Assembly (NCBI RefSeq): GCF_002584535.1
Contig: NZ_NUOT01000046.1
Location: 1 to 64,000 of the forward strand
Source: Bacillus cereus
Lineage (GTDB): Bacteria; Bacillota; Bacilli; Bacillales; Bacillaceae_G
Length of the DNA: 64,000 nucleotides
Direction of reading: 5' to 3'
This document shows, in pieces, positions 1 through 64,000 of this stretch. Below the pieces are notes generated by a model that made no database searches, had not been told where the DNA came from, and worked only from the letters and a program-made list of their open reading frames with translations. Position numbers and translations under genes: made by a program. How positions within the stretch are numbered: position 1 is the first letter of the stretch; each line of letters opens with the position of its first letter.

Positions 1-32
1 TATTACTTCCTTTCTAAATAGTAAACATCAAG

Positions 33-78
33 TAACTCCAAAATATACAATAGAAGTTGATTTTGGAGTTATTTTTTG
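33..78 (+). terminator. Intrinsic terminator at left edge
   Basis: An 11-base stem (TAACTCCAAAA, 33-43, with its complement at 61-71) is followed by six T residues on the plus strand. It would end a plus-strand transcript entering from outside the window. It can also fold for the minus-strand transposase fragment. Confidence 0.6.
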
Positions 79-530
79 TTTGCTTCACTTTTTTTCGGCA
101 CTCTACAGCTAGATGGTAAATCCTTTGACCACGGCAAGACTTTATCAATTTCTTCTTTATTGTTTAAATTGATGTTGGGAAGTGTTTCAAACAAATAACG
201 AAGATAATGATAGGGACTTAGATTGTTCTCTTTTGCGGTTTCCGCCACACTATACATGATCGCACTTCCTCTAGCACCTCGCCGTGTATTTGAGAACATC
301 CAATTTTTTCTCCCGATTACAAACGGTTTAATCGAACGTTCACTTCTATTGTTATCAATTTCTAAATGACCGTCTAATAAAAAGGCTTTAAGATGCTTCC
401 ATTGATTCAAACAATAATTGATGGCTTTTCCTAGCGCACTTTTTGGTAAAACACGATCTTTCTGTTCATGAAGCCATGCCGAAAAAAGGTTCAGAATGGG
501 CCTGCTTTTTTCTATTAACCTCCAAAACAA
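69..530 (-). pseudogene. IS66 family transposase, C-terminal fragment
   Basis: The 153-residue product matches only the C-terminal part of IS66 transposases (normally about 480-530 residues). It carries the family's conserved block around LEIDNNRSERSIKPFVIGRKNW, including the last acidic residue of the DDE triad and the downstream arginines. Nothing upstream encodes the N-terminal zinc-finger or the first two catalytic aspartates, and the DNA before 530 switches directly to unrelated sequence. I therefore read it as the dead stump of an insertion sequence. No inverted repeats or target duplication were recognised. Confidence 0.85.
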
Positions 531-568
531 ACACCCTTTTTATGTGTATTCCTAGCAAATAGTGATAT

Positions 569-1036
569 TTAAATTGCAACATCTTGATAGCCTACTTCAT
601 CTACCTTTTCATTTATGAGACGAACCCCTAAACCATTTTCTTCATCCCACAAACAATCAAATGAGATTCCTATATCACGTCCATCGCGAAGGAAATCATA
701 CGGAACCGAAATACCTACTAATGTTATATGTTCTATTAATTGATCAACTGTTTCAATTAATGGGTAGTCCTCATTAAATGCAACATCATAACCAAGCTCA
801 TGCCTTTTTTCTTTATAATAATCTAAAACTGGTTGTAATATGCTATGTTGGATTTGTTCCCAATTATCCATTAATGAGTTGTATGATACATATTGTCCTT
901 CATCAAAATCCCCATCTTCAGTACCTCCTACCAATAATGCTATCTCTGTATCCTTTCCTAAAAACTTCATGGTTCTGTATCCTACCCATTTATACTGATA
1001 ATCAAGTTCTCCAAAAATTTTATCATTTATTGTCAT
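569..1036 (-). CDS. DUF6985-like hypothetical protein, possible immunity protein
   Basis: This is a 155-residue acidic, soluble protein without signal peptide or membrane segment. Its second half (about 105-155) has the pattern of DUF6985-type proteins: PYD..RDGRDIGISFDCLWDEENGLGV followed by a terminal VDEVGYQD. Such small acidic proteins often sit behind polymorphic-toxin genes and act as immunity or tolerance factors. A short unidentified coding fragment (1346-1540) lies upstream on the same strand, which would fit a worn toxin tip followed by its immunity gene. The start has an AAGGAG-like site just upstream. The family call rests on pattern recognition alone and the immunity role is inference. 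Confidence 0.6.
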   Translation of the reverse strand: MTINDKIFGELDYQYKWVGYRTMKFLGKDTEIALLVGGTEDGDFDEGQYVSYNSLMDNWEQIQHSILQPVLDYYKEKRHELGYDVAFNEDYPLIETVDQLIEHITLVGISVPYDFLRDGRDIGISFDCLWDEENGLGVRLINEKVDEVGYQDVAI

Positions 1037-1345
1037 TTTAAAATCTCCTTATTATTTATTTGCAAATCCTTCAGGTCAAAGGCTACTACGTTTATGTCTC
1101 ATTGGCTATAAAATTTCCAAACACTAGAAAATCTAGCTAAAGAAGTAGCATGGCTTTAATTTTTTTCTGTACAAAATATTAGCTCAACTTCAACTTCGTA
1201 TATCCCAAATTTCTTATCACTATAATAAATGCTTCTGTCTATCTTATTCATTTTAGATATTTGTTTCTAATAAGTCATCATGAGTAGCTACTAAGAAAAA
1301 AAAGCCTTGTACATAGATTTAAAATAACCTCACCTTGAGTACTAT
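1037..1345. other. Intergenic stretch, no gene recognised
   Basis: About 300 AT-rich bases between two minus-strand coding segments. I see no convincing ORF, hairpin or promoter. It may be decayed coding sequence linking the fragment at 1346-1540 to the gene at 569-1036. Confidence 0.4.
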
Positions 1346-1540
1346 TCATAAGGCATGTGGATTTATCATATCAACAGATGTGGCATCTGTTACTCCTCTA
1401 AGATACTTACCAAAATCAATTTTTAGTAGCGCTTCATAATGCTCTGAAGTAATACCTAAATCAGTCATCTTTTTGTTAATCTTAGAACGCTCGTCTACAC
1501 TGAAAGTATAATTGGGAATAGCAGTTTTAAGCTTGTTCAT
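1346..1540 (-). pseudogene. Short coding remnant, possible toxin C-terminus
   Basis: The reading frame encodes 64 residues with good protein-like composition (SVDERSKINKKMTDLGIT and an IDFGKYLRGVTDAT segment). The frame is open upstream only back to a stop a few codons before the ATG, and no ribosome binding site precedes it. I do not recognise the family. It looks like the tail of a longer protein, and its place upstream of an immunity-like gene makes a truncated polymorphic toxin one possibility. An intact small protein cannot be excluded. Confidence 0.35.
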
Positions 1541-1650
1541 CTTAGTAGCATTGACATTACACTATTCAATTTATTCTAAATGTTATAAACTGGAATGAAT
1601 TAAGAGAAGTAATTAAGACAGTGCAATGTAAAATATGATATAGGAGACAG

Positions 1651-2172
1651 ATGATAACAATGCAATTAGTAAAACCAACTCACCAGCACAGCAAACAAAT
1701 TATGGCTTATCGGCAAGCATTCCTAAGTACAAGGGAACAGCCATATGGTAGTTGTTCCTTACAACAATTTGATTCCTTTGACGAATGGCTTAATAAAGTC
1801 AAAATACAAGAAAAAGGAGAAAACCTACCACTAAATCGAGTTCCATCCACTCAGTTTTTGAGCTTTGATAAGGGAAAACTAGTCGGTTTCATCAATATCC
1901 GTCATCGATTAACGCCACAATTACTCATAGAGAGCGGACATATAGGTTATAGCGTGCACCCGGACGAACGCCGAAATGGTTACGCTACTGAGCAGCTTCG
2001 TCTTTCCTTATTTGAAGCGAAAAAATTAGGATTAGACAAAGTGTTAATAACTTGTGACAAAGCAAATATCGCCTCTGCCAAAACCATTCAAAAAGTTGGG
2101 GGTATCTTTGAAGATGAAGTAATTTCCCCGAATACTGGCGAGATTGTTCAGCGTTACTGGATCGAACTATGA
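1651..2172 (+). CDS. GNAT family N-acetyltransferase
   Basis: This 173-residue protein should transfer an acetyl group from acetyl-CoA to a small molecule or protein amine. Motif A, the pyrophosphate-binding loop, is visible as HPDERRNGYATEQL (residues about 103-116) with the R/Q-x-x-G-x-A pattern. A motif B region follows with KVLITCDKANIASAKTIQKVGG. There is no signal peptide, so it acts in the cytoplasm. An AGGAGA site lies 4 bases before the chosen ATG; a second ATG at 1660 is possible. The substrate cannot be told from sequence. The gene appears monocistronic and convergent with the NETI/MFS pair. Confidence 0.88.
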   Translation: MITMQLVKPTHQHSKQIMAYRQAFLSTREQPYGSCSLQQFDSFDEWLNKVKIQEKGENLPLNRVPSTQFLSFDKGKLVGFINIRHRLTPQLLIESGHIGYSVHPDERRNGYATEQLRLSLFEAKKLGLDKVLITCDKANIASAKTIQKVGGIFEDEVISPNTGEIVQRYWIEL

Positions 2173-2234
2173 TTCCATAATTTTTCAAGAGTCATACTTG
2201 ATATCGTATCGAAACTATATCATAGCGAAAAGAA

Positions 2235-2262
2235 AAAATCGGAGTGATTTCTCACTCCGATT
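2235..2262 (-). terminator. Intrinsic terminator
   Basis: The stem AATCGGAGTGA/TCACTCCGATT is followed by TTTTTTCTTTT on the minus strand. It lies just after the NETI gene and ends the MFS-NETI transcript. Confidence 0.75.
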
Positions 2263-2302
2263 AAAATCTAACTTTTGAGATTCAGTACAAGGACCCCTCT
2301 CC

Positions 2303-2503
2303 TTATTTCAACTTTCCCTCAAAAACAATTCTTCTTCCGCACGGTTCTACAACTGTTTTCCCATCTTTCTTCACTTCATGAAAGATGGGCTCTTCCATGC
2401 GGCGTGAAGGTGCATACCCTTCTTTTTCCATACGCGCTAAGCAATCTGTAATTGTTTCGTTATCCTGTACTTCAAATTTTTTCTTTTTAGGTTGTTTTGT
2501 CAT
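2303..2503 (-). CDS. NETI motif-containing small protein
   Basis: This 66-residue basic protein carries the signature [18 protein letters not shown] (residues about 15-32) that defines the NETI family of Bacillales, as in B. subtilis YebG. Its length is normal for the family, whose function is unknown. The N-terminal Lys-rich stretch suggests an RNA or nucleotide partner, but that is speculation. Its start lies inside the last codons of the upstream MFS gene (17-base overlap), so the two are probably translationally coupled. A terminator follows at 2262-2235. Confidence 0.85.
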
Positions 2504-3683
2504 GCCCTAACCTACTTTCCATTTTTCTTGATGCGGATTGGCTTTTCATATATGTGATATATAGAAGTGCAATAATTACCATTATTATCATAACCGCTAT
2601 AAAAAAGCTTGTATACTGTATTTTCTCTATAAATATGCCTCCTAATACAGGTCCCATAATACTTCCTATACTAAAGGCAATTCCGGATAATATATTTCCT
2701 GCTGGCAGTAAGTGTCTTGGTAATAAATCCGTCATAAAGCCAAGCCCTAAAGAGAAACATGATCCAATCACCATACCAGCTAACAGCATACACCCAAATA
2801 CAATCCAATAATACCCGTCAAACACTGCAGCAAGTAAGAAAATAATTGCACTTATGCTGAATGTCCATGTTAAAATGCGATCTCTTCCATATTTATCACT
2901 TAATATACCAAGCGGAATTTGCGTAACAATTCCCCCAATTGCGAATGCAGGTAATAAGAAGGATACATCAGCGACAGACCACCCTTTTCGGAGTGCATAC
3001 ACAGGTAAATTACTATTTAACATCGCTTCCAAAACGCCGTATGCTAAAGGCCCCATTAGTGCAATCCACGCAAGAACAAATACTTGTTTATAACGAGAAA
3101 GTGATGATTCATTTTTCTTTCCTGTGTCATCTTGCTCTGGAAAAGCATTTTTGGTTGGAAGTAATAATAGCCATCCAATTAAACAAAGAATCGTAGATAC
3201 GATAAATGGCGTTGCAAGCCCATATTGGACAGTGCTAGCTAAGTATGGTCCTACTGCAAAACCAATCCCAAAAAAGACTCCATATATAGAGACTTGTCTT
3301 CCTATTTTACTAGGATCAGATGTCGTTGTAATCCATGTTTGCGTTCCGACGTGTAACATGTGATCGCCTACTCCAACTAAAAAGCGCAGAATAAACCATG
3401 CCCAAAATGAAAATGTTTGTGTAAAAAAGAATAATGAAATAATAACGAGAAATCCGCCGATTACGATAATTGGTTTCATTCCAAAACGCTGCATCGGTTT
3501 CTCAAGCCACGGTGAAATAAATAAAATCCCAATATATAACGCAGTTGCATGAATACCATTAATACTAGAACGAATCCCTTCTTGCTCAAAAATCATTGCG
3601 ATCGCCGGTAGAAGCATTCCTTGTGATAATCCAGAAATTGCAACAATTCCAACCATAATCCAAAATGTAAATCGTATTGACAT
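2487..3683 (-). CDS. MFS transporter
   Basis: This is a 398-residue integral membrane protein with about 12 hydrophobic segments, the usual size for a major facilitator. The loop motif [11 protein letters not shown], the family's D-x-x-G-R-R/K signature, is seen in the middle of the protein, and a related loop occurs near the N-terminus. It most resembles drug/proton antiporters, so it is likely an exporter in the cytoplasmic membrane; the substrate is unknown. An AGAAGAGG site precedes the ATG. It shares a transcript with the overlapping NETI gene. Confidence 0.85.
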
Positions 3684-3755
3684 CCTCTTCTCTCTCCCTT
3701 TACATGTTCACCAGCCTTCATTATAAACTTTTTGAACAATAATGTGTAAGCATAT

Positions 3756-3792
3756 AAAAAGAAGTTAGACGAATCTTATCTAACTTCTTTTT
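3756..3792 (-). terminator. Bidirectional intrinsic terminator
   Basis: The stem AAAAAGAAGTTAGA/TCTAACTTCTTTTT separates the MFS gene from the alpha/beta hydrolase. It has a U-run on both strands and directly follows the hydrolase stop codon on the minus strand. Confidence 0.75.
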
Positions 3793-3803
3793 ATATGTTC
3801 TGC

Positions 3804-4706
3804 TTATTTATTTTCCAGCCAATTTGTAACGTGCTGGGTAAATTCATCTAAACAGTCAATAAACGGCGAATGCCCACAATCCTCTAATATGACTAGTTCT
3901 GCATTCGGAAGATGTTTTGCTAATTCTTCTCCGACCACTTGCGGGACAACGTAATCCCGGTCTCCTTGTACGACAAGAGTCGGTACTTGCAGGCGATGAA
4001 TATGTCCATTCCCTGGTACAACTCCATTATGTTCATCTGAAATATTAAACGTAATTAAAGCATAGTTCACATCTACAAAATTACGCTGCGTTAACATATC
4101 ATCTAAATACTTTTCATAACGCTCTGGATCTGGTTTATTGTGTGTATAAATCAGTAAATCCCAAACCGTACGATAATATATCTTGTTCATATTTTTAATT
4201 GCATCTAGTACTGGAGCAATTTGAACGGGATCTTGCGCAATTTCTTCTTTTGTTTTTAACAAAGTGGATGTGATGGGTTGACCGTTTATATCTTTTTTGA
4301 AAATAGGATATCCTTTCATTCCAACTGATTCAACCAAAATCAATTTTTCTACGCACTCCGGATGACAAGCTGCAAACTCCATCGCAACACCACCACCCAT
4401 TGACCATCCCATCAGTGAAAACTTCTTCAATTGTAGATCATCTATAAATAGCTTTACATCACCTGCAAAGTCTTGCAACGAATCTATTGGCTTATGGTAG
4501 GTTGATTTTCCAAATCCTCTTAAATCAATGGCGTAAATGTGATATTCATCTTGTAATTTCCCAATGACTAAATCCCAGTGCTGTGAGGATGTCATATTCC
4601 CATGAATTAGGATGAGTTTTTCTTTATTTTGTCTTCCAACTTCTTGATATGCAATCGTTTCTCCATTTGATAACGAAACAAACTTCAGTGTTGCAGGCTT
4701 AATCAT
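3804..4706 (-). CDS. Alpha/beta hydrolase
   Basis: A 300-residue cytoplasmic alpha/beta-fold hydrolase. It shows the oxyanion segment HGNMTSSQHWD (HG at 35-36), the nucleophile elbow GWSMGG with Ser102, the acid region GDRDYVVP (about 248-255) and the catalytic His in DCGHSPF (His279). An esterase or peptidase-like role is likely but the substrate is unknown. I chose the ATG at 4706: the bases GGGGGAG sit 6 bases before it, whereas the in-frame ATG at 4721 has no site and itself overlaps that Shine-Dalgarno. It is divergent from the marR gene across 190 bases. Confidence 0.88.
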   Translation of the reverse strand: MIKPATLKFVSLSNGETIAYQEVGRQNKEKLILIHGNMTSSQHWDLVIGKLQDEYHIYAIDLRGFGKSTYHKPIDSLQDFAGDVKLFIDDLQLKKFSLMGWSMGGGVAMEFAACHPECVEKLILVESVGMKGYPIFKKDINGQPITSTLLKTKEEIAQDPVQIAPVLDAIKNMNKIYYRTVWDLLIYTHNKPDPERYEKYLDDMLTQRNFVDVNYALITFNISDEHNGVVPGNGHIHRLQVPTLVVQGDRDYVVPQVVGEELAKHLPNAELVILEDCGHSPFIDCLDEFTQHVTNWLENK

Positions 4707-4833
4707 CACACGCTCCCCCATTCATTTTTAATAGATAGAAAATTCTAAACTTACCTCTAGCATATCATGTAGAATATATGTTCTCAACACAAAAACGATA
4801 CAAAATACTTACATAAAACAACATACCTATCAC

Positions 4834-4877
4834 TAGACAATTCTGGTAAAAGATTATATAGTTAGCTAGGTAACTAA
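4834..4877 (+). promoter_or_regulatory. SigA promoter with MarR-type operator
   Basis: A -35 TAGACA (4834-4839), a 17-base spacer and a -10 TATAGT (4857-4862) precede marR. A palindrome TAGTTAGCTAGGTAACTAA (4859-4877) overlaps the -10 and the start site. This form is typical of MarR operators and suggests that the regulator represses its own operon with the MFS pump. Confidence 0.65.
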
Positions 4878-4895
4878 TTTGAAAGGATTAAACAA

Positions 4896-5315
4896 ATGGA
4901 CGAAAAACAGCATTTTTTTCACATTGTCAGTCAAACTTCTCGAAAGTTTACGAAGAAATTTAATGAACGTGTATCACCAACAGGTTTATTTAGTGCACAA
5001 TGGGCTGTCATTTTTCGAATTAATCAAACCGGACCTTGTACACAAACTGAGTTATGTCAGTATTTAAACGTTGAATCGCCAACGATGACTCGTACTTTAA
5101 CACGTATGGAAACAATGGGATGGATTATTCGAACCGAGGGAAAAGATCGTCGCGAAAAGCTCATTTCATTATCTGAAACAGCACTAAAAATGATTCCAAT
5201 ATGGCAAGAAGAAGTTGATACTTTCGAAGAAAAAGCGCTACAAAATATTAATGAAGTAGATTTACAACAAGCATTTCAAGTACTGCAAACCATTATTAAA
5301 AATTTAGATGATTAA
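4896..5315 (+). CDS. MarR family transcriptional regulator
   Basis: A 139-residue winged-helix dimeric repressor. The recognition helix region reads QTELCQYLNVESPTMTRTLTRME (about 51-73), followed by the wing TEGKDRREKLISL. A GAAAGGA site lies 8 bases before the ATG. The gene is 14 bases from the start of the downstream MFS transporter and almost certainly forms an operon with it. A palindromic operator overlaps its promoter, so it probably represses the pump until a small aromatic or toxic ligand releases it. Confidence 0.92.
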   Translation: MDEKQHFFHIVSQTSRKFTKKFNERVSPTGLFSAQWAVIFRINQTGPCTQTELCQYLNVESPTMTRTLTRMETMGWIIRTEGKDRREKLISLSETALKMIPIWQEEVDTFEEKALQNINEVDLQQAFQVLQTIIKNLDD

Positions 5316-5329
5316 TTGGAGGGATGACG

Positions 5330-6529
5330 ATGCAAAGTGAGAGACTTTGGACGAAGGACTTCCTTGGAACTTGTTTTAGTAGTCTGTTTCTCTTTTTAAC
5401 GTTTTACATGCTTATGACTACTTTACCCGTCTATGTAATAGAGGGGTTGAAAGGAAAACCTGAAGAAATTGGTTTAGTCGCAACAGTATTTCTTATTTCT
5501 TCTGTCCTATGCCGCCCGTTTACCGGAAAGTGGCTTGACGATTTAGGAAGAAAGAAAATCTTATTTATTTCTCTTTCCTTATTTTTAGCTGCTACCGTAA
5601 TGTATTTCGGTGCACAAAGTTTATTTTTATTACTTGCCCTTCGCTTCCTTCACGGCATTGGGTTTGGAATGGCAACGACAGCTACAGGTACAATTGTCAC
5701 AGACGTCGCACCGGCTCATCGCCGCGGTGAAGCACTTGCCTATTTCGGTGTATTTATGAGTTTGCCGATGGTAATCGGTCCTTTTTTAGGTTTAACGATT
5801 ATTTCACATTTTTCATTTACAGTTCTGTTTATCGTTTGTTCTATCTTTTCATTACTAGCATTTCTATTAGGTTTACTTGTAAATATCCCACATGAAAAGC
5901 CAGTAAGTAAACAAAAACGCGAGCGAATGAAATGGAAAGATTTAATTGAACCTTCTTCTGTTCCAATTGCCCTTACAGGGTTTGTTCTTGCTTTTTCTTA
6001 TAGTGGCATATTATCTTTTATTCCTATTTACGCAAAAGAAATTGGTTTAGGAGAAGTTGCTAGTTACTTCTTTATTGTATATGCACTTGTTGTTGTTCTT
6101 TCTCGTCCATTCACAGGAAAGATATTTGATCGTTTCGGTGAAAATATACTTGTTTATCCTTCCATTATTATTTTTACAATTGGAATGTTCATCTTAAGCC
6201 AAGCACAAACGCCATTTTGGTTCCTTGGTGCAGGTATATTAATTGGTTTAGGCTATGGGACGTTAATCCCAAGTTTCCAAACCATTGCTATTTCCGCGGC
6301 TCCAAACCATCGACGCGGCTCAGCAACAGCTACTTATTTCTCATTCTTTGATAGTGGTATGGGTCTCGGTTCCTTTGTACTAGGTATCGTAGCAGCACAC
6401 TCAAGCTATCATAATATGTATTTCATCGCTGCCATTATCGTTGCATTTACATTACTTATTTATTACTTTCTACATGGCAGAAAACAACAGTTCAAAAAGC
6501 AAGGTACAGATGAAGAATTATCAGCTTAA
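5330..6529 (+). CDS. MFS drug/multidrug transporter
   Basis: This 399-residue, 12-helix membrane protein belongs to the major facilitator superfamily. Motif A appears in both halves: TGKWLDDLGRKK after helix 2 and TGKIFDRFGEN in the second half. Pairing with a MarR regulator points to efflux of a toxic compound. I start it at the ATG at 5330, which has GGAGGG 6 bases upstream; the in-frame ATG at 5324 touches that site. A strong terminator follows at 6537-6573. Confidence 0.9.
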   Translation: MQSERLWTKDFLGTCFSSLFLFLTFYMLMTTLPVYVIEGLKGKPEEIGLVATVFLISSVLCRPFTGKWLDDLGRKKILFISLSLFLAATVMYFGAQSLFLLLALRFLHGIGFGMATTATGTIVTDVAPAHRRGEALAYFGVFMSLPMVIGPFLGLTIISHFSFTVLFIVCSIFSLLAFLLGLLVNIPHEKPVSKQKRERMKWKDLIEPSSVPIALTGFVLAFSYSGILSFIPIYAKEIGLGEVASYFFIVYALVVVLSRPFTGKIFDRFGENILVYPSIIIFTIGMFILSQAQTPFWFLGAGILIGLGYGTLIPSFQTIAISAAPNHRRGSATATYFSFFDSGMGLGSFVLGIVAAHSSYHNMYFIAAIIVAFTLLIYYFLHGRKQQFKKQGTDEELSA

Positions 6530-6536
6530 TGTTAAT

Positions 6537-6573
6537 AAGGAAAGTAAACTCCCCTGTTTACTTTCCTTATTTT
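6537..6573 (+). terminator. Intrinsic terminator of marR-MFS operon
   Basis: The stem AAGGAAAGTAAAC/GTTTACTTTCCTT with a short loop is followed by ATTTTG. It lies 8 bases after the MFS stop codon. Confidence 0.85.
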
Positions 6574-6629
6574 GTATTTCTAAGAAAACGATCGTATACT
6601 TATTGTAGAATTAACAAGGAGGTATATAT

Positions 6630-7883
6630 ATGAATTTTAAAAAATCTCCCCTTTTGTTACTCATACTTACACTAGTGTTTATCGTAACTGGGCTTGGATT
6701 TACTTTTTTTAAACAAAACAAAGTCTCCCCTTCTAAAGAGAACGTGACAAAAGAAAATTGGTTACAAGATCCCTACTTACGTTGGTCATATACACATATG
6801 AAAGAACTAGCGTTAACAAGCGAAGTAAAAAATAATCCCGAGCAAATATCATCATTTCCTACTGCATTACAAAACTTAGATGATTTCTCAGTTAAAAAAG
6901 TGAATGGAGGAAATATCCCTTTAAAGAAACTATTAGATGAGAATAAAACAGACGCCTTTGTTGTTGTACATAACGGAAAACTTGTTTACGAGCATTATTT
7001 CAACGGGTTTAAACAAAATGAGCAGCATGGAATGGCCTCTTTAGCAAAAGTATTTACTGGTGCACTTGTACAATCATTAACCGAAGAAGGACTCATCAAT
7101 GTAAATAAGACTGCTGAAACATATGTCAAAGAATTACGAAACACTCCATTCGGAAAAGCAACAATTCAACAATTAATGGACATGCAGGTTTCTGCTGAAT
7201 ACCCTACACATGGATATATACAGCCAGGTTTAGAAAATCAAGATGCTCAATTATATTTAGCCAGCAATATTCTTCCTCGTGGTAAAAACTATGATGGCCC
7301 AATAAAAATTTATGATATGCTACAAGAAGCAGAAGAAACGGCACCACCTGGAACTGCGTTTTCGTATAATAACGGTTCATCTGAAACACTCGGCTGGATT
7401 ATACGGACCTTAACTGGAAAATCGTTAACTGAAAATGTAAGTGAGAGAATTTGGTCCAAAATAGGTATGGAAGAAAATGCGTATTATGTTACAGATGAAA
7501 CAGGAGTTGAACAAGCAAGTGCTGGTTTAAATGCGACTGCAAGAGATTTGGCCAGATTTGGGCAATTGATTTTAAATAACGGTCGCTACAATGGCGTGCA
7601 AATTCTCCCTTCCTCTATTTCAGAAAATGTAAAGAGCGTGCAAGAAGGAGAATTTGCAATCGGACAAGGTACATCCATTTCTTATCATAATCAATGGTGG
7701 ATTCCTCATAATGAACACGGTGCATTTGAAGTGTTAGGAAGTTATGGACAATGCCTCTATATAGATCCAAAAGCGAATATGGTCATTGTACATTTCTCAT
7801 CCAATGCTGAGCCAAGCAATGATGTTCATACAACTTATTCAAATATGTATGTAGATATCGCAAAACACTTAGAAAAAAGCTAG
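6630..7883 (+). CDS. Membrane-anchored serine hydrolase (beta-lactamase fold)
   Basis: A 417-residue protein of the class C beta-lactamase/penicillin-binding-protein-like hydrolase family, similar to 6-aminohexanoate-dimer hydrolases and esterase EstB. The nucleophile motif S-x-x-K is SLAK (137-140) and the second motif Y-x-N is YNN (246-248). An uncleaved signal anchor (residues 6-27, very hydrophobic) places the enzyme outside the membrane. The true substrate could be a cell-wall peptide, an ester or an amide. An AAGGAGG site lies 7 bases before the ATG. It is a single gene between two terminators. Confidence 0.88.
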   Translation: MNFKKSPLLLLILTLVFIVTGLGFTFFKQNKVSPSKENVTKENWLQDPYLRWSYTHMKELALTSEVKNNPEQISSFPTALQNLDDFSVKKVNGGNIPLKKLLDENKTDAFVVVHNGKLVYEHYFNGFKQNEQHGMASLAKVFTGALVQSLTEEGLINVNKTAETYVKELRNTPFGKATIQQLMDMQVSAEYPTHGYIQPGLENQDAQLYLASNILPRGKNYDGPIKIYDMLQEAEETAPPGTAFSYNNGSSETLGWIIRTLTGKSLTENVSERIWSKIGMEENAYYVTDETGVEQASAGLNATARDLARFGQLILNNGRYNGVQILPSSISENVKSVQEGEFAIGQGTSISYHNQWWIPHNEHGAFEVLGSYGQCLYIDPKANMVIVHFSSNAEPSNDVHTTYSNMYVDIAKHLEKS

Positions 7884-7901
7884 TTTTATACTAGCTTTTT
7901 C
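7874..7901 (+). terminator. Intrinsic terminator containing the stop codon
   Basis: AAAAAGCTAG (7874-7883) pairs with CTAGCTTTTT (7891-7900). The left arm includes the last codons and the TAG stop of the serine hydrolase gene. Confidence 0.8.
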
Positions 7902-7922
7902 ACATAATAAATTTTATATAAA

Positions 7923-8279
7923 TCAATTGTTTTCTATACACCTTATTACATTTATCCATTCTTCACATGAAAGATTTAATCTTCTATATGTGAATAACGT
8001 CGTACAAACACTTTCAATCATTGAAGGGTTTTTCCGTAGAAAATCCCATCTCAATACTTTAGGTAGTTCATACATCTTATATTCTTTACTTTCCTTAATA
8101 ATTCCATCAACTTCCCGTTCACAAATTCCCCTTACTAAATAATCTGCTCTTAATTCTTGGCACACCTTTTTAAAATTTTCATTATGATGTTTCAATTGAA
8201 GTAAACATGTTACATACGTACGAAACAATTCATCATTCCGATTACAGCATCTCATTATATTTTCTATTTTTTTCATCAT
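7923..8279 (-). CDS. Hypothetical protein, coupled to a decayed oxidoreductase gene
   Basis: I do not recognise this 118-residue, Cys-rich, basic soluble protein. It seems mostly helical and contains six or more cysteines but no regular zinc motif. The start (ATG 8279, or the adjacent ATG 8276) overlaps the stop of the upstream gene as ATGATGA. Translation is therefore coupled to the NAD(P)H oxidoreductase frame, which is itself frameshifted upstream. Supply of this protein may thus depend on reinitiation from a broken gene. It could be a real accessory gene of that operon or a spurious extension. Confidence 0.5.
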   Translation of the reverse strand: MMKKIENIMRCCNRNDELFRTYVTCLLQLKHHNENFKKVCQELRADYLVRGICEREVDGIIKESKEYKMYELPKVLRWDFLRKNPSMIESVCTTLFTYRRLNLSCEEWINVIRCIENN

Positions 8280-8853
8280 AAATTTTTTGCCTTTTCTTGT
8301 ATTTCTAAAAGCCACTTTTCACGCTTTGCTGCTTTACTTGTTTTTACAGATTGAAAGGCAGAACGTTTTATTTGGCGTATACCACAAAATTGCAAAATAC
8401 CTTTTTTCATAATCACCCAATCAGCCGATCGATATAAGAGTGCCACGTACCATAAGGGCGAATCTAACGTATTAATAACCCACGCCGTTTTTCCTGTAAG
8501 TAATCCTTTCGGCATTACACCTTCATATCTATATGCAAACCCAGCAACAAAAACACGATCAATAAAACCCTTTAAAATAGCTGGCATTCCCCACCACCAT
8601 ATTGGATAAATAAAAATAAAAGAATCTGCCTCTTTGACCAATTTTCTGTATTTCTCTGTTTCTTCTTCATATACTAAATCACACCTTCTCTTATCTTCAT
8701 TAAAAGTTAGAACTGGGTTAAATGCTTCCTTATAAAGATCAAGTAATGTAACAGAATGGTTCGTCCCTTGCAGTCCTTTTTGCACATGTTCTATAAAATT
8801 GATGCATTGAAACTAGATGGATTCGGATGTGCATATACGATGAGGATGTTCAC
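8276..8853 (-). pseudogene. Frameshifted NAD(P)H:quinone oxidoreductase, flavodoxin fold
   Basis: From a GTG at 8853 the first frame encodes the classic start of this family, MNILIVYAHPNPSSFNASIL, then meets TAG. The rest continues in another frame from about 8795: EHVQKGLQG, then the FMN/NAD(P)H segment YPIWWWGMPAILKGFIDRVF to the end. The bases between ATTTTA and GAACAT at about 8795-8800 put the halves out of phase, so the gene carries one small indel. The intact enzyme would be about 190 residues and reduce quinones in the cytoplasm. A sequencing error at this point is the alternative. Confidence 0.75.
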
Positions 8854-8884
8854 CTTTCAACAACACCTTTCCTTAAATTCCCTT

Positions 8885-8928
8885 TTGACTTCCAAATGTT
8901 TGCGTGATATTCTATTACTTGTCAAGTA
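8885..8928 (+). promoter_or_regulatory. Candidate SigA promoter with palindromic operator
   Basis: TTGACT (8885-8890), a 17-base spacer and TATTCT (8908-8913) make a good plus-strand promoter. The palindrome TACTTGTCAAGTA (about 8916-8928) covers the predicted start site and could bind a dimeric repressor. It sits upstream of the decayed quinone oxidoreductase, whose families are often controlled by HxlR/MarR-type redox sensors. Confidence 0.4.
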
Positions 8929-8985
8929 GCAAGCCTATATGACAAAACGACTGACACCTACTCGGCGAAGGTGTCTATTTTTTAT
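8920..8985 (+). ncRNA. Candidate short RNA ending in terminator
   Basis: A transcript from the promoter at 8885-8913 would run about 65 bases to the hairpin GACACCT/AGGTGTC (8953-8975), which is followed by TATTTTTTATTTTT. No start codon with a ribosome binding site lies in between. It is a small-RNA candidate on sequence grounds only. Confidence 0.35.
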
Positions 8986-9121
8986 TTTTAGCCGAATGAA
9001 ATGCCTCTTTCAGGGCATATTCAACTTTTGACACTACACACTCAACACCATTCCCTTGTATCAGGCTGCTTTTGCAGTCTTTTACTCTACATAGTCAAAA
9101 AAATTCAGATAAATTATAACA

Positions 9122-9144
9122 TAAAAAAAGAGAGCCTAGCTCCC
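9122..9144 (-). terminator. Intrinsic terminator
   Basis: GGGAGC/GCTCTC with a 3-base loop is followed by seven T residues on the minus strand. It overlaps the stop of the gene at 9136-9396. Confidence 0.75.
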
Positions 9145-9396
9145 TTTTCTTGCCTTATAATATACTCCTTTATTCGTATAGGAATATTCATCATCAGCTA
9201 AAGTAATTTTCCCATCCAGTTTTAACTCGTCTAATAGCCTTGATAAATAAAATTGATGTAGCATTTTTTTCGTGAATTTTCCTTCATAATGCGAAACGAT
9301 ATGCTCTTGAATATCTAATAGTGATATTGGTTTATCTTGCTCCATCATATATTCATATACTGCTTTACGCAGCTTTACGTATTTCTCAAGTGTCAC
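9136..9396 (-). CDS. Hypothetical protein, winged-helix-like, downstream of S-box RNA
   Basis: An 86-residue charged protein of unknown family. The pattern (helix KLRKAVYEYMMEQDKPISLLDIQEHI, then LSRLLDELKLDGKITLADDEYSYTNKG) looks like a small winged-helix domain with a beta wing at 60-80. The frame is closed 12 codons upstream of the GTG and holds no other start, so GTG 9396 is used. An AAAGGGG site lies about 13 bases away, which is long. A SAM-I riboswitch ends about 60 bases upstream, so SAM availability probably sets its expression. No methionine gene follows, so its link to sulfur metabolism is inferred only from the RNA. Confidence 0.6.
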   Translation of the reverse strand: MTLEKYVKLRKAVYEYMMEQDKPISLLDIQEHIVSHYEGKFTKKMLHQFYLSRLLDELKLDGKITLADDEYSYTNKGVYYKARKGS

Positions 9397-9454
9397 AGTA
9401 CAATTGCAACCCCTTTCTTCTCATGCTGTTATTTTTGGAATCGGTTTTTTTGCA

Positions 9455-9600
9455 ATAAAAAAACCTCTCCGATAAGAAGAAGTTACGTATATATCTTCGT
9501 CTTATCTTCCAGAACAAATCATGTTCTGCTGGAATTAGCACCTGCATCGCGGTTGCTGGGTTTCATCGGGCCAGTCCCTCCACCTCTCTGGATAAGAAAA
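9455..9600 (-). promoter_or_regulatory. SAM-I riboswitch (S-box) leader
   Basis: On the minus strand the region reads CTTATC at 9596-9591, then AGAGAGGTGGAGGGACTGGC and GATGAAACCCAGCAACC, the core of the S-box aptamer, and closes with GATAAG near 9501-9506. The P1 strand GATAAGACGAAG can also pair with CTTCTTCTTATC (about 9480-9465), with one mismatch, as an expression platform followed by GGAGAGG and seven T residues. This is transcription control in which SAM binding turns the downstream gene off. The next gene is the small unknown one at 9136-9396. Confidence 0.9.
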
Positions 9601-9730
9601 TATTCACTTTATATCTTATAATAGCCACTTCTATTTTCATTGTCAAATCATATAAAGTAACCACATTGAAGTTATATTTTCTTTTCTAACGCTCATACTA
9701 AAATTGTATGTACAAAAGGAGGGATTTATA

Positions 9731-9922
9731 ATGGATAAAAATGCTCGTGGATATGTTCAAGATTCGTTTCATTCGTTGCAAGAAGCAAAAAATTGTTTGG
9801 AACATGCATTACAAACAGTTGAAAAGAGCGATAATAGGGAGCGAATCGAACAGTCTTTACAAGCTGTGGAACATGCATTACAAAAATGTGATCATACGGT
9901 TCATATTTTAGAACAAGAATGA
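9731..9922 (+). CDS. Small hypothetical protein, helical, 63 residues
   Basis: A small soluble protein made of two similar amphipathic helices (SFHSLQEAKNCLEHALQTVE and a related SLQAVEHALQKCDHTVHILE), which may reflect an internal duplication. It is not a family I can name, though similar short helical proteins occur across the B. cereus group. A perfect AAAGGAGGG site lies 7 bases before the ATG at 9731; the frame upstream of it is not needed. A strong hairpin follows at once, so it is a monocistronic gene convergent with the YwiC gene. Confidence 0.75.
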   Translation: MDKNARGYVQDSFHSLQEAKNCLEHALQTVEKSDNRERIEQSLQAVEHALQKCDHTVHILEQE

Positions 9923-9957
9923 AAATTGCCCATCTCTTTACTAGATGGGCAATTTCT
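9923..9957. terminator. Bidirectional terminator
   Basis: AAATTGCCCATCT (9923-9935) pairs with AGATGGGCAATTT (9943-9955). It serves the small plus-strand gene and the convergent YwiC gene, whose stop is at 9957. Confidence 0.85.
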
Positions 9958-10679
9958 CAAATGGCATACTGTAACAGTATTGCCGTCGTAATTAAAAAGT
10001 ATACAGAATTCACGATTTCTAAAACTCCAACTTTTAAGATAGATATCTTTTTACCATACAATACGATTGCGCGAATTAGGCTCGGTATAAATATAAGAGA
10101 AAGCCATGGATTTACCAATAAAGAGGCAATGATTAAGAAAATATGATAGCCCCATGAAACATAGCGATAAGTAGGATTATTCTTTTCACGAATCATTGTT
10201 TTCACATAAAATGTACTACCTATAAAATATAGAAAAGAAATACCAGCAATTGCAAAAGCCGTTTCATCGACTGTTTTCATCGAAAAATAATAACTAAGTA
10301 AACCGCCTATGCAGAAAACAAGTATTGCACAAATATCATTTACTAAGGCTCGTTCATTTTTTTGTCGAGCAAAGTATATATTTACGATAAAGAGCGGAAT
10401 CATCGTAACACCAAACAGAAGTATTTTCCATTCATACAGTAAAGATACGCTCCCGAAAACACATGCGATTGTAAAGTAAATAAGTGCCGCATACATAAAT
10501 TCTTTCTTTCGAGGTTGCTTTATGTACATTAAAAATGGATACGTTGCTAAATAGATAAATAACCAAGCGATAAAAAGTGGAATATGATATAAAGTAGGTT
10601 TACCAAGTATTACACTAAGTATAAACGGAATCAGCAGCATCCCCCAGGCACCGTGCTGCTTTGGAACAACTAGCTTCAT
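9957..10679 (-). CDS. YwiC-like integral membrane protein
   Basis: This 240-residue polytopic protein opens with MKLVVPKQHGAWGMLLIPF, the signature of the YwiC family, whose members have about eight membrane segments and no known activity. In B. subtilis ywiC sits near nitrate-respiration genes, but here the neighbours give no such hint. The ATG at 10679 has GAGGAGAT 6 bases upstream; the longer in-frame upstream sequence is not protein-like. It is a single gene with a terminator shared with the convergent small gene. Confidence 0.85.
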   Translation of the reverse strand: MKLVVPKQHGAWGMLLIPFILSVILGKPTLYHIPLFIAWLFIYLATYPFLMYIKQPRKKEFMYAALIYFTIACVFGSVSLLYEWKILLFGVTMIPLFIVNIYFARQKNERALVNDICAILVFCIGGLLSYYFSMKTVDETAFAIAGISFLYFIGSTFYVKTMIREKNNPTYRYVSWGYHIFLIIASLLVNPWLSLIFIPSLIRAIVLYGKKISILKVGVLEIVNSVYFLITTAILLQYAI

Positions 10680-10801
10680 GAATATGGCATCTCCTCTTTG
10701 AAAATATTTCTCATTTTCTATTATATAAAAAGTCTCATCTAAAAATCGGACTACATTAAAACAATTTTTTGACACATTTCAAAATAATGATCAACATGTA
10801 T

Positions 10802-10834
10802 AAAAAAATGCTTCCTACCAATGGTAAGAAGCAT
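10802..10834 (-). terminator. Terminator of the ECF-transporter operon
   Basis: ATGCTTCTTACC/GGTAGGAAGCAT followed by TTTTTTTA on the minus strand. It lies about 65 bases after the stop of the S-component gene. Confidence 0.85.
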
Positions 10835-10899
10835 GAAAGAGGCAAACGAATATGTAAGTCGCGACCCTACTTTACATTCTTATGCTTTGTAACATATGC

Positions 10900-11622
10900 T
10901 TATGCCTTGTTTTCCTGAGAGAATAGCCCTTTATCATTATCTAAAATTCCATATTTCTTTTTAAATCTCGTAATAATTCTAATCCACGATGAGCTAAACA
11001 AGACAAGAAAAATCACATTTGAGAGTGCATGCGCTAAATCAAAGTAAAAGCTCGCAGCATAATATGCTATAAAGGCTTTCCATGTTAATCCTTCTAAAAA
11101 ACCGAGTATCCCCCACAAATTCATAATCCAGCCAAAAACAAAGCCGGCTATGAATCCATAGATGACTCTCCCCCATAACGTTCTCATTATAAATGTGTTT
11201 CGAAGTAGACCCGCTATAAAGCCTATCATTCCCCAAGAAAACATTTGCCAAGGTGTCCAAGGTCCTTGCCCTAAAAATATATTAGATACCAATGCTGCCG
11301 TTGCCCCAATCATAAAGCCTGTCTCACTTCCAAAAACAATTGCAGATACAATAATAACAAAAGAAGTTGGTTGTACACTCGGCATAATGGAAAATGGTAC
11401 ACGACTCACTGCTGCTATGGCTGCTAAAACAGCGACAATGACGATTTCACGTGAAACAAATGCTTTCCTCTCAAATCGTATATAAAAAGGTAACATAATA
11501 ACAGCTAATAAGAATAAACTACACCACATAAAATATTCATCTGTTACAAAAGAAGTAAACAGAAGAGTACTTATGACAATAATGAAAATAAGCATTATGA
11601 GAGCAAAATATCGTTTGGACAC
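10900..11622 (-). CDS. ECF transporter S component (substrate-binding membrane subunit)
   Basis: A 240-residue membrane protein with an extra N-terminal helix pair followed by the ECF S-component fold. REIVIVAVLAAIAAVSRVPFSI begins the core, then come GFMIGATAALVSNIFLGQGPWTPWQMFSWGMIGFIAG and a C-terminal half with small-residue helices that would dock on EcfT. It captures a vitamin-like substrate at the membrane. The P-W-T-P-W-Q-M-F-x-W-G block is shared with S components proposed for cobalamin or other large cofactors, so cobalamin is my best guess, not a demonstration. Start is GTG 11622, overlapping the ATPase gene by 28 bases. Confidence 0.8.
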   Translation of the reverse strand: MSKRYFALIMLIFIIVISTLLFTSFVTDEYFMWCSLFLLAVIMLPFYIRFERKAFVSREIVIVAVLAAIAAVSRVPFSIMPSVQPTSFVIIVSAIVFGSETGFMIGATAALVSNIFLGQGPWTPWQMFSWGMIGFIAGLLRNTFIMRTLWGRVIYGFIAGFVFGWIMNLWGILGFLEGLTWKAFIAYYAASFYFDLAHALSNVIFLVLFSSSWIRIITRFKKKYGILDNDKGLFSQENKA

Positions 11623-13250
11623 GCTTTATACACATCCTCCCACGTTAATGCATAAGGCAACTGCTTGCGAATAAAACGATTAATAGATGTTGTATAAAAG
11701 AAATTATCACTAAAGAATTTCTTTGGCGTATCATCCATAATTACTTTCCCGTCAAATAGCATCATACAATGATCAACATATTTAGCTGCAAATTCAATGT
11801 CATGTGTTGCCATCACAATCGTTGTTCCTTTCTTTTGTAACTCCTGAAACAATCCGCCTAATCTTTCCTTTTTCTCTGGATCCAGCCCTTTTGTCGGTTC
11901 GTCTAGTAATAATAAGCTTGGTTTTGATAACAAGGCTGTACATATTGCGATTAACTGTTGTTCTCCCCCGCTACAATCATGCGGATGACGATCGCGAATG
12001 GACTGCAGCCAAAATCGTTTTAACATATCTTCTGCAATTTCTTTCCCTTTATCATCATATAATTCATTTGCTCTTTCAAAAACTTCATCCCACACCGTCT
12101 CAAATGTAAAATGATAATACGGATGTTGCGATACAAATCCGATTCTTTTAAACCGTTCCTTTGAATCAATTTTATGAATCTCCGTTCCGTTCCACCGTAC
12201 TTTTCCTCTTCTAGCTTTGTTTAATCCTGCTAATATAGTTAAAAGTGTTGATTTTCCAGTACCATTTTTCCCAACAAGCGCAGTCCACTTCCCACGTTCA
12301 ATCGATAGCATTAAATCCTGTAAAATAAAAGGGCTATTTTTTTCATATTGAAATGATATATGATTTGCTTGTAAAACCACTTCTTTTGTTTCTGCCTGTG
12401 ATATAACCGGTATTTCATATTCCATAGGTAACTCAGAATGTATTTGTGTTTGTGCCTCCCTTACCGTAAATGGGATTTTCTTTACATTCCATTCTAAAAA
12501 CAACCTTGGAATTTGAGGGATAAACGGGCGAAACTCTTCTAATGCCCACATTTTTGATATAACATGTTGCGGCGTCCCATCATACATTATTTCCCCAGCA
12601 TCCATAAACACAACTCGAGTTGCTAGTGGAATGACTTCGTCTAAACGATGTTCACTCATGATAATGGTAATTCCGAGCTCTTCGTTAATTCGTTTTAATA
12701 ACCCTAAAAAATCTTTTGCTGCAATTGGATCAAGCTGTGCTGTCGGTTCATCAAGTAATAATAATTTAGGCTGTAAAACAAGAACTGCCGCTAAATTAAC
12801 CAGTTGTTTTTGTCCCCCCGATAATGTATGAACAGACTGGTGTAATAAATCTTGAAAACCTAAAAAACTAATTAATTCAGCAATTCTCTTTTGGATTATA
12901 TTGGTCTCTAGGCCAACATTCTCAAGAGAAAATGCCAATTCTTGAATAACCGTATCCATAACAAGTTGATTTTCTGGATTTTGAAATACCATTCCTACTT
13001 CTTGCGCTGATAATAAATCTGGCATCTCAAGTAAAGAAGTTCCATTATAATACATATTACCTATGCGTTTTCCAACTGGAAGTAGCTCTTTCTTGAAATG
13101 TTTCAAAAGTGTCGTCTTACCACAGCCTGAACGGCCAGCCAACACAATAAATTCCCCTTGAGAAACCCTCAAGGAAACGCCCGTTAATGCTTGTACCTTT
13201 TCATCTGCATACGTAAAAGCTAAGTCTTTTATTTCCGCATGCGCCACCAT
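11595..13250 (-). CDS. ECF transporter fused double ATP-binding protein (EcfA-EcfA')
   Basis: 551 residues with two ABC ATPase domains in one chain. Domain 1 has Walker A GRSGCGKTT (39-47), signature LSGGQ and a Walker B ending LLLLDEPTAQLDP. Domain 2 has Walker A GKNGTGKST, signature SGGEQQ and LLLLDEPTKGLDP. All catalytic motifs look intact in both. Most ECF systems use two separate A proteins; the fusion resembles YkoD-type duplicates. It powers uptake together with the EcfT and S genes beside it. I use the ATG at 13250 because GGGAGG lies 8 bases before it; the in-frame ATG at 13256 is too close. Confidence 0.88.
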   Translation of the reverse strand: MVAHAEIKDLAFTYADEKVQALTGVSLRVSQGEFIVLAGRSGCGKTTLLKHFKKELLPVGKRIGNMYYNGTSLLEMPDLLSAQEVGMVFQNPENQLVMDTVIQELAFSLENVGLETNIIQKRIAELISFLGFQDLLHQSVHTLSGGQKQLVNLAAVLVLQPKLLLLDEPTAQLDPIAAKDFLGLLKRINEELGITIIMSEHRLDEVIPLATRVVFMDAGEIMYDGTPQHVISKMWALEEFRPFIPQIPRLFLEWNVKKIPFTVREAQTQIHSELPMEYEIPVISQAETKEVVLQANHISFQYEKNSPFILQDLMLSIERGKWTALVGKNGTGKSTLLTILAGLNKARRGKVRWNGTEIHKIDSKERFKRIGFVSQHPYYHFTFETVWDEVFERANELYDDKGKEIAEDMLKRFWLQSIRDRHPHDCSGGEQQLIAICTALLSKPSLLLLDEPTKGLDPEKKERLGGLFQELQKKGTTIVMATHDIEFAAKYVDHCMMLFDGKVIMDDTPKKFFSDNFFYTTSINRFIRKQLPYALTWEDVYKACPNDILLS

Positions 13251-14107
13251 AACCATTCCCTCCCTTCCATTATGATTGGTAAACTAATAAATAGTAAAAA
13301 TAAAACGAATAAGATTCCATCATATTGCTGAAATACAAGCGATTCCACCCTTGGATAGATTAATAGTTTGCCAGCACCGTAAAAACTGAACAGAAAACAG
13401 CTTAGTAATAAAATTGCTAAGCACGCAAGTATGTACCAATCTTGCCTTCCCATGCGATATTGAATATATGTACTACGCTTTGTTACTCCAAATCCACGTG
13501 CTTGCATGGAATCCGCCGTTTGTAATGCATCTTCTAAAGAACAAACAAGCAACACCTGCAAGAGCTTCATTCCATTTTTGATTCTCCCTATGAATGGGCC
13601 TGAATCTAATTGCACTCCTTTTGTCTTTTGAACAAGTGTAATTTGCCTTAAACGCCGGATAAATAAAGGAACGAAGCGCACTGTGATCATTGTTAGTAAC
13701 GCAACTTTCGGTGAAATCCGTGAAAACAAGTACAAAAATTTATGACTTGAAATCACATCATTATAAGAAGTAAATGTGAACATAATAGCAAGTAACAATA
13801 ATCCCATTATGAATCCATACATACATGCCTCTAATGTAATTCGATTATCCCCTAAACGAAATAATGTAGTCGCTCCTCTATGTGTTAACAAAGGGTTCAA
13901 CACAATAATCATTACGAAGAAAATAAGCGTGCTTGGTATCATTTTTCTTAGTTTCTCGCCATTTCCTTGCATGATGTTTAACAGTACGATCATAATAATC
14001 GCACCCATTAAAAAAAGAGGGTGAAGACACACCATACATAGTATCATCACCCCAATATAGTAGATAAAATTCACAAAAGGATGTAAAGAAGAAAAGATAA
14101 TTTTCAT
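13229..14107 (-). CDS. ECF transporter transmembrane component EcfT
   Basis: A 292-residue protein with N-terminal and C-terminal hydrophobic helices flanking a cytosolic domain. The coupling helix motif ADSMQARGFGVTKRS shows the A-R-G sequence by which EcfT contacts the ATPases, and LVQKTKGVQLDSGPF resembles the first coupling helix. It links ATP hydrolysis to toppling of the S component. It starts 23 bases after the lipoprotein gene and overlaps the ATPase gene, so the five genes form one transcript. Family length (about 265-290) is normal. Confidence 0.88.
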   Translation of the reverse strand: MKIIFSSLHPFVNFIYYIGVMILCMVCLHPLFLMGAIIMIVLLNIMQGNGEKLRKMIPSTLIFFVMIIVLNPLLTHRGATTLFRLGDNRITLEACMYGFIMGLLLLAIMFTFTSYNDVISSHKFLYLFSRISPKVALLTMITVRFVPLFIRRLRQITLVQKTKGVQLDSGPFIGRIKNGMKLLQVLLVCSLEDALQTADSMQARGFGVTKRSTYIQYRMGRQDWYILACLAILLLSCFLFSFYGAGKLLIYPRVESLVFQQYDGILFVLFLLFISLPIIMEGREWLWWRMRK

Positions 14108-14130
14108 AGTCCTTTACCAAGAATCCTTTC

Positions 14131-14919
14131 CTATTTTAGCACATATACCCATTCGATTTTATCTCCTGGCTTGACTGTATATGCACCTGCACTTCGATTT
14201 GGAAAAGCACCATTTACACGGTACTTCCATCCGCTTGTGCTCGTTATGTCTTTTTCGTATAAATCATTAATGCCCTTTACATAAATACTATCTCTGGATC
14301 CCGTTGCATCTACATCTAATCCTGTACGCTGCAATACTTTATAAACCGTATCTCCCTCTTGTACGTCAACTTTTTTTGCTCCTAATAAATAACCTTCATT
14401 TCCACGTACAGAAATGGTAACTTGCTGCGCTTGTGGTTCTGGCTTTTGTTCGGGTTGCGGTTGCGGTTGCGGTTCTGGCTTTGGTACTACTTTAGGTTCT
14501 GGGTCTTTCGACTGTTCCTGCTTTGGTGTTTCTTTCGGCTGATTAACTACTTTTGCCTCTTCTTTTACTTCTGATTTTGCTTCTGGCACTTTCTTAGGCT
14601 CAGTGTTTGCTTGCTGCGCTTTTGGTTGTTCTTGTTGCGCAACTGGTTCTTGCTCTTTTTTCTCTTGTTTCTTAATTTCAGGTTGTTTTTGTTGTTCTTG
14701 TTCCTGATCCCCCTTTTGCTGCTCTTCTTGTTGCTTTTTCTCTACTGATTCTTGCTGCTTTTCCGGTTTACTTTCTTCCTTTTTCTCTTCTTGTTTCAGT
14801 TCCTCTTTTTGTTCTGTTTTTGAAATTGCTTTTTGTTCAGATTTTGACTCATTTTGACTACATCCAACAAGCAATCCAAATGAAAGGACAACTGAGAGTA
14901 ACCATTTCATCATACTCAT
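14131..14919 (-). CDS. DUF4430 lipoprotein with K/E/Q/P-rich stalk
   Basis: 262 residues. A lipoprotein signal ends in the lipobox LLVGC (Cys20), so it is anchored to the outer face of the membrane. Residues about 22-165 are a low-complexity stalk of Lys, Glu, Gln and Pro. The C-terminal domain (about 167-262, with YLLGAKKVDVQEGDTVYKVLQ and GWKYRVNGAFPNRSAGAYTV) is a DUF4430 domain, a fold shared with the small domain of intrinsic factor and transcobalamin. It probably delivers the substrate to the S component. Position between a surface DUF4430 protein and the ECF genes supports this. A GGTGAG site lies 6 bases before the ATG. Confidence 0.85.
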   Translation of the reverse strand: MSMMKWLLSVVLSFGLLVGCSQNESKSEQKAISKTEQKEELKQEEKKEESKPEKQQESVEKKQQEEQQKGDQEQEQQKQPEIKKQEKKEQEPVAQQEQPKAQQANTEPKKVPEAKSEVKEEAKVVNQPKETPKQEQSKDPEPKVVPKPEPQPQPQPEQKPEPQAQQVTISVRGNEGYLLGAKKVDVQEGDTVYKVLQRTGLDVDATGSRDSIYVKGINDLYEKDITSTSGWKYRVNGAFPNRSAGAYTVKPGDKIEWVYVLK

Positions 14920-14937
14920 GTTTTTCTCACCTTTCCT

Positions 14938-14975
14938 AATAAAATTAGGAGCAAATCATTGCTCCTAATTTTTTG
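14938..14975 (-). terminator. Intercistronic hairpin/terminator
   Basis: AAAATTAGGAGC (14941-14952) pairs with GCTCCTAATTTT (14961-14972). On the minus strand it directly follows the LPXTG gene and has a short U-run. It may end part of the transcripts, lowering expression of the downstream lipoprotein and ECF genes relative to the surface protein. Confidence 0.7.
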
Positions 14976-16754
14976 TTAAGCTGCTTTTCGTCTCCATAAA
15001 ACATATGCTGAAGCAATACACAATACACCCATTCCTACTGGCATTGCAGTGTCCCAAGCAGATGCTCCTGTTTTCGGTAATTGATGGTTTTTCGCAGTTT
15101 TTTCATTATTTAATGTTTTCTCTTCTGTAACAACACGAGAGTTCTTATCGTTTGTTTGTTCTTGTGGTTTTTGAATTACTTCTTGCTTTTCAATCTCCTT
15201 GCTCTCTTCCACTACCGGTTCCTTCGGCTCTTCAACTGCGTTCTCGTCGCCCTCAGTTGATAAATTTGTCCAATCATATATAGAACCTTGACCAGTTACA
15301 AACGATTTATATTGAACAAGCGCTAGAAGTGCTTGTTCAGTCGCCATACCATTGCCCTCTTGGTCATTTGGCAACCATTTAAATTCACCATTTGCAAGTT
15401 GGTATGATATTAAATTTTGAACTGCACTTACATTATTTTTAGTAAATGCTTCACTAGTTGGATCAACCCCTGCAATAGCAAGTCCAATAATTGCTTGTGC
15501 AACACTATTTGAATTTTCTTGACCGTCAGCTTCAAATCCACCAGTGTTCAATTGTTTATTTGTTAAATATTGCACAGCTTTATCTACAGCATGCTTTACC
15601 TCTGGTTGTTTCTGATACGGTGCTAGTGCCGATAAAACCATACCTGTTACATCAATACTACTAGCCTCGTCCTTACTACTTTCCACATGGTATGTCCAGC
15701 CACCGTCTGTATGCTGTGCATTTAAAATCTCTTTTACTAAAGCAGCACGATTCCACTTTGCTTCAGCCGGTACTTCATATTTTTTTGAATCCAGTGCAAG
15801 TAAAGCGAATGTATAACCAGTAATAGAATTTAGTTTCTCAGATTGATATAGTTTTTGAACTAAATTCTTCCCTGCAACATTCGTTGGATTCCCATTTACC
15901 GCTGTTACTGCTAAAACAGTTCTTGCTATATCTGTAGCGGTAAATCGTTCCACTCGTTTTTCTACTTTTTGTGTTAAAGATTGTAAATAACTAATCTTTG
16001 TTTCTACTGGAATATTATTTCCTGAACGAGCAAGTGCAATTGCTACCCAATCACTATCAATTCCGTCTTCGATCATTTTTTTTGATGTTTTAGCAATCGC
16101 TTGATCTAATTGCTTCATTAATAATTCATTTGTGATTGGTTCTTTCGACTCATTAGGCTTTTGTTCTTCTGGCTTCTTCTGTTCTTCTGGTTTTTGTTCC
16201 TCAGGCTTTTGACCATCTGGATTTTGCTCTTCCGGTTTTTGTTCCTCAGGCTTTTGACCATCTGGATTTTGTTCTTCCGGTTTTTCCGCATCTGGATTCT
16301 TTTTGCAAGTTCCCATCTTATCAAGAACTTGTTGCAATGTTTCTGTGTTCATATTGTTCCAATCTACAACAAAACGAAATGTAACAACATCTTCAGATTC
16401 TAATTTATAACTATCCGCCCCTACCATGGCAGCTTTATCATTTACATCATATGCCCATCCACTTGTCTCACCAGCCATTAAACCATCAATACCTTTAACA
16501 TACATACCATATTGCGTATTCTCAGCTGTTACTTTAGTCCCCATTACTTTTTGTAACAAACTATAGGCTGTTTCTCCATCTTCAATAGCTACTTCTTTCG
16601 GACAAAGAATAACTCCTCTTTGCGATTCCCCAATAATCGCAAGTGTTGCTGTTTTTCCTTCAGCAAACGTAATATGTACAGTATTTGTGAATGAAACAAA
16701 CACTAATGCGACTGCCATAATCGATGTAAGCAGCCATTTTTTCATCATTGCCAT
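14976..16754 (-). CDS. LPXTG surface protein with DUF4430 and terpene-cyclase-like barrel
   Basis: 592 residues in this order: signal peptide (1-30); DUF4430 domain (about 36-145); a PEEQ/PDGQ repeat linker (about 155-205); an alpha/alpha-barrel of the prenyltransferase/squalene-cyclase repeat type (about 215-495, with repeats such as DGGWTYHVESSKDEASSID and TGGFEADGQENSNSVAQA); a charged stalk; then LPKTG (559-563), a membrane helix and RRKAA. Sortase should fix it to the cell wall. Beta domain plus alpha-barrel is the architecture of intrinsic factor/transcobalamin, in the reverse order. It may be the first receptor of the ECF system encoded downstream. GGGAGGA lies 10 bases before the ATG. 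Confidence 0.85.
   Translation of the reverse strand: MAMMKKWLLTSIMAVALVFVSFTNTVHITFAEGKTATLAIIGESQRGVILCPKEVAIEDGETAYSLLQKVMGTKVTAENTQYGMYVKGIDGLMAGETSGWAYDVNDKAAMVGADSYKLESEDVVTFRFVVDWNNMNTETLQQVLDKMGTCKKNPDAEKPEEQNPDGQKPEEQKPEEQNPDGQKPEEQKPEEQKKPEEQKPNESKEPITNELLMKQLDQAIAKTSKKMIEDGIDSDWVAIALARSGNNIPVETKISYLQSLTQKVEKRVERFTATDIARTVLAVTAVNGNPTNVAGKNLVQKLYQSEKLNSITGYTFALLALDSKKYEVPAEAKWNRAALVKEILNAQHTDGGWTYHVESSKDEASSIDVTGMVLSALAPYQKQPEVKHAVDKAVQYLTNKQLNTGGFEADGQENSNSVAQAIIGLAIAGVDPTSEAFTKNNVSAVQNLISYQLANGEFKWLPNDQEGNGMATEQALLALVQYKSFVTGQGSIYDWTNLSTEGDENAVEEPKEPVVEESKEIEKQEVIQKPQEQTNDKNSRVVTEEKTLNNEKTAKNHQLPKTGASAWDTAMPVGMGVLCIASAYVLWRRKAA
16144..16290 (-). repeat. In-gene tandem repeats encoding PEEQ/PDGQ linker
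   Basis: Units of 12 and 30-45 bases encode repeated KPEEQ and NPDGQKPEEQ blocks in the surface protein. The largest repeated block occurs twice with few changes (about 16193-16227 and 16238-16272). Such repeats can change copy number by slippage and so alter stalk length. Confidence 0.8.
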
Positions 16755-16779
16755 CCTTGCTTATTCCTCCCTTTGCTTA

Positions 16780-16893
16780 CATATGCATAAAAAAAGACCC
16801 TTCAAGGGCGTGCAATAACACTCTACTGTGAGTGCTATACAAAATGCACAACACCTCCTATCCGCATAGATAGCGGTTGTATTTGTATAGGAA
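16780..16893 (-). promoter_or_regulatory. Structured 5' leader of the ECF/LPXTG operon
   Basis: The minus-strand leader can fold CCTAT/ATAGG around a CCGC/GCGG hairpin (about 16892-16856). A second element has outer GTGCA/TGCAC and inner AGCACTC/GAGTGTT stems (about 16850-16810). Then follows a 5-bp hairpin GCCCT/AGGGT with CTTTTTTT (16806-16786). This looks like a sensing domain plus weak terminator. It lacks the cobalamin-riboswitch boxes and I do not recognise the class. Confidence 0.4.
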
Positions 16894-17131
16894 AGACAGT
16901 GTAGCTTATGAATGTATTATTGTGATAACATTCACTTTTAGCGGCGAACCCATTTCATTTCCACCTATTTCCTTTAAAAGTTATCGTATAAACGACATAC
17001 CTATACATTCATTAAATTATAAATATCTGTATTATTTTACTATTGACACGAAATTTTGTCTATGCTTTCTCTGATTTATTTCCTATGAATATTAGTCTGT
17101 TACGTGAAACTATAAAGCCTATATATAGTCA

Positions 17132-17617
17132 CTATAGCTTACTATGAAGTGGTTGTTTACATACAATAACACCATCTTCATCGATATACACATAATGATT
17201 TGGAATCCACTCAATTGCTCCAAACTGTAAAGGAATTTCTTTTTCTCCTTTTCCTTCTTTTCTACTTCTCTTCGGTATTGTACCTAACGCTAAAATACCA
17301 ATGTTAATATTTCGTAATTCTTTAGAATCACGAACATATCCATATACAATAATCCCTGCTAAATTTCGTTGACTTGCTATATTTGCCAAGTTATCTCCAA
17401 GTAACGCACAATTTGTAGAAGCCTCTCCATCAACTACTAACACTGTTCCCTCCGGTAAAGTTTGTAGAGCCTCCTTTACTATTACATTATCATCCTCCAC
17501 TTTAACCGTTGCAATTTTTCCATGAAATTGTTCTTTCTTTCCATATGATTGAAATATAGGCTTACATACTTGTACGTCTCCTTCAAAAGCATCACACAGA
17601 TCTGTTGTTCTCCACAT
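17132..17617 (-). CDS. rraA: RraA family protein
   Basis: 161 residues, matching the RraA / 4-hydroxy-4-methyl-2-oxoglutarate aldolase family. Seen are TTDLCDAF near the start, the G-D-N-L segment [30 protein letters not shown] (about 86-115) with the R-D pair that in the aldolases binds substrate and metal, and the conserved [10 protein letters not shown]. In E. coli RraA inhibits RNase E; Bacillus has no RNase E, so an enzyme activity or binding to another RNase is as likely. It is cytoplasmic. The gene stands alone. Confidence 0.82.
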
Positions 17618-17759
17618 CTTTCTCCCTCTCTTCTTTTTAGTATATGTTACATATTCTTGTCGTTTTATTTTTCACCTGTCTAATATTGCAAAATTTTGTA
17701 TACTATAACTTTTTTTCCAAACTGCATAATATTTCAAATCCCGTACATACTATATAAAG

Positions 17760-17856
17760 GCTGGTGAACAGCTTGAGTCCAATTTCGTAGTACCTACAAT
17801 CTTTTCTCCCTTTCCCTGGGGCTGAGCAGTTAGTTTTTACTAGCTGCTCTTTTGTT
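17760..17856 (+). ncRNA. Candidate non-coding RNA with strong terminator
   Basis: A stem GAGCAGTTAGT/ACTAGCTGCTC (17826-17852) followed by TTTTGTTTTT ends a plus-strand transcript that has no gene before it. Upstream, TATATAA at about 17753 could be a -10, and GCTG/CAGC (about 17760-17774) makes a small 5' hairpin. The sequence between is C/T-rich and non-coding. The class is unknown. Confidence 0.35.
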
Positions 17857-17983
17857 TTTATATTTTTGTTTAAAGCCCCTTTTTAATTATCATCACTAAA
17901 ATCAGACAACCAGTATGTACTCATGAGTGAATAGGACAACCTTTTCTTGTAATATTCTTTTATAAAAGGATAAGGGTGTGACA

Positions 17984-18193
17984 ATGTTGAATAGGAAAAA
18001 CGCTCAAATTGTTATTCACATAATAAAAGGCTCAACTATAAAAAGGTTTTTAATCTTAGATTTAGTTACTGGAACAGGAATTTTTTATATAGTTAAATTT
18101 ATTTCTTCAAGTGCATTAATTGCATTTATTGGCAGTCTTATGGGAACCGAAAGTATTAAAAAGATACCGAAATTCAAAAATAATACGAATTAA
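17984..18193 (+). CDS. Small membrane protein, unknown function
   Basis: 69 residues. A basic N-terminus is followed by one or two hydrophobic segments (about 23-39 and 45-56), so the product should sit in the membrane. I do not recognise a family. A weak AAGGG site lies 7 bases before the ATG at 17984; a GTG six bases earlier is possible. A bidirectional terminator follows at 18259. Coding status is likely but not certain because of the short length. Confidence 0.5.
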   Translation: MLNRKNAQIVIHIIKGSTIKRFLILDLVTGTGIFYIVKFISSSALIAFIGSLMGTESIKKIPKFKNNTN

Positions 18194-18258
18194 ATCCTAG
18201 TACCTAGCCCCACTACCTTTACTTCGTTAAGAAGAACAGACCTTCTCAATAAAATAAT

Positions 18259-18287
18259 AAAAAAGAGCCAAATGGCTCTTTTTTATT
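18259..18287. terminator. Bidirectional terminator
   Basis: AAAAAAGAGCC/GGCTCTTTTTT with an AAAT loop has U-runs on both strands. It serves the small membrane protein and the convergent YbaK gene. Confidence 0.85.
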
Positions 18288-18345
18288 ACATTTCAATACA
18301 CGGATCTATTATATCTCCAACTCGATCACCGGAATTAGTAATATA

Positions 18346-18819
18346 CTACTTAATTACAATGTCGTGTAGTTCAAAACGAATCATTTTTTTCAATTCATCT
18401 AGTTCTATTTCAACTTGATATCCTATCTTCCCAGCACTAAAGATTATTGTATCTAGCTCCATAGCACTATGATCAATAACGGTAGGAAAATATTTTTTCA
18501 TCCCAATCGGTGAACAACCCCCATGAATATAACCAGTAAGCGAGAGTAAATCTTTTGATTTCAACATGCTTATTGATTTTTCACGAATGCTTGCAGCAGC
18601 TTTTTTCAAATCCAACTCTTCACTGACAGGTACAACAAAAACATAGTGTTTTCCTGATTTCCCTATAGTAACTAGCGTTTTAAAGACTTGATTGGGAGAT
18701 TGTCCTAATACCAAGGCAACATCTATTCCACTAATAGCATCAGTATCCGCATAGCTATAATGTTTATAATTAACTTTCTTCTTATCTAACAACCGCATTA
18801 CATTCGTTTTGTATTCCAT
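18346..18819 (-). CDS. Cys-tRNA(Pro)/prolyl-tRNA editing protein YbaK family
   Basis: 157 residues with the YbaK/ProX editing-domain pattern: VALVLGQSPNQVFKTLVTIGKSGKHYVFVVP (about 36-66) containing the catalytic Lys, and GYIHGGCSPIGMKK (about 102-115). These enzymes hydrolyse cysteine (or another small residue) wrongly attached to tRNA(Pro). The ATG at 18819 has GGAGGG ten bases upstream; the frame before it is not conserved in look. Its neighbour on the other side is a histidyl-tRNA synthetase, so two tRNA-charging functions are adjacent but divergent. Confidence 0.88.
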   Translation of the reverse strand: MEYKTNVMRLLDKKKVNYKHYSYADTDAISGIDVALVLGQSPNQVFKTLVTIGKSGKHYVFVVPVSEELDLKKAAASIREKSISMLKSKDLLSLTGYIHGGCSPIGMKKYFPTVIDHSAMELDTIIFSAGKIGYQVEIELDELKKMIRFELHDIVIK

Positions 18820-19020
18820 TGTGCTAAAACCCTCCTGTAATAAATCTATATGTACTATGTAATATATAAATTGAGATGTAGACGGTGGAAATATAATTTC
18901 CAATACATAAATATTGTAACTTACTTTACTATTCTCTAACAAGGAATGACAAACATATCACTCACACTGTTTATATAAGATTAATTCATCCGTTAATCTC
19001 ATTTTTGTTTTCAAAAAGCA

Positions 19021-19049
19021 TTGCTATCTCAATAATCACTTGTTATAAT
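19021..19049 (+). promoter_or_regulatory. SigA promoter of the hisS leader
   Basis: -35 TTGCTA (19021-19026), a 17-base spacer, and -10 TATAAT (19044-19049) preceded by TGT, giving an extended -10. Transcription should begin near 19056, just upstream of the leader peptide. Confidence 0.75.
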
Positions 19050-19077
19050 TTTGAAAAAACTTAAGGAGAGACCCAAT

Positions 19078-19119
19078 ATGTTTAATTGTACTTCTTTCCA
19101 ACTTCATCATCATATATAA
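19078..19119 (+). CDS. Histidine leader peptide MFNCTSFQLHHHI
   Basis: A 13-codon ORF with an AAGGAGAG site 7 bases upstream. It ends with three consecutive CAT histidine codons (19105-19113), one isoleucine codon and TAA. It lies between a SigA promoter and a terminator hairpin that precedes a histidyl-tRNA synthetase gene. Ribosome stalling at the His codons would report low His-tRNA. The peptide itself probably has no other function. Confidence 0.8.
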   Translation: MFNCTSFQLHHHI

Positions 19120-19125
19120 CGCCGT

Positions 19126-19228
19126 GTATCCGAAGAATTTTTTCTTCGTGGGTACAGGGCTTTTCCTGTTACCCACGAAGCGTTCATAAAGCTATGTGGG
19201 TATTTTTATACCTGCATAGCTTTTTTTA
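19126..19228 (+). promoter_or_regulatory. Ribosome-mediated transcription attenuator of hisS
   Basis: Three stems are visible. Stem 1:2 pairs 19126-19137 with 19142-19155. Stem 2:3 pairs 19144-19158 with 19165-19180 (15 bp, one bulge). The terminator 4:5 pairs 19188-19203 with 19208-19223 and is followed by TTTTTTTA. Segment 3 (TACCCAC, 19170-19176) can instead pair with GTGGGTA (19196-19202) in the terminator arm. A ribosome at the TAA stop would cover part of segment 1 and let 2:3 and the terminator form. A ribosome stalled at the His codons leaves 1:2 free to form, so 3 can open the terminator. Confidence 0.72.
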
Positions 19229-19250
19229 TTTTATAAAAGGAGTGATTTAA

Positions 19251-20543
19251 ATGGATGTAAGAAATGTAAAAGGAACAAAAGATTATTTACCCGCGGAACA
19301 GTTGCTTAGAAACAAAATTAAATGCGCTTGTGAAGAGACTTTTGAACGATATGGCTGTAAACCACTTGAAACACCTACATTAAATATGTATGAACTGATG
19401 GCTTATAAATATGGAGGCGGTGCTGAAATTTTAAAAGAGATGTACACACTACGTGATCAAGGAAATCGTGAACTCGCACTTCGGTATGATTTAACGATTC
19501 CATTTGCAAAAGTAGTAGCAATGAACCCAGATATCAGGCTTCCCTTTAAACGCTATGAAATTGGAAAGGTCTTTCGTGATGGACCGATAAAACAAGGAAG
19601 GTTTCGTGAATTTATTCAATGTGACGTTGATATAGTCGGCGTAGAATCTGTTATTGCTGAAGCTGAATTAATGGCCATGGCATTTGATCTTTTCAAAACT
19701 TTAAACTTAGATGTTACCATTCAATATAATAATCGTAAGTTATTAACAGGTATCCTTCAATCGATTGAAATTCCAAACGAACAAACAAACGATGTTATTT
19801 TATCATTAGATAAACTTGAGAAAATTGGGGTTGATGGCGTACGAAAGAATTTACAAAGCCGTGGGATAACAAATGACACTGTAGAGGTAGTTTGTCATAC
19901 TGTTGAATCTTGTATAACATTAGAAATTGATGAATTTAACCAAGCTTTCTTAAATTCACTTGTTATAGAGGGAAGCAATGAACTAAAGCAATTACAGCAA
20001 TATTTACTCGCACTTGGTATCCAAGACAATGCTGTGTTTAATCCATTCTTAGCAAGAGGACTTACTATGTATACAGGCACAGTTTATGAAATCTTTTTAG
20101 CAGATGGAAGCATTACTTCAAGCATTGGTAGTGGCGGACGTTATGATAATATAATTGGGGCTTTTCGTAACGATAATACATCCTATCCAACAGTAGGGAT
20201 TTCCTTTGGCTTGGATGTTATTTATACAGCTCTTACGCAAAAAGAAACGGAATCTGCTTCTGTCGATATTTTCATTATTCCTATTAACACCGAAGTGGAA
20301 TGTTTACGAATCACACAACTTTTGCGTTCTAAAAGTACCTTCAAAGTTGAACTGGAACTTGCCGGCCGTAAATTAAAGCGAGCTCTTAATTACGCAAATA
20401 AAGAGAATATTCCTTACGTGCTTATTATTGGTGAAACTGAAATTTCTACGGAAACCATTGTTTTACGTAATATGAAGGAAGGTACCGAAATAAACCTCCC
20501 CCTATCTTGCATTGAAAATGGAACATTAAAGGATTATTTATAA
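19251..20543 (+). CDS. hisS: Histidyl-tRNA synthetase, second-copy type
   Basis: 430 residues, class II synthetase. Motif 2 is seen around KRYEIGKVFRDGPIKQGRFREF. The histidine motifs are RGLTMYTGTVYE (HisA region, with Thr where Asp is common) and SIGSGGRYDNII (motif 3). The first block reads LRYDLTIPFAKVVA, the archaeal/eukaryotic form, rather than the LRPEGT of ordinary bacterial HisRS, so this is probably an extra, differently descended copy. The C-terminal anticodon domain (about 335-430) is present. AAAGGAG lies 8 bases before the ATG. A His leader peptide and attenuator control it. Confidence 0.92.
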   Translation: MDVRNVKGTKDYLPAEQLLRNKIKCACEETFERYGCKPLETPTLNMYELMAYKYGGGAEILKEMYTLRDQGNRELALRYDLTIPFAKVVAMNPDIRLPFKRYEIGKVFRDGPIKQGRFREFIQCDVDIVGVESVIAEAELMAMAFDLFKTLNLDVTIQYNNRKLLTGILQSIEIPNEQTNDVILSLDKLEKIGVDGVRKNLQSRGITNDTVEVVCHTVESCITLEIDEFNQAFLNSLVIEGSNELKQLQQYLLALGIQDNAVFNPFLARGLTMYTGTVYEIFLADGSITSSIGSGGRYDNIIGAFRNDNTSYPTVGISFGLDVIYTALTQKETESASVDIFIIPINTEVECLRITQLLRSKSTFKVELELAGRKLKRALNYANKENIPYVLIIGETEISTETIVLRNMKEGTEINLPLSCIENGTLKDYL

Positions 20544-20610
20544 AAAAGCAGCCAATTAAAAGGTTAAGCCGTTCTCTTTCGAAATACCCGCAACTATACA
20601 AACACATTTA

Positions 20611-20654
20611 AAAGCAGAACAATTCGCACATGAATTCGCTCTGCTTTTTATTAT
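20611..20654. terminator. Bidirectional terminator
   Basis: AAAAGCAGA/TCTGCTTTT encloses an inner AATTCG/GAATT hairpin and has a T-run. It separates hisS from the convergent anti-sigma gene. Confidence 0.75.
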
Positions 20655-20666
20655 CATATCAATATT

Positions 20667-21404
20667 TTAAGTTCCTAGTACTTTTTTACCAAGTGGCTTC
20701 GTACTATTCGAATCTGGTTCAAGTGTAATACCAATGTTATCAAAGGACTGTTTTTGTGCAATTTCATATGTCAGAAGTCCTGATCCAGTTTCATCCGGTT
20801 TAAATATTCCAGCGTTTTTTCTTTCTCCATCTTTTAATAACCAAACTTGATACACTTCTGATTTGTTTACTTGTGGCAAATGATCAGCTTGTACAACTAA
20901 TTTTTTCTTATCTCCTTGTTGCATAACAAATACATACCCTTTTGTATTTTCATCTTTTTGATCGATTGATACTAATGGACGCGTAGAGATTACTTTCATT
21001 GGATCACTGCTTAATTCATCCTTAGCTAAAGATTGTATTTTTAATTGCGAATTTTCGATTGTTACTGCTACTGTAATCACTAACATTGTTCCTAGTAATA
21101 CTGTTGCCAACGGTGTAAATTGTTTTTTTAGTAAAACCGTCCATTCTTTCAATTTCGCTGTTACTTTGTTATCTCTATTCGTTTGTTCGCGAACAAATAT
21201 AAAATCAAACACTTCAGCTTTTAATGTTTCTGGTACTTCTCTCTCTTCAAAATCGAAATGCATTGCTTCCCAAGCTGCCTGCATTGCTGGATACTCAGTT
21301 TGACATTTGGGGCATGTCTTTAAATGTTCTTGAAACGCTCTTTGTTCTCTATCATCAAATGTATTCGTAACATAGGATAATAAATGCTCACATTCTCTCT
21401 CCAT
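20667..21404 (-). CDS. Anti-sigma factor, zinc-binding, RskA-like
   Basis: 245 residues. The N-terminal anti-sigma domain has the zinc motif H-x3-C-x2-C as HLKTCPKC (His27, Cys31, Cys34). A single membrane helix spans about 99-116. The outer part (about 130-245) matches the RskA/anti-sigma-K domain with VQADHLPQVNKSEVYQVWLLKDGERKNAGIF. It should hold the adjacent ECF sigma factor at the membrane until an extracytoplasmic signal releases it. It begins 10 bases after the sigma gene, so the two are cotranscribed. Confidence 0.88.
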   Translation of the reverse strand: MERECEHLLSYVTNTFDDREQRAFQEHLKTCPKCQTEYPAMQAAWEAMHFDFEEREVPETLKAEVFDFIFVREQTNRDNKVTAKLKEWTVLLKKQFTPLATVLLGTMLVITVAVTIENSQLKIQSLAKDELSSDPMKVISTRPLVSIDQKDENTKGYVFVMQQGDKKKLVVQADHLPQVNKSEVYQVWLLKDGERKNAGIFKPDETGSGLLTYEIAQKQSFDNIGITLEPDSNSTKPLGKKVLGT

Positions 21405-21414
21405 ACTATCCCCT

Positions 21415-21966
21415 CTATTCTAGATATTTTTTTAATTGCTTTAAAGATTGATGAAGACGACTTTTAGTGGTTCCCAATGGTTCATCTTCCATTTTAGCAA
21501 TCTCACTAAGGGAATAACCTTTCCAATATAGCAAGTCGATTAATCTTTTTTGAGACGTAGACAAATTCTGCTTTGCCTTTTGAATTTCAACACTGTGCAT
21601 CCTTTTCTCGATTTGATTTTCTGAATCTGCTATATGCATATGTTTTTCAGAATCATAAAGATTATTAAAGTTTCTATACATAAGTTCTTTATTTTCTTTT
21701 CGGACATAATCAATACATATATTCCTTGTAATAGTAAGTATCCAATTTACGAAATCACCTTTTGAAGGATTATACATACTTTTAGTTGTCCAAAGTTTCA
21801 AGAAAATTAATTGAACAACTTCTTTTGTTTTGTCCTCATTTCCTTGGAAAAATTTAAAAGTGAAGCTATATATCAACTTAATATATCGTTCATATAGTTC
21901 TTCTAATGCAGGACGATAGTTTCTTTGTACTAATTGCATTAACTCATAATCATTTTTTTCTTTCAT
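21415..21966 (-). CDS. ECF RNA polymerase sigma factor
   Basis: 183 residues with the two sigma domains only. Region 2 runs about 20-85 (IYSFTFKFFQGNEDKTKEVVQLIFLKLW and the DNA-melting part DFVNWILTITRNICIDYVRK). Region 4 runs about 125-180 (LLYWKGYSLSEIAKMEDEPLGTTKSRLHQSLKQL, a helix-turn-helix). It redirects RNA polymerase to a small regulon. Its anti-sigma partner follows directly. The pair resembles the SigK/RskA arrangement. The ATG at 21966 is chosen with AGGTGA close upstream; a GTG at 21978 is an alternative. Confidence 0.9.
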   Translation of the reverse strand: MKEKNDYELMQLVQRNYRPALEELYERYIKLIYSFTFKFFQGNEDKTKEVVQLIFLKLWTTKSMYNPSKGDFVNWILTITRNICIDYVRKENKELMYRNFNNLYDSEKHMHIADSENQIEKRMHSVEIQKAKQNLSTSQKRLIDLLYWKGYSLSEIAKMEDEPLGTTKSRLHQSLKQLKKYLE

Positions 21967-22039
21967 TCTCACCTGCACTCCCTATTGTTTTCGTTTTTCT
22001 GATAATTCTAAATTAATTTAATTATATAATTCAAATAGA

Positions 22040-22074
22040 AAAATAGGAACCACCAACAACATTGGTCGCTCCTT
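22040..22074 (-). terminator. Intrinsic terminator between lipoprotein and sigma genes
   Basis: GGAGCGACCAA/TTGGTGGTTCC (two mismatches) is followed by TATTTTTCT on the minus strand. It lies between the lipoprotein stop and the sigma-factor start. Confidence 0.6.
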
Positions 22075-22132
22075 TTAACAGAATATTTATCCCACTATTC
22101 GCTGGCATGCGCCCTATTCGGCGTGCTTTCTA

Positions 22133-22624
22133 TCACTGTTTAAATGTAGTTTCACCATTCAGTACAAACCATATATCTTTAACCCCTTGTCCATTTATAT
22201 CTCCTTTTGATTTATCATTAGCAAAATAATAGAGGGGATAGCCTTTATACGTTACTTGTTGTTCCTTCGTATCCTCTCTTGTTATCGTAGCAAAGTCTTT
22301 TCTATCAAATCCTTTTGGCACTTCAAAATCTTTCGCAACAAATGGCGGCCAAAGTTTTACGCAGTCACCACTACAATTACTTACCTTAGATGTGTCTTTT
22401 GCAAAATAATAAAGTGTTTTTCCGTTTGAATCTGCTAAGTATTTTCCAACCTTATCGTTCTCTAATAATTGTAAACTAGGAGATTCGTTTTTATTACTAC
22501 TAACTTCACTCACGTTTTCTCCACTCGTTTTCTTACTTTGAACATCTTCTTTCTTATCGCTATTACACGCTGTTAATAAAAAAAAGCTCACTAATATGGA
22601 CACAATACATTGCCATGCTTTCAT
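22133..22624 (-). CDS. Lipoprotein with two secreted-repeat (COG4315) domains
   Basis: 163 residues. A signal peptide ends in the lipobox LLTAC (Cys20). After a Ser/Asn/Lys linker come two copies of the lipoprotein repeat known as COG4315: LADSNGKTLYYFAKDTSKVSNCSGDCVKLWPPF (about 64-96) and YKGYPLYYFANDKSKGDINGQGVKDIWF (about 128-155). Function is unknown. Members often accompany ECF sigma factors and electron-transfer proteins, and here an ECF sigma/anti-sigma pair lies just downstream, so it may be a target or sensor of that system. Confidence 0.85.
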   Translation of the reverse strand: MKAWQCIVSILVSFFLLTACNSDKKEDVQSKKTSGENVSEVSSNKNESPSLQLLENDKVGKYLADSNGKTLYYFAKDTSKVSNCSGDCVKLWPPFVAKDFEVPKGFDRKDFATITREDTKEQQVTYKGYPLYYFANDKSKGDINGQGVKDIWFVLNGETTFKQ

Positions 22625-22696
22625 ACTGACTCCTCCTTCAATTTTTTATTTATATTTAAGGTAACGATAGAAAGGTTTGATTGGTTTGATACAAAA

Positions 22697-22735
22697 TAAA
22701 AAAAGATGCAAGCCTTTCCCTCTGCTTACATCTTT
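22697..22735 (-). terminator. Intrinsic terminator
   Basis: AAAGATGTAAGC/GCTTGCATCTTT with a 10-base loop, then TTTTATTTTG on the minus strand. It ends the alcohol-dehydrogenase-like gene. Confidence 0.8.
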
Positions 22736-22807
22736 ATTAATTCTATCAATTTATGCCTTTTTTCTTATACAAAAAATTGTTATTCAGCTCGGAGCGTTCT
22801 TCATTAA

Positions 22808-23794
22808 TTAGGATTTGTTGTTTTGTTCCATATTTATAACTACATTTCCCTTCTTGTGTCCTTTCTCAACATATCTATGAGCTTCCACAATCTCTTCAAA
22901 CGCATAGTACTTGTCAATGACCGCTTTTATCCTACCCATCTCAACAAGTTCTTTCAGGAAGTCTAACGCTTCGAAAGTTTCAGGTGAATTTTGACCTAAT
23001 ATTAGCTTCTTGTTGCTTGTCAATTTAGTCCATAGCATTCGAACACTTGGCAACGGTTCAACGACATTTATATAGATACCGTCCTGCTTTAACAACTTGA
23101 TACAATCTGAAAACAAGCTCTTGTTTACCGCTTCAAAAATCACATCATAAGTCTCGTCTGTAGTAGAAAAATCTTTTGCAGTGTAATCAATTACCTTGTC
23201 GGCTCCAAGAGATTTTACCAATTCTAAATTTGCGTTACTGCACACTCCTGTAACTTTTGCTCCGAAATATTTGGAAAGCTGTACAGCATAATTTCCTACA
23301 CTTCCCGAAGCTCCATACACAAGAACATTTTGACCACTCTGAACGTTAGCTTTTCTAAGAAAAAACAAGGCTGTACGTGCCCCAATTGGAATAGCAGCAG
23401 CTTCCTCATATGTTATATTAGAGGGCTTAATAGATACCGGACCATCTTCAGGTAGACAAATATACTCGGCATAAGAACCAAAACCCACTTGGGTGGCCGC
23501 AAAAACCTGGTCTCCTTCCTTAAACTGCTTGACCTCTTTCCCTACTAACTCAACTTCTCCAGCTAACTCCATTCCTAATATTTGTTTTTTAGGTTGACTA
23601 AAACCGAGCGTGATTCGAGCAGGTAACCAAACAGAACGAGGAACCGTAAAACTCCTTGATCGAATATCTCCTGCTGTTACAGTTGTCGCTTTTATTTTGA
23701 TCAGTATTTCATTTTTCTCAGGAACAGGTTTCTCTACCTCTTTCAGTTGAAGAACATCGGGGGGACCGTACTTTGTGTACACAATTGCTTTCAT
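22808..23794 (-). CDS. Zinc-free MDR-family NAD(P)-dependent oxidoreductase
   Basis: 328 residues of the medium-chain dehydrogenase/reductase superfamily, nearest to NADPH:quinone reductases. The GroES-like half holds [25 protein letters not shown] (about 73-97). The Rossmann half has [28 protein letters not shown] (about 148-175), the A-x-G-x-V-G nucleotide loop. The cysteine ligands of the zinc alcohol dehydrogenases are absent. It probably reduces quinones or alpha,beta-unsaturated carbonyls in the cytoplasm. It is monocistronic; a perfect palindrome lies about 130 bases upstream. Confidence 0.85.
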
Positions 23795-24230
23795 TAAACT
23801 TCCTCCAACTCGTTCTATTTATTAATATCATACGAATAATATGAATTGGTTCACTCTTCAACGAGTATAAGCTTTTTTCAATGCGGGTACCTCAAAAGAG
23901 AACAGCTTACCAAAAGGTGGGCCACTATTTATAAATAGTCTTTTACCTATAAGCGCGATTCGGTTTACATAATATATTTATGGCATGACTTTTTGTCTAC
24001 ATAAAATTTCGTTCTTCACTTGTTAAAAATTAAAACCAGCTCTGCCTAAACTTAGTTTTTGCTACATCTGCATATACATGTACTCCATCTTCAAGGCATC
24101 CAAAACTAGTCTTAGATGCTGACTTTCTACTAACAATTGATCTTCTTGAAGACCTTTCAAACTATACTCGGGATAGAAATAAATAAAGAGTGCGTATCAA
24201 GTCAGTATTTTCTTGACGTTACTCTTGTTT
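23795..24230 (-). other. Intergenic region with coding debris and hairpins
   Basis: It holds a perfect 16-base palindrome ACTATTTATAAATAGT (23924-23939). On the minus strand an open stretch at 24062-24196 has a tail reading YSLKGLQEDQLLVESQHLRL, like the end of a helical regulator but without a start codon. On the plus strand AGAGT...TCAAG/CTTGA...ACTCT followed by TTGTTTTT (about 24188-24235) forms a terminator for which no gene is seen. Confidence 0.4.
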
Positions 24231-24488
24231 TTAAAAAAATATTAATGTCTTAAAATTAAAATGTTTAAATTGCTCTAACGATATTTTACCTAAAAAATAG
24301 TATCCTATAATTCCACATAATATGAGATTCCATAAAGCCTCAAGAATCATTTCTAATAGTTTAGGTATATTATCCCCTAAAACACCCCCTATAAATTGAT
24401 ACATAATCCCGGAAATAATCAATAATCCCAAAGCCAAAAGAGATTTTGAATCAATTTTTTTCTTTGACTTCATAATCTTTGTTTCCAT
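24231..24488 (-). CDS. Small membrane protein, unknown function
   Basis: 85 residues. A Lys-rich start is followed by two membrane helices (about 17-33 and 50-68) and a short cytosolic tail. The family was not recognised. AAGGGG lies 5 bases before the ATG, which supports translation. It stands alone between gene debris and an IS-like relic. Confidence 0.6.
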   Translation of the reverse strand: METKIMKSKKKIDSKSLLALGLLIISGIMYQFIGGVLGDNIPKLLEMILEALWNLILCGIIGYYFLGKISLEQFKHFNFKTLIFF

Positions 24489-24665
24489 AACAACCCCTTA
24501 TTTCTTATTATTTTATTAATTATGAATATACAACAACACATCATTATCCAAAAAAACGGTAATTAGAACAGCCACAATAATTTTATTTTATCAGTTTTGA
24601 TTTTCTCCTTGTTTTAGGATTTACTTTTTTTACATTTTTTGAATAGTATAATCACTAGATCTATT

Positions 24666-24822
24666 TACCGCTCTAAGGTGCCCCACCTCATCGCCATCAA
24701 GCTAAGATTTTGAAATAGCTCCAAAACAAAAATTCTATATCTCTACAGTTATTTATCAGAATTCAGCTCACTTTTTTCGTTTTGGGAAACAACCAATTTC
24801 TTAAATTGATGGGTAGCGGTAC
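24666..24822. mobile_element. Short IS4/IS231-like relic (inverted ends only)
   Basis: The left end TACCGCT...CCATCAAGCTAAGA (24666-24707) and the right end, whose complement reads TACCGCTACCCATCAATTTAAGA (24822-24799), are inverted copies about 90 bases apart. CCATCAA-x-TTAAG-like ends are typical of IS231/IS4 elements in this group. No transposase lies between. It is probably an internally deleted element or a MITE. Confidence 0.4.
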
Positions 24823-24828
24823 TCAATA

Positions 24829-24860
24829 AAGAAAAGACACTCTCATGAGTGCCTTTTCTA
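24829..24860 (-). terminator. Terminator of the yjcZ-like gene
   Basis: GAAAAGGCACTC/GAGTGTCTTTTC with an ATGA loop is followed by TTTATTG on the minus strand. Confidence 0.65.
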
Positions 24861-24868
24861 ATTGTTTT

Positions 24869-24976
24869 TTAGCAGAAGCAAGCAGCTCCAACAATGATTA
24901 ATAATATGAAGAGTACAACGAGTAATGCAAATCCTCCAGCAAAGCCGCAACCTCCACAACTACCACCAAAGCCCAT
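24869..24976 (-). CDS. YjcZ family sporulation-associated small protein
   Basis: A 35-residue protein that reads MGFGGSCGGCGFAGGFALLV and continues as one hydrophobic helix ending AACFC. Gly/Cys-rich head plus single membrane segment is the hallmark of the YjcZ/SscA group of tiny Bacillus proteins, several of which are made in sporulation or assemble in the spore. GGAGGA lies 6 bases before the ATG and a hairpin follows the stop. Several paralogues are usual in this group of bacteria. Confidence 0.85.
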   Translation of the reverse strand: MGFGGSCGGCGFAGGFALLVVLFILLIIVGAACFC

Positions 24977-25156
24977 AATAGTTCCTCCTTTAAGTAAGAG
25001 GGGAAAAACATAGGGGTTCACATGTAACGGATTCGGTTTATTTTATGTTGTTACGAACTAATTGAGCAGGTCCTTTAATAAATAAAGAAAAGACACCATT
25101 AAGGTGCCCTATTAACATAGGATTTGAGGGTGAGATTTTTCTGTAAAATATTAAAT

Positions 25157-25342
25157 TTATCTACCGTATATTTGAATGGGTCTAACCATATTCCAGTTTC
25201 TTATATAAACTCTAGTCCCTTTGCTAGTCATTTTATAATTTACCTCATTAGCTGCCCAAATAAAACCAGCTTTAATAGCATAGTTAAGAGCTTCCACTCC
25301 ATTTTCAGTTGTAGTATGTAAGGAGATTATCTCATGGGTTAT
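25157..25342 (-). pseudogene. Gene fragment A sharing a 40-bp block with 38381-38420
   Basis: An open frame without a start codon encodes THEIISLHTTTENGVEALN and continues through AGFIWAANEVNYKM to a stop after IQIYGR. The composition is clearly protein-like. Its first codons lie in a 40-base block repeated at 38381-38420, where another fragment reads THEIIALHATYSNLFF in the same frame. A stop codon precedes the shared start in both. The family is not recognised. It is probably the tail of a gene broken by recombination. Confidence 0.55.
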
Positions 25343-25350
25343 TTACAAAT
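25311..25350 (-). repeat. Dispersed 40-bp repeat, copy 1
   Basis: It matches 38381-38420 at 38 of 40 positions, in the same orientation. In both copies the minus-strand frame encodes ITHEII-x-LH just after a TAA. Confidence 0.8.
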
Positions 25351-25380
25351 TGTGGGTGGGTAATATTTGACACTTACTAA

Positions 25381-25414
25381 ATAAAAGAAGAAACCGATAT
25401 TGTTTCTCCTTTTG
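25381..25414 (-). terminator. Intrinsic terminator
   Basis: AAAAGGAGAAAC/GTTTCTTCTTTT with a 7-base loop, then ATTTAG on the minus strand, after the lipoprotein gene. Confidence 0.75.
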
Positions 25415-25437
25415 CACAGAAATCACTATTTCATAAT

Positions 25438-26103
25438 TTATGAAAGTTTATTTAAAAGCTGATTTAAATCTTGCTTTGTTTTCGTCGTTAATGATTTGAT
25501 TCGTTTCACATCTATTTTCTCTTTTTCAGTCGCAACAATTAAAGGATACATACTTTGTCCAATCGTTTTATAATCAGTTGGATGTGTTGCTTCTAACTCT
25601 TTTTCAATTACATCCCATTTTTCATTTATTTGCTTCCCTAGTTGATTCACTGTATCTAACTTAGGGTTTGCAGCTAATTGTTTATCCAAGCTGTCGATAA
25701 GCTGCGCAACTGCTTTTACATTTGCTTTCACAGCTACACTTTTATTTGTATCTTTCGTTGCAGTTTTTCCACTTGTCGTTTGCTCGTTTGTTTTAGTATT
25801 TGTTTCTTTTTCTGTCGTTTTCCCATTTGAAGTTTGGTTCGTAGATTTAGCGTTATTCTCCGTTCCAGACGATTCTTTGGAATTCTTTTGATCTTTCTCT
25901 GTTTTTTCATTAGTAGATGTGTTTGTTTCTTTCTCATCGTTTTTCGTGGCAGAAGTTTCATCAGCATTCGTTGTTTTTGCTTCTTCTTGTGCGTTCGTTT
26001 GTTCCTTTTTCACTTGATCTTTTTCTGCAGAGGGACTACAAGCTGTAATGGAGAGCATTGTACCAATTGCTAGTGATGCAATGGTTATTTTTTTTATTTT
26101 CAT
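25438..26103 (-). CDS. Lipoprotein with Thr/Asn/Lys/Glu-rich linker
   Basis: 221 residues. The signal peptide ends with the lipobox ITAC (Cys22), so it is membrane-anchored outside the cell. Residues about 25-120 are a low-complexity stalk rich in Thr, Asn, Lys, Glu and Ser. The C-terminal helical domain (about 124-221: VAQLIDSLDKQLAANPKLD, then WDVIEKELEATHPTDYKTIG) is the only folded part. I know of no assigned function; similar proteins are found in the B. cereus group. It is monocistronic with its own terminator. Confidence 0.75.
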   Translation of the reverse strand: MKIKKITIASLAIGTMLSITACSPSAEKDQVKKEQTNAQEEAKTTNADETSATKNDEKETNTSTNEKTEKDQKNSKESSGTENNAKSTNQTSNGKTTEKETNTKTNEQTTSGKTATKDTNKSVAVKANVKAVAQLIDSLDKQLAANPKLDTVNQLGKQINEKWDVIEKELEATHPTDYKTIGQSMYPLIVATEKEKIDVKRIKSLTTKTKQDLNQLLNKLS

Positions 26104-26493
26104 AATAAAGCCTCCTATATTTACATTTTTATCCTCCTCTTTACGATTCTATTTATCTATAAAAATCCCTTTTTGTTCTAACTATCATCTTTCCGACAGA
26201 AATCCTTATATTTATACGACAAGCGATTATGTATTAAACTTTAAAATTCGAGCTTTTTTACTCTGTATAACGCATTTTGTATACAGTTATCCCCAGGAAA
26301 AACAGAGGAATATATTGCCCTATACGGAGTAATGGGCAAATTACTTATAGCTTTACAATAATAATTCCACTACCAAAAGTCCCCTTTTTCTGACAATCCA
26401 TTTATTTTGCACAAAAAATAAATTCATAAAATATTTCACGCTTCCTATTATTTCTCAACATTTTTGTTAACATAATAAAATTATGGATTATTA
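26104..26493. other. Intergenic stretch, nothing recognised
   Basis: About 390 AT-rich bases between a minus-strand and a plus-strand gene. They presumably hold both promoters. No hairpin or ORF worth calling was seen. Confidence 0.4.
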
Positions 26494-26682
26494 ATGAGAT
26501 ATTAGAAGAAAATAATTCTATTATCGGGTGCGTTTTTACTTCTATATTTCAATGGTGAGTTTGTATTTAAGTGGAATTTTAAAGGGGAGAAAGACACTTT
26601 TCATCATTTCGCAGTAGAAACAATAAATTCAAAAAATCAAATAGCTACTACATGTATATTATTCAATGTTACAAATGAATAA
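26494..26682 (+). pseudogene. Small secreted/membrane protein gene with early amber stop
   Basis: The frame reads MRY, then TAG (26503-26505), then KKIILLSGAFLLLYFNGEFV and on to FHHFAVETINSKNQIATTC, ending at TAA. Basic residues followed by a hydrophobic run look like a signal anchor, and the rest is protein-like. Past the TAG no in-frame ATG, GTG or TTG is available early, so this is best read as a decayed gene of about 62 codons. A sequencing error in the stop codon is possible. Confidence 0.4.
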
Positions 26683-26755
26683 TAAGTACTATACTGAAAA
26701 ACACTTTTGTAATTATGTTGCTTGTATATCTACATGTAATAAGGAGGAATGTAAA

Positions 26756-26941
26756 ATGGAGAAAGCGAATGAAAATACATCTAAATCAAGCCATCGAGTA
26801 AAAGAGGACGAAATTGCTACAGAGGCAGGTGTAATTCTAAAATTACAATCACTTCAAACAGCAAGTGAAGGATCTGGATTAGCTCCAACTAATCAGCTTC
26901 CATCGAACGTTCTGGAACCTCTTGAAGATAACCATAAATAA
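26756..26941 (+). CDS. Small hydrophilic protein, unknown function
   Basis: 61 residues, without cysteines or hydrophobic segment. The first half is charged (NENTSKSSHRVKEDEIATE) and the second is rich in Ser, Pro and Leu. The family was not recognised. AAGGAGG lies 7 bases before the ATG at 26756 and a strong terminator follows 12 bases after the stop, so it is a real, monocistronic gene. Small soluble proteins like this are often made during sporulation, but nothing here proves it. Confidence 0.7.
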   Translation: MEKANENTSKSSHRVKEDEIATEAGVILKLQSLQTASEGSGLAPTNQLPSNVLEPLEDNHK

Positions 26942-26952
26942 AGATTTTTAAT

Positions 26953-26990
26953 AAAAAAGGGGCAGTCGCAAATTTCGGCTGCCCTTTTTA
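26953..26990 (+). terminator. Intrinsic terminator
   Basis: AAAAAGGGGCAGTCG/CGGCTGCCCTTTTT with a 7-base loop and a T-run. Confidence 0.85.
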
Positions 26991-27210
26991 TATTAAGCAC
27001 TCTTTAACAACTTAACACCTTTTACAATATTCCAAATGAAGTAGTAAATAATGCCTAGTATACGAACATGCGTAGGCTCACGCTTACCGCGATATTTATC
27101 TCCCACCTAAAATTGATGCACATTTTTGAGGAGAGAGATGAATGTCAGAAAACGATAAAAAACAATGATAAATCCAGCATTCGAGTTTAAGAATTAGCAA
27201 GTGTTCGTCA

Positions 27211-28152
27211 TTACAGTTCCAAATGTATCCGTTTTGCTTCAAAATACAGAACCTGAATAAACTTTTTCGTATCGATACGAGTAGGTAATGTTTGCTCATT
27301 ATTCAACTCTGTCATCTTTCTCCTTACAGTTGTAAAATCAAAAAACCTAGAAGCGTAATTTTCGAACTTCGGGTTTAAAAAATCAGCAAGTCCAAGGGAT
27401 GCTAAGTGGTTTAGTGATTGGTAAATTGCCCTCCGGATCCGTTGTTTGGAGGCTTCAATCGACCTTTTTAATTCGGCCTCTTCAGCTAATCCTCCAAGTC
27501 TTTTTTGAGCTAAATTCAAAAAAACCTCTTTTAGAGAGGGAAACCCTTGTTCCAACGTTTTATCTTGTTCATATTTATATAAATAATCCAGTATATCCAT
27601 TAAATCTTTACTTCCGCTTTCACTAGCTATCCCTAATTCGGATAGAAGAAAATGTATGGAGTTTCGAAAATGATTTGAAGTACTTATATGCTTTTCATTA
27701 CGGTATTTTTCCTGTGTACTTTGATCACTATCCAATTTAAGTACCATATTGAGCGATTCTTGAATATTTTTTATCGATTTTTCCAATCGGATTCGTTCAA
27801 TGACTTTCTGAACGACTGTTAATACTTCAATCCGGTTAATCGGTTTAATAATATAGTACTCAACACCAAGCGAATATGCTTCAGCAATCAATTCTTTTGA
27901 CTCTACTTGAGAAACCATGATAATTTTCCCTTTAAACAACGGTTTTATTTGACGAATTGTTTTTATTCCATCTTGAATCGGCATTAACAAATCGATAAAT
28001 AAAATGTCTATATTTTTCAAGATTAGCGTTTGTTGATCTAACAATGAGCCATCCTCAGCTTCTCCTACAACCTCCCCAAGATCCGCATCCTCGATAATTT
28101 GAGCCAACATTGAGCGAACCGCTTTCTCATCATCTACTATATAAAAATACAT
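27211..28152 (-). CDS. glnL: Two-component response regulator GlnL (YcbB type)
   Basis: 313 residues. The receiver domain (1-120) has the acidic pair Asp7-Asp8, phospho-acceptor Asp54 in FIDLLMP and Lys103 in IKPINR. The C-terminal two thirds is the YcbB DNA-binding domain, with HFLLSELGIASESGSKDLMDILDYLY and a helix-turn-helix-like GLADFLNPKFENYASRFFDFTTVRRKM. In B. subtilis GlnK-GlnL senses glutamine and activates glsA-glnT. The ATG at 28152 has AAAGGGTGA upstream and lies 4 bases after the kinase stop. The glutaminase and transporter genes lie just upstream, matching the known regulon. Confidence 0.9.
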   Translation of the reverse strand: MYFYIVDDEKAVRSMLAQIIEDADLGEVVGEAEDGSLLDQQTLILKNIDILFIDLLMPIQDGIKTIRQIKPLFKGKIIMVSQVESKELIAEAYSLGVEYYIIKPINRIEVLTVVQKVIERIRLEKSIKNIQESLNMVLKLDSDQSTQEKYRNEKHISTSNHFRNSIHFLLSELGIASESGSKDLMDILDYLYKYEQDKTLEQGFPSLKEVFLNLAQKRLGGLAEEAELKRSIEASKQRIRRAIYQSLNHLASLGLADFLNPKFENYASRFFDFTTVRRKMTELNNEQTLPTRIDTKKFIQVLYFEAKRIHLEL

Positions 28153-28156
28153 AGAA

Positions 28157-29473
28157 TCACCCTTTCGCAACTATATGATCAATCCCTAATCTAATTTTAA
28201 AAATCGATCCTTTTTCTTCGGTTCTGTCCTCAAATGTAACAACACCTTCAAGTTGTTCGACCATTTCTTTGACATACGATAATCCAATACCTGTTGATGG
28301 GTTACCTGCATCATCATATTTAGAAGTAAACCCAGGTTCAAAAATTGAATCTTTATACTTTGAAGAAATACCGGGACCATTATCCCCTATTCGAAATTCA
28401 ACGAAATGGTGGTCTTTATTAATGTCAATTGTGATGGCTCCCATATCTTGAATAGCTTCTACAGCGTTTGCAACGACATTGTTTATAATTGATAAAATTA
28501 CGTAAACATGATAGTGAGGATGCACACCGTCAATCTTATACACAAATTGGATGTCTTTCTTTAGTAACCGGGCGTATTTCTCGTTTGCTCGTACAATGAT
28601 GTTTACCAGTTCATATACGGACATATAATCTGTAAAACTTTCATCAGAAATCAGCTTTGAAAGTCCAGCAAAAATGCGTTGGTTATCCTTTTTAACTTCA
28701 TGGACTTCACCAGCAATTTTCAATGCCTGCTGCCGTAAATCCTCAATCTGAAAGCCTACCCTCTCGTTATCTAAAGAATCTAAATTTTTGTACAAATCAT
28801 AGGATTTCTTCGTTATATTTTCAGCATCTTGCAACGTTTTTTTTAAATGAACAGCATCTTCATATAAATTGGAGATGAGCATAAGCATGTGTTCATTTTG
28901 TTTTTTTATGTGTCTCTCCCTTGACTGCGCTTCATACAGTTTCATCATATTGAAAAAGCTTAAAACTATAAAACTGTGGGAAAATGCGATAACGATTATC
29001 TCATTTATTGCCTCTGGCGTGATAGTTGTTTTTAATACGAAATATTGAATCATTAATTCTACACAGTCTGATAATATTTCAATAATGCAGCCAATAAATC
29101 CAATCATCAATGGTTGATGATGAAAGCGTTCTACTTTCGCTAAGTAAAAGAGACAAGAATAAGTAAAGTAAAAGAAAAAACTTGGATACTGGATATGAAA
29201 AGAATCTATCCAATCCATATTCCCCTTTGTGATGACGTCCATCAAGATCCGAAATGCTACAACCACTATTGCTGTTAAAAAACCCGGAAAAAATGCTGGC
29301 ATTCGCCGAAATAATAACAAAAAAAAGAAAAATGTTGGTGCACCAAAGCTCATTCGAAATGTCTCATTTAGGGGAAAAGACTTTATTTCACCTACTAAGG
29401 GTACTGTAAATACCATCAAAACCAGAATATAGATGTCTTTTTTTACTAAATTACTAAGATTCAAAATAATCAC
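28157..29473 (-). CDS. glnK: Sensor histidine kinase GlnK (YcbA type)
   Basis: 438 residues. About five to six membrane helices fill residues 10-178. A coiled linker follows, then a phospho-acceptor site around EVHEVKKDNQRI (His258) and a HATPase domain with the N box NNVVANAVEAI, DNGPGIS and STGIGLSYV. It should autophosphorylate and pass phosphate to GlnL in the next gene. The start is GTG 29473 with a weak site upstream; a TTG at 29464 is an alternative. It is part of the glutamine-use module. Confidence 0.88.
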   Translation of the reverse strand: MIILNLSNLVKKDIYILVLMVFTVPLVGEIKSFPLNETFRMSFGAPTFFFFLLLFRRMPAFFPGFLTAIVVVAFRILMDVITKGNMDWIDSFHIQYPSFFFYFTYSCLFYLAKVERFHHQPLMIGFIGCIIEILSDCVELMIQYFVLKTTITPEAINEIIVIAFSHSFIVLSFFNMMKLYEAQSRERHIKKQNEHMLMLISNLYEDAVHLKKTLQDAENITKKSYDLYKNLDSLDNERVGFQIEDLRQQALKIAGEVHEVKKDNQRIFAGLSKLISDESFTDYMSVYELVNIIVRANEKYARLLKKDIQFVYKIDGVHPHYHVYVILSIINNVVANAVEAIQDMGAITIDINKDHHFVEFRIGDNGPGISSKYKDSIFEPGFTSKYDDAGNPSTGIGLSYVKEMVEQLEGVVTFEDRTEEKGSIFKIRLGIDHIVAKG

Positions 29474-29636
29474 TTCTCACTTTCGCCTAACAGTCAGTAT
29501 ACAAATCTATTACCATTAATACAACACTTACTCTATTTTTCAAAAAAACTATTAATAAGATATAAACGAAAGTATTGCACATTGCGAGTGCTCTTGATAT
29601 TCTTCTACTTTAAAACAGGAAGATGCTATGTAACAC

Positions 29637-29676
29637 AAAAATGTTCAGACACATTATATGGTCTGAACATTTTTGT
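29637..29676 (-). terminator. Terminator after glsA
   Basis: AAAAATGTTCAGAC/GTCTGAACATTTTT with U-runs on both strands, lying between glsA and glnK. It suggests glnKL has its own promoter. Confidence 0.85.
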
Positions 29677-29710
29677 ATTCGCTCTGACATCAAAACACCC
29701 ATGATACTTT

Positions 29711-30691
29711 TTAGAATATACCTAAATCCCATTCTTGTGCAATATGTTCCAATAACATAACCCCTGGTAAACTATTCCCATAGTCATCAATAGCTGGTCC
29801 ATAAATACCAATGCCACATCCATCTTGAAACGGTAGTTCCCTCCTGGCCCTTGAGGGGACGAGTGCCATAATCCCTCCGGACACCCCACTTTTAGCTGGT
29901 AGCCCGATGAAAGCAGCAAATTTGCCAGAAGCATTGTACATTCCACAAGTAAGCATTAAAGCTTTTGTTAATCTAGCAACCTCTTTAGGGATGACTTGTT
30001 CTTTACGAATAGGATGATATCCATCATGTGCAAGTATAAGCCCTATTAAAGCAATATCCTCTGTATTTATTTCTATCGAACATTGTTTCAAGTAAACCTC
30101 TAGTGCCTCCTCCACATCTGATTCTAAAAAACCATTCTCCTTTAAATAGTATGCTAAAGCTCTATTTCGATGGGCTGTTTGCCATTCTGATTGAAACACT
30201 TTTTCATTAATGGCGGGACGCTTCCCTATCATTTTTTCGATTAATGCGTATAGAGATTCTAATTTTTCTTGCGCCGATGTTCCTGACAGAAGCGAGGCTA
30301 CCGTAATCGCTCCAGCATTAATCATAGGATTAAAAGGCTTTCCTGGTTTATGCATTTCTAAACGAATAATCGAATTGAAGGCATCTCCAGTTGGCTCTAC
30401 ATCAACCCGCTCTAATACATAAGAAATACTACGACTTAAACAAGCAGCTATAAAGGCGATTACTTTTGATATACTTTGCAAGGTGAAAGGTACCTCCCAA
30501 TCCCCTGACTTTATCATTGTTCCATCTGGCTCTACTATACAAATACCTAATTGCGATAAATTTACCTTTCCCAAAGCTGGAATATAACTGGCGCTTTGTC
30601 CTTTAGTAGCATAGGATCGATAATGAGTTACCCATTGATCTAAGTAAGCTTTTTCTTGACTCTCAACCTGAACGTTATACTCCTTTATCAT
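29711..30691 (-). CDS. glsA: Glutaminase GlsA
   Basis: 326 residues. It converts glutamine to glutamate and ammonia in the cytoplasm. It belongs to the serine-dependent beta-lactamase-like glutaminase family: the S-x-x-K motif is SISK (Ser73-Lys76), and further conserved blocks are NPMINAGAITVASLL, the Tyr region RNRALAYYLKENGFL and the C-terminal SGVSGGIMALVP. Length is close to the usual 305-330. GGAGGA lies about 10 bases before the ATG. It stands between the glutamine transporter glnT and the glnKL regulators, as expected for a GlnL-activated operon. Confidence 0.95.
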   Translation of the reverse strand: MIKEYNVQVESQEKAYLDQWVTHYRSYATKGQSASYIPALGKVNLSQLGICIVEPDGTMIKSGDWEVPFTLQSISKVIAFIAACLSRSISYVLERVDVEPTGDAFNSIIRLEMHKPGKPFNPMINAGAITVASLLSGTSAQEKLESLYALIEKMIGKRPAINEKVFQSEWQTAHRNRALAYYLKENGFLESDVEEALEVYLKQCSIEINTEDIALIGLILAHDGYHPIRKEQVIPKEVARLTKALMLTCGMYNASGKFAAFIGLPAKSGVSGGIMALVPSRARRELPFQDGCGIGIYGPAIDDYGNSLPGVMLLEHIAQEWDLGIF

Positions 30692-30772
30692 TTAACCATA
30701 TTCCTCCGTCTTATTAACTTTATATAGAATAATTTTTTCTTTATTATAATCAATACTATTTGCATAAGAACC

Positions 30773-30815
30773 AAGAAAGATATTCAGACATATTACAGTC
30801 CGAATATCTTTTTTG
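30773..30815 (-). terminator. Terminator after glnT
   Basis: AAAGATATTCGGAC/GTCTGAATATCTTT lies between glnT and glsA. Its sequence resembles the terminator after glsA, so the two may share an origin. Read-through or a second promoter must supply glsA. Confidence 0.75.
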
Positions 30816-32246
30816 TTACATACTTTTCTTTTTTGAAGTTGAAGTGTCCTGATAATGCTCCCAGCATTCAATGTTTTCAAGCCCTTTAATGCTATCTTTA
30901 TAAAAAATAGGATCATTACCAGCTTTTTTCTGTTTCATGTAATCCTGTAACGCAGCAAAGGCCACTTTTGAAAGTAAAGTAATAGCAATTAAATTTATAA
31001 TAACCATAAAGCCCATAAATAAATCCGCTAAATCCCATACAAGTTGGATCTTTGCAACAGAACCGAATACAATCATCGCTAACACGCCTATTCGGTATAC
31101 CATCAACCATACTTTACTATTTTTTAAGAATCGAATATTTGTTTCTCCGTAATAATAGTTACCAATTAACGCACCGAATCCAAATAAGAAAATAAAGATA
31201 GCAAGACACCCTGATGCCCAAGAGCCGACATGTTCACTTAATGCTGCTTGTGTAAGTGCAATACCATTTAACTCTGGTTGTTTGTATGCATCAGAAAGTA
31301 AAATAATAAATGCTGTGCTTGTACAAACAATCAGTGTATCCGTTAATACGCCAAGTGCTTGAATAAGTCCTTGTTTCACCGGATGACTTGTTGTTGCAGT
31401 TGCGGCAACGTTTGGCGCACTTCCCATACCAGCTTCATTCGAGAATAAACCACGTTTAACCCCATGCATGAGCGCTGCTCCGATTGAACCGCCTGCTATT
31501 TGTTTAAAGCCAAATGCGTTTTGAACAATAAGAGAAAGAACTTCCGGCATTTTTGTGATATTTGTAATGATAACAAATAATGCAATACCAATGTATAACA
31601 CTGCTAGAAACATTACTTTGTATTCAGCCATTTTTGCAATACGCTGCACACCGCCAAAGATAATCCCAGCGAAAGCAATTGCCATAATAATTCCTAAAGT
31701 TAAACGATCTGTACCAAATGCGTTCTCAAAAGCAATTGTAACAGTATTTGATTGGACAGAATTAAATACAAAACCGAAAGTAATCGTAATTAAAATAGAG
31801 AATATTATTCCCATCCAACGTTTGTTTAATCCTTTTTCCATATAATAAGATGGACCGCCGCGGAAACCGGCTTTATCTTTTACTTTATATATTTGTGCTA
31901 ATGTACTTTCAACAAAGCTAGATGCTGAGCTAATAATAGAAATAACCCACATCCAAAATACCGCTCCAGGACCGCCTAGTGCAATCGCAATCGCAATTCC
32001 TGTGATATTTCCTGTTCCAACGCGAGCAGCCATACCAATACAGAACGCCTGAAACGGTGAAATTTGGTCTTTAGAACCATTCTTCCCTTCCATTAACACA
32101 CGGACCATTTCCTTTAGCATCCGAAACTGTACAAATTTCGATTTAAATGTGAAATAAATTCCGCAAACAACAAGCATAATAATTAACAATTTAGACCATA
32201 AAAAATCATTCGTTGATCCGACTAAATCCACCAACAATTGTTCCAT
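30816..32246 (-). CDS. glnT: Sodium:glutamine/alanine symporter (AGCS family)
   Basis: 476 residues with about 11 membrane helices. The AGCS signature is seen as AARVGTGNITGIAIAIALGGPGAVFWMW (about 73-100), which builds the Na+ and substrate site, and GVKRGLFSNEAGMGSAPN follows in the middle. Substrate could be alanine, glycine or glutamine; the neighbouring glutaminase and GlnKL genes favour glutamine. GAGGTGAT lies 3 bases before the ATG. GlnL-box direct repeats (TTTTGT-N4-TTTTGT) could not be found exactly upstream. Confidence 0.9.
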   Translation of the reverse strand: MEQLLVDLVGSTNDFLWSKLLIIMLVVCGIYFTFKSKFVQFRMLKEMVRVLMEGKNGSKDQISPFQAFCIGMAARVGTGNITGIAIAIALGGPGAVFWMWVISIISSASSFVESTLAQIYKVKDKAGFRGGPSYYMEKGLNKRWMGIIFSILITITFGFVFNSVQSNTVTIAFENAFGTDRLTLGIIMAIAFAGIIFGGVQRIAKMAEYKVMFLAVLYIGIALFVIITNITKMPEVLSLIVQNAFGFKQIAGGSIGAALMHGVKRGLFSNEAGMGSAPNVAATATTSHPVKQGLIQALGVLTDTLIVCTSTAFIILLSDAYKQPELNGIALTQAALSEHVGSWASGCLAIFIFLFGFGALIGNYYYGETNIRFLKNSKVWLMVYRIGVLAMIVFGSVAKIQLVWDLADLFMGFMVIINLIAITLLSKVAFAALQDYMKQKKAGNDPIFYKDSIKGLENIECWEHYQDTSTSKKKSM

Positions 32247-32392
32247 ATCATCACCTCATATCAAAATTCCATATCCCCTAATCTATGTAAAATCACCTTT
32301 ATTTTCTGACATAAATAACCTCGTTTCATATTCACATGCAGCAAAGACAAAAGTTTTCTATAAAAATGGTATTTCCTCGTTTATACGAATAT

Positions 32393-32542
32393 TCATAATA
32401 TATAACTGCATAGCTGACATCTTGAAAGACCTAATGCTTTTACACGTGGCTGCTCTAGCTCCTCCCGCAAAAAAATAGTTTTTATCCAGAAATGTGGCTG
32501 CACCATCATGCTTGTTTCATATGCCAGGTTTTTAAATTGGAC
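32393..32542 (-). pseudogene. Unidentified coding remnant upstream of glnT
   Basis: A frame without a good start reads FKNLAYETSMMVQPHFWIK and continues as REELEQPRVKALGLSRCQLC to a stop. The composition is protein-like, and no ribosome binding site precedes the ATG at 32506. I do not know the family. The rest of the region from 32543 to 32874 holds presumed promoters and no gene that I can support. Confidence 0.3.
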
Positions 32543-32874
32543 TTATATAGATCCTTTTTGTCTCTTTTTATTATTTGCACAGAAATATAAACAAAATTAT
32601 CAGAAAACTAAAATGATTATAAACACTTTCGTATTTGTTCCAGTATATAGTCTTTAATTTATAATTAACGCTTCTTTGAAAAGCACTCGACTGCCCTGGT
32701 ATTCTCCTCTAAATCAGCGCATGATATCAGTAGATCTACTGCCCTTCACTTGTCTTCAAATTTTTGCTACAGAACCTTCATTTAAATACTTTGTTTACAT
32801 AAAAAATATATTGCCAATTTTACAGTATCTCAGGAATCTTCATTTCTATTTTCCTCTATGGATAAAGAAAATCA

Positions 32875-33057
32875 TTAATAGATTTCCTTAATATCAGATA
32901 AACATATAGAGAAGACCTCTTGCTGTTCATTTATTAAAATAAGTGTTTGTTGGTGCAAATCAAGGTTACAAACTTGTCCCTTACATGTTTGTAAAAATCC
33001 ACTCTGATAGTAATCGATAGTGATTAAGTGATTTTTTGCTAATTTTCTTAATAACAT
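32875..33057 (-). CDS. YolD-like family protein
   Basis: 60 residues. The pattern IDYYQSGFLQTCKGQVCNLDLHQQTLIL and the ending FSICLSDIKEIY match YolD-like proteins, which form a small beta-barrel. Some are linked to DNA-polymerase Y (UvrX/YqjW) genes or phage regions. No such partner lies here, so it is an orphan. It is shorter than many YolD proteins (about 90-110) but has the core strands. AAGGGGG lies 8 bases before the ATG. Confidence 0.65.
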   Translation of the reverse strand: MLLRKLAKNHLITIDYYQSGFLQTCKGQVCNLDLHQQTLILINEQQEVFSICLSDIKEIY

Positions 33058-33685
33058 GGATTTACCCCCTTTTCCACTAATAGTCTATATAAATGGCCTG
33101 TAAGTAAAAGAATCTAGGCTAAGTAAAAATTTCAAAAAACACCATTTGAAGCGCTTTCAAATCTAAACTAACAGAAACGTATCTTTAATTTATAATCAAA
33201 AGTACAGAAACTCACTAAAAAGTACAGTTTCTTATAAAATAATTTTTTAAATATTTAAAAATTCATATAGACGCAAAAACTTTAAGATAGTTACATGTAA
33301 TTTCTAAATCTTGGACATACTGATACTATGACTCTAAAAAAGGAGTGTGATCAAAATAGAAAAACAAAAAGAACTCGTAGGAATCTACAAGTTCTTTTTG
33401 AGATAATTTTAATATGGCTACAGCAAACTATCTTAACAGACATAGCAAGAAAACTATTGAGATAATGGTTTGACAAGTTCATTATATAACAAATATTAAC
33501 ATTCTAAGATTACATTTTTGGAAATTATGTTAATTAAGAAATTAGGATAATTTATTGCGTTATTATCCCTTGGAAAATCCACTTAAATCAATATATACAT
33601 AATAAAACCTTACAAAAATGTAAATATAGATAAATAGAGAAGACTATTATTTTTATTAAATGATTAGCCTAGAATACTACTTACT
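33058..33685. other. Long AT-rich intergenic region
   Basis: It holds the orphan terminator at 33366-33401. Just before that lies a possible 19-codon GTG ORF (GTG 33347) whose end overlaps the hairpin. A weak catabolite-like palindrome TTTGAAGCGCTTTCAAA lies near 33147. No full gene is seen. It forms the left flank of the proline island. Confidence 0.4.
33366..33401 (+). terminator. Orphan intrinsic terminator
   Basis: AAAAAGAACTCGTAG/CTACAAGTTCTTTTT (one mismatch) with a 4-base loop. AAAAAAGGAGT lies about 25 bases upstream, but there is no gene to end and none downstream on this strand before 37268. It may be an attenuator left behind after the gene it served was lost. Confidence 0.65.
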
Positions 33686-33820
33686 TTACTCTGCATCTAC
33701 GGAGCTTAGTATAACCTTTCCATCTTCTACTTCAACGCACTTAATTTTTCAATTGCCTGTTGCTCGGTTGGTAAGAAAAAGAAATTGTTTCCCTTGTTAC
33801 ATTCATAGATGAAATACTTC
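33686..33820 (-). pseudogene. Truncated, frameshifted small gene abutting proA
   Basis: Directly after the proA stop the minus strand encodes [20 protein letters not shown] and AIEKLSAL, then changes frame to VEVEDGKVILSSVDAE. It has no start codon of its own; the bases before it are the end of proA. This looks like an older resident gene that was cut when proBA arrived, and then took a frameshift near 33730. Confidence 0.45.
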
Positions 33821-35068
33821 TTACCTCCGAATCTGTCCATTCCCACGAATCACATATTTTGTGGAAGTCAATGCAGACAGACCCATCGGTCCCCTAACAT
33901 GCAGCTTTTGCGTGCTGATGCCGATTTCCGCGCCGAAGCCAAATTCAAAGCCGTCAGTAAAGCGGGTCGAGGCATTATGATAGAGCGCCGCGGCATCGAC
34001 GGACGTGAAAAACTTGCTGACGTTTTCCTCGTTCTCTGTAATGATCGCTTCGGAATGCATGGATCCATAAGTATTGATATGGGTAATCGCTTCTTCAACA
34101 GAGGAAACCATTTTGACTGCCAGCGTGAGAGACAAAAATTCTGTTTCCCAGTCTTCTTCTGAAGCGGGTACAAGAGAAGAATCAATTTCTAACACTTTCT
34201 TATCCCCACGTAGCTCCACTCCTCTTTCCTTCAAGAAAGCAAACAGCTCGGTACCAAATCGCTGCGCCCAATTCTCATGAAGTATAATTGTTTCAATAGC
34301 ATTGCATACAGACGGACGCTGTGTTTTGGCGTTTACGATAATATCGAATGCCATCTGTTTATTCGCTGTTTCATCAATGAAAATGTGACAATTTCCCGCA
34401 CCTGTTTCCAATACAGGAACAGATGCTTCTCTCACTACAGTATCTATCAACTGCTTGCCACCTCTTGGAATAAGAACATCCAAGTACTCGTTCAATGTAA
34501 ATAACTCTTTTGCGCTATCTCGTGACGTGTCTTCAATGAGCTGTACACTCTCTGGAGGCAAGCTCGTTTGTTTGAGCGCTCGGTGAATCACAGCAACGAT
34601 GGCTTTATTGGAATAAGTGGCGGAAGAACTACCTCTCAAGATCACTGCGTTGCCTGTTTTCAAGCAAATTGTAGCCGCATCCACCGTCACGTTCGGCCGC
34701 GCCTCGTAAATCATCCCCACAACACCGAGTGGCACGCGCATCTCCCGAATAGACAATCCATTCGGCCGTTCCCATGTAGCTACACATTCTCCGACAGGAT
34801 CGCGCAAATCAATCAGCTGTCTGATTCCCGCTGTCATATCAATGATGCGCTGTTCGTTCAGCATAAGACGATCGAGGAGAGAGGCAGACATTCCTTTCGC
34901 TTTGCCTTGTTCGATATCTCGTTTGTTCTCCTCCAAAATGTAGGATGTCTCTTCTATCAATTGCTCAACGATAGCCGCCAGTGCTTTATTTTTTTGATCA
35001 GTCGATTTGGTCACAAGCTCTCCAGCAATCTCTTTTGCTTTTTGTCCCTTTGTCAACACTTCATTCAT
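33821..35068 (-). CDS. proA: Gamma-glutamyl phosphate reductase (glutamate-5-semialdehyde dehydrogenase)
   Basis: 415 residues. It reduces gamma-glutamyl phosphate with NADPH to glutamate-5-semialdehyde, step two of proline synthesis. Family blocks are [44 protein letters not shown], the catalytic Cys region [15 protein letters not shown] and the end [22 protein letters not shown]. Length is normal. The GC content is clearly above that of the surrounding DNA, including proI, suggesting acquisition. It lies 197 bases after proB, with a palindrome between, under a proline T-box. Confidence 0.96.
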
Positions 35069-35239
35069 TTTCGTTTCCTCCTTTTTAAAATTAAAAAGTA
35101 TAAAATTTGAGGCGTGTTTAACTACTCCAACTTGTCACTACCATCCAAGACTCTTCTGCATAGATATTAGTTGAATCAATCGGAAGTTTAGAGCGAGTAA
35201 AGACAAACAACGCCTTTTAAGACGGGGAACCTTGTGTTC

Positions 35240-35275
35240 TTCACTTTAAGATCCCTCTCGGGATCTTAAAGTGAA
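35240..35275 (-). repeat. Perfect 16-bp inverted repeat between proB and proA
   Basis: Arms 35240-35255 and 35260-35275 are perfect complements (TTCACTTTAAGATCCC) around a TCTC loop. The proB stop codon lies inside one arm. No U-run follows. It would be a very stable RNA hairpin, perhaps an mRNA-stabilising or processing element, or a relic of a terminator. Confidence 0.85.
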
Positions 35276-36369
35276 ACCCAATTATCTCTATGAATAACTT
35301 CATAGCTATGCCTTTCGCCTCGCGCTTGAATGTCATGGCTCTGCATACCTTTTAAATCCCGCAATTCCTCTGAACTATATCTACACTGTCCTTTTCCTAT
35401 CACGCGTCCCTGCTCTGTGATGACCTCCACGACCTCGCCTGCTTGAAAGAACCCTGACACACTGGTAACACCGGCAGGAAGAAGACTTTTTCCATGCTGA
35501 ATGATGGCAGCGGCTGCTCCGGCATCCACTTCGATTTGTCCGCTGACAAGCGAATGTAATGCGATCCATTGCTTGTTCACCTTGATTACTTTTGGAGTAG
35601 CGTTACCGATATACGTTCCATCTCCTTTCCCCTTCAAAACATCTAAAAACTTCTCCCGTCCACGTCCTGTTCCGATGAATACACTCGCTCCGAGAGATAG
35701 TGCCGTCTTTGCTGCATCGATTTTCGATTTCATGCCGCCCGTTCCAAGTTTTGAGCCAGCATCTCCAGCAAGAGTGGCGATTTCTTCCGTAACTTCAGGG
35801 AGAAAGTAATATTTTTTTGCGTCCGGATGTTTCTGGGGGTTCTGGTCATACAAACCGTTCACATCCGTAAAAATCATGAGCATATCCGCCGAAACCAATC
35901 CACTTACTAAAGCTGACAACATGTCATTATCACCAAACGTTAGCTCCTCCAAAGAAATAGAATCGTTTTCATTGATTATAGGAAGAGCTGAGCGATTTAG
36001 TAACTCCACTAAAGTGGCGTAGGCATTGCTGTATTGTTCTTTTCTGGAAAAATCGCTTCTCGTTAGCAAAAGTTGCGAGGTAACGATCCCATATTTGCAG
36101 AATTCCTCCGTATACGCCTGCATTAACAGACTTTGCCCTACAGCCGCGGCAGCCTGTTTCCCTTTAATTGTCACAGGTCGGCCGGGATACCCGAGAGCGG
36201 AAAAACCTGCAGCGACGGCACCAGATGTAACCAGCAAGATTTCATGTCCTTCCTGCTTCAGTCGCGCCAAGGCAGCAACGTGATCTGAAAGCTGTTCTTT
36301 AGAGATACCTCCATGATTAGCTGCCAAGGAACTGCTTCCGATTTTTACGACAATTCGTTGTTTTTTCAC
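35266..36369 (-). CDS. proB: Glutamate 5-kinase
   Basis: 367 residues. It phosphorylates glutamate, the first and feedback-controlled step of proline synthesis. The kinase domain starts [12 protein letters not shown] and has [34 protein letters not shown] and [20 protein letters not shown] domain occupies about 275-365. I start at GTG 36369, which has AGGGGGT 8 bases upstream; the longer upstream frame is unlike the family. Codon use and GC are higher than the window average, as for proA. A T-box leader precedes it. Confidence 0.95.
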
Positions 36370-36504
36370 TTTTGTACCCCCTAGTCTAAAATCAAAGTTT
36401 TTTTGTAAATTGCGTCTCTTTTTTTCAAATGAAAACAAAATATGCTTCTATAACATGCAATTTTCAGCAAAGAATCCTTCACCAATGATGCCTATCTAGC
36501 AATA

Positions 36505-36765
36505 AAGAGCAAAATAAAAATGACCGTTCCGCCCTTAAAAAAGGACGAAACGGTCATTGTTCCGCGGTACCACCTTCATTGATATAAAATATATATCCGC
36601 TTGGCGCCTGTAACGCAGGCGTACGCCTAAACTTTCGTTTAAGACTCAGGGATAGGTTCGATACTTTCTATACGAGGAATCTTTCAGCCAGTGAATTCCA
36701 CTCTCTTGCGTAAGAAGACATATGTACTAGTTCCCTTCAACGATTTTCAATTTAATTTTTTATAC
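36505..36765 (-). promoter_or_regulatory. T-box riboswitch, proline-specific (CCT specifier)
   Basis: On the minus strand stem I ends with CGAACCTATCCC, giving the specifier codon CCT for proline. Further down lie the T-box sequence AAGGTGGTACCGCGGAA (about 36575-36559) and the terminator AATGACCGTTTCGTCC/GGGCGGAACGGTCATT followed by TTTATTTT (about 36558-36505). Uncharged tRNA(Pro) should open the terminator and switch on proBA. Confidence 0.92.
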
Positions 36766-36795
36766 ATTATGCGATATAATGTATTTTTGTGTCAA
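36766..36795 (-). promoter_or_regulatory. SigA promoter of the proBA T-box leader
   Basis: On the minus strand a perfect -35 TTGACA (36795-36790) and -10 CATAAT (36771-36766) are 18 bases apart. Confidence 0.75.
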
Positions 36796-37267
36796 GAGAT
36801 ATTTTAGAAAATTAAGAAGGCAACAAGTTTTAAGCATTGAATTATGTACATACTGTATTAACATCACAATATCTAGAAAATGTTGATATAACTATACTTT
36901 ATCTCTTGTTCATAAACATAAAGTTTTCTAGACATACATCTCTTAGCGTACACCAAAAGGAGTAATTCGTGTCTAAACATATAGATAGCGATACGTCCCT
37001 ATTCTCCAAAATGATTTAAAATGTTTTGGAGTAGTTTATAACAAAAAATTTAAGTTATAGAGAATGTACTTGTTTAGTGCAGAATAAGAGTGATTTCTAT
37101 ATATTTTTGTATTGCAAAAAATAGTGTACTCTCTTAAAATGTGTTTTTATACTAATCTCGATATAGTTTATACGGTTTATTTCTTCTACACAGAATATCA
37201 TTATTTTTTCAGAATAATATTTTTAAACCAATAAAATTTATAATAAAAGGAGCAAGAGCGAATTATT
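36796..37267. other. Divergent promoter region between proBA and proI
   Basis: It contains a possible plus-strand leader ORF (GTG 36969 to TAA 37019; AAAGGAGT 6 bases upstream; product MSKHIDSDTSLFSKMI). The inverted repeat CTCCAAAA/TTTTGGAG (about 37004-37032) overlaps its end. No T-box is seen before proI. The rest is very AT-rich. Confidence 0.4.
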
Positions 37268-38086
37268 ATGAACAAACAAATAGGATTCATTGGATGCGGA
37301 AACATGGGTATCGCTATGATAGGTGGCATGATTAACAAAAATATAGTTTCTTCAGATAAAATAATTTGTTCAGATTTAAATGTCATTAATTTAAAAAATA
37401 CTAGTGATAAATATGGCATAACTACAACTACTGACAACAATGAAGTAGCTAACAATGCTGATATTTTAATTTTATCAATCAAACCAGACCTATACTCATC
37501 AGTAATTAACCAAATAAAAGAGCAGATAAAAAACGATGTAATAATCGTAACTATTGCTGCAGGAAAAAGTATTAAGAGTACTGAGGATGCTTTCGGCAAA
37601 AAGTTAAAGGTTGTTAGAGTAATGCCTAATACACCAGCCCTTGTTGGAGAAGGTATGTCTGCGTTATGTTCTAATGAAATGGTTACAGAAAAAGATTTAG
37701 AAGATATACTAGATATATTTAATAGTTTTGGTCAAACAGAGATAGTAAATGAAAAATTAATGGATGTTGTAACATCTGTAAGTGGCTCTTCTCCAGCATA
37801 TGTGTATATGTTTATAGAAGCCATGGCGGATGCTGCTGTACTAGATGGTATGCCAAGAGCTCAAGCATATAAATTTGCAGCACAAGCTGTATTAGGTTCT
37901 GCAAAAATGGTACTGGAGACAGGAATACATCCAGGCGCATTGAAAGATATGGTTTGTTCTCCAGGTGGAACGACAATAGAAGCTGTAGCAACATTAGAGG
38001 AAAAAGGCTTAAGAACGGCCATCATCTCAGCTATGAAACGTTGCACTCAAAAATCTGTTGAATTATCCAGTCCAACCAAAGAGTAA
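37268..38086 (+). CDS. proI: Pyrroline-5-carboxylate reductase
   Basis: 272 residues. It catalyses the last step of proline synthesis, reduction of pyrroline-5-carboxylate with NAD(P)H. The N-terminal nucleotide loop is GFIGCGNMG (residues 6-14). The family signature lies in VTSVSGSSPAYVYMFIEAMADAA and HPGALKDMVCSPGGTTIEAVATLEE near the C-terminus. It is very AT-rich, unlike proBA, so the two halves of the pathway seem to have different origins. AAAGGAGC lies some 15 bases before the ATG, which is long. It diverges from proBA. Confidence 0.93.
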   Translation: MNKQIGFIGCGNMGIAMIGGMINKNIVSSDKIICSDLNVINLKNTSDKYGITTTTDNNEVANNADILILSIKPDLYSSVINQIKEQIKNDVIIVTIAAGKSIKSTEDAFGKKLKVVRVMPNTPALVGEGMSALCSNEMVTEKDLEDILDIFNSFGQTEIVNEKLMDVVTSVSGSSPAYVYMFIEAMADAAVLDGMPRAQAYKFAAQAVLGSAKMVLETGIHPGALKDMVCSPGGTTIEAVATLEEKGLRTAIISAMKRCTQKSVELSSPTKE

Positions 38087-38283
38087 AAACTAAGTTTAAA
38101 GGAAACCGATTAAGATATAGTTAGCCAAGTACACATATCTATAAATAGTTGTAAACCATATTTACATTTGGTTTACATAATGTCTCATTATCAATAGCAA
38201 TTAAAATGGATAAATTCATACCTACTTGAGTTTGTCCATTTTGCTCTTTAATTATTTTAAGATAATTTTATGTAATCCTATTT

Positions 38284-38412
38284 TTATGTCCTGTTTGGTG
38301 CCTCTAGTCTTACAAAAACCCCCTTATTTTCCGCATAAGATCCCTCATAATTACCTTCATAAAAAAATAAGTTACTATATGTAGCATGTAAGGCGATTAT
38401 CTCATGGGTTAT
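38284..38412 (-). pseudogene. Gene fragment B sharing a 40-bp block with 25311-25350
   Basis: A frame opening just after a TAA reads THEIIALHATYSNLFFYEG and continues YAENKGVFVRLEAPNRT to a stop, 42 codons without an initiation codon. The first ten codons are shared in frame with fragment A at 25157-25342, after which the two diverge. They may be tails of related genes or hybrid products of recombination at the shared block. Confidence 0.5.
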
Positions 38413-38420
38413 TTACAAAT
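38381..38420 (-). repeat. Dispersed 40-bp repeat, copy 2
   Basis: It matches 25311-25350 at 38 of 40 positions in the same orientation, 13 kb away. Confidence 0.8.
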
Positions 38421-38458
38421 AGATAAGAACACTTGGCACCTACTTATAAACGATATTT

Positions 38459-38496
38459 AAAAAAACGACACTAAATCTCTTAGTATCGTTTTTATT
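38459..38496. terminator. Bidirectional terminator
   Basis: AAAAACGACACTAA/TTAGTATCGTTTTT with a 5-base loop has T-runs on both sides. It lies about 100 bases past the SDR gene stop. Confidence 0.7.
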
Positions 38497-38600
38497 TTTA
38501 AATTAATCCTCGATATATTGATCAGCCATAACTTTCGAATATATATTTCGGATACATACAATAAAAGTAACTACATTCCAAAACGACCTACCTTCTCTTA

Positions 38601-39359
38601 TTAATAAAACCCACCATTCGAATGAATTACTTGTCCTGTCACCCATTTTGCTTCTTCACTTACTAAAAATGCTATTAAACGTGCTACATCTACTGGCTCC
38701 CCTATTCTACCTGCCGGAAATTTGTTTACTAAATATGCTTGCACTTCTTCAGTCATCCACCCTGTATTGGTCGGTCCTGGATCAACAGCATTCACAGTAA
38801 TCCCCTTTTTCATCGCAACTGGTGCTACTGAGGTAGTAAAAGCTTCAATCGCTCCTTTCGTTGCTATATAAGCAAGCTCATTCGGCATGGGCCCTAGCGA
38901 TTGTCCAGATGTAAGATTGACAATATTTCCACTCGTTTCAACCGTATAATTTTTAATAAATAATGAACTTAATAGCATCGTAGCGCGTACATTTACTGTA
39001 TAATGTCTGTCTAATTGTTCTACATCTAACTCTTCAACATTTGTATCCGTAGAATATGCAGCATTGTTAATCAAAATAGACGGCTCTCCTAATCGTTCTG
39101 ATACCATATATAATAAACGGTTAGGGGCATAAGACTGCGCTAAATTCACCTCAGCCATTTCACATCGAACGCCATAATTTTCAACTTCTCTTTTCAATAA
39201 AAATGGTTCTTCATCATTCATGCTCCATGGCATTGCCTTATCATACCTAGGCCAGTACGTGAAAAATATATCGATACCTTTTTGCGCAAGTGCTGTGCAA
39301 ATCGCTGCTCCAATTCCATTTAAACGTGTCGCTCCTGTAACAATTGCTATTTTCGTCAC
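38601..39359 (-). CDS. Short-chain dehydrogenase/reductase
   Basis: 252 residues. A classical SDR: the cofactor loop TGATRLNGIGAAI (residues about 9-21), INNAAYS (the NNAG motif), a catalytic Ser in NLTSGQSLG and the Y-x-x-x-K as YIATK. The end VTGQVIHSNGGFY is as in FabG-like enzymes. It reduces a carbonyl or oxidises an alcohol in the cytoplasm with NAD(P)H; the substrate is unknown. An insertion after strand 2 (YWPRYDKAMPWSMNDEE) is typical of a Bacillus subgroup. It is a single gene. Confidence 0.9.
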   Translation of the reverse strand: MTKIAIVTGATRLNGIGAAICTALAQKGIDIFFTYWPRYDKAMPWSMNDEEPFLLKREVENYGVRCEMAEVNLAQSYAPNRLLYMVSERLGEPSILINNAAYSTDTNVEELDVEQLDRHYTVNVRATMLLSSLFIKNYTVETSGNIVNLTSGQSLGPMPNELAYIATKGAIEAFTTSVAPVAMKKGITVNAVDPGPTNTGWMTEEVQAYLVNKFPAGRIGEPVDVARLIAFLVSEEAKWVTGQVIHSNGGFY

Positions 39360-39419
39360 TTGTTTCTCCCCCTATTTTGCCTTCTCATAATTTCAAAACA
39401 TAAATAGCATTTCTGACAA

Positions 39420-39458
39420 ATAAATCCCCTGTATGAATACAGAGGATTTATCATTTTT
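39420..39458 (-). terminator. Terminator of the ABC transporter operon
   Basis: AAATCCTCTGTAT/ATACAGGGGATTT lies right after the permease stop codon and has a T-run on both strands. Confidence 0.75.
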
Positions 39459-41114
39459 TTATTTAATATTTGCTAGAATACGTTCTGCTCCTAACTGTAA
39501 ACTACGTGTTACTATTACATTTATAATAATAAACGCAATCAATAGAATACTAAACATGCCCCATATACCGATTCCAAAGAAGTAGTATAATCCAACAACC
39601 CCACCTACGATTACTAGATCCATCGCGATATTTGCAAGGAAATTCCATAGAGTTGTATACCTGCTTTTAAATAACTTCTGCTCTGAATCCCAATGTATAT
39701 CCGCCGTTTGAGCGTCCCAACGTGTACCGATTAAATTCGTTAACCAAAGACCATTTGCACTTAGTAAAAACCATAACAACATAAAGAGTGGTGAAACACC
39801 GGCAACAATTGTCATGATAAGACCAAACACAGCTAAAATTGTTACATTTATAAGCCATGCTGTAAAAACTTTTGCAAAAAATATATCTGATGCCTTTACT
39901 GGTAAATAACGATTGACAAACCACGAACTCCCATCCCTAGAAAAAGATGTTGTTGCAATAACATTACTTCCCATTAAGAATAAACCTGCACAGAAACCTA
40001 TGCCAAGAGCTAGCCCAGACCATGTTGGTTCTTCTATAAACTTAGTTAACCATTTTAAGCTCCCCTCCTGTACGAAAATTATAAAGAATAGCATAATTGG
40101 CATAACAAAAGTTTGCACAATACAATTTATAAAAAATTGTGGTGTACGGAATAAAATTTTAAACTCTTTTTTAACATAAGCTTTTATGTGTGAGCTTTGT
40201 ACAGTTGATTTTTTTAAGTTTTCTGCCGAGATGGCCTCTTTTTTTGCGGTACTCGTTGAAAGTCCGATAACTCCTTTTAAATACGTACGCTGTGCAACAT
40301 AGAAAAACAATCCGAAAAACGCTAAAGAAATCGCTGCAAAAATCACAACGTATATAATCCCTTTCCAAGAAGCATTCTCTATTAACCCCATTGCACCAAA
40401 GTATGTAGTTGGAAAATAATTTGTCATCTGAACCAGTAAGGAAGATTGATGATCAGCAAAGTAATTTGCAAGCGCATCTCCTGATACTGCACTTCTGTTT
40501 CTCCATTGCATAAACACGTTAATGCCTACAATAAATAATAGAGTTAACAGCCCAATGAACATATTGCTACGATCTTTATTCTTAGCTATATTTGTATAAC
40601 GCATAATAACCGTCATTAAGAGTGATGCGAGTACTAACGGAATAATAGGGAAAAATATGTAAATTAATAGTGCATATAAGTAATATGTAATAAGCGCACC
40701 ACTTTGCAAACCATATACAATGAAGATTGGAAATAAAATGAAAGATCCCATTATATATTGTGTAATTAATACAGTAATAAATTTAGCCGTAATGATTTGT
40801 GATGGTTGTAGTGGTAAAGGTAGTAAAGTTTCAACATCATTATTATAATAAAATACCGTTAAAATGTTCGTAATACTAATTACAAATACCCATATGCTCG
40901 CAACAGCTAATCCCATTCCAATTATCGATGTTTCTTGTCCGATTGATTTCATTCCTACATACATCCCATATGTAAGTGGGCCGATAAATATAAAGCCAGC
41001 GAATAATAATGCTAAAAATGAAAATGCATACGCCAACCGTTTCTTTTTATCCGTTATGACATCTGCATAATTTAATTTCAATAATACTTTTGTTAATGTC
41101 CAAATTTTATTCAT
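39459..41114 (-). CDS. ABC transporter permease, large (YthQ-like)
   Basis: 551 residues with about 12 hydrophobic helices in two halves. It matches the type called putative ABC exporter permease (ABC_tran_2). Characteristic parts are NNDVETLLPLPLQPSQIITAKFI near residue 90-112 and SFSRDGSSWFVNRYLPVKASDIFFAK past the middle. It should form an exporter with the ATPase encoded just before it (8-base overlap). The substrate is unknown; some relatives influence competence, peptides or cell-envelope functions. Confidence 0.85.
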   Translation of the reverse strand: MNKIWTLTKVLLKLNYADVITDKKKRLAYAFSFLALLFAGFIFIGPLTYGMYVGMKSIGQETSIIGMGLAVASIWVFVISITNILTVFYYNNDVETLLPLPLQPSQIITAKFITVLITQYIMGSFILFPIFIVYGLQSGALITYYLYALLIYIFFPIIPLVLASLLMTVIMRYTNIAKNKDRSNMFIGLLTLLFIVGINVFMQWRNRSAVSGDALANYFADHQSSLLVQMTNYFPTTYFGAMGLIENASWKGIIYVVIFAAISLAFFGLFFYVAQRTYLKGVIGLSTSTAKKEAISAENLKKSTVQSSHIKAYVKKEFKILFRTPQFFINCIVQTFVMPIMLFFIIFVQEGSLKWLTKFIEEPTWSGLALGIGFCAGLFLMGSNVIATTSFSRDGSSWFVNRYLPVKASDIFFAKVFTAWLINVTILAVFGLIMTIVAGVSPLFMLLWFLLSANGLWLTNLIGTRWDAQTADIHWDSEQKLFKSRYTTLWNFLANIAMDLVIVGGVVGLYYFFGIGIWGMFSILLIAFIIINVIVTRSLQLGAERILANIK

Positions 41115-41832
41115 TTCCAGTCATCTCCAAGAACATTTTCTCAAGTGATTCATTGGATTTAAAATGATCTCTCATTTCATTTAAATTACCTTGGAACTGC
41201 AAATTCCCCTTATTAATAATCGCTACTCGATCACATAATTTCTCGGCTACTTCTAGCACGTGTGTTGAGAAAAACACTGTTTTCCCTTTATCTGCATGCT
41301 CCCTCATCATCTGTTTTAAAATAAACGCTGATTTTGGATCAAGCCCTGTCATTGGCTCATCTAAAATCCATACATCCGGATCATGCAGAAGTACACCAAT
41401 AATAATAATCTTCTGTCTCATTCCGTGTGAATAACTTTGAATTTGATCTGACAAAGCATTATAAAGATCGAATCTCTCTGCTAAAAATTGAATTTTTTCC
41501 TGCCTAATTGCATTTGGCACCTCATACATATCAGCCATAAAGTTTAAATATTCTATCCCTTTTAATCGCAGAAACATATCTGGACTATCCGGAACATAGC
41601 CAAATGTTCGCTTTGCCTCCATAGGCTCTTTTGTCACATCTTTTCCGTTGACCAAAATTGTTCCTTTATCTATTGCATGAATACCTGTTACCATCTTAAT
41701 TGTTGTTGATTTTCCAGCACCATTCGGCCCTAAAAATCCAAAAATTTCTCCACTCGGTACTGTTAAACTTAAATCTTTCACAGCATAGGAAGAACCATTG
41801 TAACTTTTTGATACATTTACAATTTCAATCAT
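41107..41832 (-). CDS. ABC transporter ATP-binding protein
   Basis: 241 residues. Walker A GPNGAGKST (about 37-45), signature YSHGMRQK (in place of LSGGQ, common in this exporter class), Walker B VWILDEPMTGLDP and the H loop FFSTHVLE are all present. It energises the permease encoded by the overlapping downstream gene. I choose ATG 41832 with AAAGGATTGG upstream; the in-frame upstream residues are unlike the family. Confidence 0.92.
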   Translation of the reverse strand: MIEIVNVSKSYNGSSYAVKDLSLTVPSGEIFGFLGPNGAGKSTTIKMVTGIHAIDKGTILVNGKDVTKEPMEAKRTFGYVPDSPDMFLRLKGIEYLNFMADMYEVPNAIRQEKIQFLAERFDLYNALSDQIQSYSHGMRQKIIIIGVLLHDPDVWILDEPMTGLDPKSAFILKQMMREHADKGKTVFFSTHVLEVAEKLCDRVAIINKGNLQFQGNLNEMRDHFKSNESLEKMFLEMTGNE

Positions 41833-42049
41833 TTTATCCAATCCTTTCCTCATTTACCAATAAACTATATCTCTATTATAGCATACTTACATTTTAAGAT
41901 TTTGTATTTTTTAGAATCACATAAACCTCCATAAAATACCTTTATAATTTATCGTTGTATTCAGAAAAATCAGTTCACTATTATTTCTATAGTAAATATA
42001 CATATTCATTTTGATTTTTCAATATGTAAACTACGGCTATGAAAATAAA

Positions 42050-42172
42050 AAAAGAATCCCCACTCGTTTCCTCCATTTGGGCGCACATAGCATAAGGGGA
42101 TAAGGGTATAAGAAACACTGACCACAGATGTTCTCTCCACCTAAAAGGAAAGTTTTATATCAGTGTTTCATA
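42050..42172 (-). promoter_or_regulatory. Structured non-coding segment with two long inverted repeats
   Basis: AATCCCC (42055-42061) pairs with GGGGAT (42096-42101). The longer AGAAACACTGA (42111-42121) pairs with TCAGTGTTTCA (42160-42170). On the minus strand the first stem is followed by TTCTTTTTTTATTTT, so the whole may end transcripts of the small membrane gene. Large loops and two stems make it more than a plain terminator; it may be a small RNA or a bcr-type repeat. Confidence 0.45.
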
Positions 42173-42176
42173 TTCT

Positions 42177-42371
42177 TTATCCATTAAAATATATATATAA
42201 ACCTAGACCAACAATTAAAACAACTGCTAACAAAAGGTAAATCATTGTAAGTCTCGTAATATTTCCTTTCGTTGATTTACCATAATTTTCATCCCCATTT
42301 TTTCCAACCACTATCGTTCCAACAACTATTACTGCAACTATCATTAACATAATTAGCATCCACTTAATCAT
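42177..42371 (-). CDS. Small two-helix membrane protein
   Basis: 64 residues with two membrane helices (about 2-21 and 45-62) and a short polar loop (KNGDENYGKSTKGNITR). Its function is unknown; proteins of this size and shape are common in the B. cereus group. The ATG at 42371 has GGAGGG 7 bases upstream, so I prefer it to the earlier in-frame start. It is followed immediately by the structured segment at 42172-42050. Confidence 0.7.
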   Translation of the reverse strand: MIKWMLIMLMIVAVIVVGTIVVGKNGDENYGKSTKGNITRLTMIYLLLAVVLIVGLGLYIYFNG

Positions 42372-42555
42372 ACGTTTCTCCCTCCCTTCCTCTTGCAACC
42401 ATTTTACGATATTTTTACTGTCTATAACTTGTAAATATTATCATTTTTCTGAACTTTAATATATTTCTCACTCTTTTTTACATTTACCTACTTGTTCTTA
42501 CGTTAGATTCTTTATTTGTACAATACACTCATAAATACAATGGATTAGGTTGACA

Positions 42556-42592
42556 AGATAAAGGGAATCCATTCTCCTGGATTCCCTTTATG
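42556..42592 (-). terminator. Intrinsic terminator after the aldehyde dehydrogenase gene
   Basis: ATAAAGGGAATCCA/TGGATTCCCTTTAT with a 6-base loop. It lies about 40 bases past the ALDH stop. Confidence 0.8.
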
Positions 42593-42633
42593 ATTTCTTC
42601 TTTACTATCAACAGTAATGTTTAACGGAGCGTA

Positions 42634-44013
42634 TTACTTAAAAATCTTTCGCAAAATTTCAATTTTGTTCCTATAGGGCGGAAATACCAATCCTAACTCT
42701 ACCCTTGAACTTTTCTTTAAAATGCTTTTATGATGAGTAAAAGCATCAAAACTATGTTTCCCATGATAGGCACCGAACCCTGCATTTCCTACTCCACCAA
42801 AAGGTAAGTGGAGATTGGCCATATGTGACATTGTATCGTTGACGCACCCTCCTCCAAAAGAGATTCGCCCTAATACCTGTTTTTCAACATTTTTATTTTC
42901 AGTAAACACATACAAAGCTAACGGTTTTGGTTGGTTGTTAACCATATGAATGACTTCATCTAAATCATTGTAATCCATAATTGGTAAAATCGGTCCGAAA
43001 ATTTCTTCTTTCATAGCTGCAGCATCCCATGAATTCACTTCAAGAATTGTTGGTTCAATATATAAATGACTTCTAGATGAATTTCCACCAAATACTATAT
43101 AATTTCGGTCTTGTTCTAATATAGAAATAAGTCTATCGAATTGTCTCTCATTAATAATTCGACCGTAATCATTGCTTTTTAATACATCTGATCCATAAAA
43201 GCTTGTGATGATTTCTTTCATTTTCGAAATCAGTTTTCCCTTGACAGATTTGTGTACAATAACATAATCAGGTGCAATACAAGATTGCCCAGCATTTATG
43301 AATTTCCCCCAGATAATACGTTTGGCTGCTATATCCAGGTTAGCTGTTTCATCGACAATAGCTGGTGCTTTTCCACCAAGTTCTAATGTTACTGGTACAA
43401 GATTTTTCGCCGCAGCTTCCATAACAATTTTTCCGACTTGAACGCTACCAGTAAAAAAAATATAGTCAAATGGTGCATGAATTAATAAAGAAGTTGTTTC
43501 TCTATCTCCTTCAATTACACGAATATATCGCTTATCAAACGTTTCACCTATTATTTTGTTAATTACAGCTGCAACGTTTGGAGCATTTTCTGAAGGTTTG
43601 AGAACTACACAATTCCCTCCCGCAATTGCCCCGATAAGAGGTTCAATTAATGATTGAAATGGATAATTAAAAGGTCCAATAATTAGCACTGTACCATATG
43701 GCTCTTTTATTATGTAGCTTTTGGAAGGTAAAAAATGCATAGGTGTTTTTACTTTTTGAGGCTTCATCCACCGTTTTAGATATTTCATTATAAAATTGAT
43801 ACTGTTAAAGGCGAAACCAATTTCTGCAGCATACGCTTCAAACTCGCTTTTGTGTAAATCCTGATATAATGCACTCAGCACTTCATTTTCATATTTTTGA
43901 ATAGATTTTTTTAATTTTTCTAATTGTTCAAGACGAAATTGAAGACTTCTTGTATAATCATTATGAAAAAATTGTTTATGCTCTTGAATCAGTTGTGGAA
44001 TATTATCAACCAT
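42634..44013 (-). CDS. Aldehyde dehydrogenase, class-3-like (YwdH type)
   Basis: 459 residues. It oxidises an aldehyde to the acid with NAD(P)+. The catalytic Glu is in LELGGKAPAIV, the Cys in NAGQSCIAPDYVI, the cofactor loop in FTGSVQVGKIVMEAA and the conserved EEIFGPILPI comes later. The length (shorter than the 490-500 of class 1/2) and the C-terminal RKIFK tail match the class 3/fatty-aldehyde group. It is a single gene with its own terminator. Confidence 0.92.
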   Translation of the reverse strand: MVDNIPQLIQEHKQFFHNDYTRSLQFRLEQLEKLKKSIQKYENEVLSALYQDLHKSEFEAYAAEIGFAFNSINFIMKYLKRWMKPQKVKTPMHFLPSKSYIIKEPYGTVLIIGPFNYPFQSLIEPLIGAIAGGNCVVLKPSENAPNVAAVINKIIGETFDKRYIRVIEGDRETTSLLIHAPFDYIFFTGSVQVGKIVMEAAAKNLVPVTLELGGKAPAIVDETANLDIAAKRIIWGKFINAGQSCIAPDYVIVHKSVKGKLISKMKEIITSFYGSDVLKSNDYGRIINERQFDRLISILEQDRNYIVFGGNSSRSHLYIEPTILEVNSWDAAAMKEEIFGPILPIMDYNDLDEVIHMVNNQPKPLALYVFTENKNVEKQVLGRISFGGGCVNDTMSHMANLHLPFGGVGNAGFGAYHGKHSFDAFTHHKSILKKSSRVELGLVFPPYRNKIEILRKIFK

Positions 44014-44215
44014 TAGGAAATTCCTCCAATAGCAAAAAATTATTTGATTTCACTGAATTTCAAGCTACATATTTTAGAATAAAGTTTGATTACAAATGTT
44101 CTATAAACCTTGATTCTAAATAAGGTACTTTAGCAATAACTATTCGTACAGTTTACAACATCATTAACATGCTCTTATACATTTCCTTTTAGGCTATATT
44201 TATATTAATATCATC

Positions 44216-44719
44216 CTATATCTCTTTTTGCTTCTCAAAATGAGCCATACCAAAATTTTCATTAAATCTCTTACACCATATAGAAACTAAACCATATGCA
44301 TCGATATCTAAACCTTCAGGAATTTCATAGTTTTGAGATCCTTTATTCCCCTTTAAATTACCTAATTCAATATACTGATAGTTTTTAACATCTTCATTAT
44401 TCTTTAAACTTTTCGTAGGAACCAATACCACTCGAACATCTGGACCATTAGAAGTTTCAAAATCAGTCAGTCTTAGAACACGCTTTCCATCTGGTAGTTG
44501 ATAAATTGTTGCTATTCCATTCGTTTTATGAACACCATTCTGAAACTGCCCTTTGCTTATTACACGTTGTTGTTGATCTTCTTTTGATTTTATTTCTGTT
44601 TGTGGAAATACTTCGTTAATTTGCTTATCAATAAATAATTTTTCAGGACGGAATAAAAACCATAAAAATCCCCCAACTATTATTATTCCTCCAATAAACA
44701 ATACATGTTTTGTTTTCAT
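44216..44719 (-). CDS. DM13 domain membrane-anchored protein
   Basis: 167 residues. An N-terminal helix (about 4-22) anchors it outside the membrane. Residues about 55-160 form a DM13 domain: GVHKTNGIATIYQLPDGKRVLRLTDFETSNGPDVRVVL and the conserved Cys in SIWCKRFNENFGMAHF. DM13 domains are thought to bind or transfer electrons or redox cofactors, but the role in Bacillus is unknown. The ATG at 44719 is 11 bases from GGAGGG. A histidine-kinase relic lies just upstream on the same strand, which may once have regulated it. Confidence 0.85.
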   Translation of the reverse strand: MKTKHVLFIGGIIIVGGFLWFLFRPEKLFIDKQINEVFPQTEIKSKEDQQQRVISKGQFQNGVHKTNGIATIYQLPDGKRVLRLTDFETSNGPDVRVVLVPTKSLKNNEDVKNYQYIELGNLKGNKGSQNYEIPEGLDIDAYGLVSIWCKRFNENFGMAHFEKQKEI

Positions 44720-44812
44720 AAAATAAAAACCCTCCTGTAACATAGTGCTTGTATGTATGTTAACAAGAAGATCTATCATTTCTATATCAAAACTATTACA
44801 AAAGTCTTTCAA

Positions 44813-45010
44813 TCAGTTCTTTTTTTCTGATGTAACGGGAAGCGTAAACCGAAATTCACATCCGTAAGATCCCGAACACCAATTTCTCCCTTATGTATTT
44901 CAGTTAGCGATTTTGCATCACTATTTCGAGTTCAGACCCTTCGGATTGTGAACTTCTTGATGGATCCGTTCTGAAAAAACGTTCAAATATACGCATTTGA
45001 TCATGTGAGC
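44813..45010 (-). pseudogene. Histidine kinase relic (C-terminal ATPase region)
   Basis: On the minus strand MRIFERFFRTDPSRSSQSEG, a kinase F/G2-box region, is followed after frame changes by LTEIHKGEIGV and EFRFTLPVTSEKKN with a stop at 44815-44813. Three frames are needed, so several indels have destroyed the gene. No response-regulator gene remains beside it. Confidence 0.65.
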
Positions 45011-45284
45011 AATCCCTTGCCATTCATCATGGAAAGTGAATTGGCTTGCTGTTTTTGTTTATTTTGGTCTGTGTAGAAGGCAGCTCTCTCTTCTCTAGTT
45101 TCATTCGAATCTTAAAAATAGTTATACAAAAAGAGAAACAACGACAGAGGTTAATAAGATGTCTGCCCCTCTATTTTTTCAATTTTAAGCAGATAATTTT
45201 TTTGATAATACGTTATTAAAGCTTCTGTATGTTATTTTTACAATTTTTTAAGTTATCTAACAGACTAAAAGTAGATATCCTGTG

Positions 45285-45432
45285 ACTAGGCCTGGTGAAC
45301 TACCCGCCACTTAACGCTCTTACGAGCTGTTTGAAGTGGGGGCTTCTCGTTTAGTCGTTACTTTTATTAGCTAACGAATTAGTCGTAAGACCGCGAGCTA
45401 TCTCCCATGTTCCATAGGTTCTTTAATACGAT
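45285..45432 (-). ncRNA. Right-end (omega) RNA region of tnpB
   Basis: Downstream of tnpB the minus strand contains a run of short stems and ends in GGGTAGTTCACCAGG. In studied TnpB systems this part of the transcript is the scaffold of the guide RNA, and the guide is the flanking DNA just past the element end. Assignment is by position and family knowledge; I did not fold it fully. Confidence 0.5.
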
Positions 45433-46545
45433 TTATGGTAATGCTAACAAACGTTCAGCTTCATTTTTGATATTGATTGCAGAATTATAATCTCTATCTA
45501 TTGACGCACCACAATCACAAACATACACTCGTTCAGATAGTGCTACATCCTTTACGTTTCCACAACTACTACATGTCTTTGTAGAAGGAAACCATTTATT
45601 AATTTTCACAAGCTGTTTCCCCTGTTCTTGTAACTTATAGGCTAAAAAAATCGTGAACATCCCCCACCCATTATCAGTAACACTTTTTCCAAAGCTAAGT
45701 GCTCGTGACATTCCTTTCATGTTCAAGTCTTCAATTGCTACAACATCAAAGTTGTTAACTAATTCTTTTGATTTATGATGAAGGAAGTTCTTACGTTGAT
45801 TTGCTACCTTTTCATGTAATCTAGCTACAAGAATACGTTGCCTATTCCAACGCTCTGAGCCTTTTGTACGCCTTGACAATACTCGTTGTGCCTTTGCTAA
45901 TTTTTCTAATACTTGACGGTAGAAGCGAGGATAATTGGCTTTCTCATTCTCACTACTAACATATAATTCTGACATAGAAAAGTCTAACCCAATAACAGTT
46001 ACCACTTCTTTTGGCACGATTTCTTTTTCATACTCAGTCAAGATAGACACATAGTATTTTCCAGTGGATGTCATGGAAACCGTGCAAGATTTAATCACAT
46101 GGTCTGGGGGGATTTCTCTATGTTGTTTCATCTTTACAAGCTTCAACTTCGGTAATTTGATATGACCATTAAGCAACATAAGATTTCCGTTAACCATATT
46201 CGTTGTATAAGATTTTCTATCCTTTTTACTTTTGAACGTGGGGAAGCCATTTTGACCACTAAAGAAATTTTTATAAGCAGTTTGCAAGTTTAATTGAGCA
46301 TTCGCTAATGCTAATGAATCCACTTCTTTCAACCATTCAAACTCCCCCTTGTACTTTGCAGGAGTAGGGAATTTTTGTTTCTTTAGTTCTTCTTTATTCC
46401 CTTTGTGCTCCTCATACACTTCTTTTCGTTCAGCCAACATCTTATTGTATACAAATCGCACACATCCAAAAGTTTTACGTATAAGATGTGCTTGTTGTTC
46501 TGTTGGATACAAACGAAATTTGTACGCTTTATTATGTATTGTCAT
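45433..46545 (-). CDS. tnpB: TnpB, RNA-guided endonuclease of IS200/IS605
   Basis: 370 residues. The RuvC-like nuclease triad is present: Asp188 (IGLDFSMSEL), Glu272 (AIEDLNMKGMS) and Asp350/352 (SIDRDYNSAINI). The zinc ribbon has CSSCGN (325, 328) and CDCG (343, 345). The N-terminal helix-turn-helix YKFRLYPTEQQAHLIRKTFG is intact, so the protein should be active. TnpB cuts a DNA target next to a short motif under guidance of the element's right-end RNA. GAGGTGAA lies just before the ATG. It is the distant ancestor type of Cas12. Confidence 0.93.
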   Translation of the reverse strand: MTIHNKAYKFRLYPTEQQAHLIRKTFGCVRFVYNKMLAERKEVYEEHKGNKEELKKQKFPTPAKYKGEFEWLKEVDSLALANAQLNLQTAYKNFFSGQNGFPTFKSKKDRKSYTTNMVNGNLMLLNGHIKLPKLKLVKMKQHREIPPDHVIKSCTVSMTSTGKYYVSILTEYEKEIVPKEVVTVIGLDFSMSELYVSSENEKANYPRFYRQVLEKLAKAQRVLSRRTKGSERWNRQRILVARLHEKVANQRKNFLHHKSKELVNNFDVVAIEDLNMKGMSRALSFGKSVTDNGWGMFTIFLAYKLQEQGKQLVKINKWFPSTKTCSSCGNVKDVALSERVYVCDCGASIDRDYNSAINIKNEAERLLALP

Positions 46546-46556
46546 ATCATTTCACC

Positions 46557-46955
46557 TCACTTTTCCCCTTGCTTTTCGATATACTTCTTTACTACTTCTA
46601 TTGGTGAATCCCCAGTAGTGAGTAAGCAAAAACTTCTTGACCAAAACATCTCTTTCCAAAGTTTCTTTTTCACTTGTGGAAAGTCTCTCTTGATTAGTCG
46701 AAAACTGGCATTTTTATACGCATTGATGAACTTTGTAATTTCTGTATTTGGATGCGATTTGAATAAAATATGAACATGGTCATTGTCATGATTCCACTCA
46801 ACTAAAGTTATGTTATAGCGTTCTGAAATCCTGATAAACATATCTTTTGCATAGTTAGACATATCATCATCAAATACATTTCTTCTATATTTCACAACTA
46901 ATATAAGATGATAATAAAGCGAGAATACTGAATGATTATTACTATCTAACTCCAT
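46557..46955 (-). CDS. tnpA: TnpA, Y1 HUH transposase of IS200/IS605
   Basis: 132 residues, the usual size. The HUH motif is His60-Val-His62 in DNDHVHILFK and the nucleophile is Tyr125 in VVKKYIEKQ. The start LYYHLILVVKYRRNVF is typical. It cuts and joins single-stranded ends of the element at their subterminal hairpins. All catalytic residues are present, so the element may still be mobile. It is followed at 11 bases by tnpB. Confidence 0.93.
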   Translation of the reverse strand: MELDSNNHSVFSLYYHLILVVKYRRNVFDDDMSNYAKDMFIRISERYNITLVEWNHDNDHVHILFKSHPNTEITKFINAYKNASFRLIKRDFPQVKKKLWKEMFWSRSFCLLTTGDSPIEVVKKYIEKQGEK

Positions 46956-47158
46956 TTATATACCAACCTTTATGCTTTATAAGACTGATTATATCAGAGT
47001 GAAAATAAAAATAATAGCAAGTACTTTTCGGCTAACGCCGAACCGAAATCCCTCTCCCACCTACCGCTTTGCTATCGCCCTTCACACGCTTGAGGAAGGA
47101 GAATTCTTTCGGATAAAGTGTTAAAATTTACTTAACTATTCGTTTTAAGGAGGTTCGT

Positions 47159-47698
47159 ATGAAAACAACGTTAGTAATTATTCGTGGAAACTCAGGTTCA
47201 GGAAAAAGCACAGTAGCCCGGCAACTACAATTACTCCTAGAAGGCACTTTATTAGTTCCACAAGATGTAGTTCGCAGAGATATGCTTCGTGTGAAAGATA
47301 CTGTCGGGAACTTGTCTGTTGAACTCATCAAACAAACCGCACTGTACGGTATCGGTAAAGTGAACTATGTAATTGTAGAAGGTATTCTAAGCACTCATAA
47401 GTACAAAACTATGCTTACAGAACTAATTGATACATTTGAAGAAAGTTATATCTATTACTATGACATTTCTCTCAAAGAAACAATAACTCGGCATAAAACC
47501 AAACCCAACGCTGATGATTTTGGCGAAGCTGAACTAACAGCTTGGTACACTGATAAGGACTTTCTAGACTCACCAAACGAGAAAATCATTTCCGAAACCA
47601 TGTCAGTAGAAGAAACCGTTAAAATGATCATCTCTGATATTCGGGTTGTTTCTAAAGCATCAGAAGGCATTTTCACTAATACACTGAAAAAGCGGTGA
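47159..47698 (+). CDS. P-loop kinase/AAA-type small nucleotide kinase
   Basis: 179 residues. Walker A is GNSGSGKST (10-18), followed by a region like that of zeta-toxin, uridine or chloramphenicol-phosphotransferase kinases: LVPQDVVRRDMLRV, VNYVIVEGILSTHKYK and later DISLKETITRHKTKP. It should phosphorylate a small molecule; the substrate is unknown. A lone uridine-kinase-like protein is a frequent annotation. AAGGAGG lies 6 bases before the ATG. Its promoter region abuts the left end of the IS605 element, which may have separated it from earlier neighbours. Confidence 0.8.
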   Translation: MKTTLVIIRGNSGSGKSTVARQLQLLLEGTLLVPQDVVRRDMLRVKDTVGNLSVELIKQTALYGIGKVNYVIVEGILSTHKYKTMLTELIDTFEESYIYYYDISLKETITRHKTKPNADDFGEAELTAWYTDKDFLDSPNEKIISETMSVEETVKMIISDIRVVSKASEGIFTNTLKKR

Positions 47699-47823
47699 CA
47701 AAAGTATGGTTGCTGGAATAATCCACTACTTTACACTCTATGACAGCAACCCTGTCACTAGGCCTATTTTGATGACCTTTTAAAGCTGATGTAACAGGAT
47801 TTCCTACCAAAACTAATTACAGT

Positions 47824-48846
47824 TTACTTCTCTTCTAGTAACAATGTTTTCATATTTTCTAATTGTTCTTTTGAAAACCCAAGTCCTTTTTCAGCATACA
47901 TTTCAACACTGCCAAACTTACGAGCAATCTCATCAATTGCTGCCTGTAAATAATCAGTACGGGCTTCAAACATAGCTCCTAATATTTCTTTACTTTCCTC
48001 ATTTTGTAGCTTCGCGCCTAAAAATTCCATCATTTTTTGATTTAACTTTTCACGGAATCCATTACTTAATAAATAGTCTTGCATTACCGTTTCTTCTGGG
48101 ACACCAAGAAGAAGTAATAATAGTGCCGAACCAAATCCAGTTCGATCTTTCCCAGCAGTACAATGGTTAACTAGTGGTAAATTTTCTTGATCTTGAGCAA
48201 GCTGTAGAAAACCAATAAATGCTTCATTACCTTCTACAAAGCCCTTATTCATTTTCACTAAATATTCACCTGGTTTTCCAAGCATTGATAAATCTCCCAC
48301 TTGGAAAAATTCATTAATATTTAAATCTTTTGCTATATCTTGCATGACGGGTAAACAAACTTGACGAACACCAGCAATGCTCGGATTTGGTTTATGCGTC
48401 ACTTCAAAATCTGTTCGATAATCACAGATTAGTTTTAAACTAGACTGTTGTAAATAAGCAATATCCGATTCTGTTAACCCTGCTAATTCTTCGGAACGAT
48501 ATAATTTCCCCCACTTTACTTTGCGACCGTCACTTGTATCATAGCCACCTAAATCACGGAAATTAAACGCTCCTTGTAATGGTAAACGGCGCTCAGCTAC
48601 GGTAACTGTTTGTCCATTACTTGCTACTAACCGGAAATACGGACGCATGTTTGGACTCGGATCTGCTATTGTACATGAAGCTGCTCCAGTGACATGCAAT
48701 AACAATTGTCCATTTTCCTCAATATGTTCTGATGAAGTACTCCAATAAATAGTCACTTCTCCTACTCCATCTTCCCATTCAATATGTAAGGTATTCTCTA
48801 GATTCCGTTCTACACTTGCTTGTAACCAATCTTTTTGTTGTTCCAT
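47824..48846 (-). CDS. Tyrosine-protein phosphatase, Y_phosphatase3 family
   Basis: 340 residues. The phosphatase signature H-C-x5-R is HCTAGKDRTG (His228, Cys229, Arg235). NFRDLGGYDTSDGRKVKWGKLYRSEEL (about 95-121) is the conserved entry of this family, which dephosphorylates phosphotyrosine and phosphoinositides in relatives. The first 90 residues are an added beta-rich domain found in Bacillus members. There is no signal peptide. It is a single gene. Confidence 0.9.
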   Translation of the reverse strand: MEQQKDWLQASVERNLENTLHIEWEDGVGEVTIYWSTSSEHIEENGQLLLHVTGAASCTIADPSPNMRPYFRLVASNGQTVTVAERRLPLQGAFNFRDLGGYDTSDGRKVKWGKLYRSEELAGLTESDIAYLQQSSLKLICDYRTDFEVTHKPNPSIAGVRQVCLPVMQDIAKDLNINEFFQVGDLSMLGKPGEYLVKMNKGFVEGNEAFIGFLQLAQDQENLPLVNHCTAGKDRTGFGSALLLLLLGVPEETVMQDYLLSNGFREKLNQKMMEFLGAKLQNEESKEILGAMFEARTDYLQAAIDEIARKFGSVEMYAEKGLGFSKEQLENMKTLLLEEK

Positions 48847-48973
48847 ATTGTCACCAATACTTTCTTTATATAATCCGTTATATGAAGTAATAATCTATTA
48901 TATTATATTGTATTGCAAATATAATAGCTCTGTTCTGACTATATTTATGACATTCCCTTGCCTTTCTTTAAGA

Positions 48974-49807
48974 TTAAGAAAAGATTTCTTTTACTTTTAT
49001 GAGTGTTGTAGATGGAATACCACGAAATACGTATGCAATCTGCTCGTCACCTAAATTTTGATATACAACTGTACCACGCTGAGGATGGGAGTAGAATTCT
49101 AATCCATTGATCATTTTCATTCGGCTATAATTTTGAATCCACGACAATACTGGATAATAATTGTGCTGTGAATGACGACACGCCCAAAGAGCATATAGTT
49201 GTTCCTTTACATCCCAGTATACATATTGTATTTCATCATCCCCAAAACCAACTGATTCGAGTTCCCATTCATCTGGGGTTGTAATTGGTAAAGAATCAAA
49301 TTGCACTTCATTTGGTAAATGCCACTTACTACATCTACTTATTTCACCACAAATTTGTGCTCTTGCCTGAAAACTTAATTGGTGAAATGGTTTATTTACT
49401 TGTTTTTTTGCTTTCTCTAATTCTAATGGTTGTAAACCTTCCAAGAACTTTTCCATTTCTTGTTGCTCTATAAAGCCTTCATCAATTGAAATTTCAATCT
49501 GCGTTTTCCATTTAGAAATGACATAACTAACTTTACCTTTATAATTCACACCTCTCCAATATACGAGAGCATTATACTGAAAACATTCACCTTGTGCTTG
49601 ATACATACAACTATCCGGAAATGTCGGCTCCATTATATCAAGAAAAAATTCTTTTACGCGAAACACTCCTGTTGGTGTAAAAACTTGAAACCAAAGTGTT
49701 TCCCATTTCTCTCCTTCACTCCGCTCCGATACATTTTTAATATGCCACCCATCAAATAATACGACTGGGTATAGCGCAACCATATGTTCCAGTTTTTGTT
49801 TTAGCAT
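48974..49807 (-). CDS. Hypothetical protein, 277 residues
   Basis: I do not recognise a family. It is a soluble protein rich in Trp and aromatic residues, with no signal peptide or membrane helix. The N-terminal half alternates beta-like strands (YPVVLFDGWHIKNVSE, VSYVISKWKTQIEISI). The C-terminal half includes YVYWDVKEQLYALWACRHSQHNYYP. The frame is long, has consistent codon use and a GGAGGG site 8 bases upstream, so it is a real gene. It diverges from the DUF2785 gene. Confidence 0.7.
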   Translation of the reverse strand: MLKQKLEHMVALYPVVLFDGWHIKNVSERSEGEKWETLWFQVFTPTGVFRVKEFFLDIMEPTFPDSCMYQAQGECFQYNALVYWRGVNYKGKVSYVISKWKTQIEISIDEGFIEQQEMEKFLEGLQPLELEKAKKQVNKPFHQLSFQARAQICGEISRCSKWHLPNEVQFDSLPITTPDEWELESVGFGDDEIQYVYWDVKEQLYALWACRHSQHNYYPVLSWIQNYSRMKMINGLEFYSHPQRGTVVYQNLGDEQIAYVFRGIPSTTLIKVKEIFS

Positions 49808-49934
49808 AATAAACTCCCTCCTTATTAACTACTTCGGGAGAAGTTATTCTTTATCCTTGCACGAGCAGGATTGTCTTCGAATATATAGAATACTAGGAAA
49901 CGATGCATTACGAAAGCAGAGAGGAGGAACAGCT

Positions 49935-50774
49935 TTGGATATCATTACACTGCAACAACAGTTGGAACTCATTCAGCTAAATGACTATATACAGATGCAG
50001 AGTATCGACCTTGATGAGTTAAGTTCCCATATGATTCAAAACATCGGAACCACTGATAGCTACGTCCGTGATCAATTAATATATAAATGTTTTGCACATT
50101 TTATTCAAAATGAATTCCTATCCCATGATCAATTGGAGACTTTATTAACAACCTGTCTAAGTAACGATTACTTATACAAAGACATTGCCTCTCCAAATAC
50201 AGATGGAGTTTTCACACGTTCTTATACCACTTTATTAATTGGTTTAATTATACAGTTCGATAATTCTCATTCATTTTTATTACAAGAAACAGTGCAAGAA
50301 GTAAAAGAAAAGCTCATTACGTATATGAATCTCGAAATAGATTACCGTGGATGTGTACAAGATAAAGGCTGGGCTCATAGCATTGCCCATGCATCTGATG
50401 CCTTTAACGAACTCGTACACAGTTCACATATTACCTGTTCTTGCTATGAAGAGATTGCTCATTGTATATTAAATAAAATTTTCATTTATTCTACTGTATA
50501 TCATAATAATGAAGATGAAAGAATTGTTACTCCCCTCCTATCTATGCTTTATTATGACTTTCCAAGAGATCAACTTTTTTCGATTATCTATAAAAAAATA
50601 AAACGGTTACCACAATTCAAAGTCAGACTTTCTTGTCATGAATACTTCATATTATGTGCAAATATAAAAACTTTTTTACGCACCTTGTTTTTCAGAACAA
50701 AAATAGATTCGAACCTTACTTCTGTAGCCAATCAAGCCGAAAAAATGTTGAGGGAATTACCGAAATATTGTTAA
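49935..50774 (+). CDS. DUF2785 domain protein
   Basis: 279 residues, helical. The family signature is DYRGCVQDKGWAHSIAHASDAFNELV (about 142-167). It occurs in a family of Bacillus proteins of unknown function with HEAT-like helices. I start it at TTG 49935, which has GGAGGA 6 bases upstream; the longer frame from an upstream TTG has no site. It diverges from the unknown gene at 48974-49807, and a GNAT fragment follows directly. Confidence 0.8.
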   Translation: MDIITLQQQLELIQLNDYIQMQSIDLDELSSHMIQNIGTTDSYVRDQLIYKCFAHFIQNEFLSHDQLETLLTTCLSNDYLYKDIASPNTDGVFTRSYTTLLIGLIIQFDNSHSFLLQETVQEVKEKLITYMNLEIDYRGCVQDKGWAHSIAHASDAFNELVHSSHITCSCYEEIAHCILNKIFIYSTVYHNNEDERIVTPLLSMLYYDFPRDQLFSIIYKKIKRLPQFKVRLSCHEYFILCANIKTFLRTLFFRTKIDSNLTSVANQAEKMLRELPKYC

Positions 50775-50793
50775 TGATACAGGAGCATACATA

Positions 50794-50967
50794 ATGTACA
50801 TGCAATCTATACAAAAGCCATTAAATCTCATCATTAGGATTGTCAAATCAAAACGATTACTTGCTACATACCAAGCAAGAAGAGAACATTCTGCACCTAT
50901 TTTGAAAAAACTTGGCTTTACAGAATATGAAACGTATTTACAATTCGCAAAAAATCTAAATTTATAA
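50794..50967 (+). pseudogene. GNAT acetyltransferase C-terminal remnant
   Basis: A 57-codon frame ends with ARREHSAPILKKLGFTEYET and a short tail, the last motif of GNAT enzymes. The codons before it are not conserved-looking, and no acetyl-CoA motif remains. An AGGAG lies 8 bases before the ATG, so a peptide may still be made. Its last codons overlap the ribosome binding site of the Nudix gene. Confidence 0.5.
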
Positions 50968-50980
50968 GGAGTTGAAAAAA

Positions 50981-51448
50981 ATGGGATACATTGAAGACAT
51001 GCGAAAACTCGTAGGGAATCATCCGCTTATCATAACTGGTTCACACGTTATGATTTTAAATGAACAACATGAAATCTTGCTTCAACTTCGCACCGATTTT
51101 AAGATGTGGAGCATTGTTGGTGGAACTCTTGAATATGGAGAAACATTAGAAGAAGCTGCCAAAAGAGAAGTATATGAGGAAACCGGACTTATTATAAAAG
51201 ATTTAGAACTCTTTCATACTTTTTCGGGACCTGAATTATTTCAAACATATCCAAACGGCGATCAAGTATATGGTGTCATGGTTGTTTATGTTTGCCGAAA
51301 TTATGAAGGTGATTTACAATGTGCTCCTAACGAGTCAAAAGAATTGCGTTTCTTTCCATTGCATACACTACCACATAATATAGGCACTGTACCAAAAATG
51401 ATTATTGAGCAATTTCAACAATCATTTGCAATAAAAACAAGTAAATAG
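50981..51448 (+). CDS. Nudix hydrolase
   Basis: 155 residues. The Nudix box G-x5-E-x7-R-E-U-x-E-E-x-G-U is seen whole from GGTLEYGE through REVYEETGL (residues 48-70). It hydrolyses a nucleoside diphosphate linked to another group, with Mg2+; the substrate is not deducible. The ATG at 50981 has AAGGAG 9 bases upstream; a TTG at 50972 is possible. Its 3' end overlaps, on the opposite strand, the stump of a trpS gene. Confidence 0.92.
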   Translation: MGYIEDMRKLVGNHPLIITGSHVMILNEQHEILLQLRTDFKMWSIVGGTLEYGETLEEAAKREVYEETGLIIKDLELFHTFSGPELFQTYPNGDQVYGVMVVYVCRNYEGDLQCAPNESKELRFFPLHTLPHNIGTVPKMIIEQFQQSFAIKTSK

Positions 51449-51516
51449 TTGCCAAAAGACGTTCCTAAATGCAGGTAACCAGTTGGCTTAATTCCTGTTA
51501 ACATTATTTTCTTCAC
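51415..51516 (-). pseudogene. trpS: TrpS stump (first about 24 codons) behind a Trp T-box
   Basis: From GTG 51516, with GGGGGAG 7 bases upstream, the minus strand reads MKKIMLTGIKPTGYLHLG and then NYL, the start of tryptophanyl-tRNA synthetase including the HIGH-region TGYLHLG. It then runs into unrelated sequence and TGA at 51417-51415 inside the end of the Nudix gene. The remaining 300 codons are gone. The leader is intact, so this is a clear deletion. Confidence 0.8.
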
Positions 51517-51542
51517 ATTCTGACTCCCCCTTTCCAAAATGA

Positions 51543-51765
51543 AAAGAGCCCCTCGTCCTAGAAAAGGACGAGGGGGCTCCCGCGGTACCACCTTTATTAG
51601 CTACAGTTATAGCTCACTTGATGCTTCTTTAACGTGAAGCGAATCGCCCTAGCTTACTTATTTCAGCCAGAAGCTCCAGAGTCCATTCCATATTCATCCC
51701 TTACTGATTTCCACCAGATATCGGCTCTCTGTGAAGTTCTAAATATGTACTCTTCTCTATCATTG
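51543..51765 (-). promoter_or_regulatory. T-box riboswitch, tryptophan-specific (TGG specifier)
   Basis: On the minus strand stem I ends with GGAATGGACTCTGG, giving the specifier TGG. The T-box core AAAGGTGGTACCGCGGGA (about 51595-51578) is followed by the terminator GAGCCCCCTCGTCC/GGACGAGGGGCTC and TTTTC (about 51579-51543). All parts look functional, but the gene behind it is only a trpS stump. Confidence 0.92.
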
Positions 51766-51908
51766 CTTTTGTTTATTTTTTACATTTTACTACATTTATT
51801 TTTCTGAGAAACATAAATATTCTGTTTTACGCAGCAGGACTTTCACTTTTTTTATCTAATTATATATAGGTTTGCGGAAAATGATTCTACAACTTTGGAG
51901 GAATTATC

Positions 51909-53063
51909 ATGGTAAAATATATTTCGATTCTTGGTTCAACTGGTTCAATTGGTACGTCTGCATTAGATGTAGTCGCTGCACATCCTGAACACTTTAAAAT
52001 TATTGGTTTAACAGCAAATCACAATATTGATATTCTTGAGAAACAAATACATACATTCCATCCTCGTATTGTTAGCGTGGGTACAAAAGAATTAGCAGAT
52101 ACACTTCGCAAACGAATTTCTGCTGATACGAAAATTACTTATGGAGAAGACGGATTAATTGAAGTTGCAACTCATCCTGATTCTAATCTTGTATTAACTT
52201 CCGTTGTCGGTGTCTCTGGACTGCTTCCAACTATTGAAGCATTAAAAGCAAAAAAAGATATTGCCATTGCTAACAAAGAAACATTAGTTGCAGCTGGGCA
52301 TATCGTGACAGAGTTAGCTAAACAAAATAACTGCCGTTTAATCCCCGTAGATAGTGAACACTCTGCTATTTTTCAATGTTTAAATGGTGAGAATAACAAA
52401 GAAATCGAAAAACTAATTGTTACAGCTTCCGGCGGTGCATTTCGAGATAAAACACGTAATGAGATGGAAACTTTACAAGCTAAAGATGCTTTAAAGCACC
52501 CAAATTGGTTGATGGGAGCAAAACTAACAATTGATTCCGCTACATTAATGAACAAAGGCTTCGAAGTCATGGAAGCACGTTGGTTATTTGATATTCCTTA
52601 TGAAAAAATTGATGTTTTAATTCATAAAGAAAGTATTATTCATTCTTTAGTTGAATTTATAGATGGATCTATGATGGCACAGCTCGGTGCTCCTGACATG
52701 AGGATGCCTATTCAATATGCGTTCCATTATCCAACTAGATTACCGTCCTCTTATAAAAAGTTAAATTTATTAGAAGTCGGTAGCTTACATTTTGAAAAAC
52801 CAGATTTAAAGAAATTTCCTTGTCTACATTATGCCTACGAATCTGGAAAGATTGGCGGAACCGCACCTGCAGTCTTAAATGCCGCGAATGAAATTGCAAA
52901 TGCGCTATATTTACAAAATGAAATTTCATTCTTTGAAATAGAAAAAACAATTTATTCTACACTTGAAGCTCATCATAATATCATAAACCCATCTTTAGAG
53001 GCTGTACTAGAAGCCGATCGTTGGGCTCGTGAATATGCAAACGAATTATTAATTAGAAAATGA
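51909..53063 (+). CDS. dxr: 1-deoxy-D-xylulose 5-phosphate reductoisomerase
   Basis: 384 residues. It makes 2-C-methylerythritol 4-phosphate with NADPH, the second step of the MEP isoprenoid pathway. It shows the cofactor loop [14 protein letters not shown], the NKETLVAAG block, the substrate loop [43 protein letters not shown] and the metal-binding [23 protein letters not shown] precedes the ATG. It is not next to rseP or cdsA as in the usual Bacillus dxr locus, so it may be a second copy. A terminator follows. Confidence 0.95.
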
Positions 53064-53065
53064 AA

Positions 53066-53106
53066 AAAAGAGCTAAAACAGACACATTCTGCTTTAGCTC
53101 TCCTCT
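53066..53106 (+). terminator. Terminator after dxr
   Basis: AGAGCTAAA and inner GCAGA pair with TCTGC and TTTAGCTCT; the T-run is partial (CCTCTTT). Confidence 0.7.
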
Positions 53107-53205
53107 TTACGTGTTCAATTTAATACATCTATAGCAATGCGTAACAAATACTTTTAAGATCACTAAGGTAATAGATTACTAACTGTTAAAATGGGAGGTT
53201 TATTC

Positions 53206-53667
53206 ATGATTAATAAATTACTTATCACTTCTTTTGATGTAGCTTCAGCTATTTTAGCAATTCAAATTCCTGCATATGAAATTGAAGCAACATACATAAA
53301 CAGCACGGCAATCCCGCGTTTATACGATACTGTAGAAGATATCCAAAATTGTAACGAAACATTTTATGGATACATCTTAGAAAATAAACTAATAGGATTT
53401 ATTTCTTTTGTAAATGAAGGGACAATTATTGATATCCATCGTCTAGTTATATCACCTGACTATTTTCATAGAGGAATCGCAACAAAGTTACTCCTTCATT
53501 TATTTAGCATATGCTCTGAAACAAGTAAATATATTGTACAAACAGGAAAAGCAAACATCCCTGCGCTTTCTTTATATAAAAAACACGGATTCATTGAAAT
53601 AACAGATATTGTTTTACCTGATGGACTCGTTCTTACGCAATTAGAAAAGTCAGAAAAACCTAAATAA
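53206..53667 (+). CDS. GNAT family N-acetyltransferase
   Basis: 153 residues. Motif A reads IHRLVISPDYFHRGIATKLLLHLF (about 80-103), with the R/Q-x-x-G-x-A pattern as HRGIAT. The last motif IPALSLYKKHGFIE is present. It transfers acetyl from acetyl-CoA to an unknown acceptor. The ATG at 53206 has GGGAGG 7 bases upstream. A c-di-AMP riboswitch begins soon after its stop. Confidence 0.88.
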   Translation: MINKLLITSFDVASAILAIQIPAYEIEATYINSTAIPRLYDTVEDIQNCNETFYGYILENKLIGFISFVNEGTIIDIHRLVISPDYFHRGIATKLLLHLFSICSETSKYIVQTGKANIPALSLYKKHGFIEITDIVLPDGLVLTQLEKSEKPK

Positions 53668-53709
53668 TTTGACTTTATTTGCGAGTTATGTTATTTTATT
53701 TTTTATAAA

Positions 53710-53862
53710 ACCTTTTGCTGAATCCAATTTTTGGAACGGGGGAACCATCTATGTAGCCGATGCTACTTGGGGCGAATCTTTTTTAAGTAGGGATACTCTC
53801 ACTTCCCGAGTCCGACAGCTAACCTCGTAAGCGTAATGGGAGAGAGAGGGTGCTTTTTACTT
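53710..53862 (+). promoter_or_regulatory. c-di-AMP riboswitch (ydaO/yuaA class)
   Basis: Conserved pieces in order: GCTGAATCC (53717), GGGGGAACCA (53738-53747), TGTAGCCGATGCTACTTGGG (53752-53771) with GGCGAATC, CCCGAGTCCGACAGCTAACC (about 53805-53824), TCGTAAGCG and GGGAGAGAG. This order and wording is the signature of the ydaO class, usually an off-switch when c-di-AMP is high. The downstream gene encodes a 47-residue basic protein. I see no clear terminator in the expression platform. Confidence 0.88.
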
Positions 53863-53949
53863 ATGTTACACAGTATCCCTCCTTAGCTATAAAGTTTGTG
53901 GTATCGATATCATTAGAAACCTATATTTATAGCAAAGGAGACTTGTACA

Positions 53950-54093
53950 ATGTTACGTTTATCAGATCATGCGATGAAAATGATGGAACAGCGTATGCGA
54001 TTAGAGCAGCAACGTACGTATCAAGCAAACAAAGTTGTGGATAGTTTACATCACAAATATTTTTTTCAACATATTTTCCAGCCGAAAAGATGA
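53950..54093 (+). CDS. Small basic protein under a c-di-AMP riboswitch
   Basis: A 47-residue, strongly basic, helical protein starting MLRLSDHAMKMMEQRMRLEQ and ending FFQHIFQPKR. It has no membrane segment or known motif. AAAGGAGA lies 8 bases before the ATG and an ideal terminator follows about 55 bases later, so it is transcribed as a unit with the riboswitch. Known genes under this riboswitch deal with K+ and osmolyte transport or cell-wall turnover; a regulator of such a process is one guess. The family is not recognised. Confidence 0.65.
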   Translation: MLRLSDHAMKMMEQRMRLEQQRTYQANKVVDSLHHKYFFQHIFQPKR

Positions 54094-54146
54094 AGTAAAA
54101 TTCTTGCGCATATAAGATGATTTATACGTACAGTATAACTAAACAT

Positions 54147-54182
54147 GAAAAAAGCTTTGCTACTACAGCAAAGCTTTTTTCT
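54147..54182 (+). terminator. Terminator of the riboswitch transcript
   Basis: AAAAAAGCTTTGCT/AGCAAAGCTTTTTT with a 5-base loop. Confidence 0.85.
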
Positions 54183-54203
54183 GTTACTTTTTCCTTCCTA
54201 ACA

Positions 54204-54450
54204 TTAAAAGTAATTCTTCATTAATTTACTTATCCAATGTGGAGCATGAGTATTCTCTCTCACATCGAATTGCGCAAAACAGCCTTTTTTTCATCAAAAT
54301 CACTTAACTCACTAGGTTTTCTAATCCATGATTTGTTGTTCTCTTCCTTAAAATCATTCATTAAAAAAATAATAGTGGCATGAGCGTATTCTTCAAGGCC
54401 TATCAATCCTTCAACATACTCTGAATATATCAGAATATTAGAGATAATCC
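54204..54450 (-). pseudogene. TrmO (TsaA-like) methyltransferase relic, frameshifted
   Basis: On the minus strand the frame reads IISNILIYSEYVEGLIGLEE and YAHATIIFLMNDF, then in another frame CFAQFDVRENTHAPHWISK to a stop at 54206-54204. These correspond to conserved parts of TrmO/UPF0066, which methylates t6A37 of tRNA. The frame changes at an A7 run near 54290, and both termini of the normal 150-230-residue enzyme are missing. Confidence 0.6.
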
Positions 54451-54512
54451 CCTACCAATTATCACCCTATGAATATTACACATTATTTACACCTTCATTT
54501 TTATACGATAGC

Positions 54513-55268
54513 TTATTTTCTTGCTTTCACAATTAAAGTTGTTGGTAACGCTCTCGCTTTATATAATGAATAATATTTCACAGACGGTTCAACTGCTTGT
54601 TCCTCAAAATCACTTGATGGTTCACCTTCAACTATTTTTTCAATTGTAAATCCTACCTTAATAAGCTCATTTATGTATGTACTCAATTTTCTTTTATATA
54701 ATACAGCTTGTACATCTTCCCCTTTAAATGTTTCAAATGTAATAGGTACCTCTTCATGATATGAAGATTCCAAAACAATTTCAGGCGTTCCATACTTCAA
54801 GTTTGAATAAATCGGATGCTCCCAACTAAAAACAAAGCTTCCTCCTTTTTTTAAATAAGAATAAATAAGCTGCAATGTTTTTGGTAAATCAGATGTCCAT
54901 CCTAGCGCATAAATGGAATATACAATATCAAAATGTTCTTTCGGAATATCTGTTTCATCCTCCATCGCAGCACATATCAAGTGTGGATTCCACTCTATTA
55001 ATGTCTGCTTCGCTGTATCAATTTGTATTGTAGAAAGATCAACGCCCCATAATTCTTCTGCTCCATGCTTCGCCATGTACTCCAAAGAATGTCCGCTGCC
55101 GCACCCTATATCAAGAACCTTTTTATGCTTTATCGTATCAAACAAATGAATTTCATCTTCAGAAGCAGTATACGGCCCGTACCTTGGCAAAGAATCTACC
55201 TGAAAAAAGTAAGGCGCTACTATATCCCAGCACTTTTTATTGAGCTCTAACATTTTTGCTTGTTCCAT
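54513..55268 (-). CDS. Class I SAM-dependent methyltransferase
   Basis: 251 residues. The SAM-binding motif I is VLDIGCGSGHSLEYM (about 51-65), followed by LWGVDLSTIQIDTA (motif II) and FDIVYSIYALGWTSDLPKTLQLIY (post II). It matches the UbiE/Methyltransf_11 type. The acceptor is unknown. GGGGGGATTTG lies upstream of the ATG. It is a single gene, reading toward the TrmO relic. Confidence 0.9.
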   Translation of the reverse strand: MEQAKMLELNKKCWDIVAPYFFQVDSLPRYGPYTASEDEIHLFDTIKHKKVLDIGCGSGHSLEYMAKHGAEELWGVDLSTIQIDTAKQTLIEWNPHLICAAMEDETDIPKEHFDIVYSIYALGWTSDLPKTLQLIYSYLKKGGSFVFSWEHPIYSNLKYGTPEIVLESSYHEEVPITFETFKGEDVQAVLYKRKLSTYINELIKVGFTIEKIVEGEPSSDFEEQAVEPSVKYYSLYKARALPTTLIVKARK

Positions 55269-55376
55269 TTGTCAAATCCCCCCTCTATTATAGTCACCGT
55301 ACATTCATACAAATTCTTCTTTCTTAGTACTCGTTACTTTGCACGAAATCCCATTAGCTAACTTCTGTCTATATAT

Positions 55377-55931
55377 TTAAGCATTATAGCTAGATCTTCC
55401 TTTTCTCTTCGCCCGATAATTTTTCACTTTCGCGATTGTACCACAAGCTCTCCCCTCTTTACTCCCCGCATACATTCCGCACCAACGCTTACTTCCATTA
55501 CGAGAATGATCATAAAAGACCCAGCGGCAATCTGGACATGCCTTTAATCGTTTCCACTTTCCCTGCTCAATATCAATCAGAATAATTTGCAATATGGTTG
55601 TATAAATATTTCGTTCTCCTATTGGTTCATATGTGACAGAATCCATGTTTTCTGTCACACACACGCGAAATAGATATTTTTCAAACCACTGTTGTAGTGC
55701 TCCTTTCCCCTCAACTGCGAAACGAATTTCATCTCGAAATCGTTTCAGTTCATCAACTGTACCAAAAGATAATTCTTCATTAAAATGGATCCTCATAAAT
55801 TGAAGTACATCATCTATAGTATGAAGCCCGTCTACGCACATTCTTGAATCATTCGGAATTCTCCATGTATTTAAAAAGTCCCTTACGGTTTCTAATTGTC
55901 CTGGCGCCTCTTGACCATGTTTCAAATTCAT
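55377..55931 (-). CDS. CGNR zinc-finger (ABATE domain) regulator
   Basis: 184 residues. The N-terminal ABATE region (about 10-125) is followed by the CGNR zinc finger: KACPDCRWVFYDHSRNGSKRWCGM (about 131-154), which supplies Cys-x2-Cys and a later Cys pair. Such proteins are transcription regulators thought to respond to stress. It is divergent from an MFS pump with an inverted repeat between them, so it probably regulates that pump and itself. Confidence 0.88.
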   Translation of the reverse strand: MNLKHGQEAPGQLETVRDFLNTWRIPNDSRMCVDGLHTIDDVLQFMRIHFNEELSFGTVDELKRFRDEIRFAVEGKGALQQWFEKYLFRVCVTENMDSVTYEPIGERNIYTTILQIILIDIEQGKWKRLKACPDCRWVFYDHSRNGSKRWCGMYAGSKEGRACGTIAKVKNYRAKRKGRSSYNA

Positions 55932-55971
55932 TCACCATCTTTCTAAATTTTACTTTTTTCTGACTTTATGT

Positions 55972-56018
55972 ATAATTATAGTATAAAACAGTTAACCATT
56001 AAAACTTTTTAATGGTTA
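55972..56018 (+). promoter_or_regulatory. Promoter and operator of the CGNR/MFS intergenic region
   Basis: A -10 TATAAT (about 55972-55977) is followed by a perfect inverted repeat TAACCATTAAAA (55993-56004) / TTTTAATGGTTA (56007-56018). The repeat lies in the start region of the MFS transcript and probably binds the CGNR dimer or another regulator. Confidence 0.6.
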
Positions 56019-56038
56019 CATTATTGAAAGGAGTCTCT

Positions 56039-57223
56039 ATGAAAAACTTTTCTATACCAATACGCGTTATACTTATTTCATCATTTTTCATGGCGTTTGG
56101 ATACTTTGCTGTATATGCATTTCTCGCCATCTATTTATCGAGTTTTTTAAACTTTTCTGGCATACAAGTAGGAACCATTTTAACCATTATGACGATTACT
56201 TCACGAGTTATTCCTTTATTTTCTGGTATCATCGCCGATAAAGTAGGCTACATGATTATGATGATATCTGGTTTACTATTAAGAGGCATTGGCTTTATTT
56301 GTTTAGGAATATTTTCAGAGTTTCATACTATTTCAATTTCCGCCTCCCTGATTGGATTTGGAACTGCATTTTACGAACCAGCTGCTCGTGCTGTATTCGG
56401 CTCACAGCCAGCTAACATCCGAAAAGATTTATTTACATACTTAAACCTCGCTTTTAACAGCGGCGCAATTATCGGTCCAATTGCTGGTAGCCTATTACTC
56501 GTATGGAACCCTTTGTATCCATTTATCCTTACTGGATTTCTCATGTTATTATTTGCTATCATTTTTTATCTTCTTAGATCCCACTTCCAAGTTTCTACTG
56601 AAAATGTACAGCTCTTATCTGGATTAAAAGCCGTTTTTGAAAATAAGCATTTTCTGTTATTCTCATTTATCATGATTTTCTTTTACATTATGTTTACTCA
56701 GCTTACTGTCGCGCTCCCGCTTTATATGACCAATATCAGTCATAGCGTAAAGTTAGGTGGACTTGTCATTACAGTAAATGCAATTACAGGCGTTTTGTTT
56801 ATGATTGTATTTCGAAAAACATTTCACAAATACAATACACTTTCAATTGTAAAATGCGGTGTGCTATTTATGGGGCTTTCCTTTTTACTTATTCCTTTGT
56901 TTCCACATCCTTATTGGCTGTTTGGCTGTGTCATTTTATTTACAATTGGCGAAACACTTGTATTACCTAATGCTGACATTACAATTGCAAATTATAGTAA
57001 TGAATCCTATACGGCCACATATTTCGGGGCTTATCAGCTCTCACTCGCTATTGGATTTATTATTGGAAACTACACAGGAACATGGTTTACATCACAGTTA
57101 CAAGGAATGTATACACCTTGGTTGATTTTTGGCACAATGGGGGTTACAGGTTTTATTTTGCTTCATATTTTAAAAAATATGGAACAAAAACAAGAAAAAG
57201 AAATGATTCATACAGGATTGTAA
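56039..57223 (+). CDS. MFS transporter
   Basis: 394 residues, 12 hydrophobic helices. Motif A-like loop GIIADKVGYMIM lies after helix 2, and RAVFGSQPANIRKDLFTYLNLAFNSGAIIGPIAG is the antiporter motif C region. It is likely a drug exporter in the membrane. GAAAGGAGT lies 5 bases before the ATG 56039. The divergent CGNR gene and the shared palindrome suggest local control. A terminator follows. Confidence 0.88.
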   Translation: MKNFSIPIRVILISSFFMAFGYFAVYAFLAIYLSSFLNFSGIQVGTILTIMTITSRVIPLFSGIIADKVGYMIMMISGLLLRGIGFICLGIFSEFHTISISASLIGFGTAFYEPAARAVFGSQPANIRKDLFTYLNLAFNSGAIIGPIAGSLLLVWNPLYPFILTGFLMLLFAIIFYLLRSHFQVSTENVQLLSGLKAVFENKHFLLFSFIMIFFYIMFTQLTVALPLYMTNISHSVKLGGLVITVNAITGVLFMIVFRKTFHKYNTLSIVKCGVLFMGLSFLLIPLFPHPYWLFGCVILFTIGETLVLPNADITIANYSNESYTATYFGAYQLSLAIGFIIGNYTGTWFTSQLQGMYTPWLIFGTMGVTGFILLHILKNMEQKQEKEMIHTGL

Positions 57224-57237
57224 TCATATATAACGTC

Positions 57238-57278
57238 AAAAAAGCACCGTCCAGTCTATTATTGAACGGTGCTTTTCA
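57238..57278 (+). terminator. Terminator after MFS gene
   Basis: AAAAAAGCACCGT/ACGGTGCTTTT with a 15-base loop, placed 15 bases after the stop. Confidence 0.7.
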
Positions 57279-57347
57279 TAAAATAATTATAATTTTTTCA
57301 TCCCGCATTAACAGGCAGAAAACGAAAATGTGTTTTTTGCGAAATCA

Positions 57348-58220
57348 TTAATGAATATCATGTTTTTTGAAATTGCCGCCCTTCACTTCTGCTACGTCAT
57401 ATACCGTAACAAAGGCACTTTCATCAATTTCATGAATGATTTCTTTTATTTTACTTTCTTCTAAACGGTTAATAACACAAGTAATTTCTTTAAATTGTTC
57501 CTTTGAATAACCGCCGTACACTTCATTATACGTTGCACTTCGACCTAAGCGGTCTCGAATTGTTTCTACCATTAAATCAGGTTCCTTTGTGATAATTTTA
57601 AAAGTTTTAGAACCACTTAAACCTACTTCAACGATATGAATTACTTTAGAAGCAATAAAGTAAGCAATTGCTGAAAGGATAGCCCCTTGCAGACCAAATA
57701 CCGTTGAAACAACAATAAAGACAAACATGTTTAAAAATAAGATGAGGTCACTTGTCCCAAAAGGTAACTTTCGAGAAAGTAATACAGCTAACATATCGAT
57801 TCCATCTAATGCGCCACCATTACGCAATGCTAACCCCATACCAAAACCGATGATAATCCCCCCAACAACGGTAATTAACAATGTATCACCGTGAATAATA
57901 GTTGGTATGTCGTGCATAAGAACCGTACCGATTGCTAGTGAAGCAATACCGATAACCGAATAAATAGCGAAATTTTTACCAATTTGCTTATACCCTAACC
58001 AAACAAAAGGAATATTAATGACTGCAATTAGAATTCCTAATGGTAATCCAAATAGTTCTGAGCTTACGATACTTAAACCCGTCACACCACCATCTGATAC
58101 ATTGTTTGGAATTAATACCGATTCTAGTCCATATGCTGTTATAAACGCCCCTATAATAATCGCTAATACTCGTAAAACGATCTTTAGTTTATTGGGCTTG
58201 TGCTTTTTGATTTTACTCAT
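57348..58220 (-). CDS. YitT family membrane protein (DUF161/DUF2179)
   Basis: 290 residues. Five or six helices (DUF161, about 12-200: SVLIPNNVSDGGVTGLSIV, IGFGMGLALRNGGALDGIDMLAVLLSRK) precede a soluble DUF2179 domain (about 215-290: YGGYSKEQFKEITCVINRLE). The function is unknown. The ATG at 58220 has GAGGAAATG close upstream and the in-frame upstream residues look non-coding. It is a single gene. A UPF0316 protein with a related DUF2179 tail is encoded at 60479-61024. Confidence 0.88.
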   Translation of the reverse strand: MSKIKKHKPNKLKIVLRVLAIIIGAFITAYGLESVLIPNNVSDGGVTGLSIVSSELFGLPLGILIAVINIPFVWLGYKQIGKNFAIYSVIGIASLAIGTVLMHDIPTIIHGDTLLITVVGGIIIGFGMGLALRNGGALDGIDMLAVLLSRKLPFGTSDLILFLNMFVFIVVSTVFGLQGAILSAIAYFIASKVIHIVEVGLSGSKTFKIITKEPDLMVETIRDRLGRSATYNEVYGGYSKEQFKEITCVINRLEESKIKEIIHEIDESAFVTVYDVAEVKGGNFKKHDIH

Positions 58221-58392
58221 ATCATTTCCTCGTTTCAAACTTTTTTCTATTTTCATTACTACACATGTTTAATTTGCCAGACTCACTCCTAATAACTATT
58301 TTAACACATTACCACCATAATATTAATGGTTAAACAGCTTTATTATTAATTAACAAAATTGTTATAAAATTAGTATATTATTTCCCCCTAAA

Positions 58393-58436
58393 AATGAAAG
58401 CCCCATGTAATTCATACATGGGGCTTTCATTTTTTA
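58393..58436 (-). terminator. Bidirectional terminator near mqo
   Basis: AAATGAAAGCCCCATGTA/TACATGGGGCTTTCATTT with a 5-base loop, about 95 bases past the mqo stop. Confidence 0.85.
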
Positions 58437-58529
58437 TAATATACAATCTTTAAGACTAACTCTTATCAAATATTTGTTTACAAATTACTTATATTCTCTT
58501 TAAACATCTTTGTTTTTACATCCAAAGAA

Positions 58530-60032
58530 TTAACTATAAACTAGTTCTTTTTTGCTTAAACCAAGCACCTCTGCTGTTGAAGTATGAATTTCTTGGAAAA
58601 GCTCTGGGTTTTCTACTAGTGACACACCATAAGAAGGAATCATTTCTTTTATTTTCGATTCCCATCCGTTCATATGTTGTGGGAAGCACTTTTCTAATAC
58701 TTCGAGCATAACGTTAACGGCAGTAGAAGCACCCGGAGAAGCACCGAGCAATGCAGCTACCGAGCCATCAGAAGCACTAACCACTTCCGTACCAAATTGA
58801 AGTGTTCCTTTACCGCCGGCATCAGTATCTTTAATAACTTGCACACGTTGGCCTGCCACCACTATGTCCCAGTCCCCGCTTTTAGCATTTGGAATAAACT
58901 CACGTAATTCTTCCATACGCTTTTCACTCGATAACATAACTTGCTGAATTAGATATTTCGTCAATGCCATCTCTTTTACACCTGCCGCCAACATAGTGAG
59001 GACATTATTTGGTTTTACGGAACCTATCAAATCAAAATTCGAACCAGTTTTTAAAAACTTTGGTGAAAAGCCAGCAAATGGCCCAAACAGCAATGTTTTC
59101 TTGTTATCTATATATCTTGTATCAAGATGTGGAACAGACATTGGCGGAGCACCAACCTTAGCTTTACCATATACTTTTGCATGATGCTGTTCTACAACTT
59201 CTGGATTGTTACATACCATAAATAATCCGCTTACCGGGAAACCTCCAATATGTTTTGACTCAGGAATACCGGTTTTTTGTAGTAAAGGTAGACTTCCTCC
59301 CCCACCACCGATAAAGACGAATTTTGCAGTATGATATTCCATTTTACCGTTATCAATATCATGCACTTTCACTTCCCAGGATCCGTCGCTAGTACGTTTA
59401 ATATCCTGAACACTATGCTTGTAGTTTATCTCGACATTTTTACTCTGTAAGTGGTCAAACAACATACGTGTTAAAGCCCCAAAGTTGACATCCGTTCCAG
59501 AGTCGATTTTTGTTGCCGCTATTGACTCATTCGATGTACGACCTTCCATGATAAGCGGCATCCACTCCTTCAGTTTTTCAGGGTCATCAGAAAATTCCAT
59601 CCCTTGAAACATCGGATTATTTGAAAGCGCTTCAAAACGTTTTTTCAAAAACGTTACATTTGTTTCCCCTTGTACCATACTCATATGAGGTATCGGCATA
59701 ATAAAGTCCTGTGGATTACGAATCAGATTACTGTTTACAAGATAAGACCAAAACTGTCTTGAAAGCTGAAACTGTTCATTAATTTTGATAGCTTTGCCAA
59801 TATCTATAGATCCGTCAGGTTTTTCGGATGTATAGTTCAGTTCACACAGTGCAGCGTGGCCCGTCCCAGCATTATTCCATTCGTTAGAACTTTCTTCTCC
59901 TGCGTTTGTAAGTTTCTCGAACACTTTGATTTCCCATTCAGGTGCTAACTCTTTCAATAATGATCCCAAAGTCGCGCTCATGATTCCGGCACCAATTAAG
60001 ATAACGTCTGTTTTCTGCTGCATGTTGCTCAT
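58530..60032 (-). CDS. mqo: Malate:quinone oxidoreductase
   Basis: 500 residues. It oxidises malate to oxaloacetate and passes electrons through FAD to the quinone pool at the membrane surface, an alternative to malate dehydrogenase. The FAD loop is [14 protein letters not shown] (about 9-22); other blocks are [33 protein letters not shown] and FPVSGLF. Length is normal. I use ATG 60032 with GGATGGAGAGA upstream; the longer frame starting at 60134 is unlike the family and overlaps a leader hairpin. Confidence 0.95.
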
Positions 60033-60057
60033 GATAATCTCTCCATCCCCTATATTA

Positions 60058-60098
60058 GCAAAAAAGTGTAGGCGCATCTTCTCAGATGTCGCACGCCT
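60058..60098 (-). terminator. Leader hairpin/possible attenuator of mqo
   Basis: On the minus strand AGGCG...CATC/GATG-CGCCT folds around TGAGAA with an internal loop and is followed by ACACTTTTTT. It sits between any upstream promoter and the mqo start, about 30 bases before the ATG. It may be an attenuator. Confidence 0.45.
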
Positions 60099-60134
60099 AG
60101 GCCCCAACCTAGAAACATATCTTTTCTGCCTCAA

Positions 60135-60447
60135 TTATAGCCATATCATATTCTATTATAACTATTAATCGACTAAAATATCTAGTATTATCTGATAATT
60201 ATAAACCATTTAATCCGGTAAACAAGTAAGAAGTTCGTACACAAGGACCTAAAAACACCAAATAACCAATGTCTAAACCTTAAGATAAAGGCTTTGGTTC
60301 GCCTTTACCTGTGAACCGAAACCCTCCAATTTTTTACCGTTACTTATAATATGTTTCCCCGCACTTAATAGAGATTAAAAAGGAAAAATTAATTAATTTA
60401 CAATGTATACTACGTCACTTTCTCTCAAAAATATCCATATCATCAAT
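60135..60447. other. Upstream region of mqo with long hairpin
   Basis: GGCTTTGGTTC (60289-60299) pairs, with one mismatch and a wobble, with GAACCGAAACC (about 60313-60323). The sequence GAACCGAAACCCTCC resembles one in the left end of the IS605 element (47038-47056). There is no gene. It may be a small IS-end relic or a leader structure. Confidence 0.35.
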
Positions 60448-60482
60448 AAAAAGGAGAAGCTTTTCGCTTCTCCCTTCTTTAC
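60448..60482 (-). terminator. Intrinsic terminator
   Basis: GGGAGAAGC/GCTTCTCC with GAAAA loop, then TTTTTATT on the minus strand, directly after the UPF0316 gene. Confidence 0.8.
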
Positions 60483-61024
60483 GATGCGTGCTCCTTCTTC
60501 TTCATTAATGCTCTTTTTTTCATAGCTTTTGTTAAGTAGCCACCTTTGAAAGAACGAATCTCATATGAAGACATAAATGCCTTCGGTGCGATTCGATTAA
60601 TAATTTCTAAAAGCTCTTTCTCACGTGAACGCTTTGCAACAATATCTAAACGGTAACGAATCGAATTTATCCCTTCCCCTTCAAATACAGTTACACCAAA
60701 TCCTGAATGTCTTAACTCATCAACTAACTCATTGCAACGGTCTAGTAAACTAACTTGGTATGTAATATACCCAATTGCCAATTTATTTTCTATATAACCA
60801 CCTAATAAAAGCCCGGCACTAAAGCCAATGACATAGGATACAATATTCATCCAATTTGATAAATCTTGGAATACAATCCCTAAACTTACAATATAGATTG
60901 CACCTTCTAATAGTCCAACACCAGCAGCGGATCTTGTTTGATTCTTTACAAGCAAAATCGTCCGGATTGTTAAAACAGGAACATAAATAATTTGAAGTAC
61001 AAAAATAAGTAGCGCTTGTAACAT
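60479..61024 (-). CDS. UPF0316/DUF2179 membrane protein (YebE type)
   Basis: 181 residues. Three membrane helices (about 2-80: [36 protein letters not shown]) are followed by a soluble DUF2179 domain (about 95-165: [31 protein letters not shown]). This is the normal size for UPF0316. The function is unknown. The ATG at 61024 has GAGGTG 7 bases upstream; the in-frame ATG at 61030 touches that site. It is a single gene. Confidence 0.88.
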
Positions 61025-61235
61025 TTGCATCCACCTCTTTCAAAAAGTCTTTTGTCATAATAACATATATAACCTTTAGAAAGCGATGGGTTTTCATAAA
61101 ATTCTTTAAGATTTCACATGAAAAATAATGTAAAACTTTATTCTCCGTGTTTTTTCTTCACCTTCATATGTTTAGAGGTGGGAGTCCTCTCGAAAGATAT
61201 GATAGAAAAAGGACTTTATGTCGGTCTTTTTACAT

Positions 61236-61646
61236 TTATTTCAAATTCTTTTCATTTTTTCCTCTTCGTTTCTCTTCTTCTTTAGCTAATTGTATATTCG
61301 CATAGGCTAAATTCGCAATCATTAAAAAGTGCCCGCCTAAAATGCCAGTACCAAATGCCCACATTTCCATTTCATGTTCAATTTCATACATAATGATTGC
61401 ACCCAATATAGCAGCTGCAAAACGATTTAAAATCCCTAATCCTGGCGCTCGTTGTTTTAATACAATGCTTTTCCCAATCTTTTCAACTCGTCTTGCTAGC
61501 AACCAAAGACAGTATGCGCTGACTGCTAATCCGATCCCAAAGCCAGTAACTTGCTTTGAAAAAGGCGTTATCGTCCATAAAAGTAGTAAACCACTAAAAA
61601 TCATATATAACTGTAGTTTGTATACTCGTAACGCAACTTCAATCAA
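61236..61646 (-). CDS. AtpI-like (ATP synthase subunit I domain) membrane protein
   Basis: 136 residues with four hydrophobic helices (about 10-30, 34-50, 70-88, 92-112) and a Lys/Arg/Glu-rich tail. The arrangement resembles the ATP synthase I/AtpI family, which helps assemble the c-ring; no atp genes lie nearby, so it is an outlying member. I start it at TTG 61646, with AAGGAG 8 bases before; the longer frame from another TTG (61676) has no site. Confidence 0.6.
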   Translation of the reverse strand: MIEVALRVYKLQLYMIFSGLLLLWTITPFSKQVTGFGIGLAVSAYCLWLLARRVEKIGKSIVLKQRAPGLGILNRFAAAILGAIIMYEIEHEMEMWAFGTGILGGHFLMIANLAYANIQLAKEEEKRRGKNEKNLK

Positions 61647-61699
61647 AATATCCGCTCCTTGTTTCAAGTTTTGCAATAGGTAAAAAAAAAAGCAGCAAC

Positions 61700-63022
61700 C
61701 TACACAGTTGCTGCTTTCTCTTGTTGATGATCAATTTTTCGAATTTCAATGCGTTTAATTTGATATGCATCTTTTTCAAGAACTTTAAACTCATATCCTT
61801 CTGCTTCGACACATTGTCCTTCTTCAATTTCATGGTTCTGCATCATAATCCATCCACCAATTGTATCCACATCTTCTTCTTCGATGTGTAAACCAAATAA
61901 ATCTTTAACTTCTGTAATCAACACTTTTCCATCCACAATTTTGTGATGATCATTTATGTGTTGAATTGGTGGGTGTTCATCTTCATCGTATTCATCACGA
62001 ATTTCGCCGACGATTTCCTCCAATATATCTTCAAGCGTTACAATTCCGGCCGTGCCTCCGTATTCATCATATAAAACAGCCATTGGAATTCGCTTTTTCT
62101 GCATTTGCAGAAGTAAATCGTGAATTGGAGTTGTTTCCATAACTTCAATAATCGGACGCATATACGTACGAATAGATGATAAATCTTTTGTATCGCCTTT
62201 CATATATCGAATAAAGAAGTCTTTTACGTTAACCATACCAATAATATCATCTTTATCTTCTCCAAAGATTGGATAACGCGTGTATCGTTCACTTTGGATG
62301 ATGTTCATGTGCTCTTCTACTGAATCTTCGAGATAGAAACCGACAATTTCCGTCCGTGGTACCATAATCTCTTTCGCAATGCGGTTATCAAATTCAAAGA
62401 TATTATTTACATACTTATATTCTGCTTGATTAATTTCTCCACTTTCATAGCTCTCTGAAAGAATTAATCGTAATTCCTCTTCAGAATGGGCTACTTCATG
62501 TTCAGAAGCCGGTTTCAAGCCGAACAAACCAGTTATAACACGTGCTGAACTATTTAGCATCCAAATAAAAGGATACATTACTTTATAGAACATCATGAGC
62601 GGTCCAGCAAATAATAAAGTTACTCTTTCCGCCTTTTGAATTGCCATTGTTTTTGGTGCTAATTCACCTACCACAACATGTAAATATGTCATAATCATAA
62701 AAGCAAGACCAAAAGTTAATACATGAGATATAGAAGGAGTTATATTCCATTTCTCAAATAGCGGACGCAAAAGCTTCTCTATTGTCGGTTCACCTAACCA
62801 ACCCAGTCCCATTGCCGTAACTGTAATTCCTAACTGGCAAGCAGATAAATATTCATCTAAATTTGTTGTTACCTTTTTTGCTGCTAACGCACCGCGTTTT
62901 CCTTCCGCAACAAGCTGATCTATACGACTTGAACGTACCTTAACAATCGCAAATTCTGCTGCTACGAAAAATCCAGTAAATGCGATTAAAATCGCAACCA
63001 TGACTAAATTAAATATTCCCAA
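61700..63022 (-). CDS. CNNM/CorC-type hemolysin family protein (YhdP/YugS type)
   Basis: 440 residues. The DUF21 membrane domain (about 1-190) begins VAAEFAIVKVRSSRIDQL and has the conserved ACQLGITVTAMGLGWLGEP. Two CBS domains (about 200-330; VPRTEIVGFYLEDSVEEHM and RIPMAVLYDEYGGTAGIVTLEDILEEIVGEI) and a CorC/HlyC tail follow. It probably exports Mg2+ or another divalent ion. The start is TTG 63022 with AAGGGG 5 bases before. A MerR gene lies upstream, as with yhdP-yhdQ in B. subtilis. Confidence 0.9.
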   Translation of the reverse strand: MGIFNLVMVAILIAFTGFFVAAEFAIVKVRSSRIDQLVAEGKRGALAAKKVTTNLDEYLSACQLGITVTAMGLGWLGEPTIEKLLRPLFEKWNITPSISHVLTFGLAFMIMTYLHVVVGELAPKTMAIQKAERVTLLFAGPLMMFYKVMYPFIWMLNSSARVITGLFGLKPASEHEVAHSEEELRLILSESYESGEINQAEYKYVNNIFEFDNRIAKEIMVPRTEIVGFYLEDSVEEHMNIIQSERYTRYPIFGEDKDDIIGMVNVKDFFIRYMKGDTKDLSSIRTYMRPIIEVMETTPIHDLLLQMQKKRIPMAVLYDEYGGTAGIVTLEDILEEIVGEIRDEYDEDEHPPIQHINDHHKIVDGKVLITEVKDLFGLHIEEEDVDTIGGWIMMQNHEIEEGQCVEAEGYEFKVLEKDAYQIKRIEIRKIDHQQEKAATV

Positions 63023-63029
63023 TGAATCC

Positions 63030-63049
63030 CCTTAGTAAAAAAACTAAGG
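63030..63049 (-). promoter_or_regulatory. Hairpin covering the CorC ribosome binding site
   Basis: CCTTAGT (minus, 63049-63043) can pair with ACTAAGG (63036-63030), which contains the AAGGGG Shine-Dalgarno of the TTG start. A second, perfect AGGAGG (63061-63056) lies just upstream. This could tune translation. Confidence 0.5.
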
Positions 63050-63146
63050 TGTTCACCTCCTGTATACTTATAATGTTTTCTGATTCTCTATTTCTTTAGA
63101 AAACATAGCGCTATACAGAAATTAAAAGAGTCGGATCCAATTTCAA

Positions 63147-63602
63147 CTATAAAAATAGTATCAATGTTTGTATTAAAGTCGTCGTTTGACCAGATAAAGA
63201 CTTCGATATTTTTTCACGTTGTGAATCTGTTAACCCATCTAATAGAGGTTTCAACTGTGTTAGTTCTGCTTCTAATTGATGGATATGGTTTGTCACTTCA
63301 TTCACTTGTTTCGAAACGTGTTCATTGATACCGAGCAGCTTCTTTCTCTCCTCGATCCTCTCTTTAATCTCACAAAGCGGCATATGCATTTCCTTGCATT
63401 TCTCAATAAATTGTAATGTCTCAAATGCTGTTTCATCGTAATAGCGATAATTAGATTGAGATCGCTCCGCTTTTAAGATACCTAGATTCGTATAATAATC
63501 AATCGTTCGTTTCGATACGTGAGCCAAGTGAGCCAACTGTCCGATTCGATACACCTTCCCAACGATTTTTCCCTCCCCATTTATGTTAAGAACATCATAC
63601 AA
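63147..63602 (-). CDS. MerR family transcriptional regulator
   Basis: 151 residues as drawn. The MerR helix-turn-helix begins YRIGQLAHLAHVSKRTIDYYTNLGILKAERSQSNYRYYDE (about 18-57); a coiled dimerisation helix follows (about 75-125). No metal-binding cysteines are present in the C-terminus, so the ligand is not a thiol-bound metal. The start is uncertain: TTG 63602 gives this frame, while GTG 63554 gives the 135-residue form starting VYRIGQ, the more usual N-terminus. It probably acts on itself or the adjacent CorC gene. Confidence 0.85.
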   Translation of the reverse strand: MYDVLNINGEGKIVGKVYRIGQLAHLAHVSKRTIDYYTNLGILKAERSQSNYRYYDETAFETLQFIEKCKEMHMPLCEIKERIEERKKLLGINEHVSKQVNEVTNHIHQLEAELTQLKPLLDGLTDSQREKISKSLSGQTTTLIQTLILFL

Positions 63603-63832
63603 TACATAAACTGTACAGTCAAACGTGACAGTTTTCTAGCTCTGAATATGAATGACCAATTCGCACTTGATCTCCCTTCTCTAAACTAATTGACTTTGGA
63701 TAATTACTAATGTGAGACTGAATCACAACATATTTCATTTTACCTATCCCATATTCTGAAAATTAAGTTATAATTTTATTATAAAACTTATTTACGATAA
63801 ACAAATTCAAAATATTGAGAGGAGAAATTCTT

Positions 63833-63883
63833 ATGTACTACAGCAACCTTTTCGAAAATGATCAACCTGTAATCCGTCTATAA
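63833..63883 (+). CDS. Leader peptide MYYSNLFENDQPVIRL
   Basis: A 16-codon ORF with GAGAGGAG 8 bases upstream. Its last codons, CCGTCTA (63874-63880), are complementary to TAGACGG (63954-63960), which runs into the ribosome binding site of the next gene. This is the layout of translation attenuation of drug-resistance and stress genes. Confidence 0.65.
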   Translation: MYYSNLFENDQPVIRL

Positions 63884-63963
63884 TCTAAGGCGGGCATGCT
63901 TATATTTTTATAAAAAATATGCCTCGTCTTAGGACTTGTAAGAATCCTACAAATAGACGGAGG
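63874..63963 (+). promoter_or_regulatory. Putative translation attenuator
   Basis: CCGTCTA (63874-63880) can pair with TAGACGG (63954-63960), hiding the GGAGG (63959-63963). Inside, CTAAGGCG..GGCAT pairs with ATGCC..CGTCTTAG (about 63885-63932), and TTGTA/TACAA (about 63936-63952) makes a further small stem. A ribosome stalled on the leader would prevent the first pairing and open the site. Confidence 0.6.
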
Positions 63964-63972
63964 TATTTCACA

Positions 63973-64000
63973 ATGAAACAAACAATTTTAGGTGCCATAT
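63973..64000 (+). CDS. Truncated gene at right edge, product starts MKQTILGAI
   Basis: Only nine codons are inside the window. GGAGG lies 9 bases before the ATG. The hydrophobic start fits a membrane protein such as an exporter, in line with the attenuator type, but identity cannot be given. Confidence 0.5.

What the first reader, a model, noticed from the sequence alone, without database searches (positions are those of the whole stretch)
19021..19250. Histidine leader peptide and ribosome-mediated attenuator before a second hisS in a Bacillus
Seen directly: a good SigA promoter, a 13-codon peptide ending His-His-His-Ile with an ideal ribosome binding site, three mutually exclusive stems and a U-tailed terminator, all in 230 bases. 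Known: Bacillus usually controls tRNA-synthetase genes by T-box RNAs, while His-codon leader peptides are textbook for enteric his operons. Inferred mechanism: a ribosome at the stop covers segment 1, so 2:3 and the terminator form; stalling at the CAT codons frees 1:2, and segment 3 (19170-19176) invades the terminator arm (19196-19202). I do not know of a description of this leader.
Basis: partly seen in the sequence, partly recalled or inferred. Interest (0 to 1): 0.85.

Follow-up and report, generated by a model that had tools for sequence, protein, structure and literature searches.

The report
Histidine-sensing leader RNA before hisS2
A short RNA in front of a spare histidine-tRNA enzyme gene lets the ribosome sense histidine shortage; its histidine leader peptide was predicted in 2010, but the same five-part RNA switch turns up in many related bacteria, also with its histidine codons replaced by tyrosine or phenylalanine ones.

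Summary
At 19021-19250 there are a promoter, a 13-codon ORF with a good ribosome binding site (MFNCTSFQLHHHI*), four overlapping helices built from five segments, and an intrinsic terminator, before a PRK12420-type histidyl-tRNA synthetase.

[quoted passage not shown] Ashniev 2022 before B. cereus-group his operons. What my searches did not find in print: a model built without the window and L018 ranks this leader first in the window (E 2e-6); 2:3 covaries clearly, 1:2 weakly; segment 1 starts 13-18 nt after the first His base in 42 of 42 leaders; and the same scaffold in Clostridia carries Tyr, Phe or once Leu codons before amino-acid transporters, a natural codon swap. No experiment was available. 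57 Bacillales leaders keep the peptide, but no antiterminator was found in those tested.

The parts
19021..19049 (+). SigA-type promoter TTGCTA-17-TATAAT with extended -10 (TGn)
19063..19070 (+). ribosome binding site of the leader ORF (AAGGAGAG)
   Evidence: 7-nt spacer to ATG
19078..19119 (+). leader peptide ORF MFNCTSFQLHHHI, stop TAA
19105..19113 (+). three CAT (His) sensor codons
19121..19137 (+). segment 1; pairs with segment 2 when the ribosome stalls on the first His codon
19142..19160 (+). segment 2; pairs with 1 or with 3
19165..19181 (+). segment 3; pairs with 2 (anti-antiterminator) or with 4 (antiterminator)
19188..19203 (+). segment 4, 5' arm of the terminator; pairs with 3 or with 5
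19208..19233 (+). segment 5, 3' arm of the terminator (to 19223) and U tract
19235..19242 (+). ribosome binding site of hisS2 (AAAAGGAG)
19251..20543 (+). second-type histidyl-tRNA synthetase (NF009085/PRK12420); keeps the LARGLxxYTGTVYE Arg that the three HisZ-like paralogs aligned with it lack, and the anticodon-binding domain

Best explanation
A ribosome-mediated transcription attenuator that senses charged tRNA-His and controls a second histidyl-tRNA synthetase. Five RNA segments give two exclusive states. When tRNA-His is uncharged, the ribosome stalls with a His codon in the A site; its leading edge stops just short of segment 1, so 1:2 forms at once, segment 3 stays free and pairs with 4 (antiterminator), and hisS2 is transcribed. 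When His-tRNA is plentiful, the ribosome runs to the stop codon and covers most of segment 1, so 2:3 forms, 4 pairs with 5 and transcription ends. The parity is the reverse of the textbook trp leader (recalled): here the stalled ribosome leaves the first segment free. One prediction follows: an untranslated leader should be ON. Shown in silico: the ORF, codons, helices, spacing and terminator. Inferred: that the ribosome stalls, that folding is kinetically trapped, and the effect on hisS2. The window copy belongs to a homologous RNA family found in Bacilli and Clostridia, in which the sensor codons can be changed while the RNA scaffold stays.
For: Window energetics and shuffle tests. Model R2, built from 27 Brevibacillus and Clostridia leaders without the window or L018, ranks 19105-19183 first of 11 listed matches in the window (33.7 bits, E 2.1e-6, rough; next 14.6 bits). 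His-run ORFs in 99 of 140 upstream regions against 0.05 expected. On 29 aligned leaders 2:3 is paired in 96.9% of cells with 19 double-changed cells (5.0 in shuffles; at most 11 when slid); 1:2 is paired in 88.1% (22-55% when slid) with 6 double-changed cells (1.2 in shuffles). 2:3 and 4:5 found in 42 of 42; 1:2 p<0.05 in 35 of 42; 3:4 p<0.05 in 22 of 42. Segment 1 starts 13-18 nt from the first His base (sd 1.1), while its distance from the stop codon runs from -14 to +4 (sd 4.4) in 42 leaders; this is where a ribosome with the first His codon in the A site would end (footprint recalled). Equilibrium at transcript end 19205: 3:4 probability 1.00 with the leading edge at 19117, 0.001 at 19132. 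Codon swap: of 91 R1 loci read, 75 have His-type leaders, 13 aromatic ones (all 13 before SNF or BrnQ-type transporters) and 3 no leader.
Against: No experiment. At full length the terminator state wins in all four ribosome positions tried, so the switch must be kinetic. The equilibrium at 19205 is not monotonic: 3:4 is 0.30 with the edge at 19123 and 0.86 at 19129, so the outcome hangs on the exact footprint. Covariation of 1:2 is weak: one pair is open in 23 of 29 sequences, sliding by -3 gives 3 pairs and 5 cells with double changes against 3 and 6 observed, and 346 of 500 shuffles reach its number of pair types. 3:4 was not significant in 20 of 42 leaders, among them the 3 Paenibacillus and 4 L040-type ones. 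R2 does not recognise the 3 Paenibacillus leaders or the 10 class-B ones given to it (E at best 0.54). In class-B Bacillales leaders with the same kind of peptide no 3:4 partner was found (mean z +0.47 over 56 tested), so peptide conservation alone does not prove this RNA logic. 41 of 140 upstream regions have no such His-run ORF. Duplex and covariation counts treat related sequences as independent.
Confidence: 0.8

Rival explanations
1. Classical trp-like attenuation: the stalled ribosome itself blocks the 5' strand of the protector helix 2:3, without a role for segment 1.
For: Helices 2:3, 3:4 and 4:5 alone would make a normal protector/antiterminator/terminator set. Covariation of 1:2 is weak.
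Against: In the window segment 2 starts at 19142, 28 nt beyond the last His codon, out of reach of a ribosome stalled there (footprint recalled); 1:2 passes its shuffle test in 35 of 42 leaders and segment 1 keeps a constant distance from the first His codon.
Confidence: 0.09
2. A nascent-peptide arrest leader: the peptide, with its conserved Gln-Leu before the His run, stalls the ribosome in response to free histidine or another ligand rather than to uncharged tRNA-His.
For: Residue -2 is Gln in 80 of 99 and -1 is Leu or Phe in 76 of 99 leaders.
Against: All 80 Gln codons are CAA, so a nucleotide-level cause is open; the scaffold also occurs with Tyr, Phe and once Leu runs before amino-acid transporters, which fits codon sensing.
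Confidence: 0.06
3. A constitutive terminator that merely dampens hisS2, with the ORF a relic.
For: The terminated state is the most stable fold at full length.
Against: Conservation of the His run, RBS, helices and spacing in Bacilli and Clostridia and matching codon swaps.
Confidence: 0.05

Closest known systems
Histidine leader peptide upstream of Bacillus hisS* and hisZ (Naville & Gautheret 2010, PMC2965389; passages and section 10 read, figure not held)
   Same: Same gene setting: Bacillus hisS paralog, short ORF with a His codon stretch, premature terminator.
   Different: The text that I read gives no five-segment scheme, ribosome geometry, Clostridial spread or codon-swapped relatives; its figure was not seen.
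   Same: Leader peptides with three to five His codons, attenuator and terminator hairpins and alternative antiterminators.
   Different: About his operons, not hisS2 (the term hisS does not occur in its main text). The leader of one Lutispora hisZ-like gene (L161) matches R2 at 53.3 bits, so part of it may be the same RNA family.
Enteric His_leader, Rfam RF00514
   Same: His codon run plus alternative helices and a terminator (recalled).
   Different: No match of the window leader; the enteric leader has another segment order (recalled).
T-box leader, Rfam RF00230
   Same: Also controls histidyl-tRNA synthetases by transcription antitermination.
   Different: Reads uncharged tRNA directly (recalled). 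The window leader is no T-box. Another hisS gene has a T-box in P. taiwanensis (L173), Lutispora (L171) and Evansella (L169): 3 of 20 sources, a mix of hisS and hisZ loci.
uORFC-8-2 motif before cysS in Rhodobacterales (PMC8632094, passages read)
   Same: Predicted ribosome-mediated attenuator of a tRNA-synthetase gene with cognate codons.
   Different: Other phylum, other RNA, Cys codons inside the first stem.

Membership tests
Ribosome-mediated (leader-peptide) transcription attenuator | Promoter, RBS and short ORF before the regulated gene | tested here: met
   (promoter by consensus only)
Ribosome-mediated (leader-peptide) transcription attenuator | Run of codons for the amino acid handled by the downstream gene | tested here: met
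   three CAT codons before a histidyl-tRNA synthetase
Ribosome-mediated (leader-peptide) transcription attenuator | Mutually exclusive helices ending in an intrinsic terminator | tested here: met
   covariation of 1:2 weak
Ribosome-mediated (leader-peptide) transcription attenuator | Sensor codons placed so that ribosome position decides which helix forms | tested here: met
   (in silico; footprint value recalled; two intermediate positions give mixed results)
Ribosome-mediated (leader-peptide) transcription attenuator | Regulated read-through that needs translation | not testable with these tools
   needs reporter or in vitro transcription
   33.7 bits, E 2.1e-6, best in the window
Bacillus hisS*/hisZ leader of Naville & Gautheret 2010 | His-run ORF and premature terminator upstream of the hisS paralog | tested here: met
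Bacillus hisS*/hisZ leader of Naville & Gautheret 2010 | 5' UTR closely similar to that of hisZ in the same genome | not testable with these tools
   no genome held for the window
Rfam RF00514 His_leader | Covariance-model match | tested here: not met
   no match at gathering score or E<=5
Rfam RF00230 T-box | Covariance-model match over the leader | tested here: not met
   window T-boxes lie at 36538-36749 and 51561-51772 only

The most novel reading that the evidence does not exclude
The window leader is one copy of a homologous, codon-swappable five-segment attenuator scaffold spread over Bacilli and Clostridia: the RNA stays, while the sensor codons change (His before HisRS, HisZ and ABC-type binding-protein genes; Tyr or Phe before SNF, BrnQ-type and ABC transporters; once Leu before an SNF transporter), so evolution has already done the codon-replacement experiment.
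Probability: 0.75. Interest if true: 0.72.

Novelty: new variant of a known kind. Interest (0 to 1): 0.6.

Why it matters
Firmicutes are known for sensing tRNA charging with T-boxes (recalled; also PMC9413887). In three relatives one hisS has a T-box and the paralog has this ribosome-read leader, so one cell would read the same signal in two ways. If the codon-swappable scaffold is real, it is a modular amino-acid sensor, gives a way to guess the substrates of transporters from leader codons, and offers a natural test of how ribosome position becomes a transcription decision with the first segment free rather than covered.

Tried and rejected
Rfam below threshold: RF04312 trpB motif reached 26.6 of 59 bits over 19145-19231; rejected as chance. 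The plasmid and phage collections gave only short matches to the leader, of at most 39 bases. Five viral contigs with an exact 17-base piece score at most 14.8 bits with R1: chance. HisZ identity rejected: the protein scores 364 bits to TIGR00442 hisS (cut-off 287) and 154 to TIGR00443 HisZ (cut-off 272), has the anticodon domain, and keeps the loop Arg. An antiterminator for the 57 class-B Bacillales leaders was sought for 56 of them against the 5' arm of the terminator, between His codons and terminator (mean z +0.47, 2 of 56 below -1.6) and in 5' UTR plus leader (+0.25, 1 of 56), and against the 3' arm (-0.56, 10 of 56): nothing consistent (one search found a terminator in 56 of 57). Their 1:2 helix contains the leader stop codon and covaries with it (column pair 33:85 G-C 47, A-U 8, G-U 2 of 57). 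R3, the model of the aromatic leaders, does not find the window leader. R1 hits L197, L260 and L269 have no leader and are taken as false.

Rows dropped or handled by hand: one search kept the best 80 of 130 relatives. Four duplicate loci (L081-L084) were left out of the count. Alignment A1 was discarded because I gave wrong coordinates for L018. A3 holds 29 of the 42 leaders (5 near-identical, 3 Paenibacillus and 5 L040/L056-type ones left out). In one search the start of segment 2 was entered by hand, changed for loci where one search had chosen an extended hairpin (among them L006, L015, L017, L019, L020, L033, L053, L055, L056, L059, L062, L072); a segment 1 starting within 9 nt of the first His base could not have been found. 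In one search the peptides of L192 and L204 were cut at the Arg codon. One search took the 1:2 hairpin for the terminator in the window and a 2:3 hairpin in L006 and others; one search replaced it for the 42. Of the 92 places were read (the last overlaps L182 on the other strand). Of the 51 places, 50 were read (the last is L266, read before); 9 of these 50 are re-finds of training loci, and one search counts the 41 others. The genome scans with R1 and R3 scored about 17-20 candidates per genome with strict filters, so they miss weak copies.

Not in print, as far as searched: paper searches (open-licence library only; no supplements, no figures).

Full report
WHAT IS THERE. The fold of 19056-19235 has z -7.1 against 200 shuffles. 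Four helices can be made from five segments: 1:2 (19121-19137 with 19142-19160, 16 pairs), 2:3 (19144-19158 with 19165-19180), 3:4 (19170-19181 with 19191-19202, 11 pairs, one mismatch) and 4:5 (the terminator). Shuffle tests: 1:2 p 0.007, 3:4 p 0.003.

THE GENE. The protein is NF009085/PRK12420 histidine--tRNA ligase (753 bits, cut-off 540), with PF13393 and the anticodon domain PF03129. It keeps the LARGL..YTGTVYE loop; the three sequences that I label HisZ lack the Arg (its catalytic role is recalled). Of 15 genomes that hold such a gene, 11 have three PF13393 proteins, one four, two two and one a single one. So in most it is a paralog beside another HisRS. In P. taiwanensis, Lutispora and Evansella another hisS has a T-box (3 of 20 sources).

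PRIOR ART. [quoted passage not shown] Ashniev et al. 2022 predict His-leader attenuators before his operons in six B. cereus-group species and other Firmicutes, and report no RF00514 in the phylum. The leader as such is therefore known as a prediction. In the parts that I could read I saw no experimental test and no five-segment scheme.

CONSERVATION. The one scan of named genomes gave 130 relatives, of which the best 80 were kept; best identity 59%, and no B. cereus-group title among the 80. A search of 397 genomes of the order of P. taiwanensis found the gene in 60 at E<=1e-100. Over 140 distinct upstream regions, window included, 99 have a His run in a short ORF with SD; dinucleotide shuffles give 0.05 per set. 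Peptides end for instance in SQLHHHIK (Bacillales), LQQHHHG (Brevibacillus), VQLHHHDKR (Paenibacillus), NQLHHHRRSL or KKLHHHHRKHL (Clostridia). The 99 fall into 57 'class B' Bacillales leaders and 42 others with the window's design.

FIVE SEGMENTS. In those 42 the 2:3 and 4:5 hairpins were found in all, 1:2 passed p<0.05 in 35 and 3:4 in 22. On 29 aligned sequences 2:3 is paired in 96.9% of cells with 5 pairs and 19 cells changed on both sides (2.4 and 5.0 in shuffles; slid versions at most 3 and 11). 1:2 is paired in 88.1% (slid 22-55%), with 3 pairs and 6 cells changed on both sides (1.0 and 1.2 in shuffles, but 3 and 5 when slid by -3), and one of its nine pairs is open in 23 of 29: good pairing, weak covariation. 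A model from 27 Brevibacillus and Clostridia leaders, without the window and L018, puts 19105-19183 first in the window with 33.7 bits, E 2.1e-6, the next hit having 14.6 bits; the His codons contribute to that score. The same model gives L018 25.9 bits (E 4e-4) but does not recognise the three Paenibacillus leaders or the ten class-B ones given.

RIBOSOME GEOMETRY. Segment 1 starts 13-18 nt after the first base of the His run in 42 of 42 (mean 15.4, sd 1.1), wherever the stop codon is (segment 1 starts from -14 to +4 relative to it, sd 4.4). In class B the first helix base is at 15, 12 or 13 nt in 42, 14 and 1 of 57. A ribosome with the first His codon in the A site ends about 12-13 nt downstream (recalled). 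So stalling leaves segment 1 just free, and termination at the stop covers it. For the window, with RNA made to 19205, the 3:4 probability is 1.00 with the edge at 19117, 0.30 at 19123, 0.86 at 19129 and 0.001 at 19132; with RNA to 19228 the terminator wins in all four. The switch must therefore be decided during transcription, and the dependence on the footprint is not smooth.

CODON SWAP. R1 (from A3, window included) matched 35 of 225 genomes of the order of L020's genome (39 places) and 46 of 247 sampled from the order of L019's genome (53 places). I read 91 loci. 75 have His-type leaders (three with HYH, one with HH only): before HisS2 (13), another HisRS type or HisRS-like ORF (27), HisZ-like or other PF13393-type ORFs (29), binding-protein ORFs (5; Pfam SBP_bac_3 checked for 3) and an Na_H_antiporter-family protein (1). 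The gene labels rest on best BLAST match to six references, some at only 24-33% identity. 13 have aromatic runs at the same place (YYSNYYR, NYYYSYYR, FFNNHFR, FFFSFII and others), 9 before SNF transporters (Pfam checked for 7) and 4 before BrnQ-type transporters (PF05525). 3 have no leader. Aromatic residues make 54 of 104 of the last eight codons against 12 of 160 before them. In these 13 the anchors were found in 11; 1:2 passed p<0.05 in 10 and 3:4 in 7 of the 11. A model of these 13 (R3) then matched 39 of 225 genomes, 51 places; of 50 loci read, 40 precede SNF-like, 5 BrnQ-like and 5 other ORFs, four of the five being ABC permease or binding proteins by Pfam (L297, L298, L312, L320). Among the 41 that were not training loci 39 have at least three aromatic residues in the last eight codons; L318 has CTC TTA TTA TTA before an SNF protein. 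No Rfam family at gathering score lies over the leader in the 17 further loci tested. The window is tied to the aromatic leaders only through the His-type ones: R3 alone does not find it.

VERDICT. No function was measured.

Noticed in passing
window 51561-51772 (-) and 51415-51516 (-): A strong T-box (145 bits) is followed only by a short TrpRS-like start (MKKIMLTGIKPTGYLHLG..., 33 codons; the TrpRS likeness is my reading, no family search made) and then a convergent NUDIX-like gene: it looks like the remnant of a trpS copy that left its T-box behind.
   Followed up: partly
window 36538-36749 (-): T-box before proB- and proA-like genes (gene names are my reading of the translations).
   Followed up: no
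57 Bacillales leaders, e.g. L092, L111, L120: Same kind of His peptide and a terminator, but the leader stop codon lies inside a covarying helix (UAG with CUA, UAA with UUA) and no antiterminator partner for the terminator was found. How, or whether, these are regulated is unexplained.
   Followed up: partly
L030-L034, L048, L051, L055, L062: In gut Clostridia HisS2 is part of a longer ORF (about 690 aa); for L032 the extra domain matches diaminopimelate epimerase (E 2e-15) and histidine racemase (E 1e-13) in the PDB. In 8 of these 9 the next ORF is of one cluster, an M20 peptidase by Pfam for L032.
   Followed up: partly
99 His leaders: Gln (always CAA) two codons before the His run in 80 of 99, Leu or Phe one codon before in 76 of 99.
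   Followed up: no
L318 1400-1620: A leader of the same scaffold with a Leu codon run before an SNF-family transporter.
   Followed up: no
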